NCBI GenBank assembly: GCA_020629635.1
Contig: JAHDCX010000007.1
Location: forward strand, 1 to 64,000
From: Acidimicrobiales bacterium
GTDB taxonomy: Bacteria; Actinomycetota; Acidimicrobiia; Acidimicrobiales; SHLQ01
Reading direction: 5' to 3'
Length of the DNA stretch: 64,000 nucleotides
Positions 1-64,000 of this stretch are shown in pieces. Every line of letters begins with the position of its first letter. Positions within the stretch are counted from its first letter, which is position 1. Below the pieces are notes generated by a model. That model was given only the letters and a program-made list of their open reading frames with translations, was not told the DNA's origin and made no database searches. The position numbers and the translations under genes were made by a program.

Positions 1-2
1 GG

Positions 3-386
3 CCGATCTACGACCCGTTCGAAGCCAACCTCGGCCGGTTCGTCCAGATGGACAAAGACTTCATCGGCCGCGACGCCCTCGTCCCGATCGCCGAGAACGG
101 CCCCGCCCGCAAGCTCTGCACGTGGACCGTCGACGTCCCCGAAGGCCGCGAGCACGCCGACGTCATGGGCGACGAACCGGTGTGGCTCGACGGTGAAGTC
201 GTCGGCTGGGTCACGTCTGGCGGCTACGCCCACCACTCCAAGACCTCGGTCGCACTCGGCTACGTCCCCGCCGAACACGCCGAGACAACATCAGGCTGGG
301 AGATCGAGATCCTGGGCGTCATGCGCAACGCCACCCTGCGCACCGAACCCATCTGGGACCCCACCGCCCAACGCATGCGCGGGTAG
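3..386 (+). CDS. GcvT-domain aminomethyltransferase, C-terminal part (5' end outside window)
   Basis: The reading frame is open from the window edge to TAG at 384-386. It gives about 127 residues typical of the C-terminal part of the GcvT/aminomethyltransferase superfamily: the PIYDPFEANLGRFV stretch, then the GRDAL turn, and a beta-barrel tail that contains GEVVGWVTSGGYAHH and ALGYVP. Family members transfer a one-carbon unit from an N-methyl or S-methyl donor to tetrahydrofolate in the cytoplasm. The N-terminal folate-binding part, or a fused FAD oxidoreductase domain as in dimethylglycine or sarcosine dehydrogenases, would lie to the left of the window, so the substrate cannot be named. 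A methionine at 48 is internal, because homology begins before it. Confidence 0.85.
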   Translation, partial: PIYDPFEANLGRFVQMDKDFIGRDALVPIAENGPARKLCTWTVDVPEGREHADVMGDEPVWLDGEVVGWVTSGGYAHHSKTSVALGYVPAEHAETTSGWEIEILGVMRNATLRTEPIWDPTAQRMRG

Positions 387-474
387 CACCCGCTGCGCCA
401 CGACCAAAGTCGCTCGGAGGAGAACCCTGCGCACGCCCCCGGCGCGGCGAACCCCGTGACGTCGGGGCGGCGAC

Positions 475-621
475 GCCAAAGATAGGGAAGTGAGGCAGGA
501 GCAGCAGTGGGCCGATCACAACGAGCGGGAAGATCAATGCGAACTCCACCGTCGCCTGGCCCCGATTCCCGTCCGATCACCGAGTCGATGATGGCGTCGA
601 ACAGCTCGCCGATCTTGCTGG
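475..621 (-). pseudogene. Degraded TadE-like pilus assembly N-terminus
   Basis: On the minus strand from about 570 downwards the frame reads GNRGQATVEFALIFPLVVIG, the conserved N-terminal signature of TadE/TadG-like pilus proteins (GQ-[AS]-x-V-E-F-A-L followed by a hydrophobic segment). The frame ends after PHFPIFG with no TadE-like continuation. A TGA lies at 577-579 just upstream, and the likely N-terminal leader (SKIGELFDAIIDSV) is in another frame. It therefore looks like a frameshifted and truncated remnant. The only start in frame is a GTG at 549, inside the conserved motif. The similarity is short, so chance cannot be excluded. Confidence 0.4.
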
Positions 622-638
622 TCCCGGTCGCTCAGGTG

Positions 639-673
639 ACTGCCGTAAAGGCAGTTAGGTCAGGGGCCTGACC
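639..673. repeat. Two adjacent perfect palindromes
   Basis: ACTGCC-GTAAA-GGCAGT (639-655) is followed by GGTCAGG-GG-CCTGACC (658-673). Both are perfect inverted repeats. They lie between a gene ending at 386 on the plus strand and one ending at 710 on the minus strand, so they could be a bidirectional terminator. No T-run follows either one. Confidence 0.4.
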
Positions 674-709
674 TTCGTCGGTCTGATTAGTCGGTGACAG
701 CTGAGGTGG

Positions 710-1720
710 TCATCGACGAGCTGGCTCGAGGTAGAAGTCGAACTGAAGCTCATCGGTGCCGAGAGCGCGGCACCAGAACCAGAACTCGCTGGAAATCTCG
801 GTTAGGTCGGGTTGCACCGTGATGACGACCTCGTCGACACCAACCAACGGCGCATAGGTCTTGTTCGGCCCCGGCGTGACCTCGACGATGGACCCGTCCA
901 CAGCGTGAAACTCGACCACGGCTGCGGAGAAGAAATCATCCGTCCGGTCAGCGAAATCAGGGTACTGTCGGTGCCCCTCGCTCACCGGCCCCTGGATCTC
1001 ACAGAAGTCGATGTCGAAGGGATGGGAGGGCGGCTCGACGCCATCCGAGCGGTCATACACAACGAACGAGATCTGGCTACAGGATTCCCCTCGATCGGCG
1101 AGATGCGTGCGTCCCTGCGGCTCGGAGGGGATCGCTCTCGGATCAAAACGGCACACTTTGGCCACCTCATCGCCAGCCACCTCATCTGTGACATCCCCGC
1201 CGGCAGCCACCTCATCGCCAGCCACCTCGTCTGTGACATCCCCGCCGGCAGCCACCTCATCGCCAGCCACCTCGTCTGTGACATCCCCGCCGACTTTGAC
1301 ATCCCCGTCGACTCTGTTGATGATCACGATGCTCTCCGAGTCGCTGGCAGTCACGTCGGTGTCTCCCTCGTCGACGACCGTCCCCTCCTCGGTCGCAACT
1401 GAACGGTCGCTGTCTACGACGAGCCCAGGGTCGGGGTCCTCCCCTTGCCCCTGAGCCATGGTGACCAAGACCCCGGCGAAGCCGAGAAGGACGCTTGCGA
1501 CGGCAAAGACCAACATCGTTCGCTGAAGCGATCGGTTCGGCTCGTCAGTCTGTTCGCCCTCGTCCTCGGTCACGGGATCGGACGTCGGTAGGGATTCTCT
1601 CCCGCGGCTGCTCGTCTCGGAATAACCGATTTGAACAGCGGCTACGTGTGCGTTCGGACGCACCTCGCCAACTGGATCGGGCTGCCCTTGTTGTGGTGTC
1701 TCTGGATCAGTTATCGTCAT
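710..1720 (-). CDS. Hypothetical single-pass membrane protein with three 15-residue repeats
   Basis: This is a 336-residue protein of no family I recognise. Residues 1-65 are polar and probably cytoplasmic. Residues 69-90 form a transmembrane helix (LVFAVASVLLGFAGVLV). The rest is acidic and probably extracellular. After a stretch rich in Asp and Val come three tandem copies of GGDVTDEVAGDEVAA, encoded by exact 45-bp repeats, then a C-terminal domain with three or four cysteines (CRF, SCSQ, FCEI, WCRA) and beta-type sequence. An ATG at 1720 follows a GAAGAG ribosome-binding site. The repeats suggest a flexible spacer between membrane and domain. Repeat number may vary between strains because the units are nearly identical in DNA. 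Confidence 0.7.
   Translation of the reverse strand: MTITDPETPQQGQPDPVGEVRPNAHVAAVQIGYSETSSRGRESLPTSDPVTEDEGEQTDEPNRSLQRTMLVFAVASVLLGFAGVLVTMAQGQGEDPDPGLVVDSDRSVATEEGTVVDEGDTDVTASDSESIVIINRVDGDVKVGGDVTDEVAGDEVAAGGDVTDEVAGDEVAAGGDVTDEVAGDEVAKVCRFDPRAIPSEPQGRTHLADRGESCSQISFVVYDRSDGVEPPSHPFDIDFCEIQGPVSEGHRQYPDFADRTDDFFSAAVVEFHAVDGSIVEVTPGPNKTYAPLVGVDEVVITVQPDLTEISSEFWFWCRALGTDELQFDFYLEPARR
1161..1295. repeat. Three tandem 45-bp repeats inside a coding region
   Basis: Units begin at 1161, 1206 and 1251, each starting GCCACCTCATCGCCAGCCAC. The first differs from the others at one position (CTCATCTG against CTCGTCTG). The length is a multiple of three, so copy-number change keeps the reading frame of the membrane protein encoded on the minus strand. 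Confidence 0.9.
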
Positions 1721-2751
1721 CGACGGCTCATTTCTCTTCAGGGGAATGGGTGATTGTGGGTTCCACCGTCGGGTGCGTCCTGCTGGCAGACGTACCAGGT
1801 CTCGCCGTGTTCAGATCCCCGGCGGTGGTCTCAACTGAGTCGCTTTGGAAATCGACTTCAAGTGCCGGCCCTGCTACCTCGTCGGAGTGGGGTGCGTCAA
1901 AGGCGGGTATAGCGGTACTGAACTACCGGTGCAGGCTGAAATAGCCCCAGTCTCTGACGTTCGCCCAGTATCCGTCAGCGAGATTTTCTTGCTCGCGCGC
2001 TCGCTGCTCTAGCCGTGTGCGCTCTGCGGAACATTCTGCCGCGTCGGCCTATTCACGGGTACTGAGCCGCGCATATCTCGTGCCCCTTGGCACGATTCGC
2101 ATCGAACGACATTCAAGCCACCCTTTCTCCGTCTTCGTGACGGTACGTGAATAGCACGCCGGTCGATTCCCGAGTGGGTCACTCAACAGCTCCGACACTG
2201 TTGGCAACCATTCCGGCGTGCTAATCAGTTCACTTCAACGTGAGGCATGCCACGGCCTCGTCTCGAGGGTTTATCATCCAGGCCAAAGAGTGTCAAAACG
2301 AACGGAGCCCCAGCCACTGTCGGAGTGCTGGGGTCCGTCTGATCACCGTTGAAAGTGAAGTTGCCTCACAAGGGTGGGCTCCCGGATGGTACATCAGAGT
2401 GTCGACTAACTTTCAAACCGACGGAGCAATTGTCAAGAGATGTGGATGGTGGGTGTGGGCGGCGGCGCCAGCGGCACCGAGCCCGAACCGCGACAATCAA
2501 CGCCCCATTTGCCGTCAGAGCAGGGCCGATGGGCTTGACGAGCGTCTTGACCGGCCTCTCGAGCTACTCGGCCAAGTGCCGCTGAACCGTCGCATCTTGA
2601 ACTCGGCACCTCGTGTGAGCGACCTCGCGCAGTGCGTCGCCCTTCGGCGTTCATCTGTCACGGGACGTCGAAGCCGGAAGCATCGCCGGATATGTCCACG
2701 CCGTGCCCGAGGCTTCGCCGACATTGGGCTCAGTATCGGACGGCCTGCCCT
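1721..2751. other. About 1 kb with no supportable gene
   Basis: Frames in this stretch are short or have composition unlike the neighbouring genes, and none resembles a known family. Base composition is visibly less GC-rich around 1960-2430 than in the flanks. With the broken genes that follow, this suggests acquired and decaying DNA. Confidence 0.5.
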
Positions 2752-3113
2752 ATCGAAGCAGCGGAACTCGTCAAGGACGCAATCGCATTCGCAACGACGA
2801 CCGAGTACCTACGGGGGTGGTACCAGCTATCACGACCGTTTGCCTCGCCGTCGAAGCGAGCGCGCGGCGGCCGCAACGAGCGTGAGTGGGCGGAAACGGC
2901 TGCGTTGATCGCCTACGCCACCCACTTCAACCCGAATCGCCGCTCAAGTGGCTGGCCACCGAGTTCGGCTACCTCGACGTCTCGCCTACATGGTGGACGA
3001 AGAACGCAGCAGAGTGCGCAAGCCGGGGGTATCTCACGGGCCGCAAGGCGGGCGTCGGTGGCGGTGTCGCGTCAGACGAGACGGTGCGAGTGCTCGATCT
3101 GCACCATCGCTAA
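2752..3113 (+). pseudogene. Frameshifted HTH-like protein of an integrated element
   Basis: One frame reads EAAELVKDAIAFATTTEYLR and on to WAETAALIAYATHFNP near 2930. The coherent sequence then continues in another frame as ESPLKWLATEFGYLDVSP, then WWTKNAAECASRGYLTGRKA, to TAA at 3111-3113. Joined across a one-base shift near 2935, the C-terminal half has the layout of small actinobacterial HTH proteins of mobile elements (LAE-x-F-x(4)-VS-x(3)-x-x-W-x(3)-A-x(2)-RG-x-L). The N-terminus is unclear. The stop overlaps the 3' end of the minus-strand gene that follows by 4 bp. Function as a DNA-binding protein is inference. Confidence 0.4.
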
Positions 3114-3427
3114 GCCTGGACTCGAATCATTGAGGCAACGAGGCGGGTCAACACTGCACGGTGTTCCTGCCCTGACTCGCATACTTCGATCTCGTAGAGC
3201 ACGTGGTTCACGGCTTGCTGCGACATGACTTCTTGGCAGACCACACCATCGCCGTCAAGGATGACAATGGCATACTCACCCTCCTTGCGGGCGCCAACCG
3301 GGAGGAGTTGCACACTGCGTTGCGTCGCAAGACGCTCAAGCCCACTGGTCAAGCGCTTTTCAACTCCCGAAAGACGGTCGATTGGCCAGCGCTTGCCTAC
3401 CTCGACAAACACCGTCAGCTCTTCCAT
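3110..3427 (-). CDS. Small hypothetical protein in a mobile-element remnant
   Basis: This is a 105-residue protein without recognised family, containing short beta-like stretches (ELTVFVEVGKRW, YAIVILDGDGVV, HVLYEIEVCESG). It is judged real because TAAGCT lies exactly six bases before its ATG, the leaderless promoter spacing seen at many genes in this window, and because its codon use is ordinary. It sits between a frameshifted HTH-like gene and a broken serine recombinase, and may be cargo of the same decayed element. An antisense frame on the plus strand over the same bases lacks such a promoter. Confidence 0.55.
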   Translation of the reverse strand: MEELTVFVEVGKRWPIDRLSGVEKRLTSGLERLATQRSVQLLPVGARKEGEYAIVILDGDGVVCQEVMSQQAVNHVLYEIEVCESGQEHRAVLTRLVASMIRVQA

Positions 3428-3460
3428 GTCCGAAGCTTAGGTCCTTGAGTGGCCACGGCG

Positions 3461-3879
3461 TCATCGCCACTCGATCTCGATCGAGTCGGGGTCAAACCGT
3501 GGCCCGGACTTCTTCGGGTCGACAGTGACGAACCGAACCCGTCGTCGGTCTGGCGGGTGTCGCCCCGGTGAACGACGACCTTTTAGATCAGCAGCGACAG
3601 CGCCGCTTTCCGCTGTTCGAGGTTGAGCTCGTCGAATGCCTCGCCGAGTGCACCGGCATCGACGGCCGGGAGTTCGATGGCATCGAGGTCGGCTTCGAGT
3701 TCGTCACGACGGGCCGTGAATGGTTTGCGTGCTGCGTCCCATTCCTCTTTCGTCAGATCCTGCGCACCGAATTGCTCAAGGTCGACGAGTCGTTGCCGTA
3801 GGTCGGCCAGTTCATCCCGGATTGCGTCGGTCGTACCGTCGTCTTCGTCGTCGGCAGCGGCGACCTCGAAGTGTCGGCA
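3461..3879 (-). pseudogene. Broken serine recombinase, C-terminal region
   Basis: On the minus strand the frame from 3879 reads an acidic linker, then DELADLRQRLVDLEQF and LTKEEWDAARKPFTARRDEL, the coiled-coil region of large serine recombinases, and then LNLEQRKAALSLLI. This runs into a TAA, followed by KVVVHRGDTRQTD. After a frameshift it continues RVRFVTVDPKKSGPRFDPDS and ends IEIEWR-TGA at 3461. The tail (RFDPD-x-I-x-I-x-W-R) is the usual C-terminus of this family. There is thus at least one nonsense codon and one frameshift, and the catalytic N-terminal domain is missing. This marks an old integrated element. Confidence 0.7.
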
Positions 3880-4118
3880 CGCTCCCCTACGTCTTCGACA
3901 AGGACTTCGTACTGCATCGGACTTTCGGAGAGATCAAGGGTCCATCCGTTTCTTCCGGCAAGGAGGCAACCTCCATCGCGCAAGAGCGAACTACTGCTCA
4001 CTCCGAGAACTGCCAGAAGTACCGCCGTGGAAATGGACATCAGGAGAAGGGTCAGCCCCACCTGCGCCAGTCTCGGCAGAGGCTTTCGATCGGTCTGCTT
4101 GTTGGGACTTGACCCCAC
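3753..4118 (-). CDS. Hypothetical membrane-anchored open frame fused to recombinase debris
   Basis: A GTG start at 4118 opens a frame with a short basic N-terminus, one hydrophobic segment (about residues 20-42, LTLLLMSISTAVLLAVLGVS) and an ordinary-looking region to about residue 80. Beyond that the frame runs out of phase through the recombinase remnant and is probably not native. It looks like the N-terminal piece of a membrane protein truncated by the insertion or deletion that left the recombinase fragment. The start lies in a GGGGTCAAGTC sequence that is also the core of the REP-like palindromes at 35199 and 59601. Confidence 0.3.
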   Translation of the reverse strand: MGSSPNKQTDRKPLPRLAQVGLTLLLMSISTAVLLAVLGVSSSSLLRDGGCLLAGRNGWTLDLSESPMQYEVLVEDVGERADTSRSPLPTTKTTVRPTQSGMNWPTYGNDSSTLSNSVRRI

Positions 4119-4119
4119 T

Positions 4120-5028
4120 TCATTCGAGGCCGTGGTTGGCGACGGCGGTGTCGAGGGCGGCGAGCACGGCCTGGATGGCAGGGCGGTCGCTCGATGACTG
4201 GCGCCAGACGATCTCGATCGTACGGGTGAGGCGATCCTTCAGATCGACCACAACCACGTTGTCCGGTACCTCACGAAGCCCGAGGTCGGGCACCAGGCCA
4301 ACCCCAGCCCCGGCACCGACGAGGCGAAGCATTGTCGGGTAGTCCTCGAGCTGGTGGGCGTAGTTGGGCTCGAAGCCAGCGTCGAGGCACGCGTCACGCA
4401 CGCTCCGACCACACGCCATGCTCGGTGGCGACGCAATGAGTCGACGGCCTTCGACGTCGTCGAGCTCGACAACGCCAACATCGAGGGGATCGCCGGGCTT
4501 GACGACGACGTGGAACGCATCCTGGGCAACGAGGCGGCGAGCGAGGCGCCCGTCTTCGCTCCCGACCTCGCCCGGCATGTCGACGGTGAAGGCCATGTCG
4601 AGCTCGCCGGAGCGCACGGCGTCGATCGCTTCGGTCGGGTCCATCTCACGGGTCCGGACGTCGAGGTCGGGGTGTGCCTCGATCAGCTCGGTCAGCATCT
4701 CGGGGAGGACCGAGTTGGCGATCGTTTCCATCACACCGATCCGGACGACACCGATCGCCTTCGAGCCCACCGCCTCGAGCGCGGCCTGGGCACGTTCGAG
4801 CTGTTCGAGAATCACGGTGGCGTGGCCGACGAGCTCGCGGCCCGCATCGGTGAGGAACACATTTCGACCCACACGTTCGAGCACGGCGATACCCGTGGTC
4901 TTCTCGATCGAGGAGAGCTGCTGGGAGACGGCCGACGAGGTGTACCCGAGCTGCTCCGCGGCGGCGGCGATCGTGCCCTGCTGCGCGACCTCGCGGAGCA
5001 TTCGGAGCTGTTGTATCGAAAGATCCAT
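4120..5028 (-). CDS. LysR-family transcriptional regulator
   Basis: This 302-residue protein has an N-terminal winged HTH (residues about 5-62: LSIQQLRMLREVAQQG, then AAAEQLGYTSSAVSQQLSSI) and a LysR substrate-binding domain beginning near residue 85 (VRIGVMETIANSVLPEML). The start is set at ATG 5028 rather than GTG 5052: the protein then begins MDLSIQQL, as is usual for the family, and TACGCT stands seven bases upstream. It is transcribed away from a zinc-ribbon gene (5125) and a maleate-isomerase-like gene (5377), which makes those its likely targets. The effector is unknown. Confidence 0.88.
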   Translation of the reverse strand: MDLSIQQLRMLREVAQQGTIAAAAEQLGYTSSAVSQQLSSIEKTTGIAVLERVGRNVFLTDAGRELVGHATVILEQLERAQAALEAVGSKAIGVVRIGVMETIANSVLPEMLTELIEAHPDLDVRTREMDPTEAIDAVRSGELDMAFTVDMPGEVGSEDGRLARRLVAQDAFHVVVKPGDPLDVGVVELDDVEGRRLIASPPSMACGRSVRDACLDAGFEPNYAHQLEDYPTMLRLVGAGAGVGLVPDLGLREVPDNVVVVDLKDRLTRTIEIVWRQSSSDRPAIQAVLAALDTAVANHGLE

Positions 5029-5124
5029 GCTGGTCAGCGTATCGGAGATCACTTAGCGACGCTGAAGCTTTCTGTGCAGGAATCATCGCTTTTCCTGAAG
5101 GATGGGTTCCCGCACGATGAAGCC

Positions 5125-5343
5125 ATGTTCAGCATGACTTGCACCCACTGCCACACCACCCGACTCATGAACACCCACAGCATCCAGTCGATGCACCGAA
5201 CGCTCGAAGGGACGGTCGCCTACGTGCGCTGTCACTGCGGCAAGACCACGATCCATCTCTTCGAGCGACTCAACGCAAAGGCGCGGCGGCCCGAATCGGT
5301 CGACCTTTGCGACGAGCAGCACATCGAACCGATCGGCGCCTGA
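5125..5343 (+). CDS. Small zinc-ribbon protein
   Basis: This is a 72-residue protein with two metal-binding knuckles, CTHC near residue 5 and CHC near residue 36 (YVRCHCGKTTIHLF), the pattern of a compact zinc ribbon. Similar small proteins are widespread and uncharacterised in Actinobacteria. The ATG at 5125 precedes the first CxxC closely, so the start is well fixed. It lies 96 bp from the divergent LysR gene and 33 bp before the isomerase-like gene, which has its own promoter. The role is unknown; zinc binding is inferred from the cysteines. Confidence 0.65.
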   Translation: MFSMTCTHCHTTRLMNTHSIQSMHRTLEGTVAYVRCHCGKTTIHLFERLNAKARRPESVDLCDEQHIEPIGA

Positions 5344-5364
5344 AGCCCAACCTCCTGCCCGATC

Positions 5365-5370
5365 TAGGGT
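5365..5370 (+). promoter_or_regulatory. -10 hexamer for leaderless transcript
   Basis: TAGGGT is followed by six bases and then the ATG at 5377. A transcript starting at the A of the start codon would place this hexamer at -12 to -7. The same spacing recurs throughout the window. Confidence 0.6.
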
Positions 5371-5376
5371 GTCGGG

Positions 5377-6123
5377 ATGGCACCACGACGGGTCGGGATC
5401 ATCGTTCCGCCGAAGTACTTCGACACGACCTCGAAGGAACTCCTCGGACTCGGGCTCGACATCGACGTGCTCACCACGCAGATTCGGGTGGACCGTGATT
5501 TCGGCTACCAGCTCGACGAGATCGTCACCTGCGCAGGAGAGATCGAAGCTTGCGCGGTGGCGCTCGCCGATGCTGGCGCCGAGGTCGTGCTCCAGCTCGG
5601 CACGCCGTTCTCGACGGCGCATGGCTGGGACGGCGCCAACGAGCTCCGGAGTCGGATCGAAGACGTCGCCGGCATGCCATTCGAGATGATGGGCCTGTCG
5701 GTGATCCAGGCGGCACGGGCGCTCGGCGCTGAAGGGGTCGCCCTCGCCACCGGCTACTACGACGAGGCGTGGACCGAGCAGTATTCGAGCTTCGTCACCG
5801 GTGCCGGCCTCGCGATCACGAGCGTCCAGAACTACGTCGACCAGGGCCACTTTCCGACACAGGAGGCCGCGTTCGCCGCCGGTTTCGACGGGATCGATCC
5901 GGCGATCGCGCGGGCGAGTTTCGCCCAGGTCGCCGCCGACGACTCGGATGCCGACGTCATCGTGATCCCGGGCATGCCCGGCAAGATCCTGTCGATGATC
6001 CCCGAGCTCGAAGCTGGCGACAGCCGCCCGTTCGTCAGCTACTTCGCCATTTGGTGGCGCTGCCTCGACCGACTCGGTCTGACGGCACCCGCAGGCAGCG
6101 GCCGGTTGCTCACGAGCGCCTGA
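5377..6123 (+). CDS. Maleate isomerase / arylmalonate decarboxylase family protein
   Basis: This 248-residue protein belongs to the Asp/Glu racemase superfamily, maleate cis-trans isomerase/AMDase branch: RVGIIVPPKYFDTTSKE at the N-terminus, VVLQLGTPFSTAHG in the middle where one active-site region lies, and IVIPGMPGKI near residue 205. Several family members carry a catalytic cysteine in a VV-x-x-C-T segment; here the corresponding N-terminal site reads LQLGTPFS and the second reads PGMPGK, so the usual cysteine pair is not obvious and the reaction may differ. It probably acts on a dicarboxylic acid in the cytoplasm, under control of the divergent LysR regulator. Its TGA abuts the TGA of the convergent lipoprotein gene. 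Confidence 0.72.
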   Translation: MAPRRVGIIVPPKYFDTTSKELLGLGLDIDVLTTQIRVDRDFGYQLDEIVTCAGEIEACAVALADAGAEVVLQLGTPFSTAHGWDGANELRSRIEDVAGMPFEMMGLSVIQAARALGAEGVALATGYYDEAWTEQYSSFVTGAGLAITSVQNYVDQGHFPTQEAAFAAGFDGIDPAIARASFAQVAADDSDADVIVIPGMPGKILSMIPELEAGDSRPFVSYFAIWWRCLDRLGLTAPAGSGRLLTSA

Positions 6124-7668
6124 TCAGCCGACATCCTCGCAGTGGCCGAGCTGCAGGAAGTAGCACGCCAGGCGTGCCGACGGGAGCCATTCGCCGTCCA
6201 CGAGGTCGAAGACCAACAGAACCGGGAATTCGTTGCCTCTCTGGAGCTCGACGTGCGCCCGATCGCCGCCGGGTTCGATCAAAACCCCGGTGACGGTGGT
6301 GTTGGGAAAGACCGAGGAGAACACGGCGGCCGCCTGATCGGTGATCTCCGGATCGGTCGAGCCGACATCGTCACCCGCGACCACACGTTCCGCGACTGCG
6401 GCGACCTCGGCCTCGACACCGGAAAGGGTAGGCCCAATCGGCAACCCCGATGGCTGCCATGGCTCGGTCTCGCCGATTCGCTCGAGGTCCACCTCGACGA
6501 TTCGACGGAGGTGATCACGGACGAAAAGGCGATCGTCGGCGACGGCGAACGTGTTCGCCGCGGTCAAGATGTTGTGAAACGACTCCGCCATCGGCGAGAT
6601 CGTTCGCGACCAGACGATTCCTTGCTCGTCGAGCGAGACGAGGACAAGCGTTTCGACGCCGTCATCGATCACGCTCGCGCCGAGATACGAATGCTCCGGA
6701 GAAGAGAAGCGCAGCCGGGTGATGCGTCCCTCGAAATACTCGCCGAGCGAGATCGGCTCTCCCACCTCCCGGTTCTTCGTGTCGAGCGGCCAGATCGTCC
6801 CTGCGGGGAGATCACCGATCCACAAGACGTCTCCGGTCTTCGCCATGACCGACACGTCGGTGAGCATGCTGCCGTAGTCGACGCTGAACTGATCGAGACG
6901 TCTGCCGTCGGCCAGATCCGTGACCTCCACTTCGCCGGTCGGGGCGAACGTCCAAAAGTCGGTGCTGGCCTGGAACGACGCCAACGACTGATCGAAGTCC
7001 TCGTAGATGATGATCTCGTCGGTGAGAGTCTTGGCGTCGACGCTCAACAGCTGGTTGTCTCGGATGAATGCCGTCCGGCCTTCGGAAGGTCCCGGCGATA
7101 GCGCAACCGACACAACACCCGCGTCGTTGTGGAGGCGCCCCGTGATCTCGAGCGATTCTGCGTTGACGCTCACCACGTGGTCGACATTGTTGTCTCGGGT
7201 TGCCGAGGACATCAGCAGTTGATCTCCCGAGGCGAATCCCCCGAGCGGCGAGTTCCGGTACTCGGCGGCGGCGATGGTCGTGACCCTGTCGATCGCGCCG
7301 GTGTCGGGGTCGAGTCGCACGACGCTTCCCTCCGCAAAGGCGAACACGTCGCCGTTCACCCCGATCAAGGAATACAGCGCGTGATCGAACTCCCACGCAT
7401 TCTTGATGGGCAGCGCCGGAGGTGGGTACGTCGGGACCGCGTCCTCGGCGTCTGCCTCGCCAAGTGCTTGTTGGTCGGCGCCCGGACCGGCGTCGGACGT
7501 CTCGGTGGCGCTCGGAACCTGTGATGTCGTCGACCCCGATTGGACGTGCGCACCGTCGACAGTGGCGGTCTCGTCGACGTCAGCGGCACTACCACACGCC
7601 GTTGCAGACACGATCATCGCGACGGCGACGCACCACCACCCTCGTCTCGTTCGGCTCCGATGATTCAT
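6124..7668 (-). CDS. Secreted lipoprotein, beta-propeller-like
   Basis: This 514-residue lipoprotein precursor starts at ATG 7668, preceded by AAGGAG; longer frames upstream lack a signal peptide. Residues 1-28 form a lipoprotein signal ending in the lipobox SATAC. A Ser/Thr/Glu-rich linker follows (to about residue 80), then repeated beta-type segments (SVVRLDPDTGAIDRV, HVVSVNAESLEITG, DVLWIGDLPAGTIWPLDT) resembling propeller blades, and a C-terminal domain around 420-514. It is the last gene of an operon with an ECF sigma factor and its anti-sigma-like partner (49-bp gap), so it may be a sensor or target of that envelope response. No enzymatic motif is seen. Confidence 0.7.
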   Translation of the reverse strand: MNHRSRTRRGWWCVAVAMIVSATACGSAADVDETATVDGAHVQSGSTTSQVPSATETSDAGPGADQQALGEADAEDAVPTYPPPALPIKNAWEFDHALYSLIGVNGDVFAFAEGSVVRLDPDTGAIDRVTTIAAAEYRNSPLGGFASGDQLLMSSATRDNNVDHVVSVNAESLEITGRLHNDAGVVSVALSPGPSEGRTAFIRDNQLLSVDAKTLTDEIIIYEDFDQSLASFQASTDFWTFAPTGEVEVTDLADGRRLDQFSVDYGSMLTDVSVMAKTGDVLWIGDLPAGTIWPLDTKNREVGEPISLGEYFEGRITRLRFSSPEHSYLGASVIDDGVETLVLVSLDEQGIVWSRTISPMAESFHNILTAANTFAVADDRLFVRDHLRRIVEVDLERIGETEPWQPSGLPIGPTLSGVEAEVAAVAERVVAGDDVGSTDPEITDQAAAVFSSVFPNTTVTGVLIEPGGDRAHVELQRGNEFPVLLVFDLVDGEWLPSARLACYFLQLGHCEDVG

Positions 7669-7717
7669 GTCTGCGACTCCTTCTTCTGATTCGATTCTGA
7701 TCTGGACATGGCGCGTG

Positions 7718-8452
7718 TCAGAGATTCCCGCACGCGCTGGCCCCGTACTCGTCGAGCGCGACCAGTAGGTCGACGATCTGTCCGGCGAGCGGCGGAATCG
7801 AGTAGCGGGCAGGATCGGTTTCGCCAAGGGCAAAGAACGTCTCTTCGGTGGTCAGCACTCGGTCGATCTCGTCGAGCCGTGCCCGAAGTTCGTTCATTCG
7901 TTGATCTGATGACTCGCGAGGCAGGAGGTCGTCGAGCTCCTCGACAACGCTGCGGAGTTGCCCGGCAGCGAGTACCTCGAGACGGTCCTCGACGGCGAAC
8001 ACGCTCGAGTCGGTCCCGCTGATCACGTCGAGCGCGTGAATGTCGGCCACCGCCGGCCCGTCCTGCTCACACAATGTGCCCGCTCGCGCAACAGCCGCCG
8101 GTGACAGCACGTTTGCGGTCTCGGTGGTGCTCGCGCCTTGAACCGAGATCGCAACCACGGTGACCACAACAGCGGCCGCCGCCGCAGCGGCGAATCCCAT
8201 CCAACGTCCAATCCGCCGGGGCGCTTCCGCCTCGACCGGACTGACGAGATCATGGACCGGGATGCCGTCGTCGGGGACATCGTCCGCGTCGAGGACGACC
8301 AATTCGGGTGCGGGCGCGCCGGCCGAAGCTTCGGCTCCATCGAGCGCGTCCTCCAACCGGGCGAGCAACGACTCTTCAAACTCGGGGGAGGGTCTCACTC
8401 CGGACGCAGCGCGTCGGAGGAGCACATCGAGGTCTGGTTCGCGTTCAGCCAT
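7718..8452 (-). CDS. Anti-sigma-factor-like membrane protein
   Basis: This 244-residue protein has an acidic cytoplasmic N-terminus (RPSPEFEESLLARLEDAL), a single transmembrane helix at about 83-105 (FAAAAAAAVVVTVVAISV) and an extracellular domain of about 135 residues with two cysteines. It overlaps the upstream ECF sigma gene by 8 bp, so the two are translationally coupled. The topology and position match membrane anti-sigma factors, although no zinc-binding HxxxCxxC motif is present and the N-terminus is not a recognised anti-sigma domain. Assignment is mainly by context. Confidence 0.68.
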   Translation of the reverse strand: MAEREPDLDVLLRRAASGVRPSPEFEESLLARLEDALDGAEASAGAPAPELVVLDADDVPDDGIPVHDLVSPVEAEAPRRIGRWMGFAAAAAAAVVVTVVAISVQGASTTETANVLSPAAVARAGTLCEQDGPAVADIHALDVISGTDSSVFAVEDRLEVLAAGQLRSVVEELDDLLPRESSDQRMNELRARLDEIDRVLTTEETFFALGETDPARYSIPPLAGQIVDLLVALDEYGASACGNL

Positions 8453-8969
8453 CGGTGGGATACACCTCCCTGAATGTCGCCCGTGCTCGGGTGAGTAGGG
8501 ATTCGATCGACTTGGGCGACCGGTCGAGAAGATCGGCGATCTCGGCGACCCGCAGTCCGTCGACGTGCTTGAGGGTCAGGACCAGACGTTGGATGTCGGG
8601 CATCTGGCCAAGCGCGTCGTGAACGGCCAGGCGTTCGGCGTGATCGGACGACGTGGTGCTCAACACCAACTCCTCTTCAAGCCGAGCGGCACGATTGCGG
8701 ATGCGTTCTTCTCGCCGCCAGTGATCGACAAGACGCCTGCGAGCGACCGTCTTCAGCCACGCGATGGTGACCTCCGCCCCGCCACCCTTGGCGAAGTGGC
8801 GGGTGGCGTGCAGGTACGTCTCGGCCGTGATGTCCTCGGCGAGCGCTCGGTTCCCGCCCGTATGGGCGAGGAGGTAGCCGTAGACGTCCGCGAGGGTCGA
8901 GCGATAGATCGCCCTGAACTCGTCTCGCTGCGACGGAACCGCCGGCATCAGACCCCCGACCTGCTGCAT
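8445..8969 (-). CDS. ECF-type RNA polymerase sigma factor
   Basis: This is a 174-residue ECF sigma factor. Region 2 is FRAIYRSTLADVYGYLLAHT, then ALAEDITAETYLHA (the DxxxEx -10 recognition helix) and WLKTVARRRLVDHWR. Region 4 reads MPDIQRLVLTLKHVDGLR, then VAEIADLLDRSPKSIESLLT with a typical HTH. The start may be ATG 8969 or ATG 8948 (MPAVPSQRDEF); the latter removes a short N-terminal tail without loss of domain. It is first in an operon with a membrane anti-sigma-like protein and a lipoprotein, suggesting control by an envelope signal. Confidence 0.9.
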   Translation of the reverse strand: MQQVGGLMPAVPSQRDEFRAIYRSTLADVYGYLLAHTGGNRALAEDITAETYLHATRHFAKGGGAEVTIAWLKTVARRRLVDHWRREERIRNRAARLEEELVLSTTSSDHAERLAVHDALGQMPDIQRLVLTLKHVDGLRVAEIADLLDRSPKSIESLLTRARATFREVYPTDG

Positions 8970-9075
8970 GCCCGTCCTATCGAACCACAGGCGCCAAACC
9001 CCTCACTCAAAAAGACTGACTTGATGGTCAACGAGCCGGGGGTTGGTGTCACACCCCCCTGGAAGAATGTTGTGC

Positions 9076-10377
9076 ATGGTGACCGGAACCTCTGTTCACG
9101 ACATCGACGCCGCAAAACAGCAGCTCATCGACCTCGTCGCCACCCTGCCCACCCGCCACGCCATCGCCTATGCGCAACAAGTCCAACGCGAATTCGCCGG
9201 CATCGAACTCGAACTCACCGCCCGCTTGAAAGAATCCGGCGCCTCAGACCACGACATCCGACGCACCTCCTCAGCCGGAGGCACCCGCACCAAAGCCTCC
9301 ACCAACCGCGCGAAGAAACGTGCCGCCACCGTCGCCGTCAACCCGAATCTGGCTGAGGACGTCAAAAACGGTGACTTGCCCGAAGAATCGTTGGACGCGT
9401 TGGCCGAAGCCTCCGAGAAAACCGGCGGCGACGCCGCAAACGACACCGAACTGGTCGAGGACCTGAAGAACACGCCGCCCGACCAGGCGAAGAAAACGGT
9501 GACCCGGTGGATGGAACGCCGCGACGACCCCAACAACACCCAAACCCGCCACGACCGGCAACGCAACAACCGCCAAGTCAAGACCGGCCACGACGACGCC
9601 ACCGGCTGCGAAACCATCACCCTGATCGGTGACACCGAATCCATCACCGAAATCCGCAAACACGCCAGAGCCCTCGCCAGGAAGCTGTATGCGGCTGACG
9701 GCGGACGCGACATCGACCCCCTCAACCACCCACGGACCTTCAACCAACGGCTGTACGACGCCTACCACCAGTTGATCGTCGGCGGCGACAACGGTGGGCC
9801 GACGTCGGTCAGGTCAATGATCCACATCACCCTCACCGTCGACGACACCGCAGAAACCGGGATCCGCGCCGCGATGGTCGACGGTGACGGGTACCTGCCT
9901 CAATCGGTGCTCGACCGGTACCTGTGCAACAGCATCCTCGCCTTGACGGTGTTCAACCAGCAGGGCCACACCCTGTGGCACGGTCAGACGAAACGCAACG
10001 CCACCCCCGCCCAATTCGCTGCGTTGATCGCCCGCGACCGCGGCTGTGTCCTGTGCGGCGCGTCACCCGAGTTCTGTCAGGCCCATCACGTCATCCCGTA
10101 CAACTCGGCGAAACGCGGGCCGACCGACATCGACAACCTCGCACTCGTCTGCGAACACGGCTGCCACAGCCGACTCCACGACCAACGCCTCACCCTCTAC
10201 TACACAACCGGCCCACCCCGTCCCGATGATGGCGGGAGACCGTCCATGACGTGGCACACCCGACCCGCCACCGACAACGAAATCGCCGCCGCCGGGTTTC
10301 GCAATCCCGTCCAGCCATCGGCCAGAAAACCGAAACACGATCCGCGACCTCGGCGGTTCGCGCATCAAAACGCCTAG
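9076..10377 (+). CDS. HNH endonuclease-domain protein of the 13E12/DUF222 family
   Basis: This protein is about 433 residues, within the range of this actinobacterial family, which includes the mycobacterial 13E12 repeat proteins. The N-terminal half carries the helical DUF222-like region. The C-terminus has the HNH motif: CVLCGASPEFCQAHHVIPY, then DIDNLALVCEHGCHSRLH, with two CxxC knuckles and the catalytic His pair. ATG 9076 is chosen because GGAAG lies ten bases before it; ATG 9067 is the alternative. These genes multiply within genomes and may behave as selfish or repeat-associated endonucleases. A G/C-rich hairpin (about 9038-9057) precedes it. Confidence 0.88.
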   Translation: MVTGTSVHDIDAAKQQLIDLVATLPTRHAIAYAQQVQREFAGIELELTARLKESGASDHDIRRTSSAGGTRTKASTNRAKKRAATVAVNPNLAEDVKNGDLPEESLDALAEASEKTGGDAANDTELVEDLKNTPPDQAKKTVTRWMERRDDPNNTQTRHDRQRNNRQVKTGHDDATGCETITLIGDTESITEIRKHARALARKLYAADGGRDIDPLNHPRTFNQRLYDAYHQLIVGGDNGGPTSVRSMIHITLTVDDTAETGIRAAMVDGDGYLPQSVLDRYLCNSILALTVFNQQGHTLWHGQTKRNATPAQFAALIARDRGCVLCGASPEFCQAHHVIPYNSAKRGPTDIDNLALVCEHGCHSRLHDQRLTLYYTTGPPRPDDGGRPSMTWHTRPATDNEIAAAGFRNPVQPSARKPKHDPRPRRFAHQNA

Positions 10378-10393
10378 TCCGTTCGGTCGGGTC

Positions 10394-10822
10394 CTACCTC
10401 TCGGCGAGCGTTGGCTGTCCATCCCGACGTGCTTCGCCGGCGAGGCGGGAACGGAGCCACAGCTGGGCGACGCCGAAGTCGGCCACAAGAGCGGCGACGA
10501 TCATCGCCCCGATCAGACCGGCTTGGGTGAAGTCGACGACCGGAACGAGGGCGAACGTCGCGACGACCCAGCCGAAGTCCGCGATTGACGTCTGCAGCAG
10601 CGCCGCGCCAAGCCGGTCATCGGCCAGCAACGACTGACGAACAACGTCCGCCGCGAAGACCAACAGACCCACCCCGCCGAGACGGACGATCCAGACAGGA
10701 TCAATACCCGAGACCTCGCTCACCCACCTCGGCGCCAACACGGCGATGAGGCCGGTGACCGTCGAGAAGGCGGCGTTGGCCCGCAGGACGAGTCGTGAAC
10801 GGATTTCGACAGCGTTCGTCAT
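10394..10822 (-). CDS. Four-helix integral membrane protein, unknown function
   Basis: This 142-residue protein has four predicted transmembrane segments (about 15-33, 43-62, 72-91, 97-117) and a basic C-terminal tail. No catalytic motif is visible. The start at ATG 10822 is supported by the shape of the first helix; upstream sequence in frame is non-hydrophobic and out of character. It is convergent with the HNH gene (16-bp gap) and divergent from the sulfatase-like operon. Confidence 0.7.
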   Translation of the reverse strand: MTNAVEIRSRLVLRANAAFSTVTGLIAVLAPRWVSEVSGIDPVWIVRLGGVGLLVFAADVVRQSLLADDRLGAALLQTSIADFGWVVATFALVPVVDFTQAGLIGAMIVAALVADFGVAQLWLRSRLAGEARRDGQPTLAER

Positions 10823-10921
10823 GGGACCACTGTGCGATCGCCGTTTGACGAAAGCGATGACCTGGCAGGTCATCGGACCGCATGTCCATCTCGTCGGCTC
10901 GAGCGTGATTGAGTTGGGGCA

Positions 10922-12580
10922 GTGACCCCTCCCCCGCCTCCTCACGCCGCAGACCACGTGCGCAATGTCTTGTTCATCATGTGCGATCAGCTCCGGGCCG
11001 ACGCCCTCGGGTGTTGCGGGGGCATCATCGACACGCCCAACATCGACGCCCTCGCCGGTCGTGGCGTGCGGTTCACGAACGCCTACGTGCAAGGGGCCGT
11101 CTGCGGATCCTCACGCATGAGCACCTATACCGGGCGGTACGTGGCGTCGCACGGCGTGCGATACAACCGCATCCCGCTCGATGTCGGCCAACGCACGCTC
11201 GGCGACCACCTCGACGAGCTCGTCGGCGTCCGGCCAACGCTGATCGGCAAGACCCACATGGCCGCCGACACCGCCGGTATCGAGCGCATGGGACTCGACC
11301 GCGACGACCCGCGACGGATCTATCTCGCCGAGTGCGGATTCGCCCCGGACCTCCGCCACGACGGTCTCGCACCGGGCAAGACGGGCGACCGCGTCGACCT
11401 GCCGTACAACGACTTCCTTCGTCAGAACGGCTTCGACGAGCCGAATCCCTGGCGGACCGCCAACTCGGTGCGCGACGCCAACGGTGAGTTCGTCTCGGGC
11501 TGGCTGCTCCGGTCGTCGGCCCACCCAGCGATCGTTCCCGACGAACTGTCGGAGACGGCCTGGCTCACCGACCAAGCCATCGACTGGATCACCGACAAGG
11601 GCGACGACCGCTGGTGCGTGCACCTCTCCTACATCAAGCCGCACTGGCCCTACGTCGTGTCCGAGCCCTACCACCAGCTCGTCGATCCACTCGACCTCCC
11701 CGCACCCAATCGAAGCGACGCCGAACTCGACACCGACCATCCCGTCCTCCGTGCGTTCCGTCGGGGCCGTCTTGGATCGACGATGTCGACAGATCACGTG
11801 CGACGAACCGTCTATCCCGCCTACCTGGGACTCGTCGCCCAGATCGACTTTCACTTGGGCCGGCTGTTCGCCGAGCTCGACCGGCTCGGCCGGTCCGACG
11901 ACACGATGATCGTGCTCACGTCCGACCACGGCGACTATCTCGGCGATCACTGGATGGGCGACAAGGACTGGTTCCACGACGAGATCGTCAACGTGCCCCT
12001 CCTCATCGCCGACCCCCGACCGGCGGCGGATTCGACTCGGGGATCAACCAACGCCGCCGTGGCCGAAGCGATCGACCTTGCGCCGACGTTCGTCGAGGCC
12101 ATGGGCGGGGACCTCCGCTCAACCGATCACTGGCTCGAAGGAACCTCCCTCGTTCCTCGCCTGCACGGCGTGCACGCACCGGCGGATGCCGTGGCCGTGT
12201 GCGAAGAGGACTTCGGTTATCTCGAGATGAGCGAGCACCTCCCGGTCAACACTCCCGTCGCTGAGCAACGAGCAACAATGCTCTTCGACGGCCGGCACAA
12301 GTACATCCTCTGCGAGACCGGACCCAACCTGCTGTACGACCTCCAAGACGACCCTGACGAACTCGTCGACCGAGCCGGCGATCCGAGCCTCGCCACCGTC
12401 GTTCGAGATCTCCGCGAGCAGCTGTTCACGTGGTATCGGCGGCGCGCCAACGAAACGACGACCGCCGTCGTGCACCGCCACGAGCACCACACCGAGGGCT
12501 CCGTGGCAAAGGCCGGCGTGTTCATCGGCTACTGGGATGAGGACGACGCGGCGCGCGACGGAGCCAGCCATCTCCTCTGA
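10922..12580 (+). CDS. Sulfatase / phosphonate monoester hydrolase family enzyme
   Basis: This 552-residue alkaline-phosphatase-superfamily hydrolase starts at GTG 10922. It has the metal site near the N-terminus (FIMCDQLRADALGC), the nucleophile segment AVCGSSRMSTYTGRY around residue 61, and the C-terminal metal ligands TSDHGDYLGDHWMGDK and WFHDE around residues 335-355. The formylglycine motif is normally C-x-[P/A]-x-R; here it reads C61-G-S-S-R, with Ser in the Pro/Ala position, so maturation by a formylglycine-generating enzyme is uncertain. There is no signal peptide, so it is probably cytoplasmic. It heads an operon with a cupin and a sulfotransferase. The substrate could be a sulfate ester, phosphonate monoester or phosphodiester. 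Confidence 0.85.
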   Translation: MTPPPPPHAADHVRNVLFIMCDQLRADALGCCGGIIDTPNIDALAGRGVRFTNAYVQGAVCGSSRMSTYTGRYVASHGVRYNRIPLDVGQRTLGDHLDELVGVRPTLIGKTHMAADTAGIERMGLDRDDPRRIYLAECGFAPDLRHDGLAPGKTGDRVDLPYNDFLRQNGFDEPNPWRTANSVRDANGEFVSGWLLRSSAHPAIVPDELSETAWLTDQAIDWITDKGDDRWCVHLSYIKPHWPYVVSEPYHQLVDPLDLPAPNRSDAELDTDHPVLRAFRRGRLGSTMSTDHVRRTVYPAYLGLVAQIDFHLGRLFAELDRLGRSDDTMIVLTSDHGDYLGDHWMGDKDWFHDEIVNVPLLIADPRPAADSTRGSTNAAVAEAIDLAPTFVEAMGGDLRSTDHWLEGTSLVPRLHGVHAPADAVAVCEEDFGYLEMSEHLPVNTPVAEQRATMLFDGRHKYILCETGPNLLYDLQDDPDELVDRAGDPSLATVVRDLREQLFTWYRRRANETTTAVVHRHEHHTEGSVAKAGVFIGYWDEDDAARDGASHLL

Positions 12581-12646
12581 CCCACGGCATCGCCCGGCTC
12601 GGTTGCGCGAAGATCGAGACCAACACCGAACGACGGAGACGACACG

Positions 12647-13069
12647 ATGCCCGACCTCAACCACGAACCCATCCACCTCGGGCTCGGTGCAACGGCGTCG
12701 GTGCAACCACCGTTCACGGGTCAGCCCGAGTGGTACATGGCCTATGGCGAACGAAACGCGAGCGACGGGGCAGAGGGCCGGCTGGTGACGATGCACCGAT
12801 TCGACACGAGCTGGGATGTCTGGGAAGTCCATCCGCACGGGTCCGAAGTCGTGCTCTGTACCGAAGGTGAGATCACCCTGACCCAACGGAAGGGCGGCCC
12901 GGACGGGCCCGAGATCGTCACCACGCTCACGCCTGGCGAGTACGCCATCAACGAGCCCAATGACTGGCACACCGCCGATGTCGACGGACCCGCCACGGCC
13001 TTGTTCATCACCGCCGGCCTCGGCACCGAGAACCACCCCCGGAACAGCGACGACCCCACCGACAGCTGA
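12647..13069 (+). CDS. Single-domain cupin protein
   Basis: This 140-residue protein has one cupin core: motif 1 is around WEVHPHGSEVVLCTEGEITL and motif 2 around PGEYAINEPNDWHTADV. A likely metal site is made of two His and one Glu from motif 1 and the His of NDWHTAD. The start is ATG 12647. It lies 66 bp after the sulfatase-like gene and 10 bp before the sulfotransferase gene, so it is probably co-transcribed. Small cupins of this kind can be isomerases, dioxygenases or sugar-binding proteins; nothing here decides which. Confidence 0.8.
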   Translation: MPDLNHEPIHLGLGATASVQPPFTGQPEWYMAYGERNASDGAEGRLVTMHRFDTSWDVWEVHPHGSEVVLCTEGEITLTQRKGGPDGPEIVTTLTPGEYAINEPNDWHTADVDGPATALFITAGLGTENHPRNSDDPTDS

Positions 13070-13079
13070 GACCCACTCG

Positions 13080-14015
13080 GTGAACGTCGACTACGACGCC
13101 TTTCTTGCGGCGATGCGGCCGCTGTACCAGCAGGGGCGATACACGGAGATTCTCGACCGAATGGGTGCGGACATGTCGCGCTCTCACGAGTTCAAGGCGG
13201 CCGCGTTCGCCGACTACGTGACGACCGAACACGACGTGATCGTGTCGACGTACCCCAAGAGCGGCACAACGTGGACCATTCAGATCGCGTACCAGCTCGG
13301 ATTCCTCGGCGCCGGCGAATTCGACGAGATTGATGCCGTTGTGCCGTGGCCCGACAAGCTCATCCCGATCGACAACAACCCTGCACTTGACGACCATGCG
13401 CATCTCGCCGACTCACCCACCGGCCTGCACGTGATCAAGAGCCATCTCGAAGCCGAGTACATGCCGACGGCCGGCGACGGACGGTTCATCACGGTTATCC
13501 GCAACCCCAAGGACATGCTCGTCTCGCTCATCCACTTCGAGAACGAGTTCAACGAGCTGCTCTTCAGCCACACCATCCCGGCCGCAACTTTCGCCGATGC
13601 GTTCGTCACCGATCGGTTCCTCTATCAGCAATGGCCGGCGTTCATCGACAGCTGGTGGCAGCTCCGATCACGCCCAGACGTCCTCGTGTTGTTCTACGAA
13701 GACATGCGCGCAGACGCCCAAGCAGCCGTACGCCAGATCGCCGCCTTCCTCGAGATCGAACCCACCGACGAGCAACTCGCCGCAGTGATCGAACGCAGCA
13801 GCTTCGACTACATGCGAGCCAACGCCGAGGCGTTCGCCCCGCCGGCGGAGGGAGCAGGCAAAGTGACCCTCGTGCGCGAAGGAAGGACCGGCAGCGGACG
13901 CACCGAGCTGACCGCCGACCAGCAGCAAGCAATCGACGACTGGTGCACTGGAGAGTTCGATCGTCTCGGCTCGGACTTTCCGTACGAGCGATACCGAATC
14001 GTGGACGATGAGTGA
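13080..14015 (+). CDS. Cytosolic-type sulfotransferase
   Basis: This 311-residue PAPS-dependent sulfotransferase shows the 5'-phosphosulfate loop YPKSGTTWT near residue 60, the probable catalytic His in VIKSHLEAEYMP, the 3'-phosphate site VIRNPKDMLVSLIHF, and the C-terminal P-loop-like region with GSGRTELT. GTG 13080 is chosen because the longer in-frame sequence overlaps the cupin gene and has low-complexity composition. It transfers sulfate from PAPS to a small-molecule hydroxyl or amine. It is the third gene of an operon with a sulfatase-family hydrolase, an unusual pairing of sulfate addition and possible removal. Confidence 0.88.
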   Translation: MNVDYDAFLAAMRPLYQQGRYTEILDRMGADMSRSHEFKAAAFADYVTTEHDVIVSTYPKSGTTWTIQIAYQLGFLGAGEFDEIDAVVPWPDKLIPIDNNPALDDHAHLADSPTGLHVIKSHLEAEYMPTAGDGRFITVIRNPKDMLVSLIHFENEFNELLFSHTIPAATFADAFVTDRFLYQQWPAFIDSWWQLRSRPDVLVLFYEDMRADAQAAVRQIAAFLEIEPTDEQLAAVIERSSFDYMRANAEAFAPPAEGAGKVTLVREGRTGSGRTELTADQQQAIDDWCTGEFDRLGSDFPYERYRIVDDE

Positions 14016-14068
14016 TCCGTTCATCCGCCGAGGCCGACCCTGAACACGGTCGCCCCGTCGGCGGGCGA

Positions 14069-14455
14069 TCAAGAACGACAGATGATCGCCTCGAGCCGGT
14101 GCGCAATCTCGGGCACCTCGTGTGCGCCAGCTGCGACTTCGATAACCAGGTCGTAGACGTCGTCGTTCGAGGCGTTCGTCGGGTCCACACCATTGAGATC
14201 GAGAAAGACAGCCGTAGCGAGCCAGCCGAGTCGTTTGTTTCCGTCGATGAGGGGATGGTTCTTGACGATCGATTGGAGCAGGGCGGCGGCCTTCTCGTAG
14301 AGGCCGCCGTATGCGTCTTCGCCGAACACCGACGTCTGTGGTCGGGCAGCGGCGGAGCCCAGCAGGCCGACGTCACGAATCGGTGCAGGCTCACCCATGA
14401 GCAGCACCGTCAGCTCGATCAGATCGCCGAGATCGAGGAACTCGACATCGCTCAT
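14069..14455 (-). CDS. doc: Doc-type toxin (Fic fold)
   Basis: This 128-residue protein carries the Fic/Doc core HPLIDGNKRLGWLA at about residues 68-81, matching the H-x-F-x-[D/E]-G-N-K-R consensus with Leu for Phe. The N-terminal GLLGSAAARPQTSVFG stretch is typical of Doc (death-on-curing) proteins, which phosphorylate elongation factor Tu and stop translation. Its ATG overlaps the stop of the upstream antitoxin gene by 4 bp (ATGA), the usual toxin-antitoxin arrangement. Confidence 0.88.
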   Translation of the reverse strand: MSDVEFLDLGDLIELTVLLMGEPAPIRDVGLLGSAAARPQTSVFGEDAYGGLYEKAAALLQSIVKNHPLIDGNKRLGWLATAVFLDLNGVDPTNASNDDVYDLVIEVAAGAHEVPEIAHRLEAIICRS

Positions 14456-14655
14456 TCGCCGAGACGACGAAGCGCTCTTGCGTGTTCTCGAAGCACTCGT
14501 TCGGCCGACAAGGCCACCCGTTCGCGATGATCAGCATCGGCGACGAACTCGCGGACGGCCCGGCGGGCCGCCTCTTGCATCGAAATACCTTCGGCTTGTG
14601 CTCTGGCCTTGAGCGCGGCCTGTTCGTCGTCGGTGAGTCGCAGCGTCATCGCCAT
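14452..14655 (-). CDS. Antitoxin of the Doc pair (ribbon-helix-helix type)
   Basis: This is a 67-residue protein with a short beta strand (MTLRLTDDEQAAL) followed by two helices (MQEAARRAVREFVADADH), the ribbon-helix-helix layout, and an Arg-rich C-terminal helix that would bind the toxin. Start ATG 14655 is preferred over ATG 14667 because TATGCT lies seven bases before it and would contain the upstream ATG. It probably represses its own promoter and neutralises the Doc toxin. Confidence 0.78.
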   Translation of the reverse strand: MAMTLRLTDDEQAALKARAQAEGISMQEAARRAVREFVADADHRERVALSAERVLREHARALRRLGE

Positions 14656-14697
14656 GTCGCCCAGCATAGACCTGTGGTATCAGAATGAGACCAGAAT

Positions 14698-14743
14698 CGA
14701 GTCTCGTAGGCGATCCTCGATTACGCCCCCCCTACGAGACTCG
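14698..14743. terminator. Perfect 13-bp inverted repeat after the catabolic operon
   Basis: CGAGTCTCGTAGG (14698-14710) and CCTACGAGACTCG (14731-14743) are exact complements separated by 20 bases. The right arm overlaps the stop codon of the CitE-like gene (14732), so the hairpin forms at the 3' end of the five-gene operon transcribed on the minus strand. No U-run follows. It could instead protect the mRNA end, or serve as an operator for the adjacent toxin-antitoxin promoter. Confidence 0.55.
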
Positions 14744-15604
14744 GTCCGCGATGGCGAGGATGCGGTACATGTCGCGGAGCACGGGCTTTTCAATGAGCTT
14801 GCCGTCGATCACGACGAGCCCCGTGTCGGCCTCCTCGAACGTGTCGATGATGCGCCGAGCGCGGGCGACCTCGTCGGCGCTCGGGGTGAACACCTCGTTG
14901 AGTGCCGGGATCTGCTTGGGGTGGATCGAGCCCTTGCCGGAGAACCCCAACTCTTTGGCTTGACGGGCTGCGGTCACCATGGCGTCGAGATCGTCGAGAT
15001 CGAGAAAGGGCACGTCGATCACGTCGAGGCCCGCCGACGCGGCGGCGTGCACGACCCGAGACCGGGCGTAGAGCAGCGGCTCCCACGCATTGGCGCACCG
15101 GAGCTCGGCGGCCATGTCGACACCACCGAAGAACATGGCGTTGATCCGATCCGAGCAGTGGGCGATCTCATACGCCGCTTCGAGCGCCTGGTTGGTCTCG
15201 ATGATCACCTGCAACTGGGTGTCGTGTCCGCGTTCGGTGAGGAGGTCATCGAGCCAGACGACTTCGTCGGGGGTGCGCACCTTCGGCATCATCAGCACCG
15301 GCGGCGGCGTGTCGGTGGCGAGGACGGCTACGACGTCGGCGAGCCCGTGCTGTTCGCGGACGCTGTTGATCCGCACGACCCGCTCAACGCCATCATCCAC
15401 TTGAGGTTCAGCGAACAGGGCAAGCGCGCGTTCGCGGGCCAGGTCTTTGTCCTTTGGCGCAACTCCGTCTTCGAGCTCGACACAGACGATGTCGGTTCCC
15501 GACGCGAGGGCCTTGGGGAACATGTCCGGGTTGAGGCCCGGAGCGAAGATGAATGTGCGTCGCGGTCGGATCTTGTCGGCGTTGCCCGCGGGCACTGCAC
15601 TCAT
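14732..15604 (-). CDS. HpcH/HpaI aldolase / citrate lyase beta-subunit family (CitE-like)
   Basis: This is a 290-residue TIM-barrel protein of the CitE/malyl-CoA lyase group: FIFAPGLNPDMFPKAL and CVELEDGVAPKDKD near the N-terminus, RINSV, the catalytic Glu in VIIETNQAL, the metal-binding Asp in FFGGVDMAAEL, and GKGSIHPKQIP. Members cleave or form C-C bonds of (hydroxy)acyl-CoA or oxoacid substrates with Mg2+. It is last in the five-gene operon; its ATG overlaps the Rieske oxygenase stop by 4 bp. It may carry out the final aldol-type cleavage of the pathway's intermediate. Confidence 0.85.
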   Translation of the reverse strand: MSAVPAGNADKIRPRRTFIFAPGLNPDMFPKALASGTDIVCVELEDGVAPKDKDLARERALALFAEPQVDDGVERVVRINSVREQHGLADVVAVLATDTPPPVLMMPKVRTPDEVVWLDDLLTERGHDTQLQVIIETNQALEAAYEIAHCSDRINAMFFGGVDMAAELRCANAWEPLLYARSRVVHAAASAGLDVIDVPFLDLDDLDAMVTAARQAKELGFSGKGSIHPKQIPALNEVFTPSADEVARARRIIDTFEEADTGLVVIDGKLIEKPVLRDMYRILAIADRVS

Positions 15605-16668
15605 GCGAGCGACCGCCCTTCGGCTTCGAGACGCCGATGCAGCACCTGACGAACCCGGAGGCCTGCGCCGTCGGCAGCAAGACCGATCTCGGTGGTCTGA
15701 TCGCCGCGCGGATCGTTGGCAACCTGAGCTTGGAGACGCTCGAGGAGGTGCTTGTCTTCGTCGAAGGCCTGCACGACGTTCTTGCGGGACAGCTCGATCG
15801 CATGCTCGTCGACCTCGGCGATGTCGAACGCGGCTGCCCAGTAGTAGTGGGTGCGTCCACGAAGTCCGGGCGTCACGATGTGGCAGCCCCGCATCAGATA
15901 CTCCGACCGCTCCCCCGGGTCGGGTTCGGGGTCGGTGACGTGCCAGTCCGAGAACGACACCGCGAGCGACGGCATCGTGCCGACCTGGGTGCGGGCGACC
16001 GGCTTGTCCTCGCTGAATCCCATCGCATGACAGAACAGCGGGCTGAGCGGCGCCGGGTCGAACGACTGCCGGTAGGTGATGACGTCGCCGTCGATCGTCG
16101 ACTTCGGGATCGTGTCCCAGTCGTTCTGCTTGAACGTGTTGGCGTGCAGAAACGGGAGGTGGGTCAGGTCAAGCACGTTCTCGCGGATCAACACCCAGTT
16201 GCACGCGACGTCGTAGTAGCCGGTGACGACCGACCAGTCGGGATCTGCGGTGTATCCCATGTCGACGGGGGGTTCGTGATCGTCGATGGCGTCGGGGTCG
16301 CCCATCCAGATCCACACGAAGGCGCCGCTCTCACGCAGCGGATAGCTGGTGATGTCGCTGCCCGCCGGAATGTTCTTCTGAGTGGGCACCAACTCGCAGC
16401 CGCCGTCTTTGCCGAAGCGCATACCGTGGTACGGGCAGACGATCGTCTCGCCCTCGACGCGTCCTTCGGACAGCGGCGCCCACCGGTGCGGACAACGATC
16501 GTCGAGGGCGACGGGTTCACCGTCTTCGGTCCGGTAGAGCACGACGGGCATCTCGAGGATCCACCGAGCCATGGGCGTCGTCGTGATCTCGTCGGCCATC
16601 GCTGCGACCCACCACATGTTGCGCGGGTAGTTGTCGCCGAGGAATCCGTTGCTGATGCGTTGACTCAT
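15601..16668 (-). CDS. Rieske non-heme iron oxygenase, alpha subunit
   Basis: This 355-residue oxygenase of the vanillate demethylase-like type starts at ATG 16668 with GAAGGAGC upstream. The Rieske [2Fe-2S] site is CPHR...CPYHG (residues about 57-78, C-x-H-x17-C-x2-H). The mononuclear iron site is NVLDLTHLPFLHANTF (D-x2-H-x4-H) near residue 165. Such single-component terminal oxygenases hydroxylate or demethylate small substrates and need a separate reductase, which is not in this operon. It overlaps both neighbours by 4 bp. Confidence 0.92.
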   Translation of the reverse strand: MSQRISNGFLGDNYPRNMWWVAAMADEITTTPMARWILEMPVVLYRTEDGEPVALDDRCPHRWAPLSEGRVEGETIVCPYHGMRFGKDGGCELVPTQKNIPAGSDITSYPLRESGAFVWIWMGDPDAIDDHEPPVDMGYTADPDWSVVTGYYDVACNWVLIRENVLDLTHLPFLHANTFKQNDWDTIPKSTIDGDVITYRQSFDPAPLSPLFCHAMGFSEDKPVARTQVGTMPSLAVSFSDWHVTDPEPDPGERSEYLMRGCHIVTPGLRGRTHYYWAAAFDIAEVDEHAIELSRKNVVQAFDEDKHLLERLQAQVANDPRGDQTTEIGLAADGAGLRVRQVLHRRLEAEGRSLA

Positions 16669-17577
16669 GCGTGCTCCTTCGAAGTTGCGTCGGCCTCGGC
16701 TTCGCCTGCTTGGGCGGCATAGATCGACGTGTACCCCGCCGACCAGTCGGGTGGGATCTGGCAGGGCCGGGGGTCGTGGTGGATCCATCGGGCCGGCTCG
16801 CCGCGCACGAGGCGGTAGGTGTTTCGGGTCGGCTGGGGATGAGGCGTATAGGGCTTGGCGTCTGCGCCCGTGTAGCAGTTGAGCAACAGCGGCCGAGGCT
16901 GCGGGGCCTTCGACGACGGCGAGAAGTGGAGCGTGCGGGCGTTGTGGATGGTGATCGACCCGGCGGGGCCCGGGAGGTACCGGATGCGATCGGCGTCAAG
17001 ACCAGCGGCGTCGGCGTCGCTGAGCATGCCGGTCCAGTTGCCCTCTGCGTCGTACTGGTCGAAGAGGTCGTCGTCGTGCGATCGGTCGAGCACAGCGAGC
17101 GGGCCGTTGGTCATGTCGGTGTCGGCGAGGTAACCAGCCGATCGTGAGCACGTTGTAGTTGGTGTGGGGAAAGAACTGGATGTCCTGGTGCCACTTGACC
17201 GTGTCGGACTCGTCGAACCACTTGAAGTTCAGCTTGCTGTGGTGGAACGTCACGTTCGGGCCGACGAGGTCGGCAGCGACATCGGCCACGAGTCCCGTGG
17301 CGAAGTTCCAGTACACGTCGTGTTGCTCGTCCGGGCTCTTCAGGCGGCGCAGAACGGGCGCATCGGCACAGTGTTCGGGGGCGACGTCGAAGCGAGCGTC
17401 GGATTCGGCGACGGACCGGCTCTCGTCGACGAAGGCGTCGGTCACCTGCTGGAGTTCGGCAAGCGTCGCTGCGGGGACGAGCTGGTCGACGCCGAGGTAG
17501 CCGTGCTCGAAGTAGTGCTCCCGCTGCTCTTGCGTGAGCACCCGTGGCGGGTGCGACAGAATCTCGTCGGGCGTCAT
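16665..17577 (-). pseudogene. Phytanoyl-CoA dioxygenase family protein, one-base frameshift
   Basis: The first frame, from ATG 17577, gives a PhyH-family N-terminus (LTQEQREHYFEHGYLGVDQL) and the Fe(II) ligands in TVKWHQDIQFFPHTNYN. At TGGTTAC (about 17130-17136) one extra T shifts the frame, and the sequence resumes YLADTDMTNGPLAVLDRSHD, with the distal His in GSITIHNARTLHFS, to TGA at 16665. The total of 913 bp is one base more than a multiple of three. Both junctions to its neighbours are intact ATGA overlaps, so either this is a recent inactivation or a sequence error. Family members are 2-oxoglutarate-dependent hydroxylases. Confidence 0.82.
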
Positions 17578-18455
17578 GACCGGCCTTCCTCCAACGCAGC
17601 AGCGAGGGCCGCCGCTTCGTCGGCATTCATGCCGTAGCTGTGCTCGTCGTCGGGAAACGCACCCGACGCAACATCGGCAACGAACGCTTCGAGCGCGCTC
17701 GTGGCGACGTCGTTCACGTTGCCGTACCGCTTGGCGAACTTCGGCTTGAACGTGTCGAAGGATCCGATGAGGTCGTAGGCGTTGAGCAGCTGGCAGCATG
17801 GCGACGCGCCAGCGCCGATCGAGAACGTGAAGATCGACACTGCGTCGTCGACCGCCTTGCCCACCTCACGAGGGACGGCTTCGATCTCCATGCCGATCGC
17901 ACCAGCCTCCTCGATCGCCTTGGCGTGATCGATGATCTCGAGGGCCTGGGCTGCGGTGCGCCCCTGCGTCTTGAATCCGCCCATGCGATGCACCTGGTGC
18001 GGGATGAGCCCGACGTGACCCATGATTGGCACCCCGGCATCGGCGACCGCTTTGAGGATGGCGAACTTGTCGCGCCCACCTTGGAGCTTGAGGGCGTCGG
18101 TGCCCGACTCCTTCATCATCCGCAGCGCGTTGACGACGGCGATCTCTTCGGTGGCGTACGAGCCGTACGGCATCGCCGTGATGCAGAACGTGTCGGGGGC
18201 ACCCCGCCTCACGGCTTTGGTGTGGTCGATCATCTGATCGACGGTGCACTCGAGGGTGTTCTCGTGGCCGTACATGGTCATGCCCATCGAGTCACCGACG
18301 CCCACGATGTCGATACCCGCTCGGTGCGCCCACGTGGCGGTCATGAAATCTGCGATGGCCACCATCGAGAGCCGCTCGCCCGCCGCCTTCTTCTTGGCGA
18401 GGTCGGGCACGGTGAGCTTCGGCTTGCGTTCGGACCCAGACGGAGCGGCCGTCAT
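17574..18455 (-). CDS. PanB-like protein with altered metal site
   Basis: This 293-residue protein is clearly of the ketopantoate hydroxymethyltransferase fold: VGVGDSMGMTMYGHENTLEC, AVRRGAPDTF, GHVGLIPHQVHRMGGFKTQG, GMEIEAVP and SIGAGASPCC. Aligned with E. coli PanB from memory, Asp45 (D55 here), Lys112 (K123) and catalytic Glu181 (E192) are kept. The second metal ligand Asp84 is Ala94 (ITAMPYGSY), and Glu114 is Gln125 (LKLQGG). It lies in a catabolic operon rather than with panC/panD. It is therefore probably not the pantothenate enzyme but a paralogue acting on another oxoacid, possibly still linked to methylene-tetrahydrofolate. Confidence 0.85.
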   Translation of the reverse strand: MTAAPSGSERKPKLTVPDLAKKKAAGERLSMVAIADFMTATWAHRAGIDIVGVGDSMGMTMYGHENTLECTVDQMIDHTKAVRRGAPDTFCITAMPYGSYATEEIAVVNALRMMKESGTDALKLQGGRDKFAILKAVADAGVPIMGHVGLIPHQVHRMGGFKTQGRTAAQALEIIDHAKAIEEAGAIGMEIEAVPREVGKAVDDAVSIFTFSIGAGASPCCQLLNAYDLIGSFDTFKPKFAKRYGNVNDVATSALEAFVADVASGAFPDDEHSYGMNADEAAALAAALEEGRS

Positions 18456-19567
18456 CGGTCCTCGATCCGGAAGGGGATGTCGACGAATTTCGCTGCTCGG
18501 AGGCCATCGTCAAGTGCCACCTCGATCGGGTCGCCCACCGAGCAGCTGGTCGAAACGAGGCCGTAGCCGATGTTGCGTTCGAGCTTGTAGCTCCAGGTTC
18601 CGCAGGTCATCCTGCCGACCTTCTCGCCGCCGGAGAGCACGTCGTACCAGACGGTGTGGCCGGGCCGACGCTCGTCGCCGTCGAGCACGATGCCGAGTTG
18701 GTGCCGGGTGGGCCCGTCGGCAGCGATCTGTCGAAGTGCCTGGATCCCGATCGTGTCGTCGGGAACGTCGAGGTCGACGAATCTCGTCAGGCGGACCTCG
18801 AAGGGGTTGGTCTGGTCGTCGCAGTCGCCGCCCCAGGAGACCAGCCCATGCTCAATGCGTTCGGCCGGGTTGGGGTAACCCACGCCGATGTTCCACGGCG
18901 CTCCCGCTTCGGCGACGATGTGCCACAGATCCAGGCCACGAGAGCCGTCCATCAGGTAGAGCTCGAACCCGCCCTGCTTCGACCAACCGGATCGGGCGAC
19001 CTTGAGCGGGATGCCGTCGATCTCGGCATCGCCGAACCAGAAGTACTTGAGGTCCCGGACCCAATCACCGAAGATCGACGCCACGACGTCCTCGGCCATC
19101 GGCCCCTGCACGGCGAGCGGCGACACGTCGGGTTCGGAGACCTCGACGTCGAGCCCACGTTCGGCAGCGACGCACCGAGCCCACATGCGGATGTCCGAAT
19201 CGGCGATCGACAGCCACCAGCAGTCGTCGTCGATCTTCAGGGCGATCGGGTCGTTGATGATCACGCCTCGGTGATCACACACCGCCACGTACTTGCCTTG
19301 GCCGACCAACGCCTTCGACAGGTCCCGGGCGCACAGGATCTGTGCCAGCCGTGACGCATCGGGCCCCTGCAACTGGATCTGGCGTTCGCCGCCCACGTCC
19401 CACATCGAGACGCCGTCCATGAGCTGGCGGTACTCGCCATCGGGATCCCCGTAAGCGAGAGGCAACAACATGTTGTTGTAGGGCGAGAAGGCCGTGACGC
19501 CCGCAGCAACGGTGGCGTCGTAGTACGGCGATCGCCGCAGGCGAGTGTGAATGCCGATTTCTGGCAT
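18452..19567 (-). CDS. DmdA-like / GcvT-family methyltransferase
   Basis: This is a 371-residue protein of the aminomethyltransferase superfamily, resembling DMSP demethylase DmdA closely in order and spacing: RRSPYYDATVAAGVTAFSPY at the N-terminus, MWDVGGERQIQLQGPDASRL, SIADSDIRMWAR, SEPDVSPLAVQGP, ARSGWSKQGGFELYL and GYPNPAERIEHGLVSWGGD. DmdA moves a methyl group from dimethylsulfoniopropionate to tetrahydrofolate, but relatives use other substrates, so DMSP is not proven. Start ATG 19567 has GGGGGA 11 bases upstream. It is first in the operon, divergent from the MarR gene, with a palindrome (19591-19604) in its leader. Confidence 0.85.
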   Translation of the reverse strand: MPEIGIHTRLRRSPYYDATVAAGVTAFSPYNNMLLPLAYGDPDGEYRQLMDGVSMWDVGGERQIQLQGPDASRLAQILCARDLSKALVGQGKYVAVCDHRGVIINDPIALKIDDDCWWLSIADSDIRMWARCVAAERGLDVEVSEPDVSPLAVQGPMAEDVVASIFGDWVRDLKYFWFGDAEIDGIPLKVARSGWSKQGGFELYLMDGSRGLDLWHIVAEAGAPWNIGVGYPNPAERIEHGLVSWGGDCDDQTNPFEVRLTRFVDLDVPDDTIGIQALRQIAADGPTRHQLGIVLDGDERRPGHTVWYDVLSGGEKVGRMTCGTWSYKLERNIGYGLVSTSCSVGDPIEVALDDGLRAAKFVDIPFRIEDR

Positions 19568-19590
19568 GTGCGGTCCCCCTCGAGTTTTTC

Positions 19591-19604
19591 GTTCCACTCG
19601 GAAC
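19591..19604. promoter_or_regulatory. Candidate MarR operator
   Basis: GTTCC-ACTC-GGAAC is a perfect inverted repeat in the 72-bp gap between the divergent DmdA-like and MarR genes. For the DmdA-like gene it lies between a TACGCT hexamer (19617-19622, minus strand) and the ribosome-binding site, where a bound repressor would block transcription. Confidence 0.5.
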
Positions 19605-19639
19605 AATCGTCGGTGAGCGTACGACGTAGCGTTGGAGCC

Positions 19640-20107
19640 ATGCAAGGCCCCGACCCCGAGACGATCTTCGATGAAATCGCCTTTCGGGACGCGTATCGAA
19701 TGTCGTATCTGATCAACGCGATCATCGTCCCCACTTACGAGGACGTGCGACGCGACTTCGGCGTGATCCGCGCCGAGTACCACCTGTTGATGTGTCTCGC
19801 CCACTACCCCACCCTCAGTGCACAGGACGTTGCCCGTCTGACGCGTCGTCCGCGCAACTCGATCTCTCGGGCGGTCCACCGGATGCTCGACGAGGGCTAC
19901 CTGGAGCGGCGCCCCCACCCCGACGACGGTCGACAGGCGTTGCTGTCCATCACCCCCGCCGGTCGGGCCCTGCACGAGAAAATCGCTGCCCGCCTCACCG
20001 AACGCCAAGAAGAGGTGCTCAGTCCGCTGAGCGCCGACGAGCGCGACCAACTCGACGGCCTACTCCAGCGCCTCTCCCGCCACGTCGCCGACCTGCCCCC
20101 GAGTTGA
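19640..20107 (+). CDS. MarR-family transcriptional regulator
   Basis: This 155-residue winged-helix protein shows EYHLLMCLAHYPTLSAQDVA and then RRPRNSISRAVHRMLDEGYL (recognition helix) and the wing ERRPHPDDGRQALLSITPAG, followed by the dimerisation helix. ATG 19640 is chosen because TAGCGT stands seven bases upstream. It is divergent from the five-gene DmdA-like operon and most likely represses it until a pathway compound binds. It ends one base from the convergent HicB-like gene. Confidence 0.9.
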   Translation: MQGPDPETIFDEIAFRDAYRMSYLINAIIVPTYEDVRRDFGVIRAEYHLLMCLAHYPTLSAQDVARLTRRPRNSISRAVHRMLDEGYLERRPHPDDGRQALLSITPAGRALHEKIAARLTERQEEVLSPLSADERDQLDGLLQRLSRHVADLPPS

Positions 20108-20108
20108 T

Positions 20109-20513
20109 TCACCCTGCGTGTCGGAAGCCGTCGGGGCCATTGATTAGCTGACTCACCCGCTGCTTCGACAATCCCATCACGACGGCTGCATCCGACTGGG
20201 TGAGACCCTGATCTTCGACGAGCTGTCGAGCGAGGTCCGAGGCAGCAGTCGCGGCGCGCTGCGAAGCACGATTGGATTCGTCGACGGCGTCACGCCAGCC
20301 ATCGATTGCCGTGGCGAGCTCGTCCTCGGCGAGCCGAACGATGACGTCGGACGCATCGATGCGGGTGTCATGGACCAGTTCGAGCACCTCGACGATCATC
20401 GGAGCCGCATCCGAAAGTCGCTTCACTTGGGTGTAGACCCGATCGAAGCCACTCAGCTCAACATGCCACCAATCCCCCGATCTGGTTGCAAGAACCTCGT
20501 AGGACGAGCTCAT
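20109..20513 (-). CDS. HicB-like antitoxin with C-terminal HTH
   Basis: This 134-residue protein has an N-terminal domain (YEVLATRSGDWWHVELSGFD) like the partially degraded RNase H fold of HicB proteins. Helical sequence in the middle leads to a C-terminal HTH (QGLTQSDAAVVMGLSKQRVS), which would bind DNA. It overlaps the HicA-like gene by 4 bp and follows it, the usual HicAB order. It is expected to inhibit the toxin and repress the operon through the palindrome at 20728-20748. Confidence 0.7.
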   Translation of the reverse strand: MSSSYEVLATRSGDWWHVELSGFDRVYTQVKRLSDAAPMIVEVLELVHDTRIDASDVIVRLAEDELATAIDGWRDAVDESNRASQRAATAASDLARQLVEDQGLTQSDAAVVMGLSKQRVSQLINGPDGFRHAG

Positions 20514-20710
20514 GGTCGGATCGCCTGACGAGCATCGTTGAGGATCGCCTTCGCTGTTCGCTCATTCACCTCACGATGCCGCGGCACGGGAATCCGGCGG
20601 CCGTTGATCACGTACACCGAGTGCCCGCCGCTGTCGCGGAGAAGGCGCAACTCGAATCCAGCATCTCTGGCGATCATGGACATCTCCTTGAGAAGCAGCC
20701 CGCGCTTCAT
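20510..20710 (-). CDS. HicA-like mRNA interferase toxin
   Basis: This is a 66-residue dsRNA-binding-like protein with the HicA signature: GFELRLLRDSGGHSVYVING, with the catalytic His after GG, then RRIPVPRHREVNERTAKAIL. The N-terminal helix is the usual KEMSMIARDAG type. It would cleave mRNA when released from its partner. It is encoded first in a two-gene unit, with TACGAT twelve bases upstream of the start. Confidence 0.75.
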   Translation of the reverse strand: MKRGLLLKEMSMIARDAGFELRLLRDSGGHSVYVINGRRIPVPRHREVNERTAKAILNDARQAIRP

Positions 20711-20727
20711 GTCGCTCGTCCAATCGT

Positions 20728-20748
20728 ACTAGACCAACCTTGTCCAGT
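20728..20748. promoter_or_regulatory. Imperfect palindrome upstream of HicAB-like pair
   Basis: ACTAGACCA-ACC-TTGTCCAGT pairs at seven of nine positions per arm. It lies next to and partly overlaps the region just upstream of the TACGAT hexamer of the toxin-antitoxin promoter. It is a likely operator for the HTH of the antitoxin. Confidence 0.45.
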
Positions 20749-20919
20749 AGAGCTAGACGATTCGGACACTGGGCTCGTCGCCATGACCGCCTCCTCCAAT
20801 CCGCAGCATCGCCCGTAAGAAACTACGAACTGCATGTGACACCAACCCCGAGAACCGGCATCGGCGCGATGACCCGAGAGGTAATCGCTCCGTTTACCCG
20901 TTCGTCGTACGCTGACTCC

Positions 20920-21723
20920 ATGTCTGCGACGAAGACGCTGACCGACTTCGGCCACGAACTCCGCCGGTGGCGTGACGCGCGGCGCTACTCGCAACTCGCA
21001 CTCGCGGGCGTCGCCGAGATCTCCCAACGCCATCTCTCGTTCCTGGAGACGGGTCGCAGTAAGCCAAGCCGCGAGATGGTGCTGCATCTCGGCCGCGTGC
21101 TCGACGTGCCCCTGCGAGACCAGAACCACCTGCTCACCGCCGCCGGCTTCTCCCCCGAGTACTCCGAGCGCTCACTCGACGATCCCACGCTCGAGGACGT
21201 ACGGCGCACGCTGTCGACCGTGGTCGAGGCCCATCGACACATCCCGGCCTACGTCGTCGACCGAGGATGGGACCTCGTCCTGGCCAACAGCACGGCGCTC
21301 CATCTGCTCGCTGCGGCCGGCGTCGATTTGGCCCCGGAGATCGCCGCCAATGCGATGCGCGCCGTCCTGCACCCCGAAGGCCTCCGACCGATCATCGTCG
21401 ACTGGGAACACCTCGCCACCGTCGTCATGCATCGACTCGACGCCGAGGTCGCCGCCCGCCCGTTCGACGACCGGCTCCGATCGCTCGCCGACGAAGCGCG
21501 CTCGTACCCGGGCGTCGCCGAGCTTCCCGACGCACCACCGACACCAACCAGCGGGGACCTCATCCTGCCCATGGTCCTGGCCTCGCCCGCCGGAACGCTC
21601 CGGCTGATCTCGATGATCGCCACGATCGGTGCGGCGTTCGACGTGACGCTCGAAGAACTCCGCCTCGAAACCCTCCTGCCTGCCGACCGGCCGACCGAGA
21701 CGATCCTGAAAGGGCTCACCTGA
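20920..21723 (+). CDS. XRE-family regulator with MmyB-like ligand domain
   Basis: This 267-residue regulator has an N-terminal Cro/C1 HTH (FGHELRRWRDARRYSQLALA, then AEISQRHLSFLETGRSKPSR) and a C-terminal MmyB-type PAS-like domain (VVDRGWDLVLANSTALHLL, LHPEGLRPIIVDWEHLA) as in many actinobacterial regulators that bind small hydrophobic ligands. ATG 20920 is set by TACGCT exactly six bases upstream. The SnoaL-like gene follows with a one-base overlap, so the two form an operon and the partner may act on the regulator's ligand. Confidence 0.9.
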   Translation: MSATKTLTDFGHELRRWRDARRYSQLALAGVAEISQRHLSFLETGRSKPSREMVLHLGRVLDVPLRDQNHLLTAAGFSPEYSERSLDDPTLEDVRRTLSTVVEAHRHIPAYVVDRGWDLVLANSTALHLLAAAGVDLAPEIAANAMRAVLHPEGLRPIIVDWEHLATVVMHRLDAEVAARPFDDRLRSLADEARSYPGVAELPDAPPTPTSGDLILPMVLASPAGTLRLISMIATIGAAFDVTLEELRLETLLPADRPTETILKGLT

Positions 21724-22112
21724 TGACCACAACCCTGCCTCCGATGCCCGCCGACGCTCCCGACGTCCTCGTCCGGTACATGCAGATGTGGAACGAACGA
21801 GACCCTTCAGCCCTCCGCCCTCTGATCGACGGGTGTGTCGCCGAGGGCTGCGTGTGGGTCGATCCACTCGAGCAACACGTCGGGCGAGATTCGCTCGAAG
21901 AGACTGTTCGCGGCTTCCGTCAGGACTACCCCAACGCCGACCTCGGCGTCGCAAGCACGATCGACGGACACCACGATCGCCATCGATACGAGTGGATGAT
22001 CGTGGCCGACGGCGAGCTGCTCATCCGGGGCTTCGATGTTGTCACGGTCGACGGTGCCGGCCTGATCGAGCGAGTCGACGGCTTCTTCGGCACTCTCGAG
22101 CCGCTCCGCTGA
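21723..22112 (+). CDS. SnoaL-like / NTF2-fold protein
   Basis: This is a 129-residue alpha+beta-barrel protein: VRYMQMWNERDPSALRPLI at the N-terminus and GCVWVDPLEQHVGRDSLEET, with beta strands to EWMIVADGELLIRGFDVV and VDGFFGTLEPL. The fold is used for small-molecule isomerases and binding proteins. The TGATG junction couples it to the XRE regulator. A substrate cannot be assigned. Confidence 0.82.
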   Translation: MTTTLPPMPADAPDVLVRYMQMWNERDPSALRPLIDGCVAEGCVWVDPLEQHVGRDSLEETVRGFRQDYPNADLGVASTIDGHHDRHRYEWMIVADGELLIRGFDVVTVDGAGLIERVDGFFGTLEPLR

Positions 22113-22134
22113 CCGCGAGTCCGCGTCGGATGAG

Positions 22135-22153
22135 CTTTCCGTACTGCGGAAAG
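22135..22153. promoter_or_regulatory. Candidate IclR operator
   Basis: CTTTCCG-TACTG-CGGAAAG is a perfect 7-bp inverted repeat with a 5-base spacer, just before the IclR gene. A further half-site CTTTCCGG follows at about 22162-22169. Autoregulation and control of the co-transcribed MttB-family gene are likely. Confidence 0.55.
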
Positions 22154-22190
22154 ATTGGCCGACTTTCCGGATTTGTGGTTTCGTGACTGG

Positions 22191-22943
22191 GTGACGATCA
22201 CCGCAATCGAACGAGGACTCCTCGTGCTTCGAACGGTCGCTGCGGGGTACACCACCGTGAGCGAGGTCTCGACCGAGACCGGTCTTGCGCTTGCGACGAC
22301 GGCCCGCATCCTCGACACACTCCAGCAGGCTGGCGCGCTGACCCGGACCGAGAAGCGCTACCGGATCGGTCCGACCATCATCGAGCTCGTGCACGCCGAG
22401 GCGACCACGCTCGACCTGCTCGGGATCGCCAAGCCGCACCTCCATGCGCTCGCCGACGCCACCCAGGAGACGGCCGGACTCGCCGAGCTCGTCGGCGATG
22501 ACATCGTGCATCTCGGACAGGTGGCAACCGAACATGACGTGTCGGTCCGGGACTGGACGGGCTTTCGCATCGGCCTGCACTCGGGCGCCATCGGCATGGC
22601 GATCCTCGCACACCGGCCCCGCGCCGAAATCGATCGATACCTCGCCTCCCCGCTCGAGCAGTACGTCGAGCAATCCGTCATCGACCCGGACGCGATCAGA
22701 ACCCGCCTCGACCTCGTACGGGATCAGGGCTGGCTGGCCACCGTCGACGAGTACGACCAAGGCGTCACCACGGTTGCCGCGCCCGTCTTCGACCGGTCGG
22801 GCTGCGCCATCGCCTCACTGCACGTCCACGGACCCACCTACCGATTCCCCGCTGCCGACCTTCTCGAGGACGTCGCCAACCATCTCGTCGAACGTACGCG
22901 GACCATCAGTCGCGTGCTCGGCCACGGAGGGACACACCGATGA
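22191..22943 (+). CDS. IclR-family transcriptional regulator
   Basis: This 250-residue protein has an N-terminal winged HTH (ITAIERGLLVLRTVAAG, VSTETGLALATTARILDTLQ, GALTRTEKRYRIG) and a C-terminal IclR effector domain (LHSGAIGMAILAHRP, GWLATVDEYDQGVTTVAAPV). GTG 22191 is preferred over TTG 22155, because the latter would start directly after the palindrome and adds an untypical leader. Its end overlaps the MttB-family gene by 4 bp, so it probably senses a methylated substrate for that enzyme. Confidence 0.9.
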   Translation: MTITAIERGLLVLRTVAAGYTTVSEVSTETGLALATTARILDTLQQAGALTRTEKRYRIGPTIIELVHAEATTLDLLGIAKPHLHALADATQETAGLAELVGDDIVHLGQVATEHDVSVRDWTGFRIGLHSGAIGMAILAHRPRAEIDRYLASPLEQYVEQSVIDPDAIRTRLDLVRDQGWLATVDEYDQGVTTVAAPVFDRSGCAIASLHVHGPTYRFPAADLLEDVANHLVERTRTISRVLGHGGTHR

Positions 22944-24487
22944 GCACCACCGAGCCCAGGCGTCGAGGACGGCGCCGCCCATCAGACTCCGGGCAGACCC
23001 GCCGCATCGAGCAACCACCGTTCCGCCACCATCGTCGAACCGTCGAGCCGACCCGCGTCGTCTCCGACGACGAACTCGAACGCGTGCACGACGCGTCGCT
23101 TGCGGTGTTGCGAGACACCGGGATCGACGTCTTGTTGCCGGAGGCCCGCCGACTACTCGTCGAAGCCGGATGCACCGTGTCGGTGACCGATGACCGAGTC
23201 CGATTCGATCCCGAGATGGTGATGGACCACGTTGCGTCGGCACCGACCGAGTTCACGCTTCACGCCCGCAACCCCGCCCACACCGTCCAGATCGGTGGCG
23301 ACAACGTCGTCTTCACCGCGGTGGCCAGCCCACCAAACGTGAGCGACGCGGCGGGTGGCCGCCGTACTGGCAACCTCGCCGACTTCCAGAACCTCGTGCG
23401 GCTCAGCCAGCATCTCAACGCGATCCAGTGTCACGCCGGCTATCCGGTCGAGCCAGCTGATGTGCATGCGTCCGTGCGACACCTGCACGCGATCAGTGAC
23501 CTCTGCCTGCTCAGCGACAAGGCCGTGAACGCGTACAGCCTGGGCGCCGATCGAAACCGGGACGCGCTCGAGATACTGCGGATCGCACATCAGCTGACCG
23601 ACGACGAGGTCGACGAGCGGACGATCGTGTATTCGGTGATCAACACCTCGTCACCGCTTCGCCTCGACGAGCCGATGTGCACCGGCATCATCGAATACGC
23701 CCGACGCAACCAGGCGCTGGTGATCACCCCATTCACCCTTGCCGGGGCCATGGCGCCCGTGACCATCGCCGGGGCGGTCGTCCAGCAGAATGCCGAAGCC
23801 CTTGCGGGGATCTGCCTGAGTCAGGTCGTACGGCGAGGGTCGCCGGTGATGTACGGCGGATTCACCTCCAACGTCGACATGCGTTCGGGATCGCCCGCGT
23901 TCGGCACGCCCGAGTTCATGAAAGCAGCGATGCTCGGGGGCCAGCTGGCACGCCGCTACGGCATCCCGTATCGGTCGTCCAACGTCAACGCGGCCAACGC
24001 GGTCGACGCGCAGGCGGGGTACGAGTCGGTGTTCTCGTTGTGGGGTGCCGTCATGGGCGGCGCCAACGTGGTCTTCCACGGCGCCGGTTGGCTCGAAGGT
24101 GGATTGAAGGCGTCGTTCGAGAAGATGGTGCTCGACGCGGACCTCATCGGCATGGTGTCGAACTTCCTCGAACCGCTGATCGTCGACGACGCCACGATGG
24201 CCCTCGACGCCATCGCCGAAGTCGGGCCCGGCGGACACTTCTTCGGCGTGCAACACACCCAGGACCGGTATCGAGACGCGTTCTATTCGCCAATGGTGTC
24301 GGACTGGCGCAACTTCGAGACGTGGGAGGAAGCCGGCTCGCCGACTGCGGACACCCGCACCGCCGAACTCGCCCAGCAGCTCCTTGCCGAGTATCAGCCT
24401 CCTCCGATCGACGACGCCGTCCGCGCCGAGATCGAAGACTTCGTCGCCCGACGAGTCGACGAGGGCGGGGTTGCCACCGACTTCTGA
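22940..24487 (+). CDS. Trimethylamine methyltransferase (MttB) family protein, non-pyrrolysine
   Basis: This 515-residue TIM-barrel protein is of the MttB superfamily: DDELERVHDASLAVLRDTGI, RLLVEAGCTVSVTDDRVRFD, GFTSNVDMRSGSPAFGTPEF, NAVDAQAGYESVFSLWGAVM and HTQDRYRDAFYSP near the C-terminus. The gene contains no in-frame TAG, so it belongs to the branch without pyrrolysine, whose known members demethylate quaternary amines such as glycine betaine onto a corrinoid protein. No corrinoid protein gene is adjacent. It is translationally coupled to an IclR regulator. Confidence 0.88.
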   Translation: MSTTEPRRRGRRRPSDSGQTRRIEQPPFRHHRRTVEPTRVVSDDELERVHDASLAVLRDTGIDVLLPEARRLLVEAGCTVSVTDDRVRFDPEMVMDHVASAPTEFTLHARNPAHTVQIGGDNVVFTAVASPPNVSDAAGGRRTGNLADFQNLVRLSQHLNAIQCHAGYPVEPADVHASVRHLHAISDLCLLSDKAVNAYSLGADRNRDALEILRIAHQLTDDEVDERTIVYSVINTSSPLRLDEPMCTGIIEYARRNQALVITPFTLAGAMAPVTIAGAVVQQNAEALAGICLSQVVRRGSPVMYGGFTSNVDMRSGSPAFGTPEFMKAAMLGGQLARRYGIPYRSSNVNAANAVDAQAGYESVFSLWGAVMGGANVVFHGAGWLEGGLKASFEKMVLDADLIGMVSNFLEPLIVDDATMALDAIAEVGPGGHFFGVQHTQDRYRDAFYSPMVSDWRNFETWEEAGSPTADTRTAELAQQLLAEYQPPPIDDAVRAEIEDFVARRVDEGGVATDF

Positions 24488-24564
24488 CCCGGTGTCGGGT
24501 TTCGACCATCGACGGTCGAACCAGCACCTTCACGACAGCCTGCCCGCATGGTCAACTACGAACC

Positions 24565-25002
24565 ATGAGACTGCTGCGCACGCGCGCCATTCGGATCGTG
24601 CTCGACTCGGCGCTGTTCGTCGGCTTCATCGTCGAGTTCATCACGCGGGAGCCCGAGTTCGACCCGGACTTCATCCTGCACTCGTGGGTGGGCATCGTCT
24701 TGATCCCGGTGATCGCCGTGCACCTGGCGGGCAACTGGTCGTGGGTGCAGCGGGTGATCCGCAACGGCACCGACGATCGTGAATTCGGACTCGGAGCGCT
24801 CAACGCCCTGCTCGGAACGCTTTCGGCCATCTGCATCGTCTCGGGGTTTCCACTCTGGTTCGAGTGGGCCGATGCTGGCTGGCTCTCGGGTCTCCACACG
24901 ATCACCGGCATGTTGGCGATCGTGTTGATGTTCGTGCACCTGTGGATGAACCGGAGCAGGCTCGGTCGGCTCCTTCGGCCCCGTGCCGCCTCGGCGGGCT
25001 GA
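24565..25002 (+). CDS. Four-helix membrane protein, cytochrome b561-like (DUF4405-type)
   Basis: This 145-residue protein has four transmembrane helices: about 10-26, 36-56 (HSWVGIVLIPVIAVHLAGNW), 76-94 and 109-128 (GLHTITGMLAIVLMFVHLWM). Histidines in helices 2 and 4 are placed like heme ligands of small cytochrome b proteins. It starts at ATG 24565, 77 bp after the MttB-family gene. It may be a heme-binding electron carrier; no partner is evident. Confidence 0.72.
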   Translation: MRLLRTRAIRIVLDSALFVGFIVEFITREPEFDPDFILHSWVGIVLIPVIAVHLAGNWSWVQRVIRNGTDDREFGLGALNALLGTLSAICIVSGFPLWFEWADAGWLSGLHTITGMLAIVLMFVHLWMNRSRLGRLLRPRAASAG

Positions 25003-25005
25003 CGG

Positions 25006-25917
25006 TCAGGTACCGCCGCGGCGAAACTCCGCCAACACATCGCCGAGCCATTCGATCGTGTCACGGGTGATCGGATCGACCACCAACTGAACGTGGGCTG
25101 CGCCGGCGTCGGCGAACTCCTGAAGCTGTCCGGCGAGTTCGCTCGGGCTTCCGCGGAGCGGAACGACCTGCGTGCCCTCGTCGTAGTCACCCATGAGGCG
25201 GCCGCCGCCGCCTTCGAGCTGCACGAGCACGGCTGAAGTTGCCTCGACCTCGCCGAGGCCTCGCCCCGCGACCTGGATGAAGGAGTCAACCCGCGCCTTC
25301 TCGGCGACGAAACCCTCGACCGTGTTGCCGTATTGGCTCCACCACATGTTCCACGAGTCGACGTACGGCAGCGTGATGCCGAGCATGCGCTCGCCGACCG
25401 AGCCGACCATCAACGGCGGGCCGCCAGGGCGGGGCGAACGCGGCGACAGCACGCACTTCTCCGCGGTGTAGTACGACCCGGCGAAGTCGATCTCGCCGTC
25501 TCGAAGCAGGGTTCGGATGATCGTGAACGCCTCCTCGAAGCGGCTGACCCGCCGGTCGTACGCAAAGCCGAAGGCCGCGTACTCGCGCTCGTTCCAACCG
25601 GCACCCAGGCCGACGATGAGACGGCCTTGCGAGAGCGCATCGACCGTGGCTGCCTTCTTCGCCAGCATCGCCGGCGCATGAAAGCTGGTCGATGCAACGA
25701 GAGGGCCGAGCTCGATGGTCGTGGTGCTGGCTGCGAGGGCGGCAAGGGTCGTCCACGCTTCCCACGGACCTCGGGGACCCGTCGGTAGGTCATAGAGCAG
25801 GTGGTCGCCGTACCAGACCGAGTCGAACCCGACGGTCTCGGCCGCTTGCGCCATGGCGATCAGCTCGTCGAACGGCACCTCCCACTCGACCTCGGGCAGC
25901 TGCACACCGATCTTCAT
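25006..25917 (-). CDS. LLM-class F420-dependent oxidoreductase
   Basis: This 303-residue luciferase-like TIM-barrel protein shows GVQLPEVEWEVPFDELIAMA, GFDSVWYGDHLLYDLP, ELGPLVASTSFHAPAMLAKK, LSQGRLIVGLGAGWNEREYA and PPLMVGSVGERML. These are typical of actinobacterial F420- or FMN-dependent oxidoreductases. ATG 25917 overlaps the stop of the ThDP enzyme gene by 4 bp. The pair may oxidise and then decarboxylate a substrate, but this is inference. Confidence 0.88.
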   Translation of the reverse strand: MKIGVQLPEVEWEVPFDELIAMAQAAETVGFDSVWYGDHLLYDLPTGPRGPWEAWTTLAALAASTTTIELGPLVASTSFHAPAMLAKKAATVDALSQGRLIVGLGAGWNEREYAAFGFAYDRRVSRFEEAFTIIRTLLRDGEIDFAGSYYTAEKCVLSPRSPRPGGPPLMVGSVGERMLGITLPYVDSWNMWWSQYGNTVEGFVAEKARVDSFIQVAGRGLGEVEATSAVLVQLEGGGGRLMGDYDEGTQVVPLRGSPSELAGQLQEFADAGAAHVQLVVDPITRDTIEWLGDVLAEFRRGGT

Positions 25918-27542
25918 CCGTCGAGCCCCCGAACCGCGGGCATGCGAAGGAACGGCCACGGGTTGGGCATCGCGTCAACGCTCACCTCGATCAGGCACGG
26001 CCCGTCGGTGTCGATCGATTCGCCGAGCGCAGGGATCAACGACTCGGGCGAATCAGCGTGCCAATAGTTGACGCCAAACGAACGTGTGAGTGCGCCGATG
26101 TCGGGGTTGGTGAGGGTGCTCGCGATCGTGCGGTCCTCGCCGAAGCGTTCTTGTTGGATCCGTTTGACGTTGCCGAACGCGCCGTCGTTGAACACGACGA
26201 TGTTGCACGGAATGTTGTGTTGGGCCGCGCTCGCAAGCTCGGTCGCGGTGAACAGAAACCCGCCGTCACCGACCACCCCGACGACGGGTCGATCCGTGGC
26301 GTTGGACGCCCCGATCGCCACGGCGGTGCCGGCGCCGAGGGTTCCAGCGGCTCCCGACGACAAGAATGTCCGCGGTCGCCGGTGGTCGTAGAAGAGGTGC
26401 GCGGCGAAGCCGATCTGGGTGACGTCCTCGACGATCACCCCGTCGTCTGGCAACACGTCTCGAATCGCCGAGCAGTACGACCGCTGCGGCTCGAGATGCG
26501 CAGTGTCCACGGCGAAGGTCGCTCGCAGCGCATCGAGGTCGGGACGTGACTCGACTTCCGTCGCCGGGTCGAGGATCTCGAGCAGCGAACGACACACGTC
26601 TGCCGCGTCGCCGCGCACACCGACGGCCGTGATCCCGTGACGGTCGAGTTCGTCGGCGTCAACGTTCACCTGGATGAGCGTGAGGTCGTCGTCGTACCCC
26701 CACGTTCCCAGCGGCCATTCGATCCGGCTCCCGATCCCGAGGACCACATCGACGTCGGCCCAGAGCGTGTGCGCCACCGCGATCGGCACGAACAGCCGGT
26801 GCGACGTCGGCACGACCCCGTGTCCCATCCGCCGGGTCGTGATCGCCGCCTCGAGCCGTTCGGCCAGCGCGACGACTTCGGGCCCGGCCCCATACGCCCC
26901 CGAGCCCACCACGATCAGCGGACGCTTCGCACCAGCCAGGAGCTCGGCCGCCCGTTCGATCGCCTGCGGGTCGGCCGCCGGCATCGAGACCGTCGGCGCC
27001 TCCACGCTTCCACCTGCCTTGCGGCCCCACACATCGACCGGAACCTCGATCGAGACGGGCCGCGGCAGGCCCGAATGCACGGCGTCGATCGCACCCTGCA
27101 CCTTGGCGGCCGCGCCGTCGGCCTCGTCGATCACGACAGTCTGCTTCGTCAGTTGCTCGAGGATTGCGGTCTGGTCGGGTAGATCGTGCAGCGAACCGAA
27201 GTTGCGGCCGCGCTGGTGGGTCGCGATCTCGCCGATGATCGCAAGGACCCGGGCATATCCCCAGTAGGCGCTCGTGAGCGCGCCGGCGGCGTTCAGCATC
27301 CCCGGTCCCGGCACGACACAGCACGCCGCTGGCGTTCCGGTCACCTGAGCGGCCCCCATCGCCATGTAGGCCGCGCCCTGCTCGTGGCGGGTCACGATCG
27401 GCTCGATGTCCGGGGCGTCGACCAGGGCGTTGAAGAAGTCGTCGTTCTGCACGCCGGGCAGGCAGTACAGGGTGTCGATGTTCGACGCCCGCAAGCCAGC
27501 AATGACGAGTTCGGCGACGGAAGCGACCGGCTCAGAAGTCAT
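25914..27542 (-). CDS. Thiamine-diphosphate-dependent enzyme (acetolactate synthase / decarboxylase type)
   Basis: This 542-residue three-domain ThDP enzyme has the catalytic Glu54 in TRHEQGAAYMAMGAAQVTG, the central binding domain (RPLIVVGSGAYGAGPEVVAL) and the C-terminal ThDP motif GDGGFLFTATELASAAQHN with NDGAFGN at about residues 420-450, where family members usually have GDG...NN. Substrate class (2-oxoacid decarboxylase, carboligase or lyase) is not decided by sequence. It is transcribed with the LLM oxidoreductase and diverges from a PhyH gene across only 26 bp. Confidence 0.88.
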   Translation of the reverse strand: MTSEPVASVAELVIAGLRASNIDTLYCLPGVQNDDFFNALVDAPDIEPIVTRHEQGAAYMAMGAAQVTGTPAACCVVPGPGMLNAAGALTSAYWGYARVLAIIGEIATHQRGRNFGSLHDLPDQTAILEQLTKQTVVIDEADGAAAKVQGAIDAVHSGLPRPVSIEVPVDVWGRKAGGSVEAPTVSMPAADPQAIERAAELLAGAKRPLIVVGSGAYGAGPEVVALAERLEAAITTRRMGHGVVPTSHRLFVPIAVAHTLWADVDVVLGIGSRIEWPLGTWGYDDDLTLIQVNVDADELDRHGITAVGVRGDAADVCRSLLEILDPATEVESRPDLDALRATFAVDTAHLEPQRSYCSAIRDVLPDDGVIVEDVTQIGFAAHLFYDHRRPRTFLSSGAAGTLGAGTAVAIGASNATDRPVVGVVGDGGFLFTATELASAAQHNIPCNIVVFNDGAFGNVKRIQQERFGEDRTIASTLTNPDIGALTRSFGVNYWHADSPESLIPALGESIDTDGPCLIEVSVDAMPNPWPFLRMPAVRGLDG

Positions 27543-27568
27543 GCCCCATCCTCACATACCCTGATGCG

Positions 27569-28423
27569 ATGACGCTCGGTCGCCTGCGGCATCCCGTCTC
27601 CCCCGAAGACATCGACGCGTTTCGCCGCGACGGCGTGGTGGTGCTTCGAGACCAGTTCGACCCAGAGTGGATCGAGCTCCTCGCGCGCGGTCTCGCCGCA
27701 CACCTCGACGCACCAACGCCACGGGCCCGGATCTGGGATCGCGACGCCGAAGGTCGGACGATGTTCTGGGACTCGATGGCGTGGCATGAGCGCCCGGAGT
27801 ACCAGCGGTTCGTCTTCGAGTCTCCTGCCGCCGAGATCGCCGCGACGCTTCTGGGGTCGAGTCGGGTGAATTTCTTCTTCGACGCCGTGTTCGTTCGGTC
27901 TCCGGGGTCACAATTCGAAACTCCATGGCATCAAGACGAGCCGTATTGGTCGGTGTCGGGCCACGACACCTGCACGATCTGGATGCCGTTGGTCCCGGTT
28001 GCCGCGAAGAATGCGTTGGCCTTCGTCCCCGGCTCTCACCTCACGAACGCCGTGTTCGACCAGCCAGACTTCGGCGTGCTCAACCCCGACGACAAGGCCG
28101 ACATCGACCGAAGCGATTTCTCCGCCATCGCCACCGACGACATCCCCAACATCGACTCCGATCGTGCCGCCCATGGCGTTGTCAGCTGGGACATGAATCC
28201 CGGCGACTGCGTGGTGTTCAACAGCCGGATCCTCCACGGAGGTTCGGGCCTGCTCCCCGACGATGCCGGGCTCTCCGTCTTCACCTCGAAATGGCTCGGC
28301 GACGATGTCCGGATCGCGTTCCGAGACGTCGGCATGGACCCCGACTTCAGCGACATGATGCGCGACCACGGGCTCGACCACGGCGACCTGCCGGGCAGCG
28401 ACCTCCTCCCTCAGATCCTCTGA
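27569..28423 (+). CDS. Phytanoyl-CoA dioxygenase family protein
   Basis: This is a 284-residue Fe(II)/2-oxoglutarate-type dioxygenase. It has the opening DAFRRDGVVVLRDQFDPEW, iron ligands in ETPWHQDEPYW (H-x-D) and the distal His in NSRILHGGSGLLP, with SVFTSKWLGDDVRI following. TACCCT lies exactly six bases before its ATG, and the gap to the divergent ThDP gene is only 26 bp. It is followed after one base by an MFS transporter, so the two probably handle one compound. Confidence 0.9.
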   Translation: MTLGRLRHPVSPEDIDAFRRDGVVVLRDQFDPEWIELLARGLAAHLDAPTPRARIWDRDAEGRTMFWDSMAWHERPEYQRFVFESPAAEIAATLLGSSRVNFFFDAVFVRSPGSQFETPWHQDEPYWSVSGHDTCTIWMPLVPVAAKNALAFVPGSHLTNAVFDQPDFGVLNPDDKADIDRSDFSAIATDDIPNIDSDRAAHGVVSWDMNPGDCVVFNSRILHGGSGLLPDDAGLSVFTSKWLGDDVRIAFRDVGMDPDFSDMMRDHGLDHGDLPGSDLLPQIL

Positions 28424-28424
28424 G

Positions 28425-29657
28425 ATGAGCGGCGGGCTGAATCGGCGGTTCTGGACGCTCTGGGCGAGCTTCACCGCATCCAACCTCGGCGACGGTTTCA
28501 GCCTCGTCGCCATGCCGCTCGTCGCCATCTCGCTGACCGACGACGCCCGACAGATCGCCGCAGTCGCTGCCGCCCAGTTCTTGCCGTTCTTGGTGGTCGG
28601 GCTACCAGCAGGTGTGGTGATCGACCGAACGGACCGGCGAGTGATCGCGCTCGCCGCTCAGGGCGTGCGCGCCGTCGTCGCCATCGCCGTTGCGGTCGGC
28701 CTGCTCACCGACTCGATGTCGATCGCCCTGCTCGCCACCGCAGCGTTCGTCCTCGGGTCGAGCGAAGTGCTCACCGATGGAGCGCTACCTGCACTGGTCC
28801 GCAACGTCGTCCCCTCCGACCGACTCGAAGTCGCCAACGCCCGACTCATCGCCAGCCAACGAGTCGCCAACCAGTTCGTCGGCCCACCGCTCGGCGCCCT
28901 CCTGTTCGTCGTCGATTCCGCGCTGCCCTTCGCGCTCGCCGGCGCCGCGGCGCTCGTCGCCAGCGGATTCGTCGCTGCATTGCGCGGCAACTTCATTGCC
29001 GAGCAGGCCGGAGACGACGCACTCCCGATGACCCAACGCATCCTGGTCGGATTGAGGTTCGTGCTCACCCACGACGTCATCCGCCCGCTGGTCATCGCGG
29101 TTGGCGTGTTCTCCTTTGTCGGGTCCGCCGTCAACGCGACCTACATCGTTCTACTGACCGAACGATTCGGGTTCGAACCGACCAGCTACGGATTACTGCT
29201 CAGCGTCGATGCCGCCGCCTCGGTGTTCATGTCGTTCTTCGTCGCCCGGCTGATCGCCACCACGAGCCACTCGACGAGCATGCGATTCGCCATCGTCTGC
29301 TTCTGTGTCGCCGCAGCGACGCTCGGGTTGACCACGAGCGCAAGCATTGTGTTTGTGGCCGCTTTCGTGAACGGACTCTCCGATCCCGCGTGGAACGTTG
29401 TGAGCGGCACCGTTCGGCAACGACTCGTGCCCGACGAAGTGTTCGGCCGAATGATGACCGCCTACCTCTTCGTCGCGTGGGGTCTCAAACCCGTCGGGGC
29501 GATCACCGCAGGCGTCATCGCCGAGCGGTGGGGACCGCAGTGGGTCCAACTTCTCGGCGCGATCGTGGTGGCGTCGATGTTCGTCCTCGCCCGCCCGATG
29601 TTCCGTCGAGTCGACGCATCCATGGCGGGCGGAACGGGCAACGGCAGCCAGCCTTAG
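28425..29657 (+). CDS. MFS transporter
   Basis: This 410-residue major facilitator protein has twelve hydrophobic segments. The N-terminal LWASFTASNLGDGFSLVAMP and the loop motif GLPAGVVIDRTDRR between helices 2 and 3 are typical of the MFS_3/enterobactin-exporter-like group. It follows the PhyH gene by one base and may export the product of that pathway or a toxic relative. Its TAG stop lies in the left arm of the folded repeat at 29654-29773. Confidence 0.88.
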   Translation: MSGGLNRRFWTLWASFTASNLGDGFSLVAMPLVAISLTDDARQIAAVAAAQFLPFLVVGLPAGVVIDRTDRRVIALAAQGVRAVVAIAVAVGLLTDSMSIALLATAAFVLGSSEVLTDGALPALVRNVVPSDRLEVANARLIASQRVANQFVGPPLGALLFVVDSALPFALAGAAALVASGFVAALRGNFIAEQAGDDALPMTQRILVGLRFVLTHDVIRPLVIAVGVFSFVGSAVNATYIVLLTERFGFEPTSYGLLLSVDAAASVFMSFFVARLIATTSHSTSMRFAIVCFCVAAATLGLTTSASIVFVAAFVNGLSDPAWNVVSGTVRQRLVPDEVFGRMMTAYLFVAWGLKPVGAITAGVIAERWGPQWVQLLGAIVVASMFVLARPMFRRVDASMAGGTGNGSQP

Positions 29658-29773
29658 GAGCTGCGCGAGTAGGGCCCGAGCGGCCCATCGCCGAAGGCGA
29701 TTGGAGCGGGAGAAACGGCGAAGGAGCGTGCGGGCACAATCAGGTGCGCAGCACCTACCCGCTCAGCTCCTTA
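29654..29773. repeat. Folded intergenic element, 120 bp
   Basis: Terminal 20-base arms (29654-29673 and 29754-29773) pair at 17 of 20 positions. Inside are three perfect hairpins: GGGCC-N5-GGCCC (29672-29686), ATCGCC-GAA-GGCGAT (29687-29701) and GGTGC-GCA-GCACC (29743-29755). The whole would fold into a multi-branched structure. It shares layout and short core words (CAATC, TGCGCA) with the element at 42583-42701. It may be a REP/MITE-like element and could also terminate MFS transcription. Confidence 0.6.
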
Positions 29774-29850
29774 GCCTGCCCTCGTCGATCGACGGTGGCC
29801 TTCACACAAGCTTGATGTGGCGACGATCGGCGCTTCATGCCCGACCGGTT

Positions 29851-29901
29851 GAGTGGTCTCATCGCCGGCGAAAGGTTTGCCGGTGACCGAAAGGACCACT
29901 C
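29851..29901 (+). promoter_or_regulatory. Leader hairpin covering the SHOCT gene ribosome-binding site
   Basis: GAGTGGTC (29851-29858) pairs perfectly with GACCACTC (29894-29901), which ends directly at the ATG. Inside, CGCCGGC (29863-29869) pairs with GCCGGTG (29879-29885) with one G-U pair. The purine-rich stretch before the start (ACCGAAAG) is enclosed, so the structure could control translation initiation. Confidence 0.45.
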
Positions 29902-30270
29902 ATGTTGCTGACCGCCTTCGACCATGGCGCTCGTGGGGACGGCGGGCCCCATATCTTCCCGCTTCTGCTTCTCTTGCTTTTCGGATTCCTGGCGTTCCGG
30001 TTCATTCGTCGCCGCCGAGGCGGCGGAGGAAACTCACACCATCACCACTCGCCCCTGCACACGCTCCGGGAGCGCTTCGCAAACGGCGAAATCGACCGTG
30101 AGGAGTTCGAACACCGCAAGGCGGTGCTCGAAGGCAGCGAAGTCATTCCTCCCCCACCTTCGCGGCCAACCTCCTCCGGAACGGCAACGGCACCACCGCC
30201 GGAGGCCTCGCCTGACGGATCCACCCCAGCCGACGACGCGCCGAATGACGACGTCGCCGATGAGGACTGA
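29902..30270 (+). CDS. SHOCT-domain membrane protein
   Basis: This 122-residue protein has a transmembrane helix at about residues 17-34 (IFPLLLLLLFGFLAFRF), a basic RRRR stop-transfer, a His-rich loop, and a SHOCT domain (LHTLRERFANGEIDREEFEH, to about residue 77). The tail is rich in Pro, Ala, Asp and Thr. SHOCT motifs are short oligomerisation helices. The position upstream of a two-component system suggests an envelope role, but a terminator separates them. Confidence 0.82.
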   Translation: MLLTAFDHGARGDGGPHIFPLLLLLLFGFLAFRFIRRRRGGGGNSHHHHSPLHTLRERFANGEIDREEFEHRKAVLEGSEVIPPPPSRPTSSGTATAPPPEASPDGSTPADDAPNDDVADED

Positions 30271-30291
30271 ACCGACGACGCAGTAGGTTTC

Positions 30292-30316
30292 GGAGGGCCG
30301 GCCCAGCCGGCCCTCC
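30292..30316 (+). terminator. Strong hairpin terminator
   Basis: GGAGGGCCGGC-CCA-GCCGGCCCTCC is a perfect 11-bp stem with a 3-base loop, 22 bp after the SHOCT gene stop and 24 bp before the response regulator start. It has no U-run, as is common in high-GC Actinobacteria. Confidence 0.7.
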
Positions 30317-30339
30317 TGCCGCGTTCCCCGGAAACGACC

Positions 30340-31029
30340 ATGTCCCAACGCATCCTCGTCGTCGACGACGAACCCGACATCCGTCAACTGGTCGCCGACT
30401 ATCTCCGCGACGACGAGTTCATCGTCGAAGAGCTCGACAGCGGTTCCGCCCTCCTCGCCCGACTCCAACGAGCCAACGACGCCGACCTCGTCATCCTCGA
30501 TGTCCGCATGCCCGGACCCGATGGGATCGACACGCTCCGGGAGCTCCGCCGCTTCTCCGACGTGCACGTGATCATGTTGACGGCGGCATCCGAAGAGACG
30601 GACCGGCTGATCGGCCTGTCGGTCGGCGCCGACGACTACGTCACGAAACCATTCTCTCCTCGAGAAGTCGTCGCCCGAGTGAAGGCGGTCCTTCGACGAA
30701 CTCGCACAGCGACGAGTGAGCCCCTCAGCGAACCGCTCCGATTCGACGGCATGACCGTCGACATCGACCGCCATCGGGTGGAGGTCGACGGGTCAGGCGT
30801 CGATCTGTCGGCCCTGCAGTTCACGCTTCTCCGGGCCCTCGCCGAGAGTCCCGGGCGAGTCTTCGCTCGCCATCAACTGATCGACCGGGTGTGGGGCCGT
30901 GACTTCTTCGGTGAAGAACGGATCGTCGACGTCCACGTCGGAAACCTCCGCAAGGCCCTCGGGGACTCCGCAACCGAACCTCGCTTCATCGAGACCGTGC
31001 GCGGCGTCGGCTACCGGTTCGTGGCATGA
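30340..31029 (+). CDS. OmpR-type response regulator
   Basis: This 229-residue regulator has a receiver domain with phosphoacceptor Asp54 (LVILDVRMPGP), acidic pocket DDEPD and Lys in DDYVTKPF. A C-terminal winged HTH follows (LSALQFTLLRALAESPGRVF, HQLIDRVWGRDFFGEERIVD, HVGNLRKALGDS, GVGYRFVA). It overlaps the sensor kinase gene by 4 bp and forms a two-component pair with it. Confidence 0.93.
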   Translation: MSQRILVVDDEPDIRQLVADYLRDDEFIVEELDSGSALLARLQRANDADLVILDVRMPGPDGIDTLRELRRFSDVHVIMLTAASEETDRLIGLSVGADDYVTKPFSPREVVARVKAVLRRTRTATSEPLSEPLRFDGMTVDIDRHRVEVDGSGVDLSALQFTLLRALAESPGRVFARHQLIDRVWGRDFFGEERIVDVHVGNLRKALGDSATEPRFIETVRGVGYRFVA

Positions 31030-32078
31030 AGACGCTGCGACGCCGGCTCTTCGGCACCCACCTCCAGGTGATGTTCGTCGCGCTGCTCGTCGTTCTCGTC
31101 GGTGTGCTGGTGTTCGGAGCGGTCGCCGTGCTGCTGGGAGAGGCCAAGGGAATTGGCGGCCCTCCCGAGCCAGGCCGAGACAGAGAGGGGCCGCTCGGGC
31201 TGTTCGTCGGCCTGGGTGCTGCGGCAATCGCTGCGGCGCTCGTCTCCTGGCGGGTGACCAACCGCTTGGCCCAACCGCTCGAGGAAATCGGTCAGGCGAC
31301 GCAGGCGCTGGCGGCGGGTCGATACGACGTACGGGTTCCGCATTCGGACACGGTCGAACTCGATGCGCTTGCGACGAATGTCAATGACCTTGCCGATGAG
31401 CTCCGCACCACCGAGGAACGCCGACTCCGTCTGATCGGCGACGTTGCGCACGAGTTGCGCAACCCGCTCAGCACCATCGAAGGCACCATGGAAGGTCTGC
31501 TCGATGGCGTCGTGCCGGCGACCGACGAGACCTTCGCCCGTATCGGCAGGGAGGCGGCGCGGCTTCGACGGTTGGCCGACGACCTGTCGTCGCTGTCCGC
31601 CGCGGGAGAACCGGGACGCATCGTTCGTAGCATCGTCGATCTCGCCGCCATCGCCCGTGACGTCGTCGCCCAACTCGAGCCGCAAGCACAGGCAAAGACG
31701 CTGTCGCTTCGCCTCGAGACGCCGGCAAGGGCCGTTCTGGCCGACGGCGATCGGGATCGGCTGACTCAGGTCCTCACGAACGTCGTCGGCAACGCCGTCC
31801 AGTACACCGATTCGGGTTCGGTCTCAGTGACCGTGGAGACCGCGCCGCACGACGTTGTGGTGACCGTGTCCGATACCGGGCGCGGGCTGGCCAGCGGTGA
31901 CGACGAACGGATCTTCGAACGGTTCCACCGAGTCGACCAGCACTTCTCCGATGGCACCGGGGTCGGCCTCGCCATCGCCCGCATGCTTGTACACGCGCAC
32001 GGCGGATCCATCGAGGCCTACAGTGCGGGCCTCGACCAGGGCATGACGGTGCGGATCGCCCTCCCCGCCCCCGACTGA
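31026..32078 (+). CDS. Sensor histidine kinase
   Basis: This 350-residue kinase has two transmembrane helices (about 15-38 and 58-76) with only about 20 residues outside. A HAMP linker follows (NRLAQPLEEIGQATQALAAG), then a HisKA domain with His142 in GDVAHELRNPLSTIEG, and an ATPase domain with N-box NVVGNAVQYTDSGS, DTGRGL and GTGVGLAIAR. The very short sensor loop suggests sensing within the membrane or through a partner protein. It is coupled to the response regulator upstream. Confidence 0.93.
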   Translation: MKTLRRRLFGTHLQVMFVALLVVLVGVLVFGAVAVLLGEAKGIGGPPEPGRDREGPLGLFVGLGAAAIAAALVSWRVTNRLAQPLEEIGQATQALAAGRYDVRVPHSDTVELDALATNVNDLADELRTTEERRLRLIGDVAHELRNPLSTIEGTMEGLLDGVVPATDETFARIGREAARLRRLADDLSSLSAAGEPGRIVRSIVDLAAIARDVVAQLEPQAQAKTLSLRLETPARAVLADGDRDRLTQVLTNVVGNAVQYTDSGSVSVTVETAPHDVVVTVSDTGRGLASGDDERIFERFHRVDQHFSDGTGVGLAIARMLVHAHGGSIEAYSAGLDQGMTVRIALPAPD

Positions 32079-32116
32079 AACCGCACGGCTGGATCAGACG
32101 TCGTAGCATCGCCGTG

Positions 32117-32767
32117 ATGAGCGTGGGTCCGGTCGAATACGGCGCCGTCATCTTCGATCACGACGGGACACTCGTCGACAGCGAACCGATCACTCTGTCC
32201 GTCGTGGCCGAGATGGCGGTCGAACATGGCGCCGAGGTGTACCCCGAGGACGTCGACCGCTTCGTCGGCGCGGACCTCCACGTCGTGTTCGAAGAGATCG
32301 AACGGCGAGCGGGCAAGCCTGTCCCCGACGATTTCATGGACACGTTCCGCTCTCGTCAGGAGGAGCGCATTCGCTCCGGTCTCGAAGCGATCGACGGCGC
32401 GGCGGAGTTGATCGCCTCGATCACGGTTCCGATTGCCGTCGCGTCGAACGCTCCGGTCGCCAAGATGGAACTCTGCCTTGGTGCGACGGGACTGCTTGAT
32501 CACCTGGACCCGGCGACCCTCGTCAGTGCCTATGACGTGGGCGCCTGGAAGCCCGACCCGGCCGTGTTTCTCGCGGCCGCGGGCCGACTCGGAGTCGACC
32601 CTGCCCGTTGTGCGGTTGTCGAGGACAGTCGGCCAGGCGTCGACGGTGCCCTCGCTGCGGGCATGGCGGTCTTTGCCTACGACACGGGCAATCGGTTCGG
32701 AGACGTCGCCGGGCTCGCCGGCCGCGTCACCTCGCTCCGAGATCTGATCCCCGTTCTCGGCTCGTAA
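32117..32767 (+). CDS. HAD-superfamily phosphatase
   Basis: This is a 216-residue HAD hydrolase with a helical cap. Motif I is IFDHDGTLVDSEP near residue 13, motif II is AVASNAP, motif III is the Lys in GAWKPDPAVF, and motif IV is VVEDSRPGVDGALAAG. It resembles phosphoglycolate phosphatase/beta-phosphoglucomutase-like enzymes. ATG 32117 has TAGCAT seven bases upstream. The substrate is unknown; an RNB nuclease follows after nine bases. Confidence 0.88.
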   Translation: MSVGPVEYGAVIFDHDGTLVDSEPITLSVVAEMAVEHGAEVYPEDVDRFVGADLHVVFEEIERRAGKPVPDDFMDTFRSRQEERIRSGLEAIDGAAELIASITVPIAVASNAPVAKMELCLGATGLLDHLDPATLVSAYDVGAWKPDPAVFLAAAGRLGVDPARCAVVEDSRPGVDGALAAGMAVFAYDTGNRFGDVAGLAGRVTSLRDLIPVLGS

Positions 32768-32776
32768 CCTTCGGTC

Positions 32777-34216
32777 ATGCCCAGCGTTCCGTATCGATGC
32801 TCGCCCGATGACGCCGAGATCTGCGCGGGCCTCGAACAGATCCGTGCCGAGCTCGAGATCCCGGCCGGTTTCGGCGACGACGTTCTGGCCGAAGCCGAAG
32901 CGGTCGCGACCAGAGGTCCGGTGACTCCGGAGGGTTCGGCGGCGACCACGGTCACCGACCGCACCGAGCTCGAGATGGTCACGATCGACCCGCCGGACTC
33001 CATGGATCTCGATCAGGCGTATCACGGCGAGCGCACCACGAGCGGGTGGCGGGTGCACTATGCCATTGCTGATGTCGCGGCGTGGGTCGCGCCGGGCGGA
33101 CCGATCGACCTCGAATCCCAAGCCCGCGGTTTCACCTTGTACGCCCCCGACAGCCGAGTACCGCTGCATCCGGCTCGCTTGTCCGAAGACGCCGTCAGCC
33201 TCCTGCCGGGACGCGACGTGCAGGCCCTGTTGTGGACCATCGACCTCGACGATGAGGGCCGGCTCACCGACGCCACCCTCGAACGGGCGCTCGTGCGGTC
33301 GCGACACAAGCTCGGTTACCGAGAAGCTGCGGGGATGATCGACGCCGGTGAACATCCGTCGCTCGTCGCGCTGCGCGAGATCGGCGAGCGCCGGAGCGCC
33401 CTCGAAGTCGAACGAGGCGCGGTGTCGCTTCAGCTCGCTCAGCAAGAAGTGGTGGCCGACGACACCGGTTTCCGCCTGACGTATGACGAGTCGCTCCCGA
33501 TCGAGAACTGGAACGCGCAGATCAGTCTCCTCACCGGGATTGCGGCAGCCGAGATCATGCTCGACGCCAAGACGGGCATCGTCCGGACGCTGCCCGAGCC
33601 CGATCGCCGCACGATCCGCGAGCTCCGGGCCACCGCACGTGCGCTCGGCATCGACTGGCCGAAGGACCGGACCTATCCCGAGGTCGTCCGTTCGCTCGAC
33701 CCCAACGATCCGATCCAGGCAGCCATGATCGCCCAGTCGGCCCGAGGTCTACGCGGCGCCGGCTACGAAGCGTTCGACGGGGAGCTGCCCGAGCACACGA
33801 GCCACTCGGCGATCGCTGCCGACTACGCCCATGTGACCGCGCCGTTGCGTCGGCTCGGCGACCGCTACGCCAACGAGTGTGTGCTCGCGGCCATCGCCGA
33901 CACCGCTCCGCCCGACTGGGTGCTCGCCGTGCTCCCCGAACTTCCCCGGACCCTCGGCCGGGCACGCAACCGCGAGGGCAACTACGAGCGGGCGATCGTC
34001 GACCTGGTCGAGGCGGCGATCCTGAGCGGCCGCGTCGGCGAGACCTTCACCGGCCTTGTGACCGGTGTCGACGAGAAGAAGGACCGGATCCGGATTCAGC
34101 TGCGCAAACCCGCCGTCGTCGCCTACGCCGACGGCAAGGCCGAGCTGGGCGAAGAGGTGACCGTGCGACTCGATGGCGTCGACATCGAGAGCCGTCGGGT
34201 GCGGTTCAGCCGTTGA
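32777..34216 (+). CDS. RNB-domain 3'-5' exoribonuclease (RNase II family)
   Basis: This 479-residue protein has the RNB catalytic core with the acidic active site TIDPPDSMDLDQAY (Asp71, Asp77, Asp79), ending near residue 400, and a short C-terminal S1-like barrel (FTGLVTGVDEKKDRIRIQLR). It lacks the two N-terminal cold-shock domains of E. coli RNase II, as is usual for shorter actinobacterial forms. It degrades RNA in the cytoplasm. TAACCT, which includes the stop codon of the previous gene, lies six bases before its ATG. Confidence 0.9.
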   Translation: MPSVPYRCSPDDAEICAGLEQIRAELEIPAGFGDDVLAEAEAVATRGPVTPEGSAATTVTDRTELEMVTIDPPDSMDLDQAYHGERTTSGWRVHYAIADVAAWVAPGGPIDLESQARGFTLYAPDSRVPLHPARLSEDAVSLLPGRDVQALLWTIDLDDEGRLTDATLERALVRSRHKLGYREAAGMIDAGEHPSLVALREIGERRSALEVERGAVSLQLAQQEVVADDTGFRLTYDESLPIENWNAQISLLTGIAAAEIMLDAKTGIVRTLPEPDRRTIRELRATARALGIDWPKDRTYPEVVRSLDPNDPIQAAMIAQSARGLRGAGYEAFDGELPEHTSHSAIAADYAHVTAPLRRLGDRYANECVLAAIADTAPPDWVLAVLPELPRTLGRARNREGNYERAIVDLVEAAILSGRVGETFTGLVTGVDEKKDRIRIQLRKPAVVAYADGKAELGEEVTVRLDGVDIESRRVRFSR

Positions 34217-35173
34217 TCAGCCGACCGCGACGCCGTCGTACATCTGGGCAGCGAACGAACCGTCGCTCGTCACCGTCATCAGCTCGAAGCCGTCGTCGGT
34301 GGCGATGAGGGTGTGTTCGAATTGGGCGCTGCGGCGGCCGTCCTGGGTGAGTGCGGTCCACTCGTCTTCCCAGAGGTAGAGCGACGGGTCGCCGAGGGTC
34401 AGCATCGGCTCGACGGTGAACGACATGCCGGTCCGGATCTCTTGGTTGGCCCGCGGGTCGTAGTAGTGCGGGATCTGCAGGCTCGTGTGGAACTCGGTGC
34501 CGACCCCGTGGCCGATGAACTCGCGTACGACGCCGAGGTTGTGACTGCGCGCATGGCGTTCGATCGCCCGTCCGATGTCGTTGACCTTCGAGCCGTTCCG
34601 GACGGTTTTGATGCCGGCCATCATCGCCACGTACGTCTCGTTGACGAGCTTCTGGGAATGTTCGTCGGTTTCGCCAACCACGAACATGCACGAGTTGTCG
34701 CCGTGCACGCCGTCTTTGAACACGGTCACGTCGATGTTGATGATGTCGCCGTCGGCGAGTGGGCGGTCGTCGGGGATGCCGTGACAGATGACTTCGTTGA
34801 CCGACGTGCAGACAGACTTGCGGAATCCGCGGTAGTTGAGCGGCGACGGGTAGGCGCCCCGATTGAGGGTCGCGTCGTGAACGACCGCGTCGATCTCGTC
34901 GGTCGTGATGCCCGGCCGGACCGACTCGCCAGCGATCATCAGCACTTCGGCGGCGACGGCGCCGGTCTTTCGCATCGCGGCGATCTCGTCCGCGGTGCGA
35001 ACCGGGCTCGTGACCGACGGTCCAGGGTCACCGGACTCGGCATAGGGGGGCTTGGCGATGGTGCCAGGGACCGTGCGGCTCAGCCCGATGATGCCGGGAC
35101 GAATCGGCGGGTCCGACGGCGGGACCGCGCCAATGGCTCGCGCCCGGAGTTTCCGTCGACTGCGTTTCGCCAT
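34217..35173 (-). CDS. map: Methionine aminopeptidase type I
   Basis: This 318-residue enzyme has a 60-residue N-terminal extension (RSRRKLRARAIGAV and Pro-rich sequence) like the mycobacterial MetAP1c group. Metal ligands are seen in INIDVTVFKDGVHGDNSCMF (two Asp), GHGVGTEFH (His), VEPML (Glu) and QFEHTLI (Glu), and the substrate His is in HGIPDDRPL. It removes initiator methionine from nascent proteins. GGAGGAG precedes the ATG. Its TGA abuts the TGA of the convergent RNB gene. Confidence 0.95.
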   Translation of the reverse strand: MAKRSRRKLRARAIGAVPPSDPPIRPGIIGLSRTVPGTIAKPPYAESGDPGPSVTSPVRTADEIAAMRKTGAVAAEVLMIAGESVRPGITTDEIDAVVHDATLNRGAYPSPLNYRGFRKSVCTSVNEVICHGIPDDRPLADGDIINIDVTVFKDGVHGDNSCMFVVGETDEHSQKLVNETYVAMMAGIKTVRNGSKVNDIGRAIERHARSHNLGVVREFIGHGVGTEFHTSLQIPHYYDPRANQEIRTGMSFTVEPMLTLGDPSLYLWEDEWTALTQDGRRSAQFEHTLIATDDGFELMTVTSDGSFAAQMYDGVAVG

Positions 35174-35198
35174 GATGCTCCTCCCGACGTGTGCCCGG

Positions 35199-35287
35199 CA
35201 ATGGGGTCAAGTCTGACATAGCAAGAGGTGTACCTCGTTACCGCCTGGCGGTCGAAACCTGTTGCTATGTCAGACTTGACCCCATTG
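35199..35287. repeat. REP-like nested palindrome, 89 bp
   Basis: Two perfect 26-base arms (35199-35224 and 35262-35287) begin CAATGGGGTCAAGTCTGACA and end in its complement. The 37-base centre contains two further perfect hairpins, GAGGT-GT-ACCTC (35225-35236) and ACCGCC-T-GGCGGT (35240-35252). The GGGGTCAAGTCT core is the same as in the arms flanking the REP-type transposase at 59601-60634, so this is probably a non-autonomous copy mobilised by such an enzyme. Confidence 0.75.
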
Positions 35288-35299
35288 GAGTGTACGTGG

Positions 35300-35980
35300 T
35301 CAGGCGAGCCCGGCGAGCTCGGCGGCCCGTGCTTCGAGGGCAGCCACGTTGCGGAGGACGATCGTCCGGCCCTGGGTCTCGACCCAGCCCAGCTCTCGAA
35401 GCCTGGTGAGCTCCTTGACCACGGCTTGGCGCGACACCCCACTCCAATCTGCGAGTTCCTGTTGGGTGAGGGGTGATCGGATCTCCACCCCGACCTGGCG
35501 AGGTTTACCGAATCGGCGGGAAAGATCGATCAAGCGCCGCGCCACCCGCCCGGCGACGTCGTCCAGGCTCAGCTCGAGCTGGTGGAACGTCGAATCTCGG
35601 ATCCGTTGCACCATCTCGTCGAGGAGCGATCGCGTGAAGCTCGGTGTCGTGTCGACCAACTCGGTGAAGTCGCGGAGCGACAACGCGAGCACCTCGGTCG
35701 CCGAGAGCGCAAAGGCGGAGGCCGATCGTGGCGAGCGGTCGATCAAGCCCATCTCGCCGATCACCTCCCCAGGCCCACGGACTTCGATCAGGACCTCACG
35801 TCCGTCCTGCGACGCCACCGTGATCTTGATGTGGCCCTTGGTGATCAGAATCACCTCACTGGCATCGTCGCCGTCGAGAAAGACGACCGCGCCCTTGCGG
35901 TAGGCGCGCGCGTGCGCTCGCGCTTCGAGCATTTGTCTGTCGGCCGGCGTGAGGCGGGACAGGAAACGGCCTGTCGACAT
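35300..35980 (-). CDS. Crp/Fnr-family transcriptional regulator
   Basis: This 226-residue protein has an N-terminal cyclic-nucleotide-binding-like barrel (KGAVVFLDGDDASEVILITK, VRGPGEVIGEMGLIDRSPRS) and a C-terminal Crp-type HTH (SPLTQQELADWSGVSRQAVV). The phosphate-binding segment GEMGLIDRSPRSAS retains the Arg-Ser pair seen in cNMP binders. There are no cysteines for an Fe-S cluster, so it is Crp-like rather than Fnr-like. TACATT lies eight bases upstream, divergent from the lipoprotein gene across 31 bp. Confidence 0.9.
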   Translation of the reverse strand: MSTGRFLSRLTPADRQMLEARAHARAYRKGAVVFLDGDDASEVILITKGHIKITVASQDGREVLIEVRGPGEVIGEMGLIDRSPRSASAFALSATEVLALSLRDFTELVDTTPSFTRSLLDEMVQRIRDSTFHQLELSLDDVAGRVARRLIDLSRRFGKPRQVGVEIRSPLTQQELADWSGVSRQAVVKELTRLRELGWVETQGRTIVLRNVAALEARAAELAGLA

Positions 35981-36011
35981 GTCGACCGAATGTAGCCGGT
36001 ACTCTCACACC

Positions 36012-36719
36012 GTGGTGAAGCGAAGCCGCCGAGTCGGTGCCGTGGCGATGCTTCTCGTGCTCCTGCTCGGTGCGTGCGGCAGCGAGGAACGCAAGCCGAT
36101 CCGGCTCACGCCGACGTCGGCCGTCTCCGCTGGCGTGCGCGGCATCGTCGACAACTGCCCCGGCCCACAGACGATCCGCCTCTCGGTCCGTGAGAACGTG
36201 TTGTGGGAAGTCGAGTCGGTGGCGCCAGTCGAGACGACCGACACGGGCGTTGCCGACGCCGCGCCGCTGACTGAGCCTGACCCGACGACCGGCGCGTTGC
36301 TGGAGTTTCTCGTCGGCGAGGCGCCACCCGGGTACACCGAGACCGTGCCGCTCGCGGAGCCGATCGTTGCCGGCACCCGGTACACGGTCTCGACAGAACC
36401 GGACGGGCAAACGGTCGACTTTGCCGTGCCCGACCTTTCGGCGGGTCTCGTCTGGGACGGTTCGGGCAACGCGCAGTTCAACGATGACCTGATCGACGAA
36501 CCGTGTGCCGAAGGTGCCGATGCTGGAGCGTTCGCGCAGGACGTGCTCATCCTCGCGGCGCTGTGGGTGACGACGGCGGCACTCGTTCTCGTGTGCCTCA
36601 TCTCCCTGCTCTTCGTGGTCACCCGTCGCTTCAGCAGGGTGCGAAGCCTCGAGAAGAAGGCAGCTCGCGCGCAGGTCGAGGCAGAGTTTCAGCGACCCCG
36701 CAGTCGATCCAAGAGCTGA
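36012..36719 (+). CDS. Lipoprotein with C-terminal transmembrane helix
   Basis: This 235-residue protein starts at GTG 36012, with TACTCT exactly six bases upstream. Residues 1-22 form a lipoprotein signal with lipobox LLGAC. The exported domain contains a TVDFAVPDLSAGLVW-type beta segment and one Cys pair. A second hydrophobic helix at about 178-203 (LILAALWVTTAALVLVCLIS) is followed by a basic, coiled C-terminal tail in the cytoplasm. The combination of lipid anchor and TM helix is unusual. Function unknown. Confidence 0.7.
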   Translation: MVKRSRRVGAVAMLLVLLLGACGSEERKPIRLTPTSAVSAGVRGIVDNCPGPQTIRLSVRENVLWEVESVAPVETTDTGVADAAPLTEPDPTTGALLEFLVGEAPPGYTETVPLAEPIVAGTRYTVSTEPDGQTVDFAVPDLSAGLVWDGSGNAQFNDDLIDEPCAEGADAGAFAQDVLILAALWVTTAALVLVCLISLLFVVTRRFSRVRSLEKKAARAQVEAEFQRPRSRSKS

Positions 36720-37510
36720 GCTCGTTTCACCGTTCGAGCTCGAGCGCGGACGAGCCGTTGATGCGAGGCGTCGCCGGTCGCACCACTCGCGGCCGAAAGT
36801 CGTGCGTGCGTGTCATGATCTGATGCCTCGAGCACGAAGCCCTGATGCCGGGCCGCCGCATCGGCGACCGGTGCGGCGGCGCCGTGCAACCAGAAGACAT
36901 CGAATGAGCCGAGGTGACCGGTGAGAGCATCGTCGGCGAAGTGCACGAGACGTTCGTCGAACACCAAGAAGCGACAGCGGAGTTCGTGAGCCGCCTCCGC
37001 GTCGGTGGTCGGTACCGCCACGATCGACGCCAGCGGATCGAGGGCGCCCCAGTTCGTCCGCAGATGGTTGAGTTCCTGAGCGGACCATCCTTCGGTCGCG
37101 AGGCCTGCGAAGGAACGATCGGGAGCGACGCCGGAAGCGTCAGTCCGATTGAGGGGTTGGCCCGATCGCAACGCCGCCGCAGCGTGGGTCGCTCCTCGGA
37201 TCAGCCAGCCGCCGGCGCCAAATCCAGCACTGGAAGGAAGTGGTTCGCCAGACAGCAGCGCAGCAGCATGTTCGCTCATTGTCGGCTCACCGTCGGCGGT
37301 TGCGAATTCATCTGAGCGGCCGACCCAATCGACGGCATCGGCACCGGCCGGGCGCCGGGCGGATCCGGCAAGGATGTCGAGCGCGCAGAGATGCACCACC
37401 ACATCGAGACGGTTCGGTTGCAGTGCAGCTGACGTCCCGAACTTGCCCTCCGGACACACCGTGTCCTCGACCCGCCAGGGTCGTGTCGGGACCGAGGTCG
37501 TGAAGGTCAC
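36689..37510 (-). CDS. Hypothetical protein
   Basis: This 273-residue protein is of no family I recognise. It starts at GTG 37510 with AAAGGGG upstream. The N-terminal segment RWPR/VEDTVCPEG and NRLDVVVHLCALDILAG is followed by Ala/Gly-rich sequence, FLVFDERLVHFADDALTGH in the middle, and a basic C-terminus. No signal peptide or transmembrane helix is evident. Its 3' end overlaps the end of the convergent lipoprotein gene by 31 bp. A perfect palindrome TCACGC-T-GCGTGA (37576-37588) lies 66 bp upstream and might be an operator. Confidence 0.6.
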   Translation of the reverse strand: MTFTTSVPTRPWRVEDTVCPEGKFGTSAALQPNRLDVVVHLCALDILAGSARRPAGADAVDWVGRSDEFATADGEPTMSEHAAALLSGEPLPSSAGFGAGGWLIRGATHAAAALRSGQPLNRTDASGVAPDRSFAGLATEGWSAQELNHLRTNWGALDPLASIVAVPTTDAEAAHELRCRFLVFDERLVHFADDALTGHLGSFDVFWLHGAAAPVADAAARHQGFVLEASDHDTHARLSAASGATGDASHQRLVRARARTVKRAQLLDRLRGR

Positions 37511-37634
37511 GGGCGGTCCCCTTTCGCAAGTACCTCCGTCAGGTTAGCGGTGCGCGCTCATCAAGGCGAGAACCTTCACGCTGCGTGAGACGTCGGTCAC
37601 ATCGCGGCCGTCTGAACTTGGATGGGCATCCGTC

Positions 37635-38960
37635 CTATCGAGACAGCAAGCTCAGTCGATCGTTGCGGTTCTCGGTCCGCCGTTCGCGGATACGTCGAGC
37701 TCGGGAGGCGAGGTCGCCCTCGACCGTTCGGCTGGCCGAATGGAAGAGGTCGATCGTGCCGTACTGTCGACCCAACACCGACGAACTGTTGCCGCCGAGC
37801 CAGGAGTCGACGGCCGTCGCGTAGACCGAGCGGAAATCGGTCGTGACCCGGAGATCGCCGCGGTCGTCGAGACGGGTGAGTGGCGGACGATCACCGTAGA
37901 GGCCGCCGCGTACCCGACGACCGACGAAGAAGACGTGGTTGGACGTGCCGTGATCGGTGCCCCGAGAACCATTGGCCTCGACCCGGCGGCCGAACTCCGA
38001 ATAGATCAGCACGACGACACGGTCGGCGATCGATGGCGACAGCGTCGAGAAGAACGAGTCGATCCCGATGTCGAGGTTGGAGAGCAGGTCGGCGTGCTCG
38101 CCAACTCCGGACGAGCCACCGATCTGGCTGTCATGGGTGTCGTACCCGCTCTGCCAGACGTTCAGGACACGAGTCCCGAGGTTGAGATTCAGGAGGCGGG
38201 CGGACAGCACCATCGAGTGCAGGAACCGATCCTCAGGAAATCCCTGGGCATATGCGGGTGCAACGCCACGGGCGGTCTCGACGGCAAACGACGTGAGCTC
38301 GCCGACCCGGTTCGTCCACAGCGAGCGGTCAGAGGACGGCCGCCCCATGCGCTCGATGGCCCGGAACATCAACTGGTCACGAGCCGCGGACCGATCCGAC
38401 CCGTAGAGACCGTTCCCGTTGAAGGGGAGGTCGGTGACGGAACTCGATGCGCCGCGCAGGTGCAAGGGCACTCCTCGTCCACCGATCGCCACGCCACCGA
38501 ACTGACCAAGCGACGCTTCGTCGAGCCAACGACCGAGCCAGCCGGTGCCGGAGATACGGCCGTCGGGCAAACCGGTCTGCCACCGGGCCAGGTTCGAAAA
38601 GTGCGATCGATCCTTCAGCGGATCGCCAACACCCTGCACGACGGCGACTTCGCCACGTCGGAAGCGAGTTGCGAGTCGACGAAGGCTCGGATGCCACCAC
38701 AGGCCATCGGCGGCCGAGTGGGCGTTGCCAACGTTCTGGGCGAGCGCTCCACGGGCGCCTCGGTAGGTTCCGTCTTCGAATGGGCCGAGGGTGTTCAGGC
38801 CGTCGTTTCCACCGGCGAGGGTGATGGTCAAGAGGATCGTGTCGTCTGCGCCGCCCGCCGCACCGGCCTGATCGGCGAGGATCGTCGGCATGGCAACCGC
38901 GCCAGCGCCTGTTGCGAGCGCTCCTTGGAGAAATCGGCGTCGTTCGAGCTGAAGATTCAT
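37635..38960 (-). CDS. DUF1501 family protein, Tat-exported
   Basis: This 441-residue protein starts with a twin-arginine signal (RRRFLQGALATGAGAVAM) and then the DUF1501 core: ITLAGGNDGLNTLGP, GVGDPLKDRSHFSNLARWQT, WQSGYDTHDSQ and YSEFGRRVEANGSRGTDHGT. The fold is related to sulfatases/alkaline phosphatases. ATG 38960 is favoured because it makes a 4-bp ATGA overlap with the DUF1800 gene. DUF1800-DUF1501 pairs are common in several phyla and their function is not established; secreted assembly or hydrolysis of a surface polymer has been proposed. Confidence 0.88.
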   Translation of the reverse strand: MNLQLERRRFLQGALATGAGAVAMPTILADQAGAAGGADDTILLTITLAGGNDGLNTLGPFEDGTYRGARGALAQNVGNAHSAADGLWWHPSLRRLATRFRRGEVAVVQGVGDPLKDRSHFSNLARWQTGLPDGRISGTGWLGRWLDEASLGQFGGVAIGGRGVPLHLRGASSSVTDLPFNGNGLYGSDRSAARDQLMFRAIERMGRPSSDRSLWTNRVGELTSFAVETARGVAPAYAQGFPEDRFLHSMVLSARLLNLNLGTRVLNVWQSGYDTHDSQIGGSSGVGEHADLLSNLDIGIDSFFSTLSPSIADRVVVLIYSEFGRRVEANGSRGTDHGTSNHVFFVGRRVRGGLYGDRPPLTRLDDRGDLRVTTDFRSVYATAVDSWLGGNSSSVLGRQYGTIDLFHSASRTVEGDLASRARRIRERRTENRNDRLSLLSR

Positions 38961-40267
38961 GCGCACTGCACCTCCGGAATGAACATGCCCGCAGCGAACG
39001 GTTCGTAGTCGATCGCCCAGGGGCGTTCGGCCAGGGTCTGCTCGATCACGTAGGCGAGCTGGCTGCGGCTTCGTTCGGAGGCGTCATAGATCCCGAAGAA
39101 GTCGAGCACCCGCTGCGTGGCGTCCGCGAGCGACATCGCTTGGAGGTCGTGCAAGAAGCCCCGGTCGTGCACCTTCCACTTGAGGTTGTTGGTCCATCGG
39201 GACTTCGACCACGCCGTCGCCGTCGACAACCAGAAGTTGTTCTGACCCCATCCGGCGACGGTGGGCGGGTCGAACAAGGTCATTCCCATGCCTTCCATGC
39301 GCCAGCGAACGGCTTCGTCTGACGGACGCATGTTCAGGCGCCGCATGATGTCGACCATGAACTCAACCGGGCTCTTGACGATCATGTAGCGATTGGCCGG
39401 GTCCCAGAACTCGTCGGTAAGCAACACGTTGCGGACGAGGCCGTCGATGCGCAGCTGATCGTTGCGGAATCGGGCCGCCAGATCGTCGACGACGTGTTGC
39501 GGCGGGCCGGTATGAACGAAGAACGAGAACATCTTGCGGGCGATGAAGTCGCTGGTCGCCGTGGCTTTCACGCCGTAGCAGAGCTCGTCGAGCGTGTCCT
39601 TGGCATCCCAGTTGCGGGTGATGCCGAACAGCGTCTTGTTGCCGTTGTCGTGATCCTCCGGGCGGAAGATGTAGCTCGGGTCGTATTGCCAGTTGTTGGC
39701 CCGGTTGGCGCCGACCGTGTTGTGACCGGTCCACGCCCGAGCCATGGCGACGACGTCGGACTCGCTGAAGCGGCCGTTGCCGACGGTGTGGAGCTCCATG
39801 AGCTCACGGGCGAAGTTCTCCTGCTCGGCGCCGGCGACGTTCGTCTCGTTGTCGAGGTAGATCAGCATCGCCGAACCGAACGACACTCGTTCGAGGAGGC
39901 GTCGGAACTGGCCGAACCCGTGGTTTCGCATCATGACGTGCTGGTCCCACAACAACTGCGCATCTCCGACCTTGTCGCGGCCGGTCGCGAAGTGTGAATG
40001 CAAGAACAGCATCACCTTCTCTTCGACCGTCGGCGGCGCAGTGATCATGCGGTCGACCCACCAGTCGATCATCTCCTCCTGCGCCACCCAGTCCTGAAGA
40101 CCTGCGAAACGGCTCCACGACGGCACGGCGGGAGTCGCCGAGGTGTCCATCAGCCGGTCGACGGCATCGACGTGATCCATACCCACGAAGGTGTCGACGG
40201 TCTGCGTCTTGGCTCCCATCGCCGCACGCCGAAGGAGGTGCGCTGCTGCAGGTCGATCGAGTCTCAC
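38957..40267 (-). CDS. DUF1800 family protein
   Basis: This 436-residue helical protein has the DUF1800 landmarks AAHLLRRAAMG near the N-terminus, WVDRMITAPPTVEEKVMLFL, HSHFATGRDKV, QENFARELMELHTVGNGRFS, ARAWTGHN and DPPTVAGWGQNNFWLS. GTG 40267 is preceded by GGAGCAAA. It lies directly upstream of, and overlaps by 4 bp, the DUF1501 gene, the conserved order for this pair. No signal peptide is seen, so it may depend on the Tat signal of its partner for export. Confidence 0.88.
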   Translation of the reverse strand: MRLDRPAAAHLLRRAAMGAKTQTVDTFVGMDHVDAVDRLMDTSATPAVPSWSRFAGLQDWVAQEEMIDWWVDRMITAPPTVEEKVMLFLHSHFATGRDKVGDAQLLWDQHVMMRNHGFGQFRRLLERVSFGSAMLIYLDNETNVAGAEQENFARELMELHTVGNGRFSESDVVAMARAWTGHNTVGANRANNWQYDPSYIFRPEDHDNGNKTLFGITRNWDAKDTLDELCYGVKATATSDFIARKMFSFFVHTGPPQHVVDDLAARFRNDQLRIDGLVRNVLLTDEFWDPANRYMIVKSPVEFMVDIMRRLNMRPSDEAVRWRMEGMGMTLFDPPTVAGWGQNNFWLSTATAWSKSRWTNNLKWKVHDRGFLHDLQAMSLADATQRVLDFFGIYDASERSRSQLAYVIEQTLAERPWAIDYEPFAAGMFIPEVQCA

Positions 40268-40397
40268 TTTGCTCCGTTGCTCCCGTTCACGCTCACCGAA
40301 GACACACGCGTTTTTGTGGACGTGCGTCGATTCGGCGCGACCGCTCGATGCCTTGAGTCAAATTATGACGATTCGATGTCGATGCGCAATGGCAGCG

Positions 40398-41825
40398 TCA
40401 CGAATTTTGCTCGCTCCTCGACATTTCTTCACGCTCCACCATCGGTAGTGGCACTGAGGGGCGTGTGATCTCACCGAGGGTGAACCCGATTTGTGATCCG
40501 GTCCCGGTACTTCGGGCGAATGTCGTCCCGCCGTGTGCACTGGCGACGTCTGCGACGATCGCCAGACCGAGACCCGATCCGGGCAGGGTCCGAGTGGCAT
40601 CGGACCGATAGAACCGGTCGAAGATGCGGGTCTCTTCACCTTCGGGAACCCCGGGGCCCTCATCGATCACCGTGATCGTCGATGAATCGACCTCAACCGT
40701 GATTGGCGAAGCTGATGGCGAGAACTTGACGGCGTTCCCGACGAGATTGCCGATCGCCCGCTCGAGCGCAGCGGGATCGCCGCAGATCTGGGAGCCCGCA
40801 GTCCGGATCACCTCGACGGTTCGGCCCGTGCGTCGAGCGGTTCGATCCGCCACGCCGCCCGCCACCTCACCCAGGTCGACGGCGACGAAGTCCGCCGCAT
40901 CCATGGTCGAGTGTTCGGTGGCCGAGTTCACGAGCTCTTCGACGAGCGCCGAGAGCTCGCGGATCTCGCCGTCCATGTCCTCGAGAATCTCGCCAGCGTC
41001 GGCCCCGTCGAGTTGTGCCCGCCGCCGCCGCAACACGTCAAGATTGGTCCGCAAGCTGGTGAGCGGAGTCCGGAGCTCGTGGTTGGCGTCGCGGACGAGT
41101 CGGTGCTGCTGATCTCTCGATGCACGCAGGGCCGAGAGCATCGTGTTGAAGTTGCGGGCCAGTCCACCGAGCTCGTCGTTGCTCTCGACCCGGAGGTCGG
41201 CATCGAACCGTCCCGTCTCGGCGACTTGTTGCGTCGCCGCGGCGAGCCGGGAGATTGGCCGGAGCACCCCGCGTGCGACGAGCCAACCAACGACGGCCGC
41301 CACGAGTGCGCCAGAAAGACTGACGACGGTGAGCCAGCTCCGGAGACCGGCGAGGGTCGCTTCGACGTCGGTCATCGAACGCCCGACCATCAGCGCGCCG
41401 AACGGCCCCGACGAGGTGACGACGCGATATCGCTCGCCGTCGACGACAACGTCGTCGACGCGTCGAGCGATGGATCGGTCCGGGCCCCGGCCCGCGATGT
41501 CTCGGTCGGCGGCGCTCACGGGAAGAAGGTCGCCCGAGATGCGTCTGACCCGACCGTCGGAGCCGAGGAGCTGGATGTCAGCGTCGGCTCGACCGAGCGC
41601 ATTGACGATGCCGATCCCGAAGGCGGCGTCCTCTGGCGTGCGAATGGGCAGTCCGGCAACCCGGTCCAGCTCAGCCTCGGTCTCTCTGGACCGGGTGAGG
41701 AGGAACTCGTTCATTTGTCGATCGAGCTCGCTCGCCGCCGACACGTATGCGAGCAAGCTTGCTCCAACGACCATGAGGGCGACGACGCCCCCGATCACGA
41801 GCGTCAGACGCCAGCGAAGACTCAC
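40398..41825 (-). CDS. Sensor histidine kinase (MprB-like)
   Basis: This 475-residue kinase has TM1 at about 8-30, an extracellular domain of about 130 residues, TM2 at about 164-185, a HAMP domain (RPISRLAAATQQVAETGRFD), a HisKA domain with His249 in RDANHELRTPLTSLRT, and an ATPase domain (NLVGNAVKFSPSA, DEGPGVPEG, GSGLGLAIVADVASAHGG). It overlaps the response regulator gene by 4 bp. The layout matches the MprAB/TcrXY group of envelope-stress systems. Confidence 0.93.
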   Translation of the reverse strand: MSLRWRLTLVIGGVVALMVVGASLLAYVSAASELDRQMNEFLLTRSRETEAELDRVAGLPIRTPEDAAFGIGIVNALGRADADIQLLGSDGRVRRISGDLLPVSAADRDIAGRGPDRSIARRVDDVVVDGERYRVVTSSGPFGALMVGRSMTDVEATLAGLRSWLTVVSLSGALVAAVVGWLVARGVLRPISRLAAATQQVAETGRFDADLRVESNDELGGLARNFNTMLSALRASRDQQHRLVRDANHELRTPLTSLRTNLDVLRRRRAQLDGADAGEILEDMDGEIRELSALVEELVNSATEHSTMDAADFVAVDLGEVAGGVADRTARRTGRTVEVIRTAGSQICGDPAALERAIGNLVGNAVKFSPSASPITVEVDSSTITVIDEGPGVPEGEETRIFDRFYRSDATRTLPGSGLGLAIVADVASAHGGTTFARSTGTGSQIGFTLGEITRPSVPLPMVEREEMSRSEQNS

Positions 41826-42520
41826 GGTTCGCGGATCGTGTAGCCGACGCCTCGCACGGTGTGGATGAGTCGTGGAAGGTCCGGGGACTCGGTCTTGCGT
41901 CGGAGGTAGCCGATGTAGACATCGAGCGACTTCGAGTTGGTCTCGAAGTCGAATCCCCAGATTCGCTCGTAGATCACTTCCCGAGTGAGCACGATGCCCG
42001 CGTTGTGCATGAGCAGGGCCAGCAACTCGAACTCGGTCTTGGTGAGTTCGATCGATTCGTCGCCTCGGGTGACCGAGCGGCGGTCGAGATCGAGGCGCAG
42101 GTCCGCGACCTCGAGCGTGGACGTGTCGCCCTCGACGACGGTGCCCCGTCTGACGAGCGCTCGGAGTCGTGCCAGCAGTTCTTCGAGGTCGAAGGGCTTC
42201 ACCAGGTAGTCGTCCGCGCCGGCATCGAGTCCGGCGACTCGGTCGGCCACCTCGTGGCGGGCGGTCAACATGAGGACCGGCGTGCGGATGCCCTTCTCCC
42301 GGATTCGCCGGCAGGCGGCGAGGCCGTCGACGACGGGCATCATCACGTCGAGGACGATGACGTCGGGCTGTACACGGGTCAACAGATCGAGCGCGTCGCC
42401 GCCGTCGGTCGCCGTGTGGACCTGGTACCCCTCGAACCGCAACGCTCGTTCGAGCGAGTCGCGGACGCGCTGATCGTCCTCGGCGAGCAACAAGATGGGT
42501 CCGTCACCGGCAGCAGCCAT
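41822..42520 (-). CDS. OmpR-type response regulator (MprA-like)
   Basis: This 232-residue regulator has phosphoacceptor Asp58 (DVIVLDVMMPVVDG), the AEDD pocket near residue 14, Lys in DDYLVKPF, and a C-terminal winged HTH (ELTKTEFELLALLMHNAGIV, VIYERIWGFDFETNSKSLDV, YLRRKTES, GVGYTIREP). ATG 42520 is chosen over an upstream start because TACTTT lies exactly six bases before it. It is paired with the overlapping kinase gene. Confidence 0.93.
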   Translation of the reverse strand: MAAAGDGPILLLAEDDQRVRDSLERALRFEGYQVHTATDGGDALDLLTRVQPDVIVLDVMMPVVDGLAACRRIREKGIRTPVLMLTARHEVADRVAGLDAGADDYLVKPFDLEELLARLRALVRRGTVVEGDTSTLEVADLRLDLDRRSVTRGDESIELTKTEFELLALLMHNAGIVLTREVIYERIWGFDFETNSKSLDVYIGYLRRKTESPDLPRLIHTVRGVGYTIREP

Positions 42521-42582
42521 GGACCAAAAGTAGAAGAGTCCGGACCGCAACGTGTGCGATCCGGACCCAACTTACGAAGCTC

Positions 42583-42701
42583 TTCATCTGCGAGCGCCCA
42601 AAGGGCGCGCCCAGCAACGAACCGGCTCTGCCGGTCGTTGCGAGCAAGGGCCTCAGGCAATCTGCGCATGAGCGCCCAAAGGGCGCGAACTCGCAGCGAA
42701 G
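42583..42701. repeat. Folded intergenic element with repeated hairpin, 119 bp
   Basis: The hairpin GCGCCC-AAA-GGGCGC occurs twice (42594-42608 and 42672-42686). Between them is a longer hairpin built on CCGGC-TCT-GCCGG with AACG/CGTT flanks (42616-42639). The outer edges (CTTCATCTGCGAG and CTCGCAGCGAAG) also pair with one bulge. It fills the gap between two minus-strand genes and resembles the element at 29654-29773 in size, layout and in the words CAATC and TGCGCA. Confidence 0.6.
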
Positions 42702-42702
42702 A

Positions 42703-43722
42703 TCAGCGCAGCTCGAACTCGATTCGGCGACTCGCCGCCTTGTCCTCGACGCCATCGACGAGAATCGGCTGCGTCTCGCCGAGTCCGACCGTGGTTAAGC
42801 GGCCGTCTTCGATGCCGTTGTCGACGAGGAACGTCTTGACGGCGTCGGCGCGGCGCTGCGACAGGTCGAGGTTGGCGGCGTCGTCGCCGTCGGTGTCCGT
42901 GTGGCCTTCGATCAGTGCTCGGGCCTCGGCGTTCTCGGTGAAGAAGGCGATGGCTTTCTGGAGCTCTGCCTGTCCGCTTGCGGTGATGTTGGCGGAGTTG
43001 ACCTCGAACTCGATGTTCTCGAGGCCGATGACCTCGTTGACCGTCGGCGGCTGCAGCACGGTGTCGATGATGTGGACGATGCCGTTGTCGGCCTCGAAGT
43101 CGGTCGAGGTCACCTTGGCGGAGCCGTTCAGGAAGACCTCGCCGTCGACGACCGAGATGCTCAGCGGCAGTCCGGTGCGGGTCGGCACGACCTGACCGTT
43201 CAGCGCAACGACGTCTTCGGCCGTGACGACACCGTCGAGGAAGTGATAGCCAACGAGCGCGGCGGCTGCGTCCGGGTCGGCGGCGAGGCCGGCGAGGGCG
43301 TCCGGGCCGAGCTGGGCCAGGGCGGCGTCGCTCGGAGCGAACAGCGTCCGTTGAACCGGGTTGCCGTCGGCGTCTTCGATCGCCTCGAGGTCCTCTTGAA
43401 GGCCGAGCGCTCCACCGATGGTGACGAACTGGACCGCTTCACCGGATCCGACGAGTGCGTCCCACATGGTGACGGGCTCGGGTGCGGCTGCGGCGGTGGT
43501 GGTCGTCTCCGGTGCCTCGGTCGTCGTGGTCTCGGGCGCCTCGGTGGTCGTCGTCGGCGCCTCGGTCGTCTCGGGAGCCTCGGTGGTCGTCGGACCCGTG
43601 ACGGTTGCGGCCGGGAGGTCGTCGCCGCTGCGGGCCACGACGGTGACGATCAGCAGGATGGCGGCGAGCACGCCGAGTACCAGCAGGAAATAGCCGTTGT
43701 CGTCTTCTTCGTCATCGAACAT
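42703..43722 (-). CDS. Membrane-anchored FAS1-OmpA fusion protein
   Basis: This 339-residue protein has a short acidic N-terminus, a transmembrane helix at about 11-30 (YFLLVLGVLAAILLIVTVVA) and a linker of Thr, Glu, Ala and Pro repeats (about 42-84). A fasciclin FAS1 domain follows (about 86-228: TLFAPSDAALAQLGPDAL, ADNGIVHIIDTVLQPP), then a C-terminal OmpA peptidoglycan-binding domain (IEGHTDTDGDDAANLDLSQR, RRADAVKTFLVDNGI, RRIEFEL). It probably tethers the membrane to the cell wall with an adhesive FAS1 unit between. The Thr/Glu-Pro linker is repetitive in DNA and may vary. Confidence 0.9.
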   Translation of the reverse strand: MFDDEEDDNGYFLLVLGVLAAILLIVTVVARSGDDLPAATVTGPTTTEAPETTEAPTTTTEAPETTTTEAPETTTTAAAAPEPVTMWDALVGSGEAVQFVTIGGALGLQEDLEAIEDADGNPVQRTLFAPSDAALAQLGPDALAGLAADPDAAAALVGYHFLDGVVTAEDVVALNGQVVPTRTGLPLSISVVDGEVFLNGSAKVTSTDFEADNGIVHIIDTVLQPPTVNEVIGLENIEFEVNSANITASGQAELQKAIAFFTENAEARALIEGHTDTDGDDAANLDLSQRRADAVKTFLVDNGIEDGRLTTVGLGETQPILVDGVEDKAASRRIEFELR

Positions 43723-43782
43723 CGTTCCGGGGACCTCTCAGGGGAGCCGTTGATCGCACCGGAGTGTATCCGGGTCGACGGA

Positions 43783-44412
43783 TCAATAACTGACTTGGCA
43801 GAACCCGTGATTGCAGTAGCCGTTCGGGTTCTTGTGGAGATACTGCTGGTGGTAGTCCTCGGCGTAGTAGAAGTCGCCTGCAGGAGCGATCTCGGTGCTG
43901 ATTTCGCCGTGGCCTGACGAGTTCAGCTGCGCTTGGTAGCGAGCCTTCGACGCGATGGCCGCCTCGAGCTGGGCCTCGCTGTTCGTGTAGATCGCACTCC
44001 GATATTGCGTGCCGACGTCGTTGCCCTGACGATTGGGCGTGGTCGGGTCGTGATTCTCCCAGAAGATCCGAAAGAGCTCGTCGAGCTCGACGACCGACGG
44101 GTCAAACACGATGAGGACCGCTTCGGTGTGACCCGTCCTGCCACTGCAGGTCTCTTCATACGTCGGGTTCGGAGTGAACCCGCCGGCGTAACCGACCGCG
44201 GTCGTGTAAACGCCGTCGAGTTGCCAGAAGAACCGTTCGGCGCCCCAGAAACAGCCCATGCCCACGACGAGGGTGTCCATACCGTCCGGGAACGGCGGAG
44301 TCATCGACGTGCCGAGCACGATGTGTGCGTCGGCGACGGGCATGGACGCCTCTCGGCCCGCCAAAGCTTCGTCGGCGGCGATCATGACGGGTTCGGGGCG
44401 ACGGAAGAACAT
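43783..44412 (-). CDS. msrA: Peptide-methionine (S)-S-oxide reductase
   Basis: This 209-residue MsrA has catalytic Cys54 in [13 protein letters not shown], the substrate-binding [20 protein letters not shown]-type segment, [20 protein letters not shown], and C-terminal cysteines in GYCNHGFCQ that can act as recycling cysteines. It reduces methionine-S-sulfoxide in proteins at the expense of thioredoxin. TAGCGT lies exactly six bases before its ATG. The catalytic residue is a normal TGC cysteine. Confidence 0.95.
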
Positions 44413-44428
44413 GGTTCCACGCTAGGGC

Positions 44429-46156
44429 TCAGTCGGCCGCCGGCGCCGCCTGTTCACGCAAGACTCGCTTCAGAATTTTGCCGTTCGGGTTCTTCGGGAG
44501 CGGCGCGTCGTGCACGAAGACGTGTGCGGGCACCTTGAAGGCCGCCAACGATTCGCCGGCGAAGGTCCGGAGCTCTTCCGTGTCGAGGTCGGCCCCAGCG
44601 ATCGGGAACACGGCAACGGCAACCTCTTCGCCGAGGCGTTCGTGGGGTACGCCGAACACGGCACACTCGTGGACGGCCGGATGCTTCGCGATCGCCGCTT
44701 CGACCTCCGCCGAACCGACGTTCTCGCCGCCTCGGATGACGACGTCCTTGGCCCGGTCGACGATGGACACGAAACCGTCCTCATCGATGATCGCCACGTC
44801 GCCCGTGTGGAACCAGCCCTCGGGATCGATGGCTTCGGCGGTGGCCTCGGGCTTGTTGTGGTACTCGACGAACACGTGCGGGCCTCGGATGCACAGCTCG
44901 CCGCGGTCCCCCGTCTCACAGGCGTTTCCGTCTTCGTCGATCACCTTCATCTCCGCGATCCGTGGCGGAACACCGGCCGAACCCGGCTTCTCGGCGTAGA
45001 AGATTCCGCCGTTCGCCGTTGCGATGCCACTCACCTCGCTGAGGCCGTAGCCCTGCGTGGCCGAGGCGTTCTCGACGGATGCGTTGACCTTGTCGACCAT
45101 GTGGGGCGGATTGGGTGCGCCGCCACTGCCCATCGACTGCAGCGTCGAGGTGTCGCGGGTCGCAAAGTCGGGGTGGGCGAGCATGTCCATCGTCATGGTC
45201 GGCACACCGGTGAACGCCGTCACGCCCTCCCGCTCGATGAGCTCGAGTGCCTTCGCTGCGTCCCACTTGTACATCAGGACGAGCCGGCCGCCGGTCGCCG
45301 TGATCGGCAGCATCACACAGTGGCTTCCGGTGACGTGGAACAGCGGCACCGCGACGAGCATGACGGTCTGCGGTGCGGCCTCGGCTGCGGCGGCCGCGGC
45401 GAGCGGATCGCCACCCTGTGCCGACACCTCGGCCAAGCGCATGCCGAGGGTGAGCACGACCATGTTCATGTGGTTGGTGATCACGTTGCGCTGACTGTGG
45501 ACGACACCCTTGGGGAACGCCGTGGTGCCCGACGTGTAGACCATGACCGCCCGGTCATCGGTACCACACGAGAGTTCTGGGACCGTCTCGGGACCGCTCA
45601 GGTCGTCCCAGGCGACCGTGCCGTCGCTCGGGTCCGAGCCGCGCACCAGAATCATCTTCATGTCGATGCCCGCGTCAGCGATGGCGCCGACCTGCGGGAC
45701 GAGCGCGTCGTGGCGTTGCTGGTCGACGATCATGACCGACGAGCCGGAGTCGGTGATGCCGTAGGTCATCTCCTCGCCGTTCCAGAACGAGTTCATCTCG
45801 ACGGCGGTGGCGCCGGCGACCTGGATCGCCCACCAGGCGAGCACCCACTCGGGGTAGTTGCGCATGGCGATTCCGACGCTGTCGCCCTCGCCAACCCCGA
45901 AGTCGTCGCGCAGGGCGTTGGCGACCTGAAGCACCCGGGCTCGGGCCTCGCCGTAGGTCATGCGCTCGTCCTCGTAGACCAGGTAGAGATCATCGTCGGA
46001 AGCCTTGATGGCGAACCACAGGTCTCGCACGTGGGCCGGAGCGTTGGCGTAACACGTGTAGGTCTGACCCCGAACCTCCTGTTCGTTCGTTTCGAACGGA
46101 AAACCCGGGCTCGAAAGAGCGTCGAAGATCGGCGTGATGTGTGCGACGGATGACAT
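44429..46156 (-). CDS. Acyl-CoA synthetase (AMP-forming)
   Basis: This 575-residue class I adenylate-forming enzyme has the P-loop-like motif MVYTSGTTAFPKGVVHSQ, motif A5-like GYGLSEVSG, WFHTGDVAIIDEDGFVSIVD, RGGENVGSAEVEAAI and the C-terminal catalytic Lys in PKNPNGKILKRVL. It activates a fatty or aromatic acid to its CoA ester. No signal or partner genes narrow the substrate; it is followed on the same strand by msrA after 16 bp. Confidence 0.92.
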   Translation of the reverse strand: MSSVAHITPIFDALSSPGFPFETNEQEVRGQTYTCYANAPAHVRDLWFAIKASDDDLYLVYEDERMTYGEARARVLQVANALRDDFGVGEGDSVGIAMRNYPEWVLAWWAIQVAGATAVEMNSFWNGEEMTYGITDSGSSVMIVDQQRHDALVPQVGAIADAGIDMKMILVRGSDPSDGTVAWDDLSGPETVPELSCGTDDRAVMVYTSGTTAFPKGVVHSQRNVITNHMNMVVLTLGMRLAEVSAQGGDPLAAAAAAEAAPQTVMLVAVPLFHVTGSHCVMLPITATGGRLVLMYKWDAAKALELIEREGVTAFTGVPTMTMDMLAHPDFATRDTSTLQSMGSGGAPNPPHMVDKVNASVENASATQGYGLSEVSGIATANGGIFYAEKPGSAGVPPRIAEMKVIDEDGNACETGDRGELCIRGPHVFVEYHNKPEATAEAIDPEGWFHTGDVAIIDEDGFVSIVDRAKDVVIRGGENVGSAEVEAAIAKHPAVHECAVFGVPHERLGEEVAVAVFPIAGADLDTEELRTFAGESLAAFKVPAHVFVHDAPLPKNPNGKILKRVLREQAAPAAD

Positions 46157-46168
46157 GTGTCAAGTGTC

Positions 46169-46909
46169 TCACGCGCAGCGATCAGCCGTCACCTCGATCG
46201 ACGGGTCGATCGTCGTCAGCCACGTTTCGATCTGGGCTGCGCTCACGGCATAGCCCCTCGGTAGTCCCGAACGATTCTTCGAGTGGATCAGCCCGATCAC
46301 ATCCGTGTCGTTGACGAAGAGCGGGCTGCCAGAATCGCCTCGTTCGATCTCGGCGTTGACCCGAATGCCGGCGAAGCGGCTCTCCGTGTCGCGGAAGACA
46401 CCGTCCCAGTTGACGGTGACGGGCGCATCGACGACGAATTCGATCTCGTTGATGAAGTGCTCTCCCGATCTCGAGCGGACACCGATCGCGACCCCGGCAG
46501 CGTCGGGAGTCGTGCGGTCGAGCTCGATTGGATCGAGGAGCCGGACGGGCGCGAACACTGCGTCATCAACCCGTAGAGCAGCAAGATCCAGATCCTGGTC
46601 GAACCCGACCAGCGTTGCGCGGCGCTCGGTGCCGTCGGGTTCGACGACGGCCAATGATTCTGGATCTCGACCCGTCACGATGTGGCCGCTCGTCACGATG
46701 AGGTTCGGCTCGACCGCGACACCCGACCCAAGTGACGGTGCTCCACATCCGAAGCCGAGTATCCGGACGATCGAGGCGGAGACGGCATCAGCCTGTGGGC
46801 GCGCGGTCTCGGTCACGTCGCCAGCACCAGAGCTGCAACTCACCGCGAGTACCGCGCCAAGAAGCAGGCCGATCAGGTGTCGTTGGGGCGTTCCCACCTT
46901 TTCGCGCAC
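46169..46909 (-). CDS. Trypsin-like serine protease, lipoprotein-type
   Basis: This is a protein of about 246 residues, starting at GTG 46909. Residues 6-28 form an export signal ending in AVSC, a possible lipobox. The S1 fold shows the triad: His in IVTSGHIVTG, Asp in DQDLDLAALRV and Ser in ERGDSGSPLFVND. There is no PDZ domain, unlike DegP. TACAGT lies eleven bases upstream. It probably cleaves proteins outside the membrane. Longer in-frame sequence upstream is antisense to the PAP2 gene and is not native. Confidence 0.82.
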   Translation of the reverse strand: MREKVGTPQRHLIGLLLGAVLAVSCSSGAGDVTETARPQADAVSASIVRILGFGCGAPSLGSGVAVEPNLIVTSGHIVTGRDPESLAVVEPDGTERRATLVGFDQDLDLAALRVDDAVFAPVRLLDPIELDRTTPDAAGVAIGVRSRSGEHFINEIEFVVDAPVTVNWDGVFRDTESRFAGIRVNAEIERGDSGSPLFVNDTDVIGLIHSKNRSGLPRGYAVSAAQIETWLTTIDPSIEVTADRCA

Positions 46910-47000
46910 GATGCGGAGCGACTGTACCGGTGAGTGCGGCGTCGTGACCTGTCGGCCTTGCGCCCAGACCGGTCGAGGGGGACGAGTAGGGTGATCAACC

Positions 47001-47660
47001 GTGGCGAGAACCTGGACCCGAGCATGGCTGGCGACCGTCGTCGTCCTCATCGGTGCGGCTGCCATCGTCCGCAACCGCAACGCCACGCTGCTGCGCGTCG
47101 AAGAGCCGGTGATGGAATGGCTTCTCGACGGAACCGATACGAGCGGCTGGGCGCGCTTCTCATGGTTGGGCGGCGACGCGCTGACGTTCGGCGGACTCGT
47201 CGTGTTGGCACTGGTCGCGCTCTGGTTCAACCGGCGTGCTGCCATCGCACTGATCGGATCGATGATCTTCGGGCTGGCCGTCGCGTGGCTGGTTCGGGAT
47301 CTCGTGGCCCGCGAGCGTCCCGTGGCCGCCGAGTCGACGTCCGGCTCGTTCCCGTCGATCGACCTCGTGCAAACCGGGGTGTTCTGGGGTCTCCTGGTGT
47401 TGGTGATCTGGTGGCTCGGTGCGCCCCGGATCGTGTGGCAGATCGTCAGCGAAGTCGGGATCGTCGCCACGATCCTGGTCGCGATCGGCCCGCTCGTTCG
47501 CGGCGAACACTGGCCGTCGGACGTCGTTGGTTCGGCGATCGTCATCGGGCTGACACTGATCGGGGCCGTCGTCCTCCTCGAAGACAACCCGCCGCTGCGG
47601 GGGTTCCCGCGGCCGTGGGCTCAGCGAGACCGAAGGATGTCGAGCGCCCCGTCGGCGTGA
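47001..47660 (+). CDS. PAP2-superfamily phosphatase-like membrane protein
   Basis: This 219-residue protein has five or six transmembrane helices. It shows the PAP2 signature in part: motif 1 as VRDLVARERP, motif 2 reduced to GSFPSID (the usual SGH His is missing), and motif 3 as VRGEHWPSDVVGS with His and Asp. The missing His may lower activity or mean a changed role. Family members dephosphorylate membrane lipids. The GTG start follows TAGGGT by eight bases. Its 3' end overlaps the convergent peroxiredoxin gene by 40 bp. Confidence 0.82.
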   Translation: MARTWTRAWLATVVVLIGAAAIVRNRNATLLRVEEPVMEWLLDGTDTSGWARFSWLGGDALTFGGLVVLALVALWFNRRAAIALIGSMIFGLAVAWLVRDLVARERPVAAESTSGSFPSIDLVQTGVFWGLLVLVIWWLGAPRIVWQIVSEVGIVATILVAIGPLVRGEHWPSDVVGSAIVIGLTLIGAVVLLEDNPPLRGFPRPWAQRDRRMSSAPSA

Positions 47661-48067
47661 GTATTGGCGTTTGTCTCGGACGCAATCTTGCCGAGCAACA
47701 CGGAGTCCTCCCCGATCACGAAGGTCGCCCGCTTTCCCGGAAGCGGACCAAAACGGTGCGTCCCGAATTGCTTGTGCACCGATCCGTCACGGTCGGACAA
47801 CAGCGGGTAGTCGAGTGCATTCTCGAGTTTGAAGGCCTGTTGCTGATCCCACGGATCAGCGCTGATTCCCACTCGCTGAGCACCGAGTTCGGCGAACTCG
47901 CTGGCCAGGTCACGGAAATGACAGCTCTCCTTCGTTCAAAGCGGTGTGCCCGCCTTGGGGTAGAAGAAGAGCACGACAGGTCCGGCTTCGAGCAGTTCGC
48001 TCAACCGGACCGAGGCTCCTGTGTCGTCGACGGCGGTGAAGTCGTCGACGCGATCTCCGGTCTTCAT
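47621..48067 (-). CDS. BCP-type peroxiredoxin with in-frame TGA at the peroxidatic position (probable selenoprotein)
   Basis: From ATG 48067 the frame runs MKTGDRVDDFTAVDDTGASV, then VVLFFYPKAGTPL, to TGA at 47936-47938. It continues in the same frame with TKESCHFRDLASEFAELGAQ, VGISADPWDQQQAF, FGTHRFGPLPGKRATFVI and stops at 47621. Reading TGA as selenocysteine gives 148 residues, the normal BCP length. The TGA stands where BCP enzymes have the peroxidatic Cys (TP-G-C-T), and the resolving Cys five residues later (U44-x4-C49, as C45/C50 in E. coli BCP) is kept. TACGGT lies seven bases before the ATG. The alternative is a Cys-to-stop mutation or sequence error. Confidence 0.8.
47900..47926 (-). 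promoter_or_regulatory. Candidate bacterial SECIS hairpin
   Basis: Starting 9-10 bases after the TGA, the mRNA can form GCU/AGC and GUCA/UGAC stems around a UUUCCG loop, which begins about 17 nt after the UGA. This is within the usual distance for a bacterial SECIS, but the pairing is modest and no strong consensus loop is visible. It is offered only as a candidate. Confidence 0.22.
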
Positions 48068-48096
48068 GGTTCGCACCGTATCGGGTGTACGACCGG

Positions 48097-50070
48097 TCAG
48101 ACGGCCCAGGGACGAGCCCGAAGCTCGACCGAGACCCGCGCCGTGTAGAGGCCTTCGTCGCCGATCGAGTTCGGTGCGTCGTGGCGTTCGAGCTCTTCGT
48201 GCATGACGGGTTCGCCGACGGCGCCGAGTCCGTCGGACATCGCCTCGAGATACGTCTCCGCAAGCCGACGGGCAGTCGCCCGGGCGCGTTCGATGGCCGC
48301 GGTCGGATCCGCCACCGGTTCGACACCCGCAGTAGAGACCACCCGAAACATCCCCGGACCATCGGTCGCGACCTCGGCGGAGGCGCGTGCGACGAGCGCT
48401 CCCATGGCGGCGCCGACGGCGTTTGCGACGGCGTGATCGTCTGCAAGCACGAGCGATGCGCCGAGTCGTCGGGCGACCTCGTCGTAGTAGACGGCCGCCG
48501 GTCCACCGACCGCAACAATCGGATCGCGAAGCGACAACGCTGCGCCCACGAGACCAAGGCGGGGCTCGGCCCGCGCCACGGCATCGAACACCGGATTGGC
48601 GAGGGAGTCGTCGGTCTCGGCCAGGTTCGCCGCCACGTCGAGAATCGTGCCGGCGCTGCGTCGAACCGTCTCCGACCACACCCGACGACAGAACTCCTCG
48701 GTCTCCAAACCCGTGTACCAGGCGAGGAGGTCGGCGGCCGCATGCGCCGTCTCGGCGTCCCAGTTGGCCTGGAGGCCGAGCACATGGGCGGCGTCTGAGG
48801 GCGTGAAGCCGGCGAGCTGCACCAGGCCGCGATCGTTGCAGGCCTGAAGCGCCCGACGTTCGACCGCACCTGCGGCCACGTCGGCCAGGGCGACGGGTTC
48901 GTGGGGATCCAGGCGTTCGAGCACCCGTCGTTCGACTCCGCTGACGGTGTCGGGGATCGAATCGAGCAGCGAGATGACGAACGCCGCGGCGACATCCCGG
49001 CTCGGCGGATCGCCGACTGCGGCACGCAAGGCCGCAGCGATGTGAGGCCGGTCCAGGCCGAGCAGGGCGACCGGAACCCGCCGCTGCGGGCCGACCGAGA
49101 CATCGGCTCGATCGGTCCGAACCTCCGAGTCGCCGCCCAGACCTGTCGTCCGGACATCGATCGCCGCGACCATCGTCCGCCAGCCGCCGACGGACGCACC
49201 ATCGGAGGCAAGGATCGGTCGGCCGCCGGAAAGCCGACCCACATCGGTCGTGGTTCCGCCGATGTCGGACAACACGAAGTCGTCAAGACCGGTCAGTACG
49301 CCAGCGCCCACGAGCGACGCGGCTGGCCCGGAAAGCACGGTCTCGATTGGACGCCGGGCGACCAGATCGGCGACAGCCAAAGACCCGTCACCGCGGGCAA
49401 CCATCACGGGGGTGTCGATCCCGCGTGCGTCCAACGTGGCAGACACCGCCGCCACCAGGTCGGCGATCCGCGACAGCAAACGGGCGTTGAGCGCCGTGGT
49501 CAACGCACGCCGCGGGGCGTCCAGTGCTTCGGACAGCGAGGACGACACGGTGACGGGCAGGTCGGTCGAGGCAAGGACGAGATCCCTCGCTCGGTGCTCG
49601 TGGTCGGAGTTTCGGACGGCGAAGGCGCCGCAGATGGCCACCGCTGACACGGTGTCTCCATGGGCCGCGAGTGCCGCCGCCACCGCAGCCTCGTCGAGTC
49701 GGCTGCGCTCCTGGCCATGGTGATCGTGTCCGCCATCCACCGAGACGACCTCGACGTCACGGAAACTCGCCCGGATCCCCGAGCGCTCGATCATCTGCTC
49801 GTCGAAGCCAATGGTGATGACGAGGATCGGGCTCCCGTGCCCCTCGACGACGGCATTGGTCGCCAGCGTCGTCGACACCGATGTCAGCACGAGCGACGCC
49901 GGATCCACCCCGTCGACGACGGCGCCGATGGCATTGGAGACGCCAATCGCCAAATCGTGTCGTGTCGTCAGCGACTTCGCCGACGCTCGAACACCACCAT
50001 CAGCGGACACCAGGACCGCGTCGGTGTAGGTGCCGCCGGTATCGACACCGAGGAGCAGACGTTCGTTCAC
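48097..50070 (-). CDS. Hydantoinase/oxoprolinase family protein (HyuA-like)
   Basis: This 657-residue actin-like ATPase-fold protein has GVDTGGTYTDAVLVSADGGV at the N-terminus, STTLATNAVVEGHGSPILVI, LSGPAASLVGAGVLTGLDDF, LSDIGGTTTDVGRLSGGRP and a C-terminal segment DPIVAVGGPAAVYYDEVARR. HyuA proteins hydrolyse cyclic amides or carboxylate ketones with ATP, often with a HyuB partner; no hyuB gene is adjacent here. GTG 50070 is the start that directly precedes the conserved first motif. It diverges from an aminotransferase gene over 29 bp. Confidence 0.88.
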   Translation of the reverse strand: MNERLLLGVDTGGTYTDAVLVSADGGVRASAKSLTTRHDLAIGVSNAIGAVVDGVDPASLVLTSVSTTLATNAVVEGHGSPILVITIGFDEQMIERSGIRASFRDVEVVSVDGGHDHHGQERSRLDEAAVAAALAAHGDTVSAVAICGAFAVRNSDHEHRARDLVLASTDLPVTVSSSLSEALDAPRRALTTALNARLLSRIADLVAAVSATLDARGIDTPVMVARGDGSLAVADLVARRPIETVLSGPAASLVGAGVLTGLDDFVLSDIGGTTTDVGRLSGGRPILASDGASVGGWRTMVAAIDVRTTGLGGDSEVRTDRADVSVGPQRRVPVALLGLDRPHIAAALRAAVGDPPSRDVAAAFVISLLDSIPDTVSGVERRVLERLDPHEPVALADVAAGAVERRALQACNDRGLVQLAGFTPSDAAHVLGLQANWDAETAHAAADLLAWYTGLETEEFCRRVWSETVRRSAGTILDVAANLAETDDSLANPVFDAVARAEPRLGLVGAALSLRDPIVAVGGPAAVYYDEVARRLGASLVLADDHAVANAVGAAMGALVARASAEVATDGPGMFRVVSTAGVEPVADPTAAIERARATARRLAETYLEAMSDGLGAVGEPVMHEELERHDAPNSIGDEGLYTARVSVELRARPWAV

Positions 50071-50099
50071 GGCGCACCAGCGTGGCAGACTCGGCCGCC

Positions 50100-51269
50100 A
50101 TGGGCGAAGCGCTGCGCAATCCGCGCCTGCAGGGATTCGGAACCACGATCTTCGCCGAGATGTCGGCGCTGGCAAACCGCACCGGTGCGGTGAATCTCGG
50201 TCAGGGCTTTCCGGACACCGACGGCCCTCGCGAGGTCGCAGAGATCGCCGCTCGCTGCGTGCTCGACGGACCCAACCAATACCCCCCGCTGCCAGGGCAG
50301 CCCGATCTTCGTCTTGCCGTCGCTGAACACCAGCAGCGGTTCCGGGGACTCGCGTGGGATCCGGACACCGAAGTCCTGATCACTGCAGGCGCGACCGAAG
50401 CGATCGCCGCGTCGATGCTGGCGCTCTGCGACCACGGCGACGAAGTCGTGGTCTTCGAGCCGACCTACGACTCGTACATGGCATCGATCGCGATGGCCGG
50501 AGCGGTGGCCAAGCCCGTACTGCTCGCCGCCCCGGACCATGCCCTCGACGTCGACGCCTTCCGATCGGCGATCACGGATCGCACTCGCGTCATCCTGCTC
50601 AACACGCCACACAACCCGACCGGCAAGGTCTTCACCGCCGACGAACTCGCCGTGATCGCCGACGAGGCGATCGAGCACGACCTGATCGTGGTTGCCGACG
50701 AGGTCTACGAGCACATGGTGTTCGACCATCCCCATGTCTCGATCGCCGGTTTCGACGGCATGCGTGACCGGACGATCAGCATTGGCTCCGCGGGAAAGAG
50801 CTTCTCGTTCACCGGCTGGAAGGTGGGCTGGCTGACCGCGGCCGCGCCGCTCCGAAGCGCCGTGATGACGGCCAAACAGTTCCTCACGTTCGTCAATGCC
50901 GGGCCTCTTCAACCTGCAGTTGCGGCGGGCCTGCGACTCTCCGACGCCTACTTCACGGGCCTCCGTGACGATCTGCTCGCTAAACGGGACCGGCTCGAGC
51001 GCGGCCTGACCGACGCAGGTCTCGACTGCCTTCGGTGCGAAGGCACCTATTTCCTCACCGTCGACATCCGCTCGTGGGCGACCGAACACGATCTCCCGGT
51101 CAGCTCGATCGAGTTCTGCCTGGCCCTCCCCGAACGCGCTGGGGTCGTCGCAGTGCCGAGCGAGGTCTTCTATGCGACGGCCGAAGCCGGGCGGCATCTC
51201 GCCCGATTCGCGTTCTGCAAGCAGGACGCCGTGCTCGACGACGCAATTGCCCGGATTCAGGCGGTCTGA
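50100..51269 (+). CDS. PLP-dependent aminotransferase, class I/II
   Basis: This 389-residue fold-type I aminotransferase has NLGQGFPDTDGP, NQYPPLPGQPDLRLAVAEHQ, ITAGATEAIAASMLAL, LLNTPHNPTGKVFTADEL, VVADEVYEHMVFD, and the PLP Lys in SIGSAGKSFSFTGWKVGW. Arg in RFAFCK would bind the substrate carboxylate. It is close to succinyldiaminopimelate/methionine aminotransferases (DapC/YbdL-like); the exact amino donor is not determined. Its stop is three bases from the convergent homocysteine methyltransferase gene. Confidence 0.9.
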   Translation: MGEALRNPRLQGFGTTIFAEMSALANRTGAVNLGQGFPDTDGPREVAEIAARCVLDGPNQYPPLPGQPDLRLAVAEHQQRFRGLAWDPDTEVLITAGATEAIAASMLALCDHGDEVVVFEPTYDSYMASIAMAGAVAKPVLLAAPDHALDVDAFRSAITDRTRVILLNTPHNPTGKVFTADELAVIADEAIEHDLIVVADEVYEHMVFDHPHVSIAGFDGMRDRTISIGSAGKSFSFTGWKVGWLTAAAPLRSAVMTAKQFLTFVNAGPLQPAVAAGLRLSDAYFTGLRDDLLAKRDRLERGLTDAGLDCLRCEGTYFLTVDIRSWATEHDLPVSSIEFCLALPERAGVVAVPSEVFYATAEAGRHLARFAFCKQDAVLDDAIARIQAV

Positions 51270-51272
51270 CTT

Positions 51273-52247
51273 TCAGGCGCTTCGACGTCGGCGACGACGG
51301 CGCTCTCCGGTCGGTGCATCGTCTCGGGGCGGCGGCCCCGGAGCAACGAGATCGAGCGGTTCGATCGTGCCGTCAATGACTCCACGCATGTAGGCGAGGT
51401 GCTCCGTCGACGTCCCACAGCAGCCGCCAATGATCTGCACGCCAAGGTCCATCATGCGTCGCACGTGGGCGCCCATGATCTCGGGCGACCCGTTGTAACT
51501 GAGTTCCTCGCCCCGGAATTCAGGAATACCCGCGTTCGCCTTGACGATGACCGGAACGTCGCCTGCCCCAGCGACGATCTGGGCCACGGCCGCCTCGGTC
51601 TCCGCCACATTGTTGCCGCAGTTGGCGCCAACAGCGGCAACGCCGAGTTCGGTGAGGCGAGCCGCTGCGTCGGCGCCGGACACGCCCATCATCGTCCGTC
51701 CCGCGGTGTCGAAGCTCATCGTCGCGGCGATGGGAAGGTCGGTTGCGTCCTGAGCACCCGCGACGGCCGCGGCGACCTCGTCCAAGCTCGACATGGTTTC
51801 GATCCACAGCATGTCCGCTCCGCCTTCAGCCAGACCTTCAGCCTGCTCAGCGAATGCGGTGCGCGCCGTTTCTGGAGTCATCGATCCCATCGGCTCGAGA
51901 AGCTCCCCAGACGGACCAATCGAGCCCGCAACGACGACGCGTCGGTCAGCTCGATCCGCAGCATTGCGACCGCACTCCGCAGCCGCACGATTCAGCTCGA
52001 CAACCCGATCGTCGAGGCGATGCAGCTTGAGCCGGAACGACGTGCCCCCAAACGAATTCGTGAGGATGATGTCGGATCCGGCGGCGATGTAGCCCTCGTG
52101 CACGTCGATGACGCGCTCGGGCATGTCGACGTTCCACATCTCGGGCGGATCGCCCGCCGTGAGGCCACGAGCAAACAACTCGGTCCCCATCGCGCCATCG
52201 ATGAGGAGCGTTGATCGTTGGGTGATGAGTTCGTCGAGAACCGTCAT
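51273..52247 (-). CDS. Homocysteine S-methyltransferase family protein
   Basis: This 324-residue TIM-barrel has the zinc-binding cysteines GANCGNN near residue 212 and GGCCGTS near residue 285. The N-terminal LLIDGAMGTELFARGL, ILTNSFGGTSFRLKL and VVAGSIGPSG are typical of the MmuM/BHMT/MetH-N group. These enzymes move a methyl group from S-methylmethionine, betaine or a similar donor to homocysteine. ATG 52247 is chosen over a longer frame without homology. The basic C-terminal tail (RRRRRRR) is unusual. Confidence 0.9.
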   Translation of the reverse strand: MTVLDELITQRSTLLIDGAMGTELFARGLTAGDPPEMWNVDMPERVIDVHEGYIAAGSDIILTNSFGGTSFRLKLHRLDDRVVELNRAAAECGRNAADRADRRVVVAGSIGPSGELLEPMGSMTPETARTAFAEQAEGLAEGGADMLWIETMSSLDEVAAAVAGAQDATDLPIAATMSFDTAGRTMMGVSGADAAARLTELGVAAVGANCGNNVAETEAAVAQIVAGAGDVPVIVKANAGIPEFRGEELSYNGSPEIMGAHVRRMMDLGVQIIGGCCGTSTEHLAYMRGVIDGTIEPLDLVAPGPPPRDDAPTGERRRRRRRSA

Positions 52248-52269
52248 GACGACAGTCTCGCGGCGGTTT

Positions 52270-54066
52270 CTACGAATACCGACCAATGACGGAGAACAAG
52301 ATGTCGACAACGGTGTCGACCTCCGGCCCCTCGTCTGAGGTCAAGGCCGTGGCTGCCTCCGCCTCGGTCAATGCGCCAGACACTTCGACGACGAACTCGT
52401 CACAGGCGGGATCGAGGTTGTCCGGGCTAATGACGTCGGCCGCCACGATTTCGCAGATCTGTCGGATCTCGTCGAACACCGACAGGTCCTCGCGGCCACA
52501 GGTGGAGATCTGTTGTCCCGGCGTCTCGTCGTCGATCAGCACGCGGTGCACGGCGTCGACCACACACTCGTTGCTCGGGTAGACGGTGTGGGAGGCATGG
52601 TCGGCGACGAGGAGATACCCATTTGAAAGGGTCTCCAGCGCAAGCTCCTCGGACTCGGCGAACGGCGTCGCCGGATCGCTCGGATTGCCGATGACCAGAA
52701 CCGGCACGCCGCCGCCGTCGAGGCGGCCCTCGAAGGGCGCCACGTCATCGAAGTAGAACGGGCAGATCCCCGGCAGGCCGTCGATGTCGGCGAGCAGCGG
52801 CACCTGCTCACGTGCCGCGTCGTCGAAGGCCTGTTGCTCAGAAAGCACCGTGTCGAGATCGACATCACCGCGCAACAACGCGCCATCGACGCACACTTGG
52901 TGCGTCGTGAACCGGGCATCACGGGGATCGCCGGGGTCGTACTGGAAGAGCGACGCGTCGGCGAGCAGCGATGGATCGTCGTTCTCGACGAGCTGGAAGA
53001 GACCCTCGTACAGCAGCGGCCATTGCGCTTCTGCGTACAGGTTGCTCGCAATGCCAAAGGCGCCCGCGTCAGGGTTGCCGACCGCGTCGCCGACGAGGTC
53101 GAGCTTGGGGATGGCGCTCAGGTAGTAGGCCTCGGGGTCGCCGTCGTTCCAGATCGGGCACGAGGAATCACAGGCCGAGAGCGCCCGGCCGAGAATCTCA
53201 TTGAAGCCGCGGGCTTGCTCGAGCGACGCGTCGATGCGCTCTTCGGTGGTCGAGTTGGGATCTTGGGGATTGTCGGCACCGTCGACGACCATGGCGCGCA
53301 CGGAGTCCGGGAACAAGGTGGCGAACCACGTCCCGACCGTCGACCCATACGAGAAGCCGAGGTAGCTGATCTGGTCCTCGCCGAGCGCGATCCGAATCGC
53401 GTCCATGTCGCGTGCCACATCGTCAGTACCGACGCGAAAGGCTGCGTCACCCATCGACTCGGCGCACAATTCGACCGCCGCCTGGCCGAGTGCGATCTCC
53501 TCGTCGGTGTCGTAGAACTCGTCGACGCCCTCCAGGAGCTCGAGCTGTTCGCCTCGGGCTCCGCAGGCAAAACCCGGTCCCGAGTCGCCAACGCCGCGGG
53601 GGTCGAAGCCGATGATGTCGAAGGCGTCGGTGAGCGCTTGAGGAAACACGCCGAAGGCGAAAAGATCGGCGAACTCGATTCCCGACCCACCCGGTCCACC
53701 GGGGTTGACGAGCAGCACGCCGATTCGAGCATCGGGGTCACCGGCCGGCACCCGATTGAACGCAAGCGAAATCGTGTCACCAGCCGGGTCCGCCCAGTCG
53801 ACCGGCACATCGATGGACGTGCATTCGGCCGCACCGCAGGGGGCCCACTCGAGCGCTGGGGCGACGAACGTCGACTGCGGGGCGACGGTCGTGGTCGCCT
53901 CCGTGGTCGTGGTTGCCTCGGTCGTCGTGGTCTCCACCACGGTGGTCGTCGATTCGGCAGCCGTCGTCTCCGGAGCCTCGCTGCCCGTCGAATCGTCGCC
54001 ACCCGTGCATGCGGCGGCGAACACGGCGAACCCGAGGCACAGAATGATCAATCGAGAAAGGGACAT
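52270..54066 (-). CDS. Secreted alpha/beta hydrolase lipoprotein (TAP-like)
   Basis: This 598-residue protein has a lipoprotein signal (residues 1-20, lipobox AAAC), a Thr/Glu/Val linker (about 25-62), and an alpha/beta-hydrolase domain like Streptomyces tripeptidyl aminopeptidases: LLVNPGGPGGSGIEFADLF (oxyanion region), nucleophile in YLGFSYGSTVGTWF, Asp in VIGNPSDPATPF and His in ADHASHTVYPS. The C-terminus carries several cysteines. It probably removes peptides or hydrolyses esters outside the cell. ATG 54066 lies one base after the stop of the gene upstream. Confidence 0.88.
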   Translation of the reverse strand: MSLSRLIILCLGFAVFAAACTGGDDSTGSEAPETTAAESTTTVVETTTTEATTTTEATTTVAPQSTFVAPALEWAPCGAAECTSIDVPVDWADPAGDTISLAFNRVPAGDPDARIGVLLVNPGGPGGSGIEFADLFAFGVFPQALTDAFDIIGFDPRGVGDSGPGFACGARGEQLELLEGVDEFYDTDEEIALGQAAVELCAESMGDAAFRVGTDDVARDMDAIRIALGEDQISYLGFSYGSTVGTWFATLFPDSVRAMVVDGADNPQDPNSTTEERIDASLEQARGFNEILGRALSACDSSCPIWNDGDPEAYYLSAIPKLDLVGDAVGNPDAGAFGIASNLYAEAQWPLLYEGLFQLVENDDPSLLADASLFQYDPGDPRDARFTTHQVCVDGALLRGDVDLDTVLSEQQAFDDAAREQVPLLADIDGLPGICPFYFDDVAPFEGRLDGGGVPVLVIGNPSDPATPFAESEELALETLSNGYLLVADHASHTVYPSNECVVDAVHRVLIDDETPGQQISTCGREDLSVFDEIRQICEIVAADVISPDNLDPACDEFVVEVSGALTEAEAATALTSDEGPEVDTVVDILFSVIGRYS

Positions 54067-54067
54067 G

Positions 54068-55189
54068 TCACTCACCTTGTGGGGGTAGGGCGTTGCGGGA
54101 GAAGAACTCCCAGGCGATTGCGGTCGCATCGATTTCATCGGTCGTTCGACCCAGCGTTGTGATGGCTGCCGAAATTGCCGACCCGGGCCAGGTGTGGCCG
54201 CCATCGTCGATCGTGTAGAAGGCGACTTCGACACCGTCGGTACAGCCGGGATACTCGGTACGGGTCACGTTCTCGGTGAGCGGCTCCTCAACGCCAGCGC
54301 CACAACCGAAGTCCGCGGCGAATTCGGCGAACTCGTGCGGCATCACCTGTTCGAAGAACGCACCGCCACCATCAGCGCCGGCGAGCGTCGATTCGCCGCC
54401 CCCGTCGTAGGGCACCGTCGTGTCTGCTCGACCGTGGAACGCCAGGTACGGGACAGGGCGCTCCGGTCGGCACGAGTCAGCGTGGGTGACGCCAGCGACC
54501 GAAACGGCCGCAGCGATTCGGTCGGCGAGGTCGCAGACGAGCGTCGACGTCAGAAACGCCCCATTCGACATTCCGGTTGCATAGATCCGGCCCTGGTCGA
54601 TGCACACGCGCTCGGCGAGCTCGGCGAGGAGATCGATCACGAAGGCAACGTCGTCGCGTGCGTCGGTGTCGAACTGCGGGAGTTCCCACGAGTTGCGGTC
54701 ATCGGGGGGGAGCACGGTTCCGGTCGGGTGCACTGCCACGAAGCCCTCTTGTTCGGCGAGGGCGGCAAACCCGCTGAACACCGCCTGTTGGGCGCCGTTG
54801 CTGCCAATCCCATGGAAGTCGAGCACGACCGGCGTCGGCGAACCGTCGTAGGTGCTCGGCACCGTCCACTGCCACTGGTACTCGACACCGTTCGACACGA
54901 GTCCGGCCGTCTGCAGCCCGACTGGCGACGACCGTCCGGTCTCGCAGGCATTGCGGCGCGCAGCCGCGGTGTCCGTCGTCGCGGGCCGCTCGACTGAGGT
55001 GGTCGATCCTTCGGCCACTCCAGCAGATTCTGTCGTCGTCGGCGATGTCGAGGCGCCGTCCTCGACATCGATGGTGGCCGTGGTCGTGTCGGCCTCGGCG
55101 GGACGACCAGACGATTCGGGCTCGGTCGACGAGCTGCATCCAGACGCGACGACACCGGCCGCAAGCACCGCCGCAACGAGACGTCTCAT
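54068..55189 (-). CDS. Secreted poly(3-hydroxybutyrate) depolymerase / feruloyl esterase family lipoprotein
   Basis: This 373-residue lipoprotein starts at ATG 55189. Its signal ends in lipobox ASGC, then comes a Ser/Thr/Glu-rich linker to about residue 75. The esterase core shows LDFHGIGSNGAQQAV, the nucleophile in YATGMSNGAFLTSTL, FHGRADTTVPYDGGG and His in IDDGGHTWPGS. Family members (LpqC-like) cleave polyhydroxyalkanoate or aryl esters. It is tightly linked to the TAP-like hydrolase gene, so both secreted hydrolases are probably made together. Confidence 0.86.
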   Translation of the reverse strand: MRRLVAAVLAAGVVASGCSSSTEPESSGRPAEADTTTATIDVEDGASTSPTTTESAGVAEGSTTSVERPATTDTAAARRNACETGRSSPVGLQTAGLVSNGVEYQWQWTVPSTYDGSPTPVVLDFHGIGSNGAQQAVFSGFAALAEQEGFVAVHPTGTVLPPDDRNSWELPQFDTDARDDVAFVIDLLAELAERVCIDQGRIYATGMSNGAFLTSTLVCDLADRIAAAVSVAGVTHADSCRPERPVPYLAFHGRADTTVPYDGGGESTLAGADGGGAFFEQVMPHEFAEFAADFGCGAGVEEPLTENVTRTEYPGCTDGVEVAFYTIDDGGHTWPGSAISAAITTLGRTTDEIDATAIAWEFFSRNALPPQGE

Positions 55190-55227
55190 CGCAGCGAATG
55201 CTATGCGGCCGGTCGGGTCTGGTCGGG

Positions 55228-55296
55228 TCACTCGAGGTCGAGGACGATGACGAGTCCCGTGACGAGCAGAGGGAGGACGAGCAGCAGGTCGATCAT
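55228..55296 (-). CDS. Tiny predicted membrane peptide (22 residues)
   Basis: A frame from ATG 55296 to TGA 55228 encodes MIDLLLVLPLLVTGLVIVLD plus two residues, almost entirely one transmembrane helix. It begins 11 bp after the stop of the PspC/LiaF-like gene on the same strand and could be translated with it. There is no homology evidence; small hydrophobic peptides are common in envelope-stress operons, but this may be chance. Confidence 0.35.
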   Translation of the reverse strand: MIDLLLVLPLLVTGLVIVLDLE

Positions 55297-55307
55297 GCGC
55301 TCGTCAC

Positions 55308-56564
55308 TCAGGGCCGCTCGACGACGATCTCGCCGATACTCAGATCCAGTTCGAGTTCGAGCACGGCGTCGTCGTCGCTGAAGATCCGATCTGCCCCGAC
55401 GCCGTTCGATTCAGCGCCGAACACTTCGACGGCACCCAGGCGGGACTCGGCGTCGATGTCGACGCTGAGGTCGTCGGGGACGATGACCTGGATCTTGCCG
55501 GCATCGAGTTCGATGCGTGAGCTCACGACCCCGTCGACGAAGTCCGAATCGTCGAGCGCCGTCAGGTTGAGGATGAGTTCGCCGTCCTCGGCGTCGTAGT
55601 TGGTCGGGATGTCACCCGGCGATTCGGGGACCCACGTCACCTGGTTGTCGCTGTCGAAGTCGAAGTCGACCTCACCCTCCGACACCGCCCAGAAGAAGGC
55701 GATCGGAATGGCGATGAAGGCGAGCAGAACCAGACCGAGGATCCCGAAGAGAATCCCAAACAGCAGACGGCGACTCCGAGGCTTGGGGGGAACCGGTGCG
55801 CCGACGGGGCCGGCGGGTCCTTCGGGTCCCGAGCCGCCGCCCGACCAGTCCACCCCGTCACCGAACCCCGATGCGGGTGCGTCCTGTGGGGTCACCGATG
55901 CGGTCGGGCCTGCGGCGGGAGGCGCCGGCGACGCGCCCGACGCTGCAGCGGCCATCGCTGGCGCAGTCTGCGAACGGGGTTCTTGCATGAGCAGCCAGAC
56001 ACCGCCACCGACGAGGGCCAACGGGACGAGAATCGCTCCGACCTCGCCGCCCCCAGCCAGCAGGACGATCAGTGCCGCGAGAACCACGAACCCCACACCG
56101 AGATCCCGGCTCGAGAAGCGATCGCCGACTGCCATGTTGCGTCGCGTCGGCGGCCAGTAGGTGGCCCGCGGGATGATCAGCCAGGCGAGCAGATAGAGCA
56201 GGACTGCGCTGCCGGCCGAGATGATGAACGCGGCGACAAAGCCGAGGCGAGTGAGGGCGACGTCCCACCCGTACCGATGGGCAATGCCAGAGGCGACGCC
56301 GCCGAGGCGGGCGTACGGATCGCGAACCAAACCGGGGTAGGGCGCAGCGGTCGTGTTGGCGCCGGGCGGCGGCGGGGGCGTCTCCGAGGACGGCGGCACC
56401 GTTTCGGCCTCCGGACCGGCGACCTCGTCGCTGACGTCGTCAGTGGCATCTTCGGGCAGGTCGGCTTCACCGAGGGGATCGGCGATTCGGGCCGCTTCGT
56501 CAAGCAGCTCGTCGCCGTCAACGGGGGTCTCTTCTGGGTCGTGGTTGTCGTTCGAGATGTTCAT
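55308..56564 (-). CDS. PspC-domain protein with LiaF-like C-terminus
   Basis: This 418-residue protein has an acidic cytoplasmic N-terminus (1-72), a PspC domain (about 79-130: RDPYARLGGVASGIAHRYGW, RLGFVAAFIISAGSAVLLYL), two further helices at about 152-190, a Pro/Gly/Ala-rich linker, another helix at about 260-285, and an exported beta-type domain like the C-terminal domain of LiaF. ATG 56564 is preferred to a longer start that lacks conservation. It is divergent from a PspC-fused histidine kinase and probably regulates or is regulated by that system. Confidence 0.85.
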   Translation of the reverse strand: MNISNDNHDPEETPVDGDELLDEAARIADPLGEADLPEDATDDVSDEVAGPEAETVPPSSETPPPPPGANTTAAPYPGLVRDPYARLGGVASGIAHRYGWDVALTRLGFVAAFIISAGSAVLLYLLAWLIIPRATYWPPTRRNMAVGDRFSSRDLGVGFVVLAALIVLLAGGGEVGAILVPLALVGGGVWLLMQEPRSQTAPAMAAAASGASPAPPAAGPTASVTPQDAPASGFGDGVDWSGGGSGPEGPAGPVGAPVPPKPRSRRLLFGILFGILGLVLLAFIAIPIAFFWAVSEGEVDFDFDSDNQVTWVPESPGDIPTNYDAEDGELILNLTALDDSDFVDGVVSSRIELDAGKIQVIVPDDLSVDIDAESRLGAVEVFGAESNGVGADRIFSDDDAVLELELDLSIGEIVVERP

Positions 56565-56641
56565 GATCTCAGCATGTTTCGTCGGGGATCCGCCGGAAAT
56601 CAGGATCTGCCCGTATCGCTCCCGGATTCGCCGCGCGGGTC

Positions 56642-56668
56642 TCAGGGTCCCCTCAGGGTGGACCCTGA
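56642..56668. promoter_or_regulatory. Candidate operator between divergent PspC genes
   Basis: TCAGGGT occurs at 56642-56648 and 56653-56659 as a direct repeat with 11-bp period. The second copy forms a perfect palindrome TCAGGGT-GG-ACCCTGA (56653-56668). The position, in the 140-bp gap between the divergent PspC/LiaF-like and PspC-kinase genes, fits a binding site for the LuxR-type regulator of the module. Confidence 0.55.
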
Positions 56669-56704
56669 TGGGTACGACACTCGCCAGCTGCGACACTTGG
56701 AGCT

Positions 56705-57907
56705 GTGATCCCGACCGCCGCCCAACGCGCCAAATGGCAGATGCCCCGCATCGACCGCAGTGATCGCGTGCTGGGAGGCGTTGCGGCGGCGATCGCGGTC
56801 GAGATCGGTGTCCAGCCCCTGATCATGCGCACGCTCTTCTTGGTGCTGGCGATCGCCGGCGGCTGGGGCCTGGTCCTGTACGCACTCGCCTGGGCCTTCA
56901 TCGCCATCGCGAGTCCGACCCGGATCAGTCCGTACACGCCAGTGCCGAAGGGGGCAACACCCACCCACCGCCATCTGGCCGTGCTCGTCATTGCGACCGG
57001 CCTCTTGATCATCTTCGCCCGCCTCAGCTCCGACGTCTTCGCCGGGATCGTGTGGCCAGTCGGATTCGTCTCGACCGGAGCGCTCATCGCCTGGTCACGT
57101 GGTCAGGCCGAGCCCGAGGGCCTGTCCGTCGTCGCTCGAGTCGTCGCAGGCCTCACGGTCGCCGTTGGCGGCCTCATCGCCTTCGCCGCGCTGCAGTTCA
57201 ACCTCGTCGACACGCTGATCGCCCTGGTCTTCGGCTTGGCGCTCGTCGCTGGCGTCGCCATCGTGGCGGCGCCGTCGGTGATCCGCCTGGCGCGAGACCT
57301 CGACAGCGAACGCCAGGACCGGGTGCGGACCGACGAACGGGCCCGGATTTCGGCGCACCTCCACGATTCGGTGCTGCAGACGCTCAGCCTGATCCAGCGC
57401 CACGTCGACGACCCCGTTCGGACCGCACAGCTCGCCCGCCAACAAGAGCGCGAGCTGCGCAACTGGCTGTATGGGCCGGGACCGAGCCGCGCCGACACCG
57501 TGCGGCTCCAAGAGGGTCTCGAGGCCATGGCGACCCGGGTCGAACAGTCCCACGGCATCAAAATCGACGTCGTTGCCGTCGGCGATTCCGCCGCGTTTCC
57601 TCGAGCCACCCTCACTCCCCTCCTCGAGGCTGCAGGTGAGGCCATGACCAACGCCGCCAAGCACGCCGGGGTCGATCGGATCGACGTCTATGCCGAGCAT
57701 CGGGCCTCACAGGTGGAGGTCTTCGTCCGCGACACCGGCGCGGGCTTCGACCCCGACGCCGTCGTTGGGGACCGCCGGGGCCTGAGCGAATCGATCATCG
57801 GCAGGATGCATCGAGCCGGCGGATCTGCGACGGTGTTCTCCTCGCCCGAGTCGGGCACCGAGATCGAGCTCGTGCTCCCGATCGAGATGAATGGAGTGTC
57901 CTCATGA
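56705..57907 (+). CDS. PspC-fused LiaS/NarX-type sensor histidine kinase
   Basis: This 400-residue protein has an N-terminal PspC domain (about 13-70: MPRIDRSDRVLGGVAAAIAV), four more transmembrane helices (about 90-190), then a HisKA_3 dimerisation domain with His220 (ERARISAHLHDSVLQTLSLI) and an HATPase domain (GEAMTNAAKHAGVDRIDVYA, DTGAGFDPDAV, RRGLSESIIGRM). The direct fusion of PspC to a kinase is known in Actinobacteria and suggests sensing of membrane stress. It overlaps the response regulator gene by 4 bp. Start GTG 56705. Confidence 0.9.
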   Translation: MIPTAAQRAKWQMPRIDRSDRVLGGVAAAIAVEIGVQPLIMRTLFLVLAIAGGWGLVLYALAWAFIAIASPTRISPYTPVPKGATPTHRHLAVLVIATGLLIIFARLSSDVFAGIVWPVGFVSTGALIAWSRGQAEPEGLSVVARVVAGLTVAVGGLIAFAALQFNLVDTLIALVFGLALVAGVAIVAAPSVIRLARDLDSERQDRVRTDERARISAHLHDSVLQTLSLIQRHVDDPVRTAQLARQQERELRNWLYGPGPSRADTVRLQEGLEAMATRVEQSHGIKIDVVAVGDSAAFPRATLTPLLEAAGEAMTNAAKHAGVDRIDVYAEHRASQVEVFVRDTGAGFDPDAVVGDRRGLSESIIGRMHRAGGSATVFSSPESGTEIELVLPIEMNGVSS

Positions 57908-58539
57908 CTCGCGTCGCACTGATCGACGACCACGCCCTGGTCCGGGCCGGCGTGCGCGCCGAACTCGAAGCGGCCTTTCGCATCGTCGGCGAAGCCGGCG
58001 ACGTCCCGGACGCCATCGACCTCATCGTTCGCGAGAAACCGGACGTCGTCGTCTGCGATGTCCACCTTCCGTCCGGGACTGCGGCCGACGTCATCGCCGG
58101 CGCCGTCGCACGTGGCGTGACCACTGTCTTCTTGGCGCTTTCGGTCTCCGACGCGGCCGAAGACGTGATCGCCGTCATCCGCGCCGGCGCTCGCGGGTAC
58201 ATCACCAAAGCGACCGACGGTGCTGGGCTCATCGACGCCGTGCAGCGAGTCGCCGGCGGCGACGCCGTGTTCTCACCACGGCTCGCGGGTTTCGTGCTCG
58301 ATGCCTTCTCGACCGACCTCGCCACGCCCGAGGCCGATCCCGAACTCGACCAGCTCACCGCCAGAGAGCAGGAGGTGATGCGGCTGCTCGCGCGGGGCTA
58401 TGCGTACAAAGAGATCGCTCGACGGCTCACAATTTCGATCAAGACCGTCGAGTCCCACGCATCCGCCGTCCTCCGCAAGCTGCAGCTGTCCAACCGAAAC
58501 GAGTTGACGAGGTGGGCGGCCGACCGCCGCATCCTGTAG
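57904..58539 (+). CDS. LuxR/NarL-type response regulator
   Basis: This 211-residue regulator has a receiver domain with Asp52 (DVVVCDVHLPSG), the DDH pocket near residue 9 and Lys in GYITKATDG, and a C-terminal LuxR HTH (LTAREQEVMRLLARGYAYKE, IARRLTISIKTVESHASAVL). It is co-translated with the PspC-kinase and is the likely ligand of the TCAGGGT palindrome between the divergent genes. Confidence 0.93.
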   Translation: MTRVALIDDHALVRAGVRAELEAAFRIVGEAGDVPDAIDLIVREKPDVVVCDVHLPSGTAADVIAGAVARGVTTVFLALSVSDAAEDVIAVIRAGARGYITKATDGAGLIDAVQRVAGGDAVFSPRLAGFVLDAFSTDLATPEADPELDQLTAREQEVMRLLARGYAYKEIARRLTISIKTVESHASAVLRKLQLSNRNELTRWAADRRIL

Positions 58540-58549
58540 GACTCACGTC

Positions 58550-59587
58550 ATGACGTGGTCCGATTGGCTTCCCGCTGCGGCCGTCGTGGTGATCACGGTG
58601 GCGGCCATCCTGCTCGCCCGGCTGATCATCGGCCGGTCGTCGCGCTACAACGCAAGCGACCGTCGCTTCCGCACACAGATCATCTCGATTGCCATTGCGC
58701 TCGTCGGTCTCTTGGCCGTCATCTTCGTGCTGCCCGAAGGCAGCGATTCCGATCTCGCCTTCAGCGTGCTCGGTTTGGTCGTCACCGGCGCCCTCGCGAT
58801 CTCCTCTCAGTCGATCATCGCCAACGCGATGGCCGGTCTGATGCTTCGATCCGTATCGAGCTTCCGGCCCGGCGACTTCATCGAGGTGGGTGACCGTATG
58901 GGCCGGGTCACTGAGCTCGGCTTGTTCCACACCGAGATCCAGACGTCTGACCGCGACCTCGTGACCATCCCGAATTCGGTGATGATGAATCAGCCGCTCC
59001 GAGTCGTGCACAGCTCCGGCACGATCGTCTCGGCCACCGTGTCACTCGGCTACGACGTGAGCCGCCACGTTCTCGAACCGCTCTTCATCGCCGCGGGCAA
59101 GAGCGCGTCGCTCGTCGATCCGTTCGTCCAGGTACTCGAGCTGGGCGACCATTCGGTCGTGTATCGGGTGGCGGGCTTTCTCGAGGATCCGCGATCGATG
59201 CTCGCGGCCCGATCGCGATTGCGCGGCGCCATCCTCGACGTACTCTCCGACGAAGGCATCGAGATCTTGTCGCCGACCTACATCGCTCGCCGATCGGTCT
59301 CGAATGCGCCGTTGTTGCCCGACGCCTCCGACGCCTCCGACGACGAGCAATGGCGACCATCGGCCGAGCACCGGGTCTTCGACAAGGCCGAGCGCGCCGG
59401 ACAGCTCGAGACGGCACGATCGGATCTCGGCGACGCGGTGGAGAACCTCGAGATCCTGAAGCTCGAGCTCGGTCATGCCGCTGCCGACGAACGTGAGCGT
59501 GTCGAGGCTGCAATCACCCGTCAAGAAGCCCGCATCGACCGCCTCGAACAACGAATCGCACGCCTGTCCACCGAACTCGACACCTGA
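58550..59587 (+). CDS. MscS-family mechanosensitive channel
   Basis: This 345-residue protein has three transmembrane helices (about 8-28, 43-62, 68-100). The third is the pore helix with alternating Ala/Gly and Leu (AISSQSIIANAMAGLMLRSV), followed by the beta domain (FRPGDFIEVGDRMGRVTELG, TIPNSVMMNQPLRVV). A long C-terminal coiled coil (about 265-345) is more extended than in E. coli MscS. It probably releases solutes at low osmolarity. It follows the PspC two-component genes by ten bases and is likely part of that envelope-stress unit. Confidence 0.92.
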   Translation: MTWSDWLPAAAVVVITVAAILLARLIIGRSSRYNASDRRFRTQIISIAIALVGLLAVIFVLPEGSDSDLAFSVLGLVVTGALAISSQSIIANAMAGLMLRSVSSFRPGDFIEVGDRMGRVTELGLFHTEIQTSDRDLVTIPNSVMMNQPLRVVHSSGTIVSATVSLGYDVSRHVLEPLFIAAGKSASLVDPFVQVLELGDHSVVYRVAGFLEDPRSMLAARSRLRGAILDVLSDEGIEILSPTYIARRSVSNAPLLPDASDASDDEQWRPSAEHRVFDKAERAGQLETARSDLGDAVENLEILKLELGHAAADERERVEAAITRQEARIDRLEQRIARLSTELDT

Positions 59588-59600
59588 TCGGGTCTCCATC

Positions 59601-60634
59601 GGGGTCAAGTCTTTCCAATCGACAACTGGCGGCCCCAAACACCGCTGTCACCTCCCCCTCGTAGTCTCCGACGCACTTCCCCCAACCATTCATCTCAAAG
59701 GGGAAGCCCGTGGCTCGTCCACTCCGCCTCGACGAATCCGGTGCCTGGCACCACGTGTTCAATCGTGGTCAACGCAAAGAACCGATCTACGCCACTGATC
59801 ACGATCGCCGGACGTTCTTACGACTCTGTTCTGAAGTCGACGACCGATTCGGCTTGGAGATCACTTCGTACTGTCTGCTCGACAATCATTACCACCTGCT
59901 CGTCCACAGCCGAGACGGACGACTGGCCGATGCAATGAGGCATATCGACGGCGTGTACACCCAGATCTACAATCGTCGTCACGGCCACGACGGCGCGCTG
60001 TTCCGGGGACGTTATGGCTCCACGCTTGTCCAGGCGGAGGCCTATCTCACCCGTCTCCTCATCTACATCCATCGCAACCCTGTGGAAGCCGGTCTCGTCG
60101 CCGAGCCGACGCTGTATCGATGGTCGAGCCATCGGGCGCTGACGGGTCGGGCCCCGCTTCCGCCGTGGTTGAGTACCCGCGCGTTGGCCGTCGCCGATCT
60201 GGAGCCTCAGCGTTTGGAGAGTCTCGCGGCATCGTTGCCGCACGACGCTCAACTTCACGAACGTCTCAACACACCGAAGCTTGCCGCCCTTGGGACGGAT
60301 GACTGGGTGGCGAACATCGAGAGCAGGCGACGCAGCGACCATGATCGGGTGGCGCCTCCACGAGACACGAGCGTCGAGACGATCCTGTCCACCGTCGCCA
60401 ACCACGTTGGCTGTGCTGCCAGCGAGCTGACCACCGGTGGGCGGGGCATCTCCAATCCCCACCGTCGCCTGGCGATGTGGCTGACCTACCGCCATTCCGG
60501 GCTCTCGCATCGCGAGATCGGCCATCACTTCGGACTTCAGCCGGGAGGAGTCGCCGTCACGCTGGCGCGCCTTCGAGCCGATCCACCCGATGTCCCGAAG
60601 GCGATCGAGATGTCGATTGGAAAGACTTGACCCC
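59601..60634 (+). mobile_element. REP-type transposase unit bounded by perfect 24-bp inverted repeats
   Basis: The left end (59601-59624) begins GGGGTCAAGTCTTTCCAATC and the right end (60611-60634) is its exact reverse complement, over all 24 bases. The transposase gene lies inside and its last six codons and TGA are within the right repeat. The unit separates the MscS and galE genes. The same GGGGTCAAGTCT core occurs in the nested palindrome at 35199-35287 and, as GGGGTCAAGTC, at 4106-4116. Confidence 0.8.
59710..60630 (+). CDS. REP-associated tyrosine transposase (RAYT, IS200-like Y1 family)
   Basis: This 306-residue protein, starting at GTG 59710, opens ARPLRLDESGAWHHVFNRGQ. It has the HUH motif in YCLLDNHYHLLVHSRDGR and the catalytic Tyr in the QAEAYLTRLLIYIHRNPVEA helix, and a basic C-terminal region with an HTH (LSHREIGHHFGLQPGGVAVT) that is longer than in IS200. 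Such enzymes cut single-stranded DNA at REP sequences. The C-terminal MSIGKT is encoded by the right inverted repeat. The gene appears intact. Confidence 0.88.
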   Translation: MARPLRLDESGAWHHVFNRGQRKEPIYATDHDRRTFLRLCSEVDDRFGLEITSYCLLDNHYHLLVHSRDGRLADAMRHIDGVYTQIYNRRHGHDGALFRGRYGSTLVQAEAYLTRLLIYIHRNPVEAGLVAEPTLYRWSSHRALTGRAPLPPWLSTRALAVADLEPQRLESLAASLPHDAQLHERLNTPKLAALGTDDWVANIESRRRSDHDRVAPPRDTSVETILSTVANHVGCAASELTTGGRGISNPHRRLAMWLTYRHSGLSHREIGHHFGLQPGGVAVTLARLRADPPDVPKAIEMSIGKT

Positions 60635-60645
60635 AGAAGGGGCCG

Positions 60646-61638
60646 CTACTGGCTGTTCCAGCTGTCGCGGCAGGCGTCGGCGGTGGTGCGGCGGGTCTTC
60701 CAGCCCAGTTGCTCGTTGGCGAGGCGTGGGTCGGCGACGCACTCGGCGATGTCACCGGCGCGCCGTCCGACGATCTCGTAGTTGATGGCAAAGCCCGTCG
60801 CCTCCTCGACTGCGGCGATCAGCTCGAGCACGCTCGTGCCACGACCTTGGCCAAGGTTGAAGACCTGGTAGCCGGAGCCGTCCGTCATCTGTTCGAGCGC
60901 GGCCACGTGTCCTTCGACGAGGTCCATCACGTGGATGTAGTCGCGTACGCCGGTGCCGTCGATGGTCGGCCAGTCGTTGCCGTAGACCAGTACCTTCTCG
61001 CGTCGCCCGGCGGCCACGTCCATCACCATTGGCATCAGGTTGTTCGGCTTGCCGATCGGCGACTCCGCGATCCGGCCGCTCTCGTGGGCACCGATCGGGT
61101 TGAAGTACCGGAGCGAAGTGATTTGCCACCGATCATCAGACGCCGCAACGTCTTCGATGATCATCTCGATCATCTCCTTGGTACGGCCGTAGGGACTCGC
61201 CGCACCGATTGCGGCGGTCTCGGGGATCGGGTTCGATTCGGGGTCGCCGTACACGGTCGCTGACGACGAGAACACGAACTTCCAGACGTCGCAGGTTCGC
61301 ATGGCGGCGAGCGTCGCAATCGCAGATTCGAGATTGTTGCCGTAGTAATCGAGCGGCTTCTCGACCGACTCCCCGACCGCCTTGAGCGCCGCCATGTGGA
61401 TCACGGCGGTGACGGCGTTCTCTCGGATCGTGTGCTCGACGAGCTTCTCGTCGGTGGCGTCACCTTCCACGAACACGATCGGATGGCCGGTGAGATCCTC
61501 GACCTCCGCCAATGCGCCCGGCCGCGAATTGATCAGGTTGTCGATGACGACCACGCGATGCCCAGCCTCGAGCAGGGCGAGGGCCGTGTGGCTGCCGATG
61601 TAGCCGGCTCCGCCGGTCACGAGGACGGTCTCGGTCAT
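60646..61638 (-). CDS. galE: UDP-glucose 4-epimerase
   Basis: This 330-residue extended SDR enzyme has the NAD site VTGGAGYIGSHTALALLEAG, the VIHMAALKAVGESVEKPLDYY segment, Ser/Thr and YxxxK in SSSATVYGDP and SPYGRTKEMIE, and LRYFNPIGAHESGRI. It interconverts UDP-glucose and UDP-galactose for cell-envelope polysaccharide. ATG 61638 follows CAGGAG. The REP-type transposase unit ends 12 bp from its stop. Confidence 0.94.
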   Translation of the reverse strand: MTETVLVTGGAGYIGSHTALALLEAGHRVVVIDNLINSRPGALAEVEDLTGHPIVFVEGDATDEKLVEHTIRENAVTAVIHMAALKAVGESVEKPLDYYGNNLESAIATLAAMRTCDVWKFVFSSSATVYGDPESNPIPETAAIGAASPYGRTKEMIEMIIEDVAASDDRWQITSLRYFNPIGAHESGRIAESPIGKPNNLMPMVMDVAAGRREKVLVYGNDWPTIDGTGVRDYIHVMDLVEGHVAALEQMTDGSGYQVFNLGQGRGTSVLELIAAVEEATGFAINYEIVGRRAGDIAECVADPRLANEQLGWKTRRTTADACRDSWNSQ

Positions 61639-61710
61639 TGCACACTCCTGGGACTCGTGTCCGCTTCCATCGGCGGCGGCTGGCACGCCGTGAACGTTAG
61701 GGTCCTCGAC

Positions 61711-62295
61711 GTGTCCATCGTTGTCTGCATTCTTGCGTCCGGTTCTCCACGACGCTCGGCGCTGCTCCGCCAGATCGGGATCGAGCCGACGATCCGTCCT
61801 GCCGACATCGACGAAACGCCACGGCCGAACGAAGCTCCGGCCGTCTATGTCGAGCGTCTCGCCCGGGAGAAGGCCGCCGTCGGTGCCTGCGAACCGGGCG
61901 CCGTCGTGATCGCCGCGGACACGACCGTCACGATCGATGGGGAAATTCTGGGAAAGCCAGAATCGGCGGGCGACGCGGTTGCCATGCTGACCAGACTCTC
62001 CGGACGGCACCACCATGTGCTCACGGGCATCGCCGTGCGAACCACAGATCGGACGGTCTCCGCAGTCGAGTCGACCGTCGTGCACTTTGGCGACATCGAC
62101 GAGCGGGACATGTCGTGGTACGTCGAGAGCGGAGAACCACTGGACAAGGCCGGCGCGTATGGCCTGCAGGGTGGCGGTGGCGCCTTCGCCGTGGGCATCG
62201 ACGGCAGCCCGGACAATGTCACCGGCCTACCTCGGCATCGGTTGGCCCACCTACTCGCCGAGGTTGGACTCACCTGGAGCGACCTGCGGAGCTGA
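61711..62295 (+). CDS. maf: Maf-family nucleotide pyrophosphatase
   Basis: This is a 194-residue protein with the Maf signature: ILASGSPRRSALLRQIGIEP at the N-terminus, YVERLAREKAAV, VIAADTTVTIDGEILGKPES, DMSWYVESGEPLDKAGAYGL and GLPRHRLAHLL. Maf proteins hydrolyse non-canonical or methylated nucleoside triphosphates. GTG 61711 has TAGGGT seven bases before it, which favours it over GTG 61690. The gene diverges from galE. Confidence 0.9.
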   Translation: MSIVVCILASGSPRRSALLRQIGIEPTIRPADIDETPRPNEAPAVYVERLAREKAAVGACEPGAVVIAADTTVTIDGEILGKPESAGDAVAMLTRLSGRHHHVLTGIAVRTTDRTVSAVESTVVHFGDIDERDMSWYVESGEPLDKAGAYGLQGGGGAFAVGIDGSPDNVTGLPRHRLAHLLAEVGLTWSDLRS

Positions 62296-62318
62296 GGCCG
62301 GGATCTGCCACACTGGAA
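62285..62318. repeat. 34-bp direct repeat, copy 1 (probable promoter)
   Basis: TGCGGAGCTGAGGCCGGGAT followed by CTGCCACACTGGAA covers the maf stop codon and recurs at 63280-63313 with one internal difference (T against C) and one at the last base. In copy 2 the CACACT sits six bases before the dus GTG, as a -10 hexamer would for a leaderless transcript. Copy 1 would start transcription about 25 bases before the membrane protein gene. Confidence 0.6.
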
Positions 62319-62347
62319 CCATCGCGCCCCCATGAGATCCACAGCCG

Positions 62348-63271
62348 ATGACTGACGACATCCCCGCTCCGCAACCCCCACCTCCGCGTCACGGCCGCGG
62401 CGCTCCTGCTGCGCAGTCGGCCGATCACGTTCTGGCGCTCGGACCGCGGGCTCGAGACATCTTCGGCCTGACCTTTCGGCTGATCCAGCGAGCGTGGAAA
62501 GAGACCCTTGTCGTCGGCGGAGCCCTGCTCGTGTTTCAGCTCCTCACGACGTGGCTCTTCTATCGCGGTCTCGACGACGCGTTCAGGGGTCGACTCGCCG
62601 AGTTTCTCGAGCAACTCGAAGCTGGTGAATTCGTCGAGCCTGACCTTCACCTTCCCCGCTCCGCAATCGTCAGGTTCATCGCGTCCGCCGTTCTCGGATT
62701 CGCGAGCTTCTGTGTCTTCCACACCGCCTGGCTACGACAGTTCATGTCTGCCAGAAATGGGCGTCGCTTGACCCCCGGTGCAGCCATCCGAGACGCGGCG
62801 AGGCTCGCCCCACGAGTGGCCGGGAACTGGCTACTCGCGGCAGCTCCGTTCGCGGCGATGCTCGGCCTCTTGATCCTCAGCATCGTCGGCGCGCCCGCGC
62901 TGGCGATTCTCGCCCTTCCCTTGATGATTGTCACCGTGTTCGTGGCCGTGCTCGTCGTCAACATGGTTCTTGGCGCAGCATCGATCAGCCCACGGTCGCG
63001 TTCGGCGGCGCGCCATGGCTGGCAACTCGTTCGCCAAAGGCCGTCTCATGCGGCAAAACTCGAGCTCGTCGCGATTCTCGCAACGATGCTCGTCGGCGTG
63101 GGCGCAAGCGCCTTCAACCAAATCGGAATCCTCGTCGGTGGAATTGCGGGGTCGATGGCCCTCTCGAGCGTCGGCACCGTTCTGCAACTTGGAGCCCAGG
63201 CAGCCGCGTTGTCGGCGATGTACGTCTCGCTCGATGGCGAGGTCGACCAGAACCTGACCCGTCCAGCTTGA
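62348..63271 (+). CDS. Multi-pass membrane protein, unknown function
   Basis: This 307-residue protein has a Pro-rich cytoplasmic N-terminus (1-35) and about six transmembrane segments: about 54-74 (VVGGALLVFQLLTTWLFY), 108-126, 158-178, 182-206, 240-258 and 265-290. Segments between helices contain RLIQRAWKETL and ARHGWQLVRQRPSHAAKLEL, resembling glycerophosphoryl-diester-esterase-like or YciC-like membrane domains in layout only. No catalytic motif is seen. It is flanked by the two copies of the 34-bp direct repeat. Confidence 0.7.
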   Translation: MTDDIPAPQPPPPRHGRGAPAAQSADHVLALGPRARDIFGLTFRLIQRAWKETLVVGGALLVFQLLTTWLFYRGLDDAFRGRLAEFLEQLEAGEFVEPDLHLPRSAIVRFIASAVLGFASFCVFHTAWLRQFMSARNGRRLTPGAAIRDAARLAPRVAGNWLLAAAPFAAMLGLLILSIVGAPALAILALPLMIVTVFVAVLVVNMVLGAASISPRSRSAARHGWQLVRQRPSHAAKLELVAILATMLVGVGASAFNQIGILVGGIAGSMALSSVGTVLQLGAQAAALSAMYVSLDGEVDQNLTRPA

Positions 63272-63279
63272 CCAGCTTC

Positions 63280-63313
63280 TGCGGAGCTGAGGCCGGGATC
63301 CGCCACACTGGAG
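63280..63313. repeat. 34-bp direct repeat, copy 2 (probable dus promoter)
   Basis: This is the second copy of the sequence at 62285-62318, 995 bp away. Its CACACT hexamer lies six bases before the GTG start of the dus gene, so the repeated unit spans the -35 to -10 region. Confidence 0.6.
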
Positions 63314-63315
63314 CG

Positions 63316-64000
63316 GTGACTGTGACCGCCCACTGCACCGACGCCGCGACCGCGCCGGTCGCCCAGACCGTTCGGATCGGTCGAATGACCGTCTCCCCGC
63401 CGGTCGTGCTCGCGCCCATGGCCGGCGTCACGACTGCGCCGTACCGGACCCTGTGTCGGCGATTCGGCAACGAGATGGCCTTCGATGACGCGTCGACGCC
63501 TCCCGGCGACGCCACCAACGCCGTCGGCGGCCTCTACGTCAATCAGATGATCACCGCTCGTGCCCTCATCGAAGGGCACCGCAAGATGCTCCACACGGCG
63601 GAGTTCTCGAGCGACGAGGCGCCACGAAGCATTCAGCTCTACGGAACCAACCCGCGCTGGATCGGTGAGGCCGTCAAGATGTTGGTCGGCGAGGGTCGGG
63701 TCGACCACATCGACATGAACCTCGGCTGCCCAGTGCCGAAGGTGACCCGTCACGGCGGTGGTAGCGCACTCCCCTGGCGTCAGGCGCTGCTCCGAGACAT
63801 CGTGCGGGCGATGGTCTCGAACGCCGAGGGCATCCCGATCACCCTGAAGTTCAGGATCGGGATCGACGACGATCACGTCACCATGCTCGACACGGGTCGT
63901 ATCGCCGAGGACGAAGGCTGCTCGGCGATCGCCCTCCACGCCCGCACGGCCGAACAGGCCTATTCGGGGACGGCGCGGTGGGAGGCGATCGGCGAGCTCA
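63316..64000 (+). CDS. dus: tRNA-dihydrouridine synthase, N-terminal part (3' end outside window)
   Basis: The frame is open from GTG 63316 to the window edge (228 codons). It shows the FMN-binding VVLAPMAGVTTAPYRTLCRR, YVNQMITARALIEGH, SIQLYGTNPRWIGEA, the catalytic Cys in DMNLGCPVPKVTRHGGGSAL and LKFRIGIDDDHV. Dus enzymes reduce uridines in the tRNA D-arm using FMN and NADPH. Between RRFG and YVNQM there is an insertion of about 20 residues (NEMAFDDASTPPGDATNAVG) compared with the usual direct FG-x-x-x-YxxEM. This may be lineage-specific. Confidence 0.9.
   Translation, partial: MTVTAHCTDAATAPVAQTVRIGRMTVSPPVVLAPMAGVTTAPYRTLCRRFGNEMAFDDASTPPGDATNAVGGLYVNQMITARALIEGHRKMLHTAEFSSDEAPRSIQLYGTNPRWIGEAVKMLVGEGRVDHIDMNLGCPVPKVTRHGGGSALPWRQALLRDIVRAMVSNAEGIPITLKFRIGIDDDHVTMLDTGRIAEDEGCSAIALHARTAEQAYSGTARWEAIGEL

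Follow-up and report, generated by a model that had tools for sequence, protein, structure and literature searches.

A gene on the minus strand of the window, a 64,000-nucleotide stretch of Acidimicrobiales DNA, is interrupted by a single in-frame TGA, and we estimate a probability of roughly 80% that it encodes a functional BCP/PrxQ-type peroxiredoxin with a peroxidatic selenocysteine (Sec), inserted by the organism's own SelA, SelB, SelC and SelD and directed by a bipartite, long-arm bacterial SECIS (bSECIS). The original prediction, in which the gene was read as a selenocysteine peroxiredoxin, is supported by the sequence comparisons, and the UGA is almost certainly read as Sec. The gene, the conservation of its TGA, the Sec machinery of the genome and a conserved RNA structure specific to the Sec genes were each established by computation. 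Peroxiredoxins had also been put forward as a known bacterial selenoprotein family, which the literature bears out, Sec-containing members having long been described (PMC1088965, PMC1794560, PMC2398784, PMC13188914). The protein is of this already known family, and it is the recoding signal that looks new.

The gene and its start region contain the following features.

47621..48067, minus strand: gene for a predicted Sec-peroxiredoxin of BCP/PrxQ type, 148 amino acids plus a TGA stop (read-through translation, Pfam, 5epf homologue)
47936..47938, minus strand: in-frame TGA, predicted Sec44, at the peroxidatic position of PxxxTxxU (TGA conserved in 72 distinct orthologues, the rest TGC/TGT)
48075..48080, minus strand: TACGGT, a hexamer resembling a −10 element, 7 nt upstream of the ATG (from the sequence itself and from relatives)

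The halves of the gene before and after the internal TGA appear as two separate entries in the list of open reading frames. They lie in one frame and are split only by the TGA, as had been proposed, with no further stop or frameshift over 148 codons; the strand, which had not been specified earlier, is minus. Translation from 48067 to 47621 with TGA as U gave MKTGDRVDDF...VVLFFYPKAGTPL-U-TKESCHFRDLASEF...LRSR, 148 residues ending at a TGA stop. Pfam AhpC-TSA (PF00578) and Redoxin (PF08534) matched with 104 and 71 bits, respectively, spanning the joined protein. The local sequence is FFYPKAGTPL-U-TKESCHFRD, in which PKAGTPLU matches PxxxTxxU. Placement of the TGA at the peroxidatic Cys codon was confirmed by the closest PDB relative, 5epf, which aligned over residues 1-147 and has Cys at residue 44, the TGA position, and by the alternation of Cys codons and TGA among homologues. 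The second, resolving-type Cys was correctly anticipated to be intact and is present as Cys49. This residue is replaced by Lys, Arg, Asn or Ala in many Sec orthologues (L204, L207, L209, L213, L218, L219, L222, L224, L226 and L192), which suggests that these may be 1-Sec enzymes using an external thiol. Among NCBIfam models, the protein was closest to those for BCP/PrxQ, yet it fell under every cut-off, and its score with the PrxU model (NF040737) was 30.1 bits against a curated cut-off of 270. A search of the plasmid collection revealed no close relative, all matches being below 60% identity.

The TANNNT hexamer said to lie seven bases before the ATG was found there as TACGGT, and TANNNT 6-8 nt upstream of the start is also present in several relatives. 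Such a placement is expected of a leaderless start, which this gene appears to have. At 43783-44412 (minus strand), 3.2 kb from the peroxiredoxin gene, lies a gene for peptide methionine sulfoxide reductase A with an ordinary catalytic Cys (GMGCFWG).

Distinct orthologues with TGA at the peroxidatic codon numbered 72, from genomes and metagenome bins of Acidimicrobiales-type Actinomycetota and Myxococcota, and the other orthologues that were read had TGC or TGT and nothing else. Within the same genus and family the codon is TGA; farther out it is TGA or TGC/TGT. The homologue alignment suggested earlier thus returned TGA or a Cys codon only, and the downstream frame, decay of which would count against a selenoprotein, was conserved. 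A single base change is enough to convert TGC to TGA, and a pseudogene or a sequencing error in one assembly might be invoked; however, so many distinct TGA orthologues with an open frame, in independent genomes and metagenome bins, refute this as a general explanation and leave its probability negligible. The original prediction held a chance nonsense mutation at this codon to be unlikely, and a chance TGA is excluded because the same codon is kept as TGA, ahead of an open frame, in all 72.

In a maximum-likelihood tree, the Sec peroxiredoxins formed one group within which a single Cys clade, from family f27, was nested, and the extended set gave the same result. The simplest reading of the tree is a single Sec lineage with a single reversion to Cys. 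The nested clade (L227 and L235-L238), in which the hairpin P3 described below has decayed and one genome (G093) keeps SelA, is, as judged from its sequences, a natural return from Sec to Cys.

A search of the source genome (4.45 Mb in 37 contigs, completeness 96.5%) for selA, selB, selC (tRNA-Sec) and selD, proposed earlier as a check, located all four. The selB product (280.8 bits) combines EF-Tu domains with a SelB winged-helix domain, and selA (394 bits) adjoins selB. The tRNA-Sec scored 65 bits and was identified by ARAGORN as tRNA-SeC(tca), with anticodon UCA. The selD gene (L021, G000:C13:133404-134318, minus strand) has an in-frame TGA at the catalytic Cys (GAGUGCK) and is itself predicted to be a selenoprotein gene. 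In the set of relatives, SelA was encoded by every one of the 16 TGA-form genomes but by only 9 of the 24 Cys-form genomes (Fisher p 4e-5, relatedness ignored). SelA was also present in 8/8 additional TGA-form genomes, including four Myxococcota/Deltaproteobacteria bins. Five genomes of the same genus (G003, G004, G005, G007 and G010) contain SelA and no close orthologue of this peroxiredoxin; the selD match in these genomes is a frame of 732-737 aa without TGA, possibly a fusion.

The amino acid inserted is not specified by an in-frame UGA alone, and the frame could be kept by leaky, Sec-independent decoding of UGA as tryptophan or another suppressor amino acid. We consider this scarcely credible. 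The UGA falls on the very codon of the peroxidatic residue, where the only alternatives are Cys codons, and its presence goes together with that of SelA; moreover, the RNA structure is lost where the codon reverts to Cys.

Downstream of the UGA, the mRNA is predicted to contain the following elements.

47926..47935, minus strand: linker of 10 nt from the UGA to the folded arm (alignment columns 10-19 and fold)
47861..47925, minus strand: long closed RNA arm of 65 nt, comprising P1 and P2 (MFE, pair probabilities, closure, z-scores)
47885..47899, minus strand: P2, the hairpin that caps the arm (RNAalifold and pair counts)
47842..47860, minus strand: P3, an 8-bp hairpin GCUGAUCC-GUG-GGAUCAGC that abuts the arm with no linker and is the proposed SelB-binding SECIS hairpin

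In the bSECIS model, the apical loop lies 16-37 nt from the UGA, a G occupies one of the first two loop positions and is often followed by G or U, and the folding energy is <= −7.5 kcal/mol; a subset of bSECIS fails the constraints of the model (PMC13188914). The stem of 8 bp and loop of 3 nt of P3 are inside the bSECIS limits (stem 4-16 bp, loop 3-9 nt), and its folding energy of −11.4 kcal/mol (z −4.1) is below the threshold. By contrast, its apical loop lies 83 nt after the UGA, outside the canonical spacing. For this reason, scanning the 60 nt downstream of the TGA with a SECIS predictor, as had been recommended, would miss the best-supported hairpin. Rfam gave no match, either within the peroxiredoxin gene (E up to 10) or in the 64-kb window (gathering scores).

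Local folding was scanned in 36-nt windows, each being scored by its energy relative to synonymous-codon shuffles in which the protein was held fixed. In the Sec peroxiredoxins, z values of −2.1 and −2.3 were obtained for windows starting at +72 and +78, which correspond to P3, and P2 gave a moderate value of −1.4, whereas the Cys orthologues remained near 0 across the region. There was no signal in Sec peroxiredoxin windows starting 0-18 nt after the UGA, and nothing from +0 to +54 except P2. With selD of the same clade as a positive control, a z of −2.3 was observed at +12, and the appearance of this signal at the canonical place indicates that the scan works. No canonical SECIS with a loop 16-37 nt after the UGA was detected in the Sec peroxiredoxins, the loop of P2 being at 42 nt.

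P3 cells were paired in 97% of cases in 30 Sec sequences compared with 36% in 30 Cys sequences, and the hairpin was missing from nearly all Cys orthologues. Compensatory changes on both sides were found in 4/8 P3 pairs among the 30 Sec sequences, and at four P3 positions the tree implies minima of 19, 8, 3 and 10 changes in pair type. The first loop base, a codon third position, is G in 30/30 Sec sequences compared with 28/46 Cys sequences (p 4e-5, relatedness ignored). It is also G in 72/72 Sec orthologues of the extended set, where the loops are only GGU, GUG, GUC, GUU or GGC, in agreement with the G[G/U] preference of bSECIS. In that set, 35 added Acidimicrobiales Sec sequences had been retrieved by means of the RNA model, and pairing in these is consequently biased upward; seven Myxococcota Sec genes that were retrieved only through their protein carry the same structure. 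The RNA model is imperfect as a classifier, scoring a Cys gene (G349) at 79 bits and a Sec gene (G180) at 65 bits. In L214 (G349), a TGC Cys orthologue, P3 is nearly intact with one mismatch and may be either the fossil of a SECIS or a precursor of one. Extending P3 outward (columns 73-81 with 109-117) gave pairs of low predicted probability, and the extension was dropped.

Both P3 and the arm lie within conserved protein segments, and their conservation could in principle be a by-product of constraint on the ADPVDRQ and EFxEL motifs rather than reflect an RNA element. This is very improbable. Residues 72-73 change freely across the Sec orthologues (PV, QV, SV, PW, RS, RV, PA, PL and QF), but the pairing and loop of P3 hold, and the z of −2.3 at P3 was obtained from shuffles that leave the protein fixed. 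Moreover, the synonymous bias is site-specific: Val66 is GTG in 25/28 Sec sequences and 8/35 Cys sequences, compared with 96/250 at other Val residues of the same Sec genes, and Gly67 is GGC in 0/30 Sec and 22/46 Cys sequences, compared with 106/311 at other Gly residues of the same Sec genes.

The helices of the arm (GCUG..AUUUCC / GGGAAU.CAGC) close around the hairpin GAGUUC-GCC-GAACUC, with an MFE of −25.8 for the arm alone. With the mRNA free from 10 nt after the UGA, pair probabilities in the Sec genes were 0.86 for the base of the arm, 0.61 for the next helix, 0.80 for P2 and 0.91 for P3; in the Cys genes the arm, P2 and P3 reached at most 0.05. Comparison of arm energy with synonymous shuffles gave z values of −2.3 for the set of 30 Sec sequences and −2.0 for 35 further Sec sequences versus −0.2 for Cys sequences, and the unpaired exterior nucleotides of the Sec arm numbered 0.4 or 3.0 versus 6-8 in shuffles. 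In the 30-sequence set, no pair at the base of the arm (P1) had compensatory changes on both sides, and P1 is thus less firmly supported than P3; in divergent members it is re-paired, not kept. Neither the arm nor P3 was well predicted in L081, and the arm differs in L076. For the long-range helix, pairing of columns 26-33 with 73-80 proved better than the register considered first (columns 28-31 with 76-79).

If the SECIS of this Sec-peroxiredoxin were an ordinary local one, either HP1 or P2, P3 would be an accessory, for example a pause site or stabiliser. Both candidates are nearer the UGA: HP1 (GGARA-GCUGYCA-UUUCC) has its loop ∼10 nt after the UGA and fits many Sec members, and P2, with its loop at 42 nt, is conserved with some covariation. 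However, HP1 is broken in Gln46 members (the column 15 and 16 pairs fail in 7/30 and 6/30 sequences of the whole set), and it is almost as well present in Cys genes (79%); on these grounds it was set aside as the SECIS. In addition, the 5′ strand of HP1 is expected to be inside the ribosome during UGA decoding, and the synonymous scan was silent over +0 to +54 apart from P2. The loops of P2 are not conserved (GCC, GAA, UCG and AGC), in contrast to the invariant G[G/U] of P3. An ordinary local SECIS is accordingly regarded as unlikely.

A second, paralogous TGA-containing BCP family with the sequence WWYPKASTPG-U-TxEG is represented by L140 (G006, same genus), L137, L139 and L141. Members of this family and distant Myxococcota Sec-peroxiredoxins did not fold as a long arm, and most form a local hairpin soon after the UGA. 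The long arm therefore looks specific to the orthologous group of the peroxiredoxin described here.

In the long-arm model, the recoding signal is probably brought close to the UGA by the folded RNA. Judging from toeprints, a ribosome with UGA in the A site should cover ∼10 nt downstream. The 10-nt linker would then lie inside the ribosome, the arm of ∼65 nt would close from 10 nt after the UGA with P3 directly adjoining, and SelB carrying Sec-tRNA-Sec would bind the G[G/U] loop of P3 near the mRNA entry site, as with an ordinary SECIS. P3 would be presented near this site because the arm removes most of the 83 nt from the path; the folded path from UGA to P3 would amount to ∼10 nt plus the 8-bp stem, comparable with that in E. 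coli. The parts of this scheme that we infer are that SelB binds P3, that the arm has this spatial role, that Sec is indeed inserted and that the protein is active as a peroxidase. More generally, there is a good chance that some bacteria use a bipartite SECIS with the SelB hairpin >80 nt from the UGA, in which a closed arm of variable length (∼13-17 nt in selD, ∼65 nt in the peroxiredoxin) restores the effective distance, folded path length rather than linear spacing being decisive.

Predictors that apply the 16-37 nt rule of the accepted model would miss genes with a displaced hairpin, which would then be annotated as truncated peroxiredoxins. Should the arm act in the way suggested here, how SelB finds the UGA in space becomes testable, and a route would exist for coding sequences unable to carry a hairpin near the active site. 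Residues 70-76 of the peroxiredoxin would represent a protein segment shaped by an RNA requirement.

No description of a displaced, two-hairpin or long-arm bacterial SECIS was found in the open-access papers searched, a weak indication that the signal is new. The known Sec-peroxiredoxins, PrxU of Eubacterium acidaminophilum and the Sargasso Sea/GOS proteins, share with this protein the AhpC/TSA fold, the peroxidatic Sec, PxxxTxxU and the bacterial Sec machinery (PMC13188914, PMC1088965, PMC2398784). The present protein differs in belonging to a BCP/PrxQ-like lineage found in Acidimicrobiales-type Actinomycetota and in Myxococcota, in its displaced recoding hairpin and in scoring far under the PrxU cut-off. 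Cys-containing BCP-type peroxiredoxins (5epf; Mycobacterium, Pseudonocardiaceae) are of the same protein family with ∼57-62% identity but have a Cys codon and no P3. In E. coli, the upper stem-loop starts 11 nt from the UGA, and G23 and U24 of the loop matter (PMC8659212). P3 resembles the canonical bacterial SECIS of E. coli fdhF in its short 8-bp stem, its 3-nt G[G/U] loop and the ∼10 nt from the UGA to the first fold, whereas the loop at 83 nt and the separate 65-nt closed arm between the UGA and P3 set the peroxiredoxin apart from it. The closest parallel in form is the selD SECIS of the same clade, for which RNAalifold (L021 and 15 others) gave two near-abutting hairpins with double changes in 7/13 pairs. 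As in the peroxiredoxin, the second hairpin has 8 bp and a G-U-N triloop, and ∼10 nt separate the UGA from the first; the selD arm is ∼13-17 nt and its loop lies 33 nt after the UGA, within the canonical range, whereas the arm of the peroxiredoxin is ∼65 nt.
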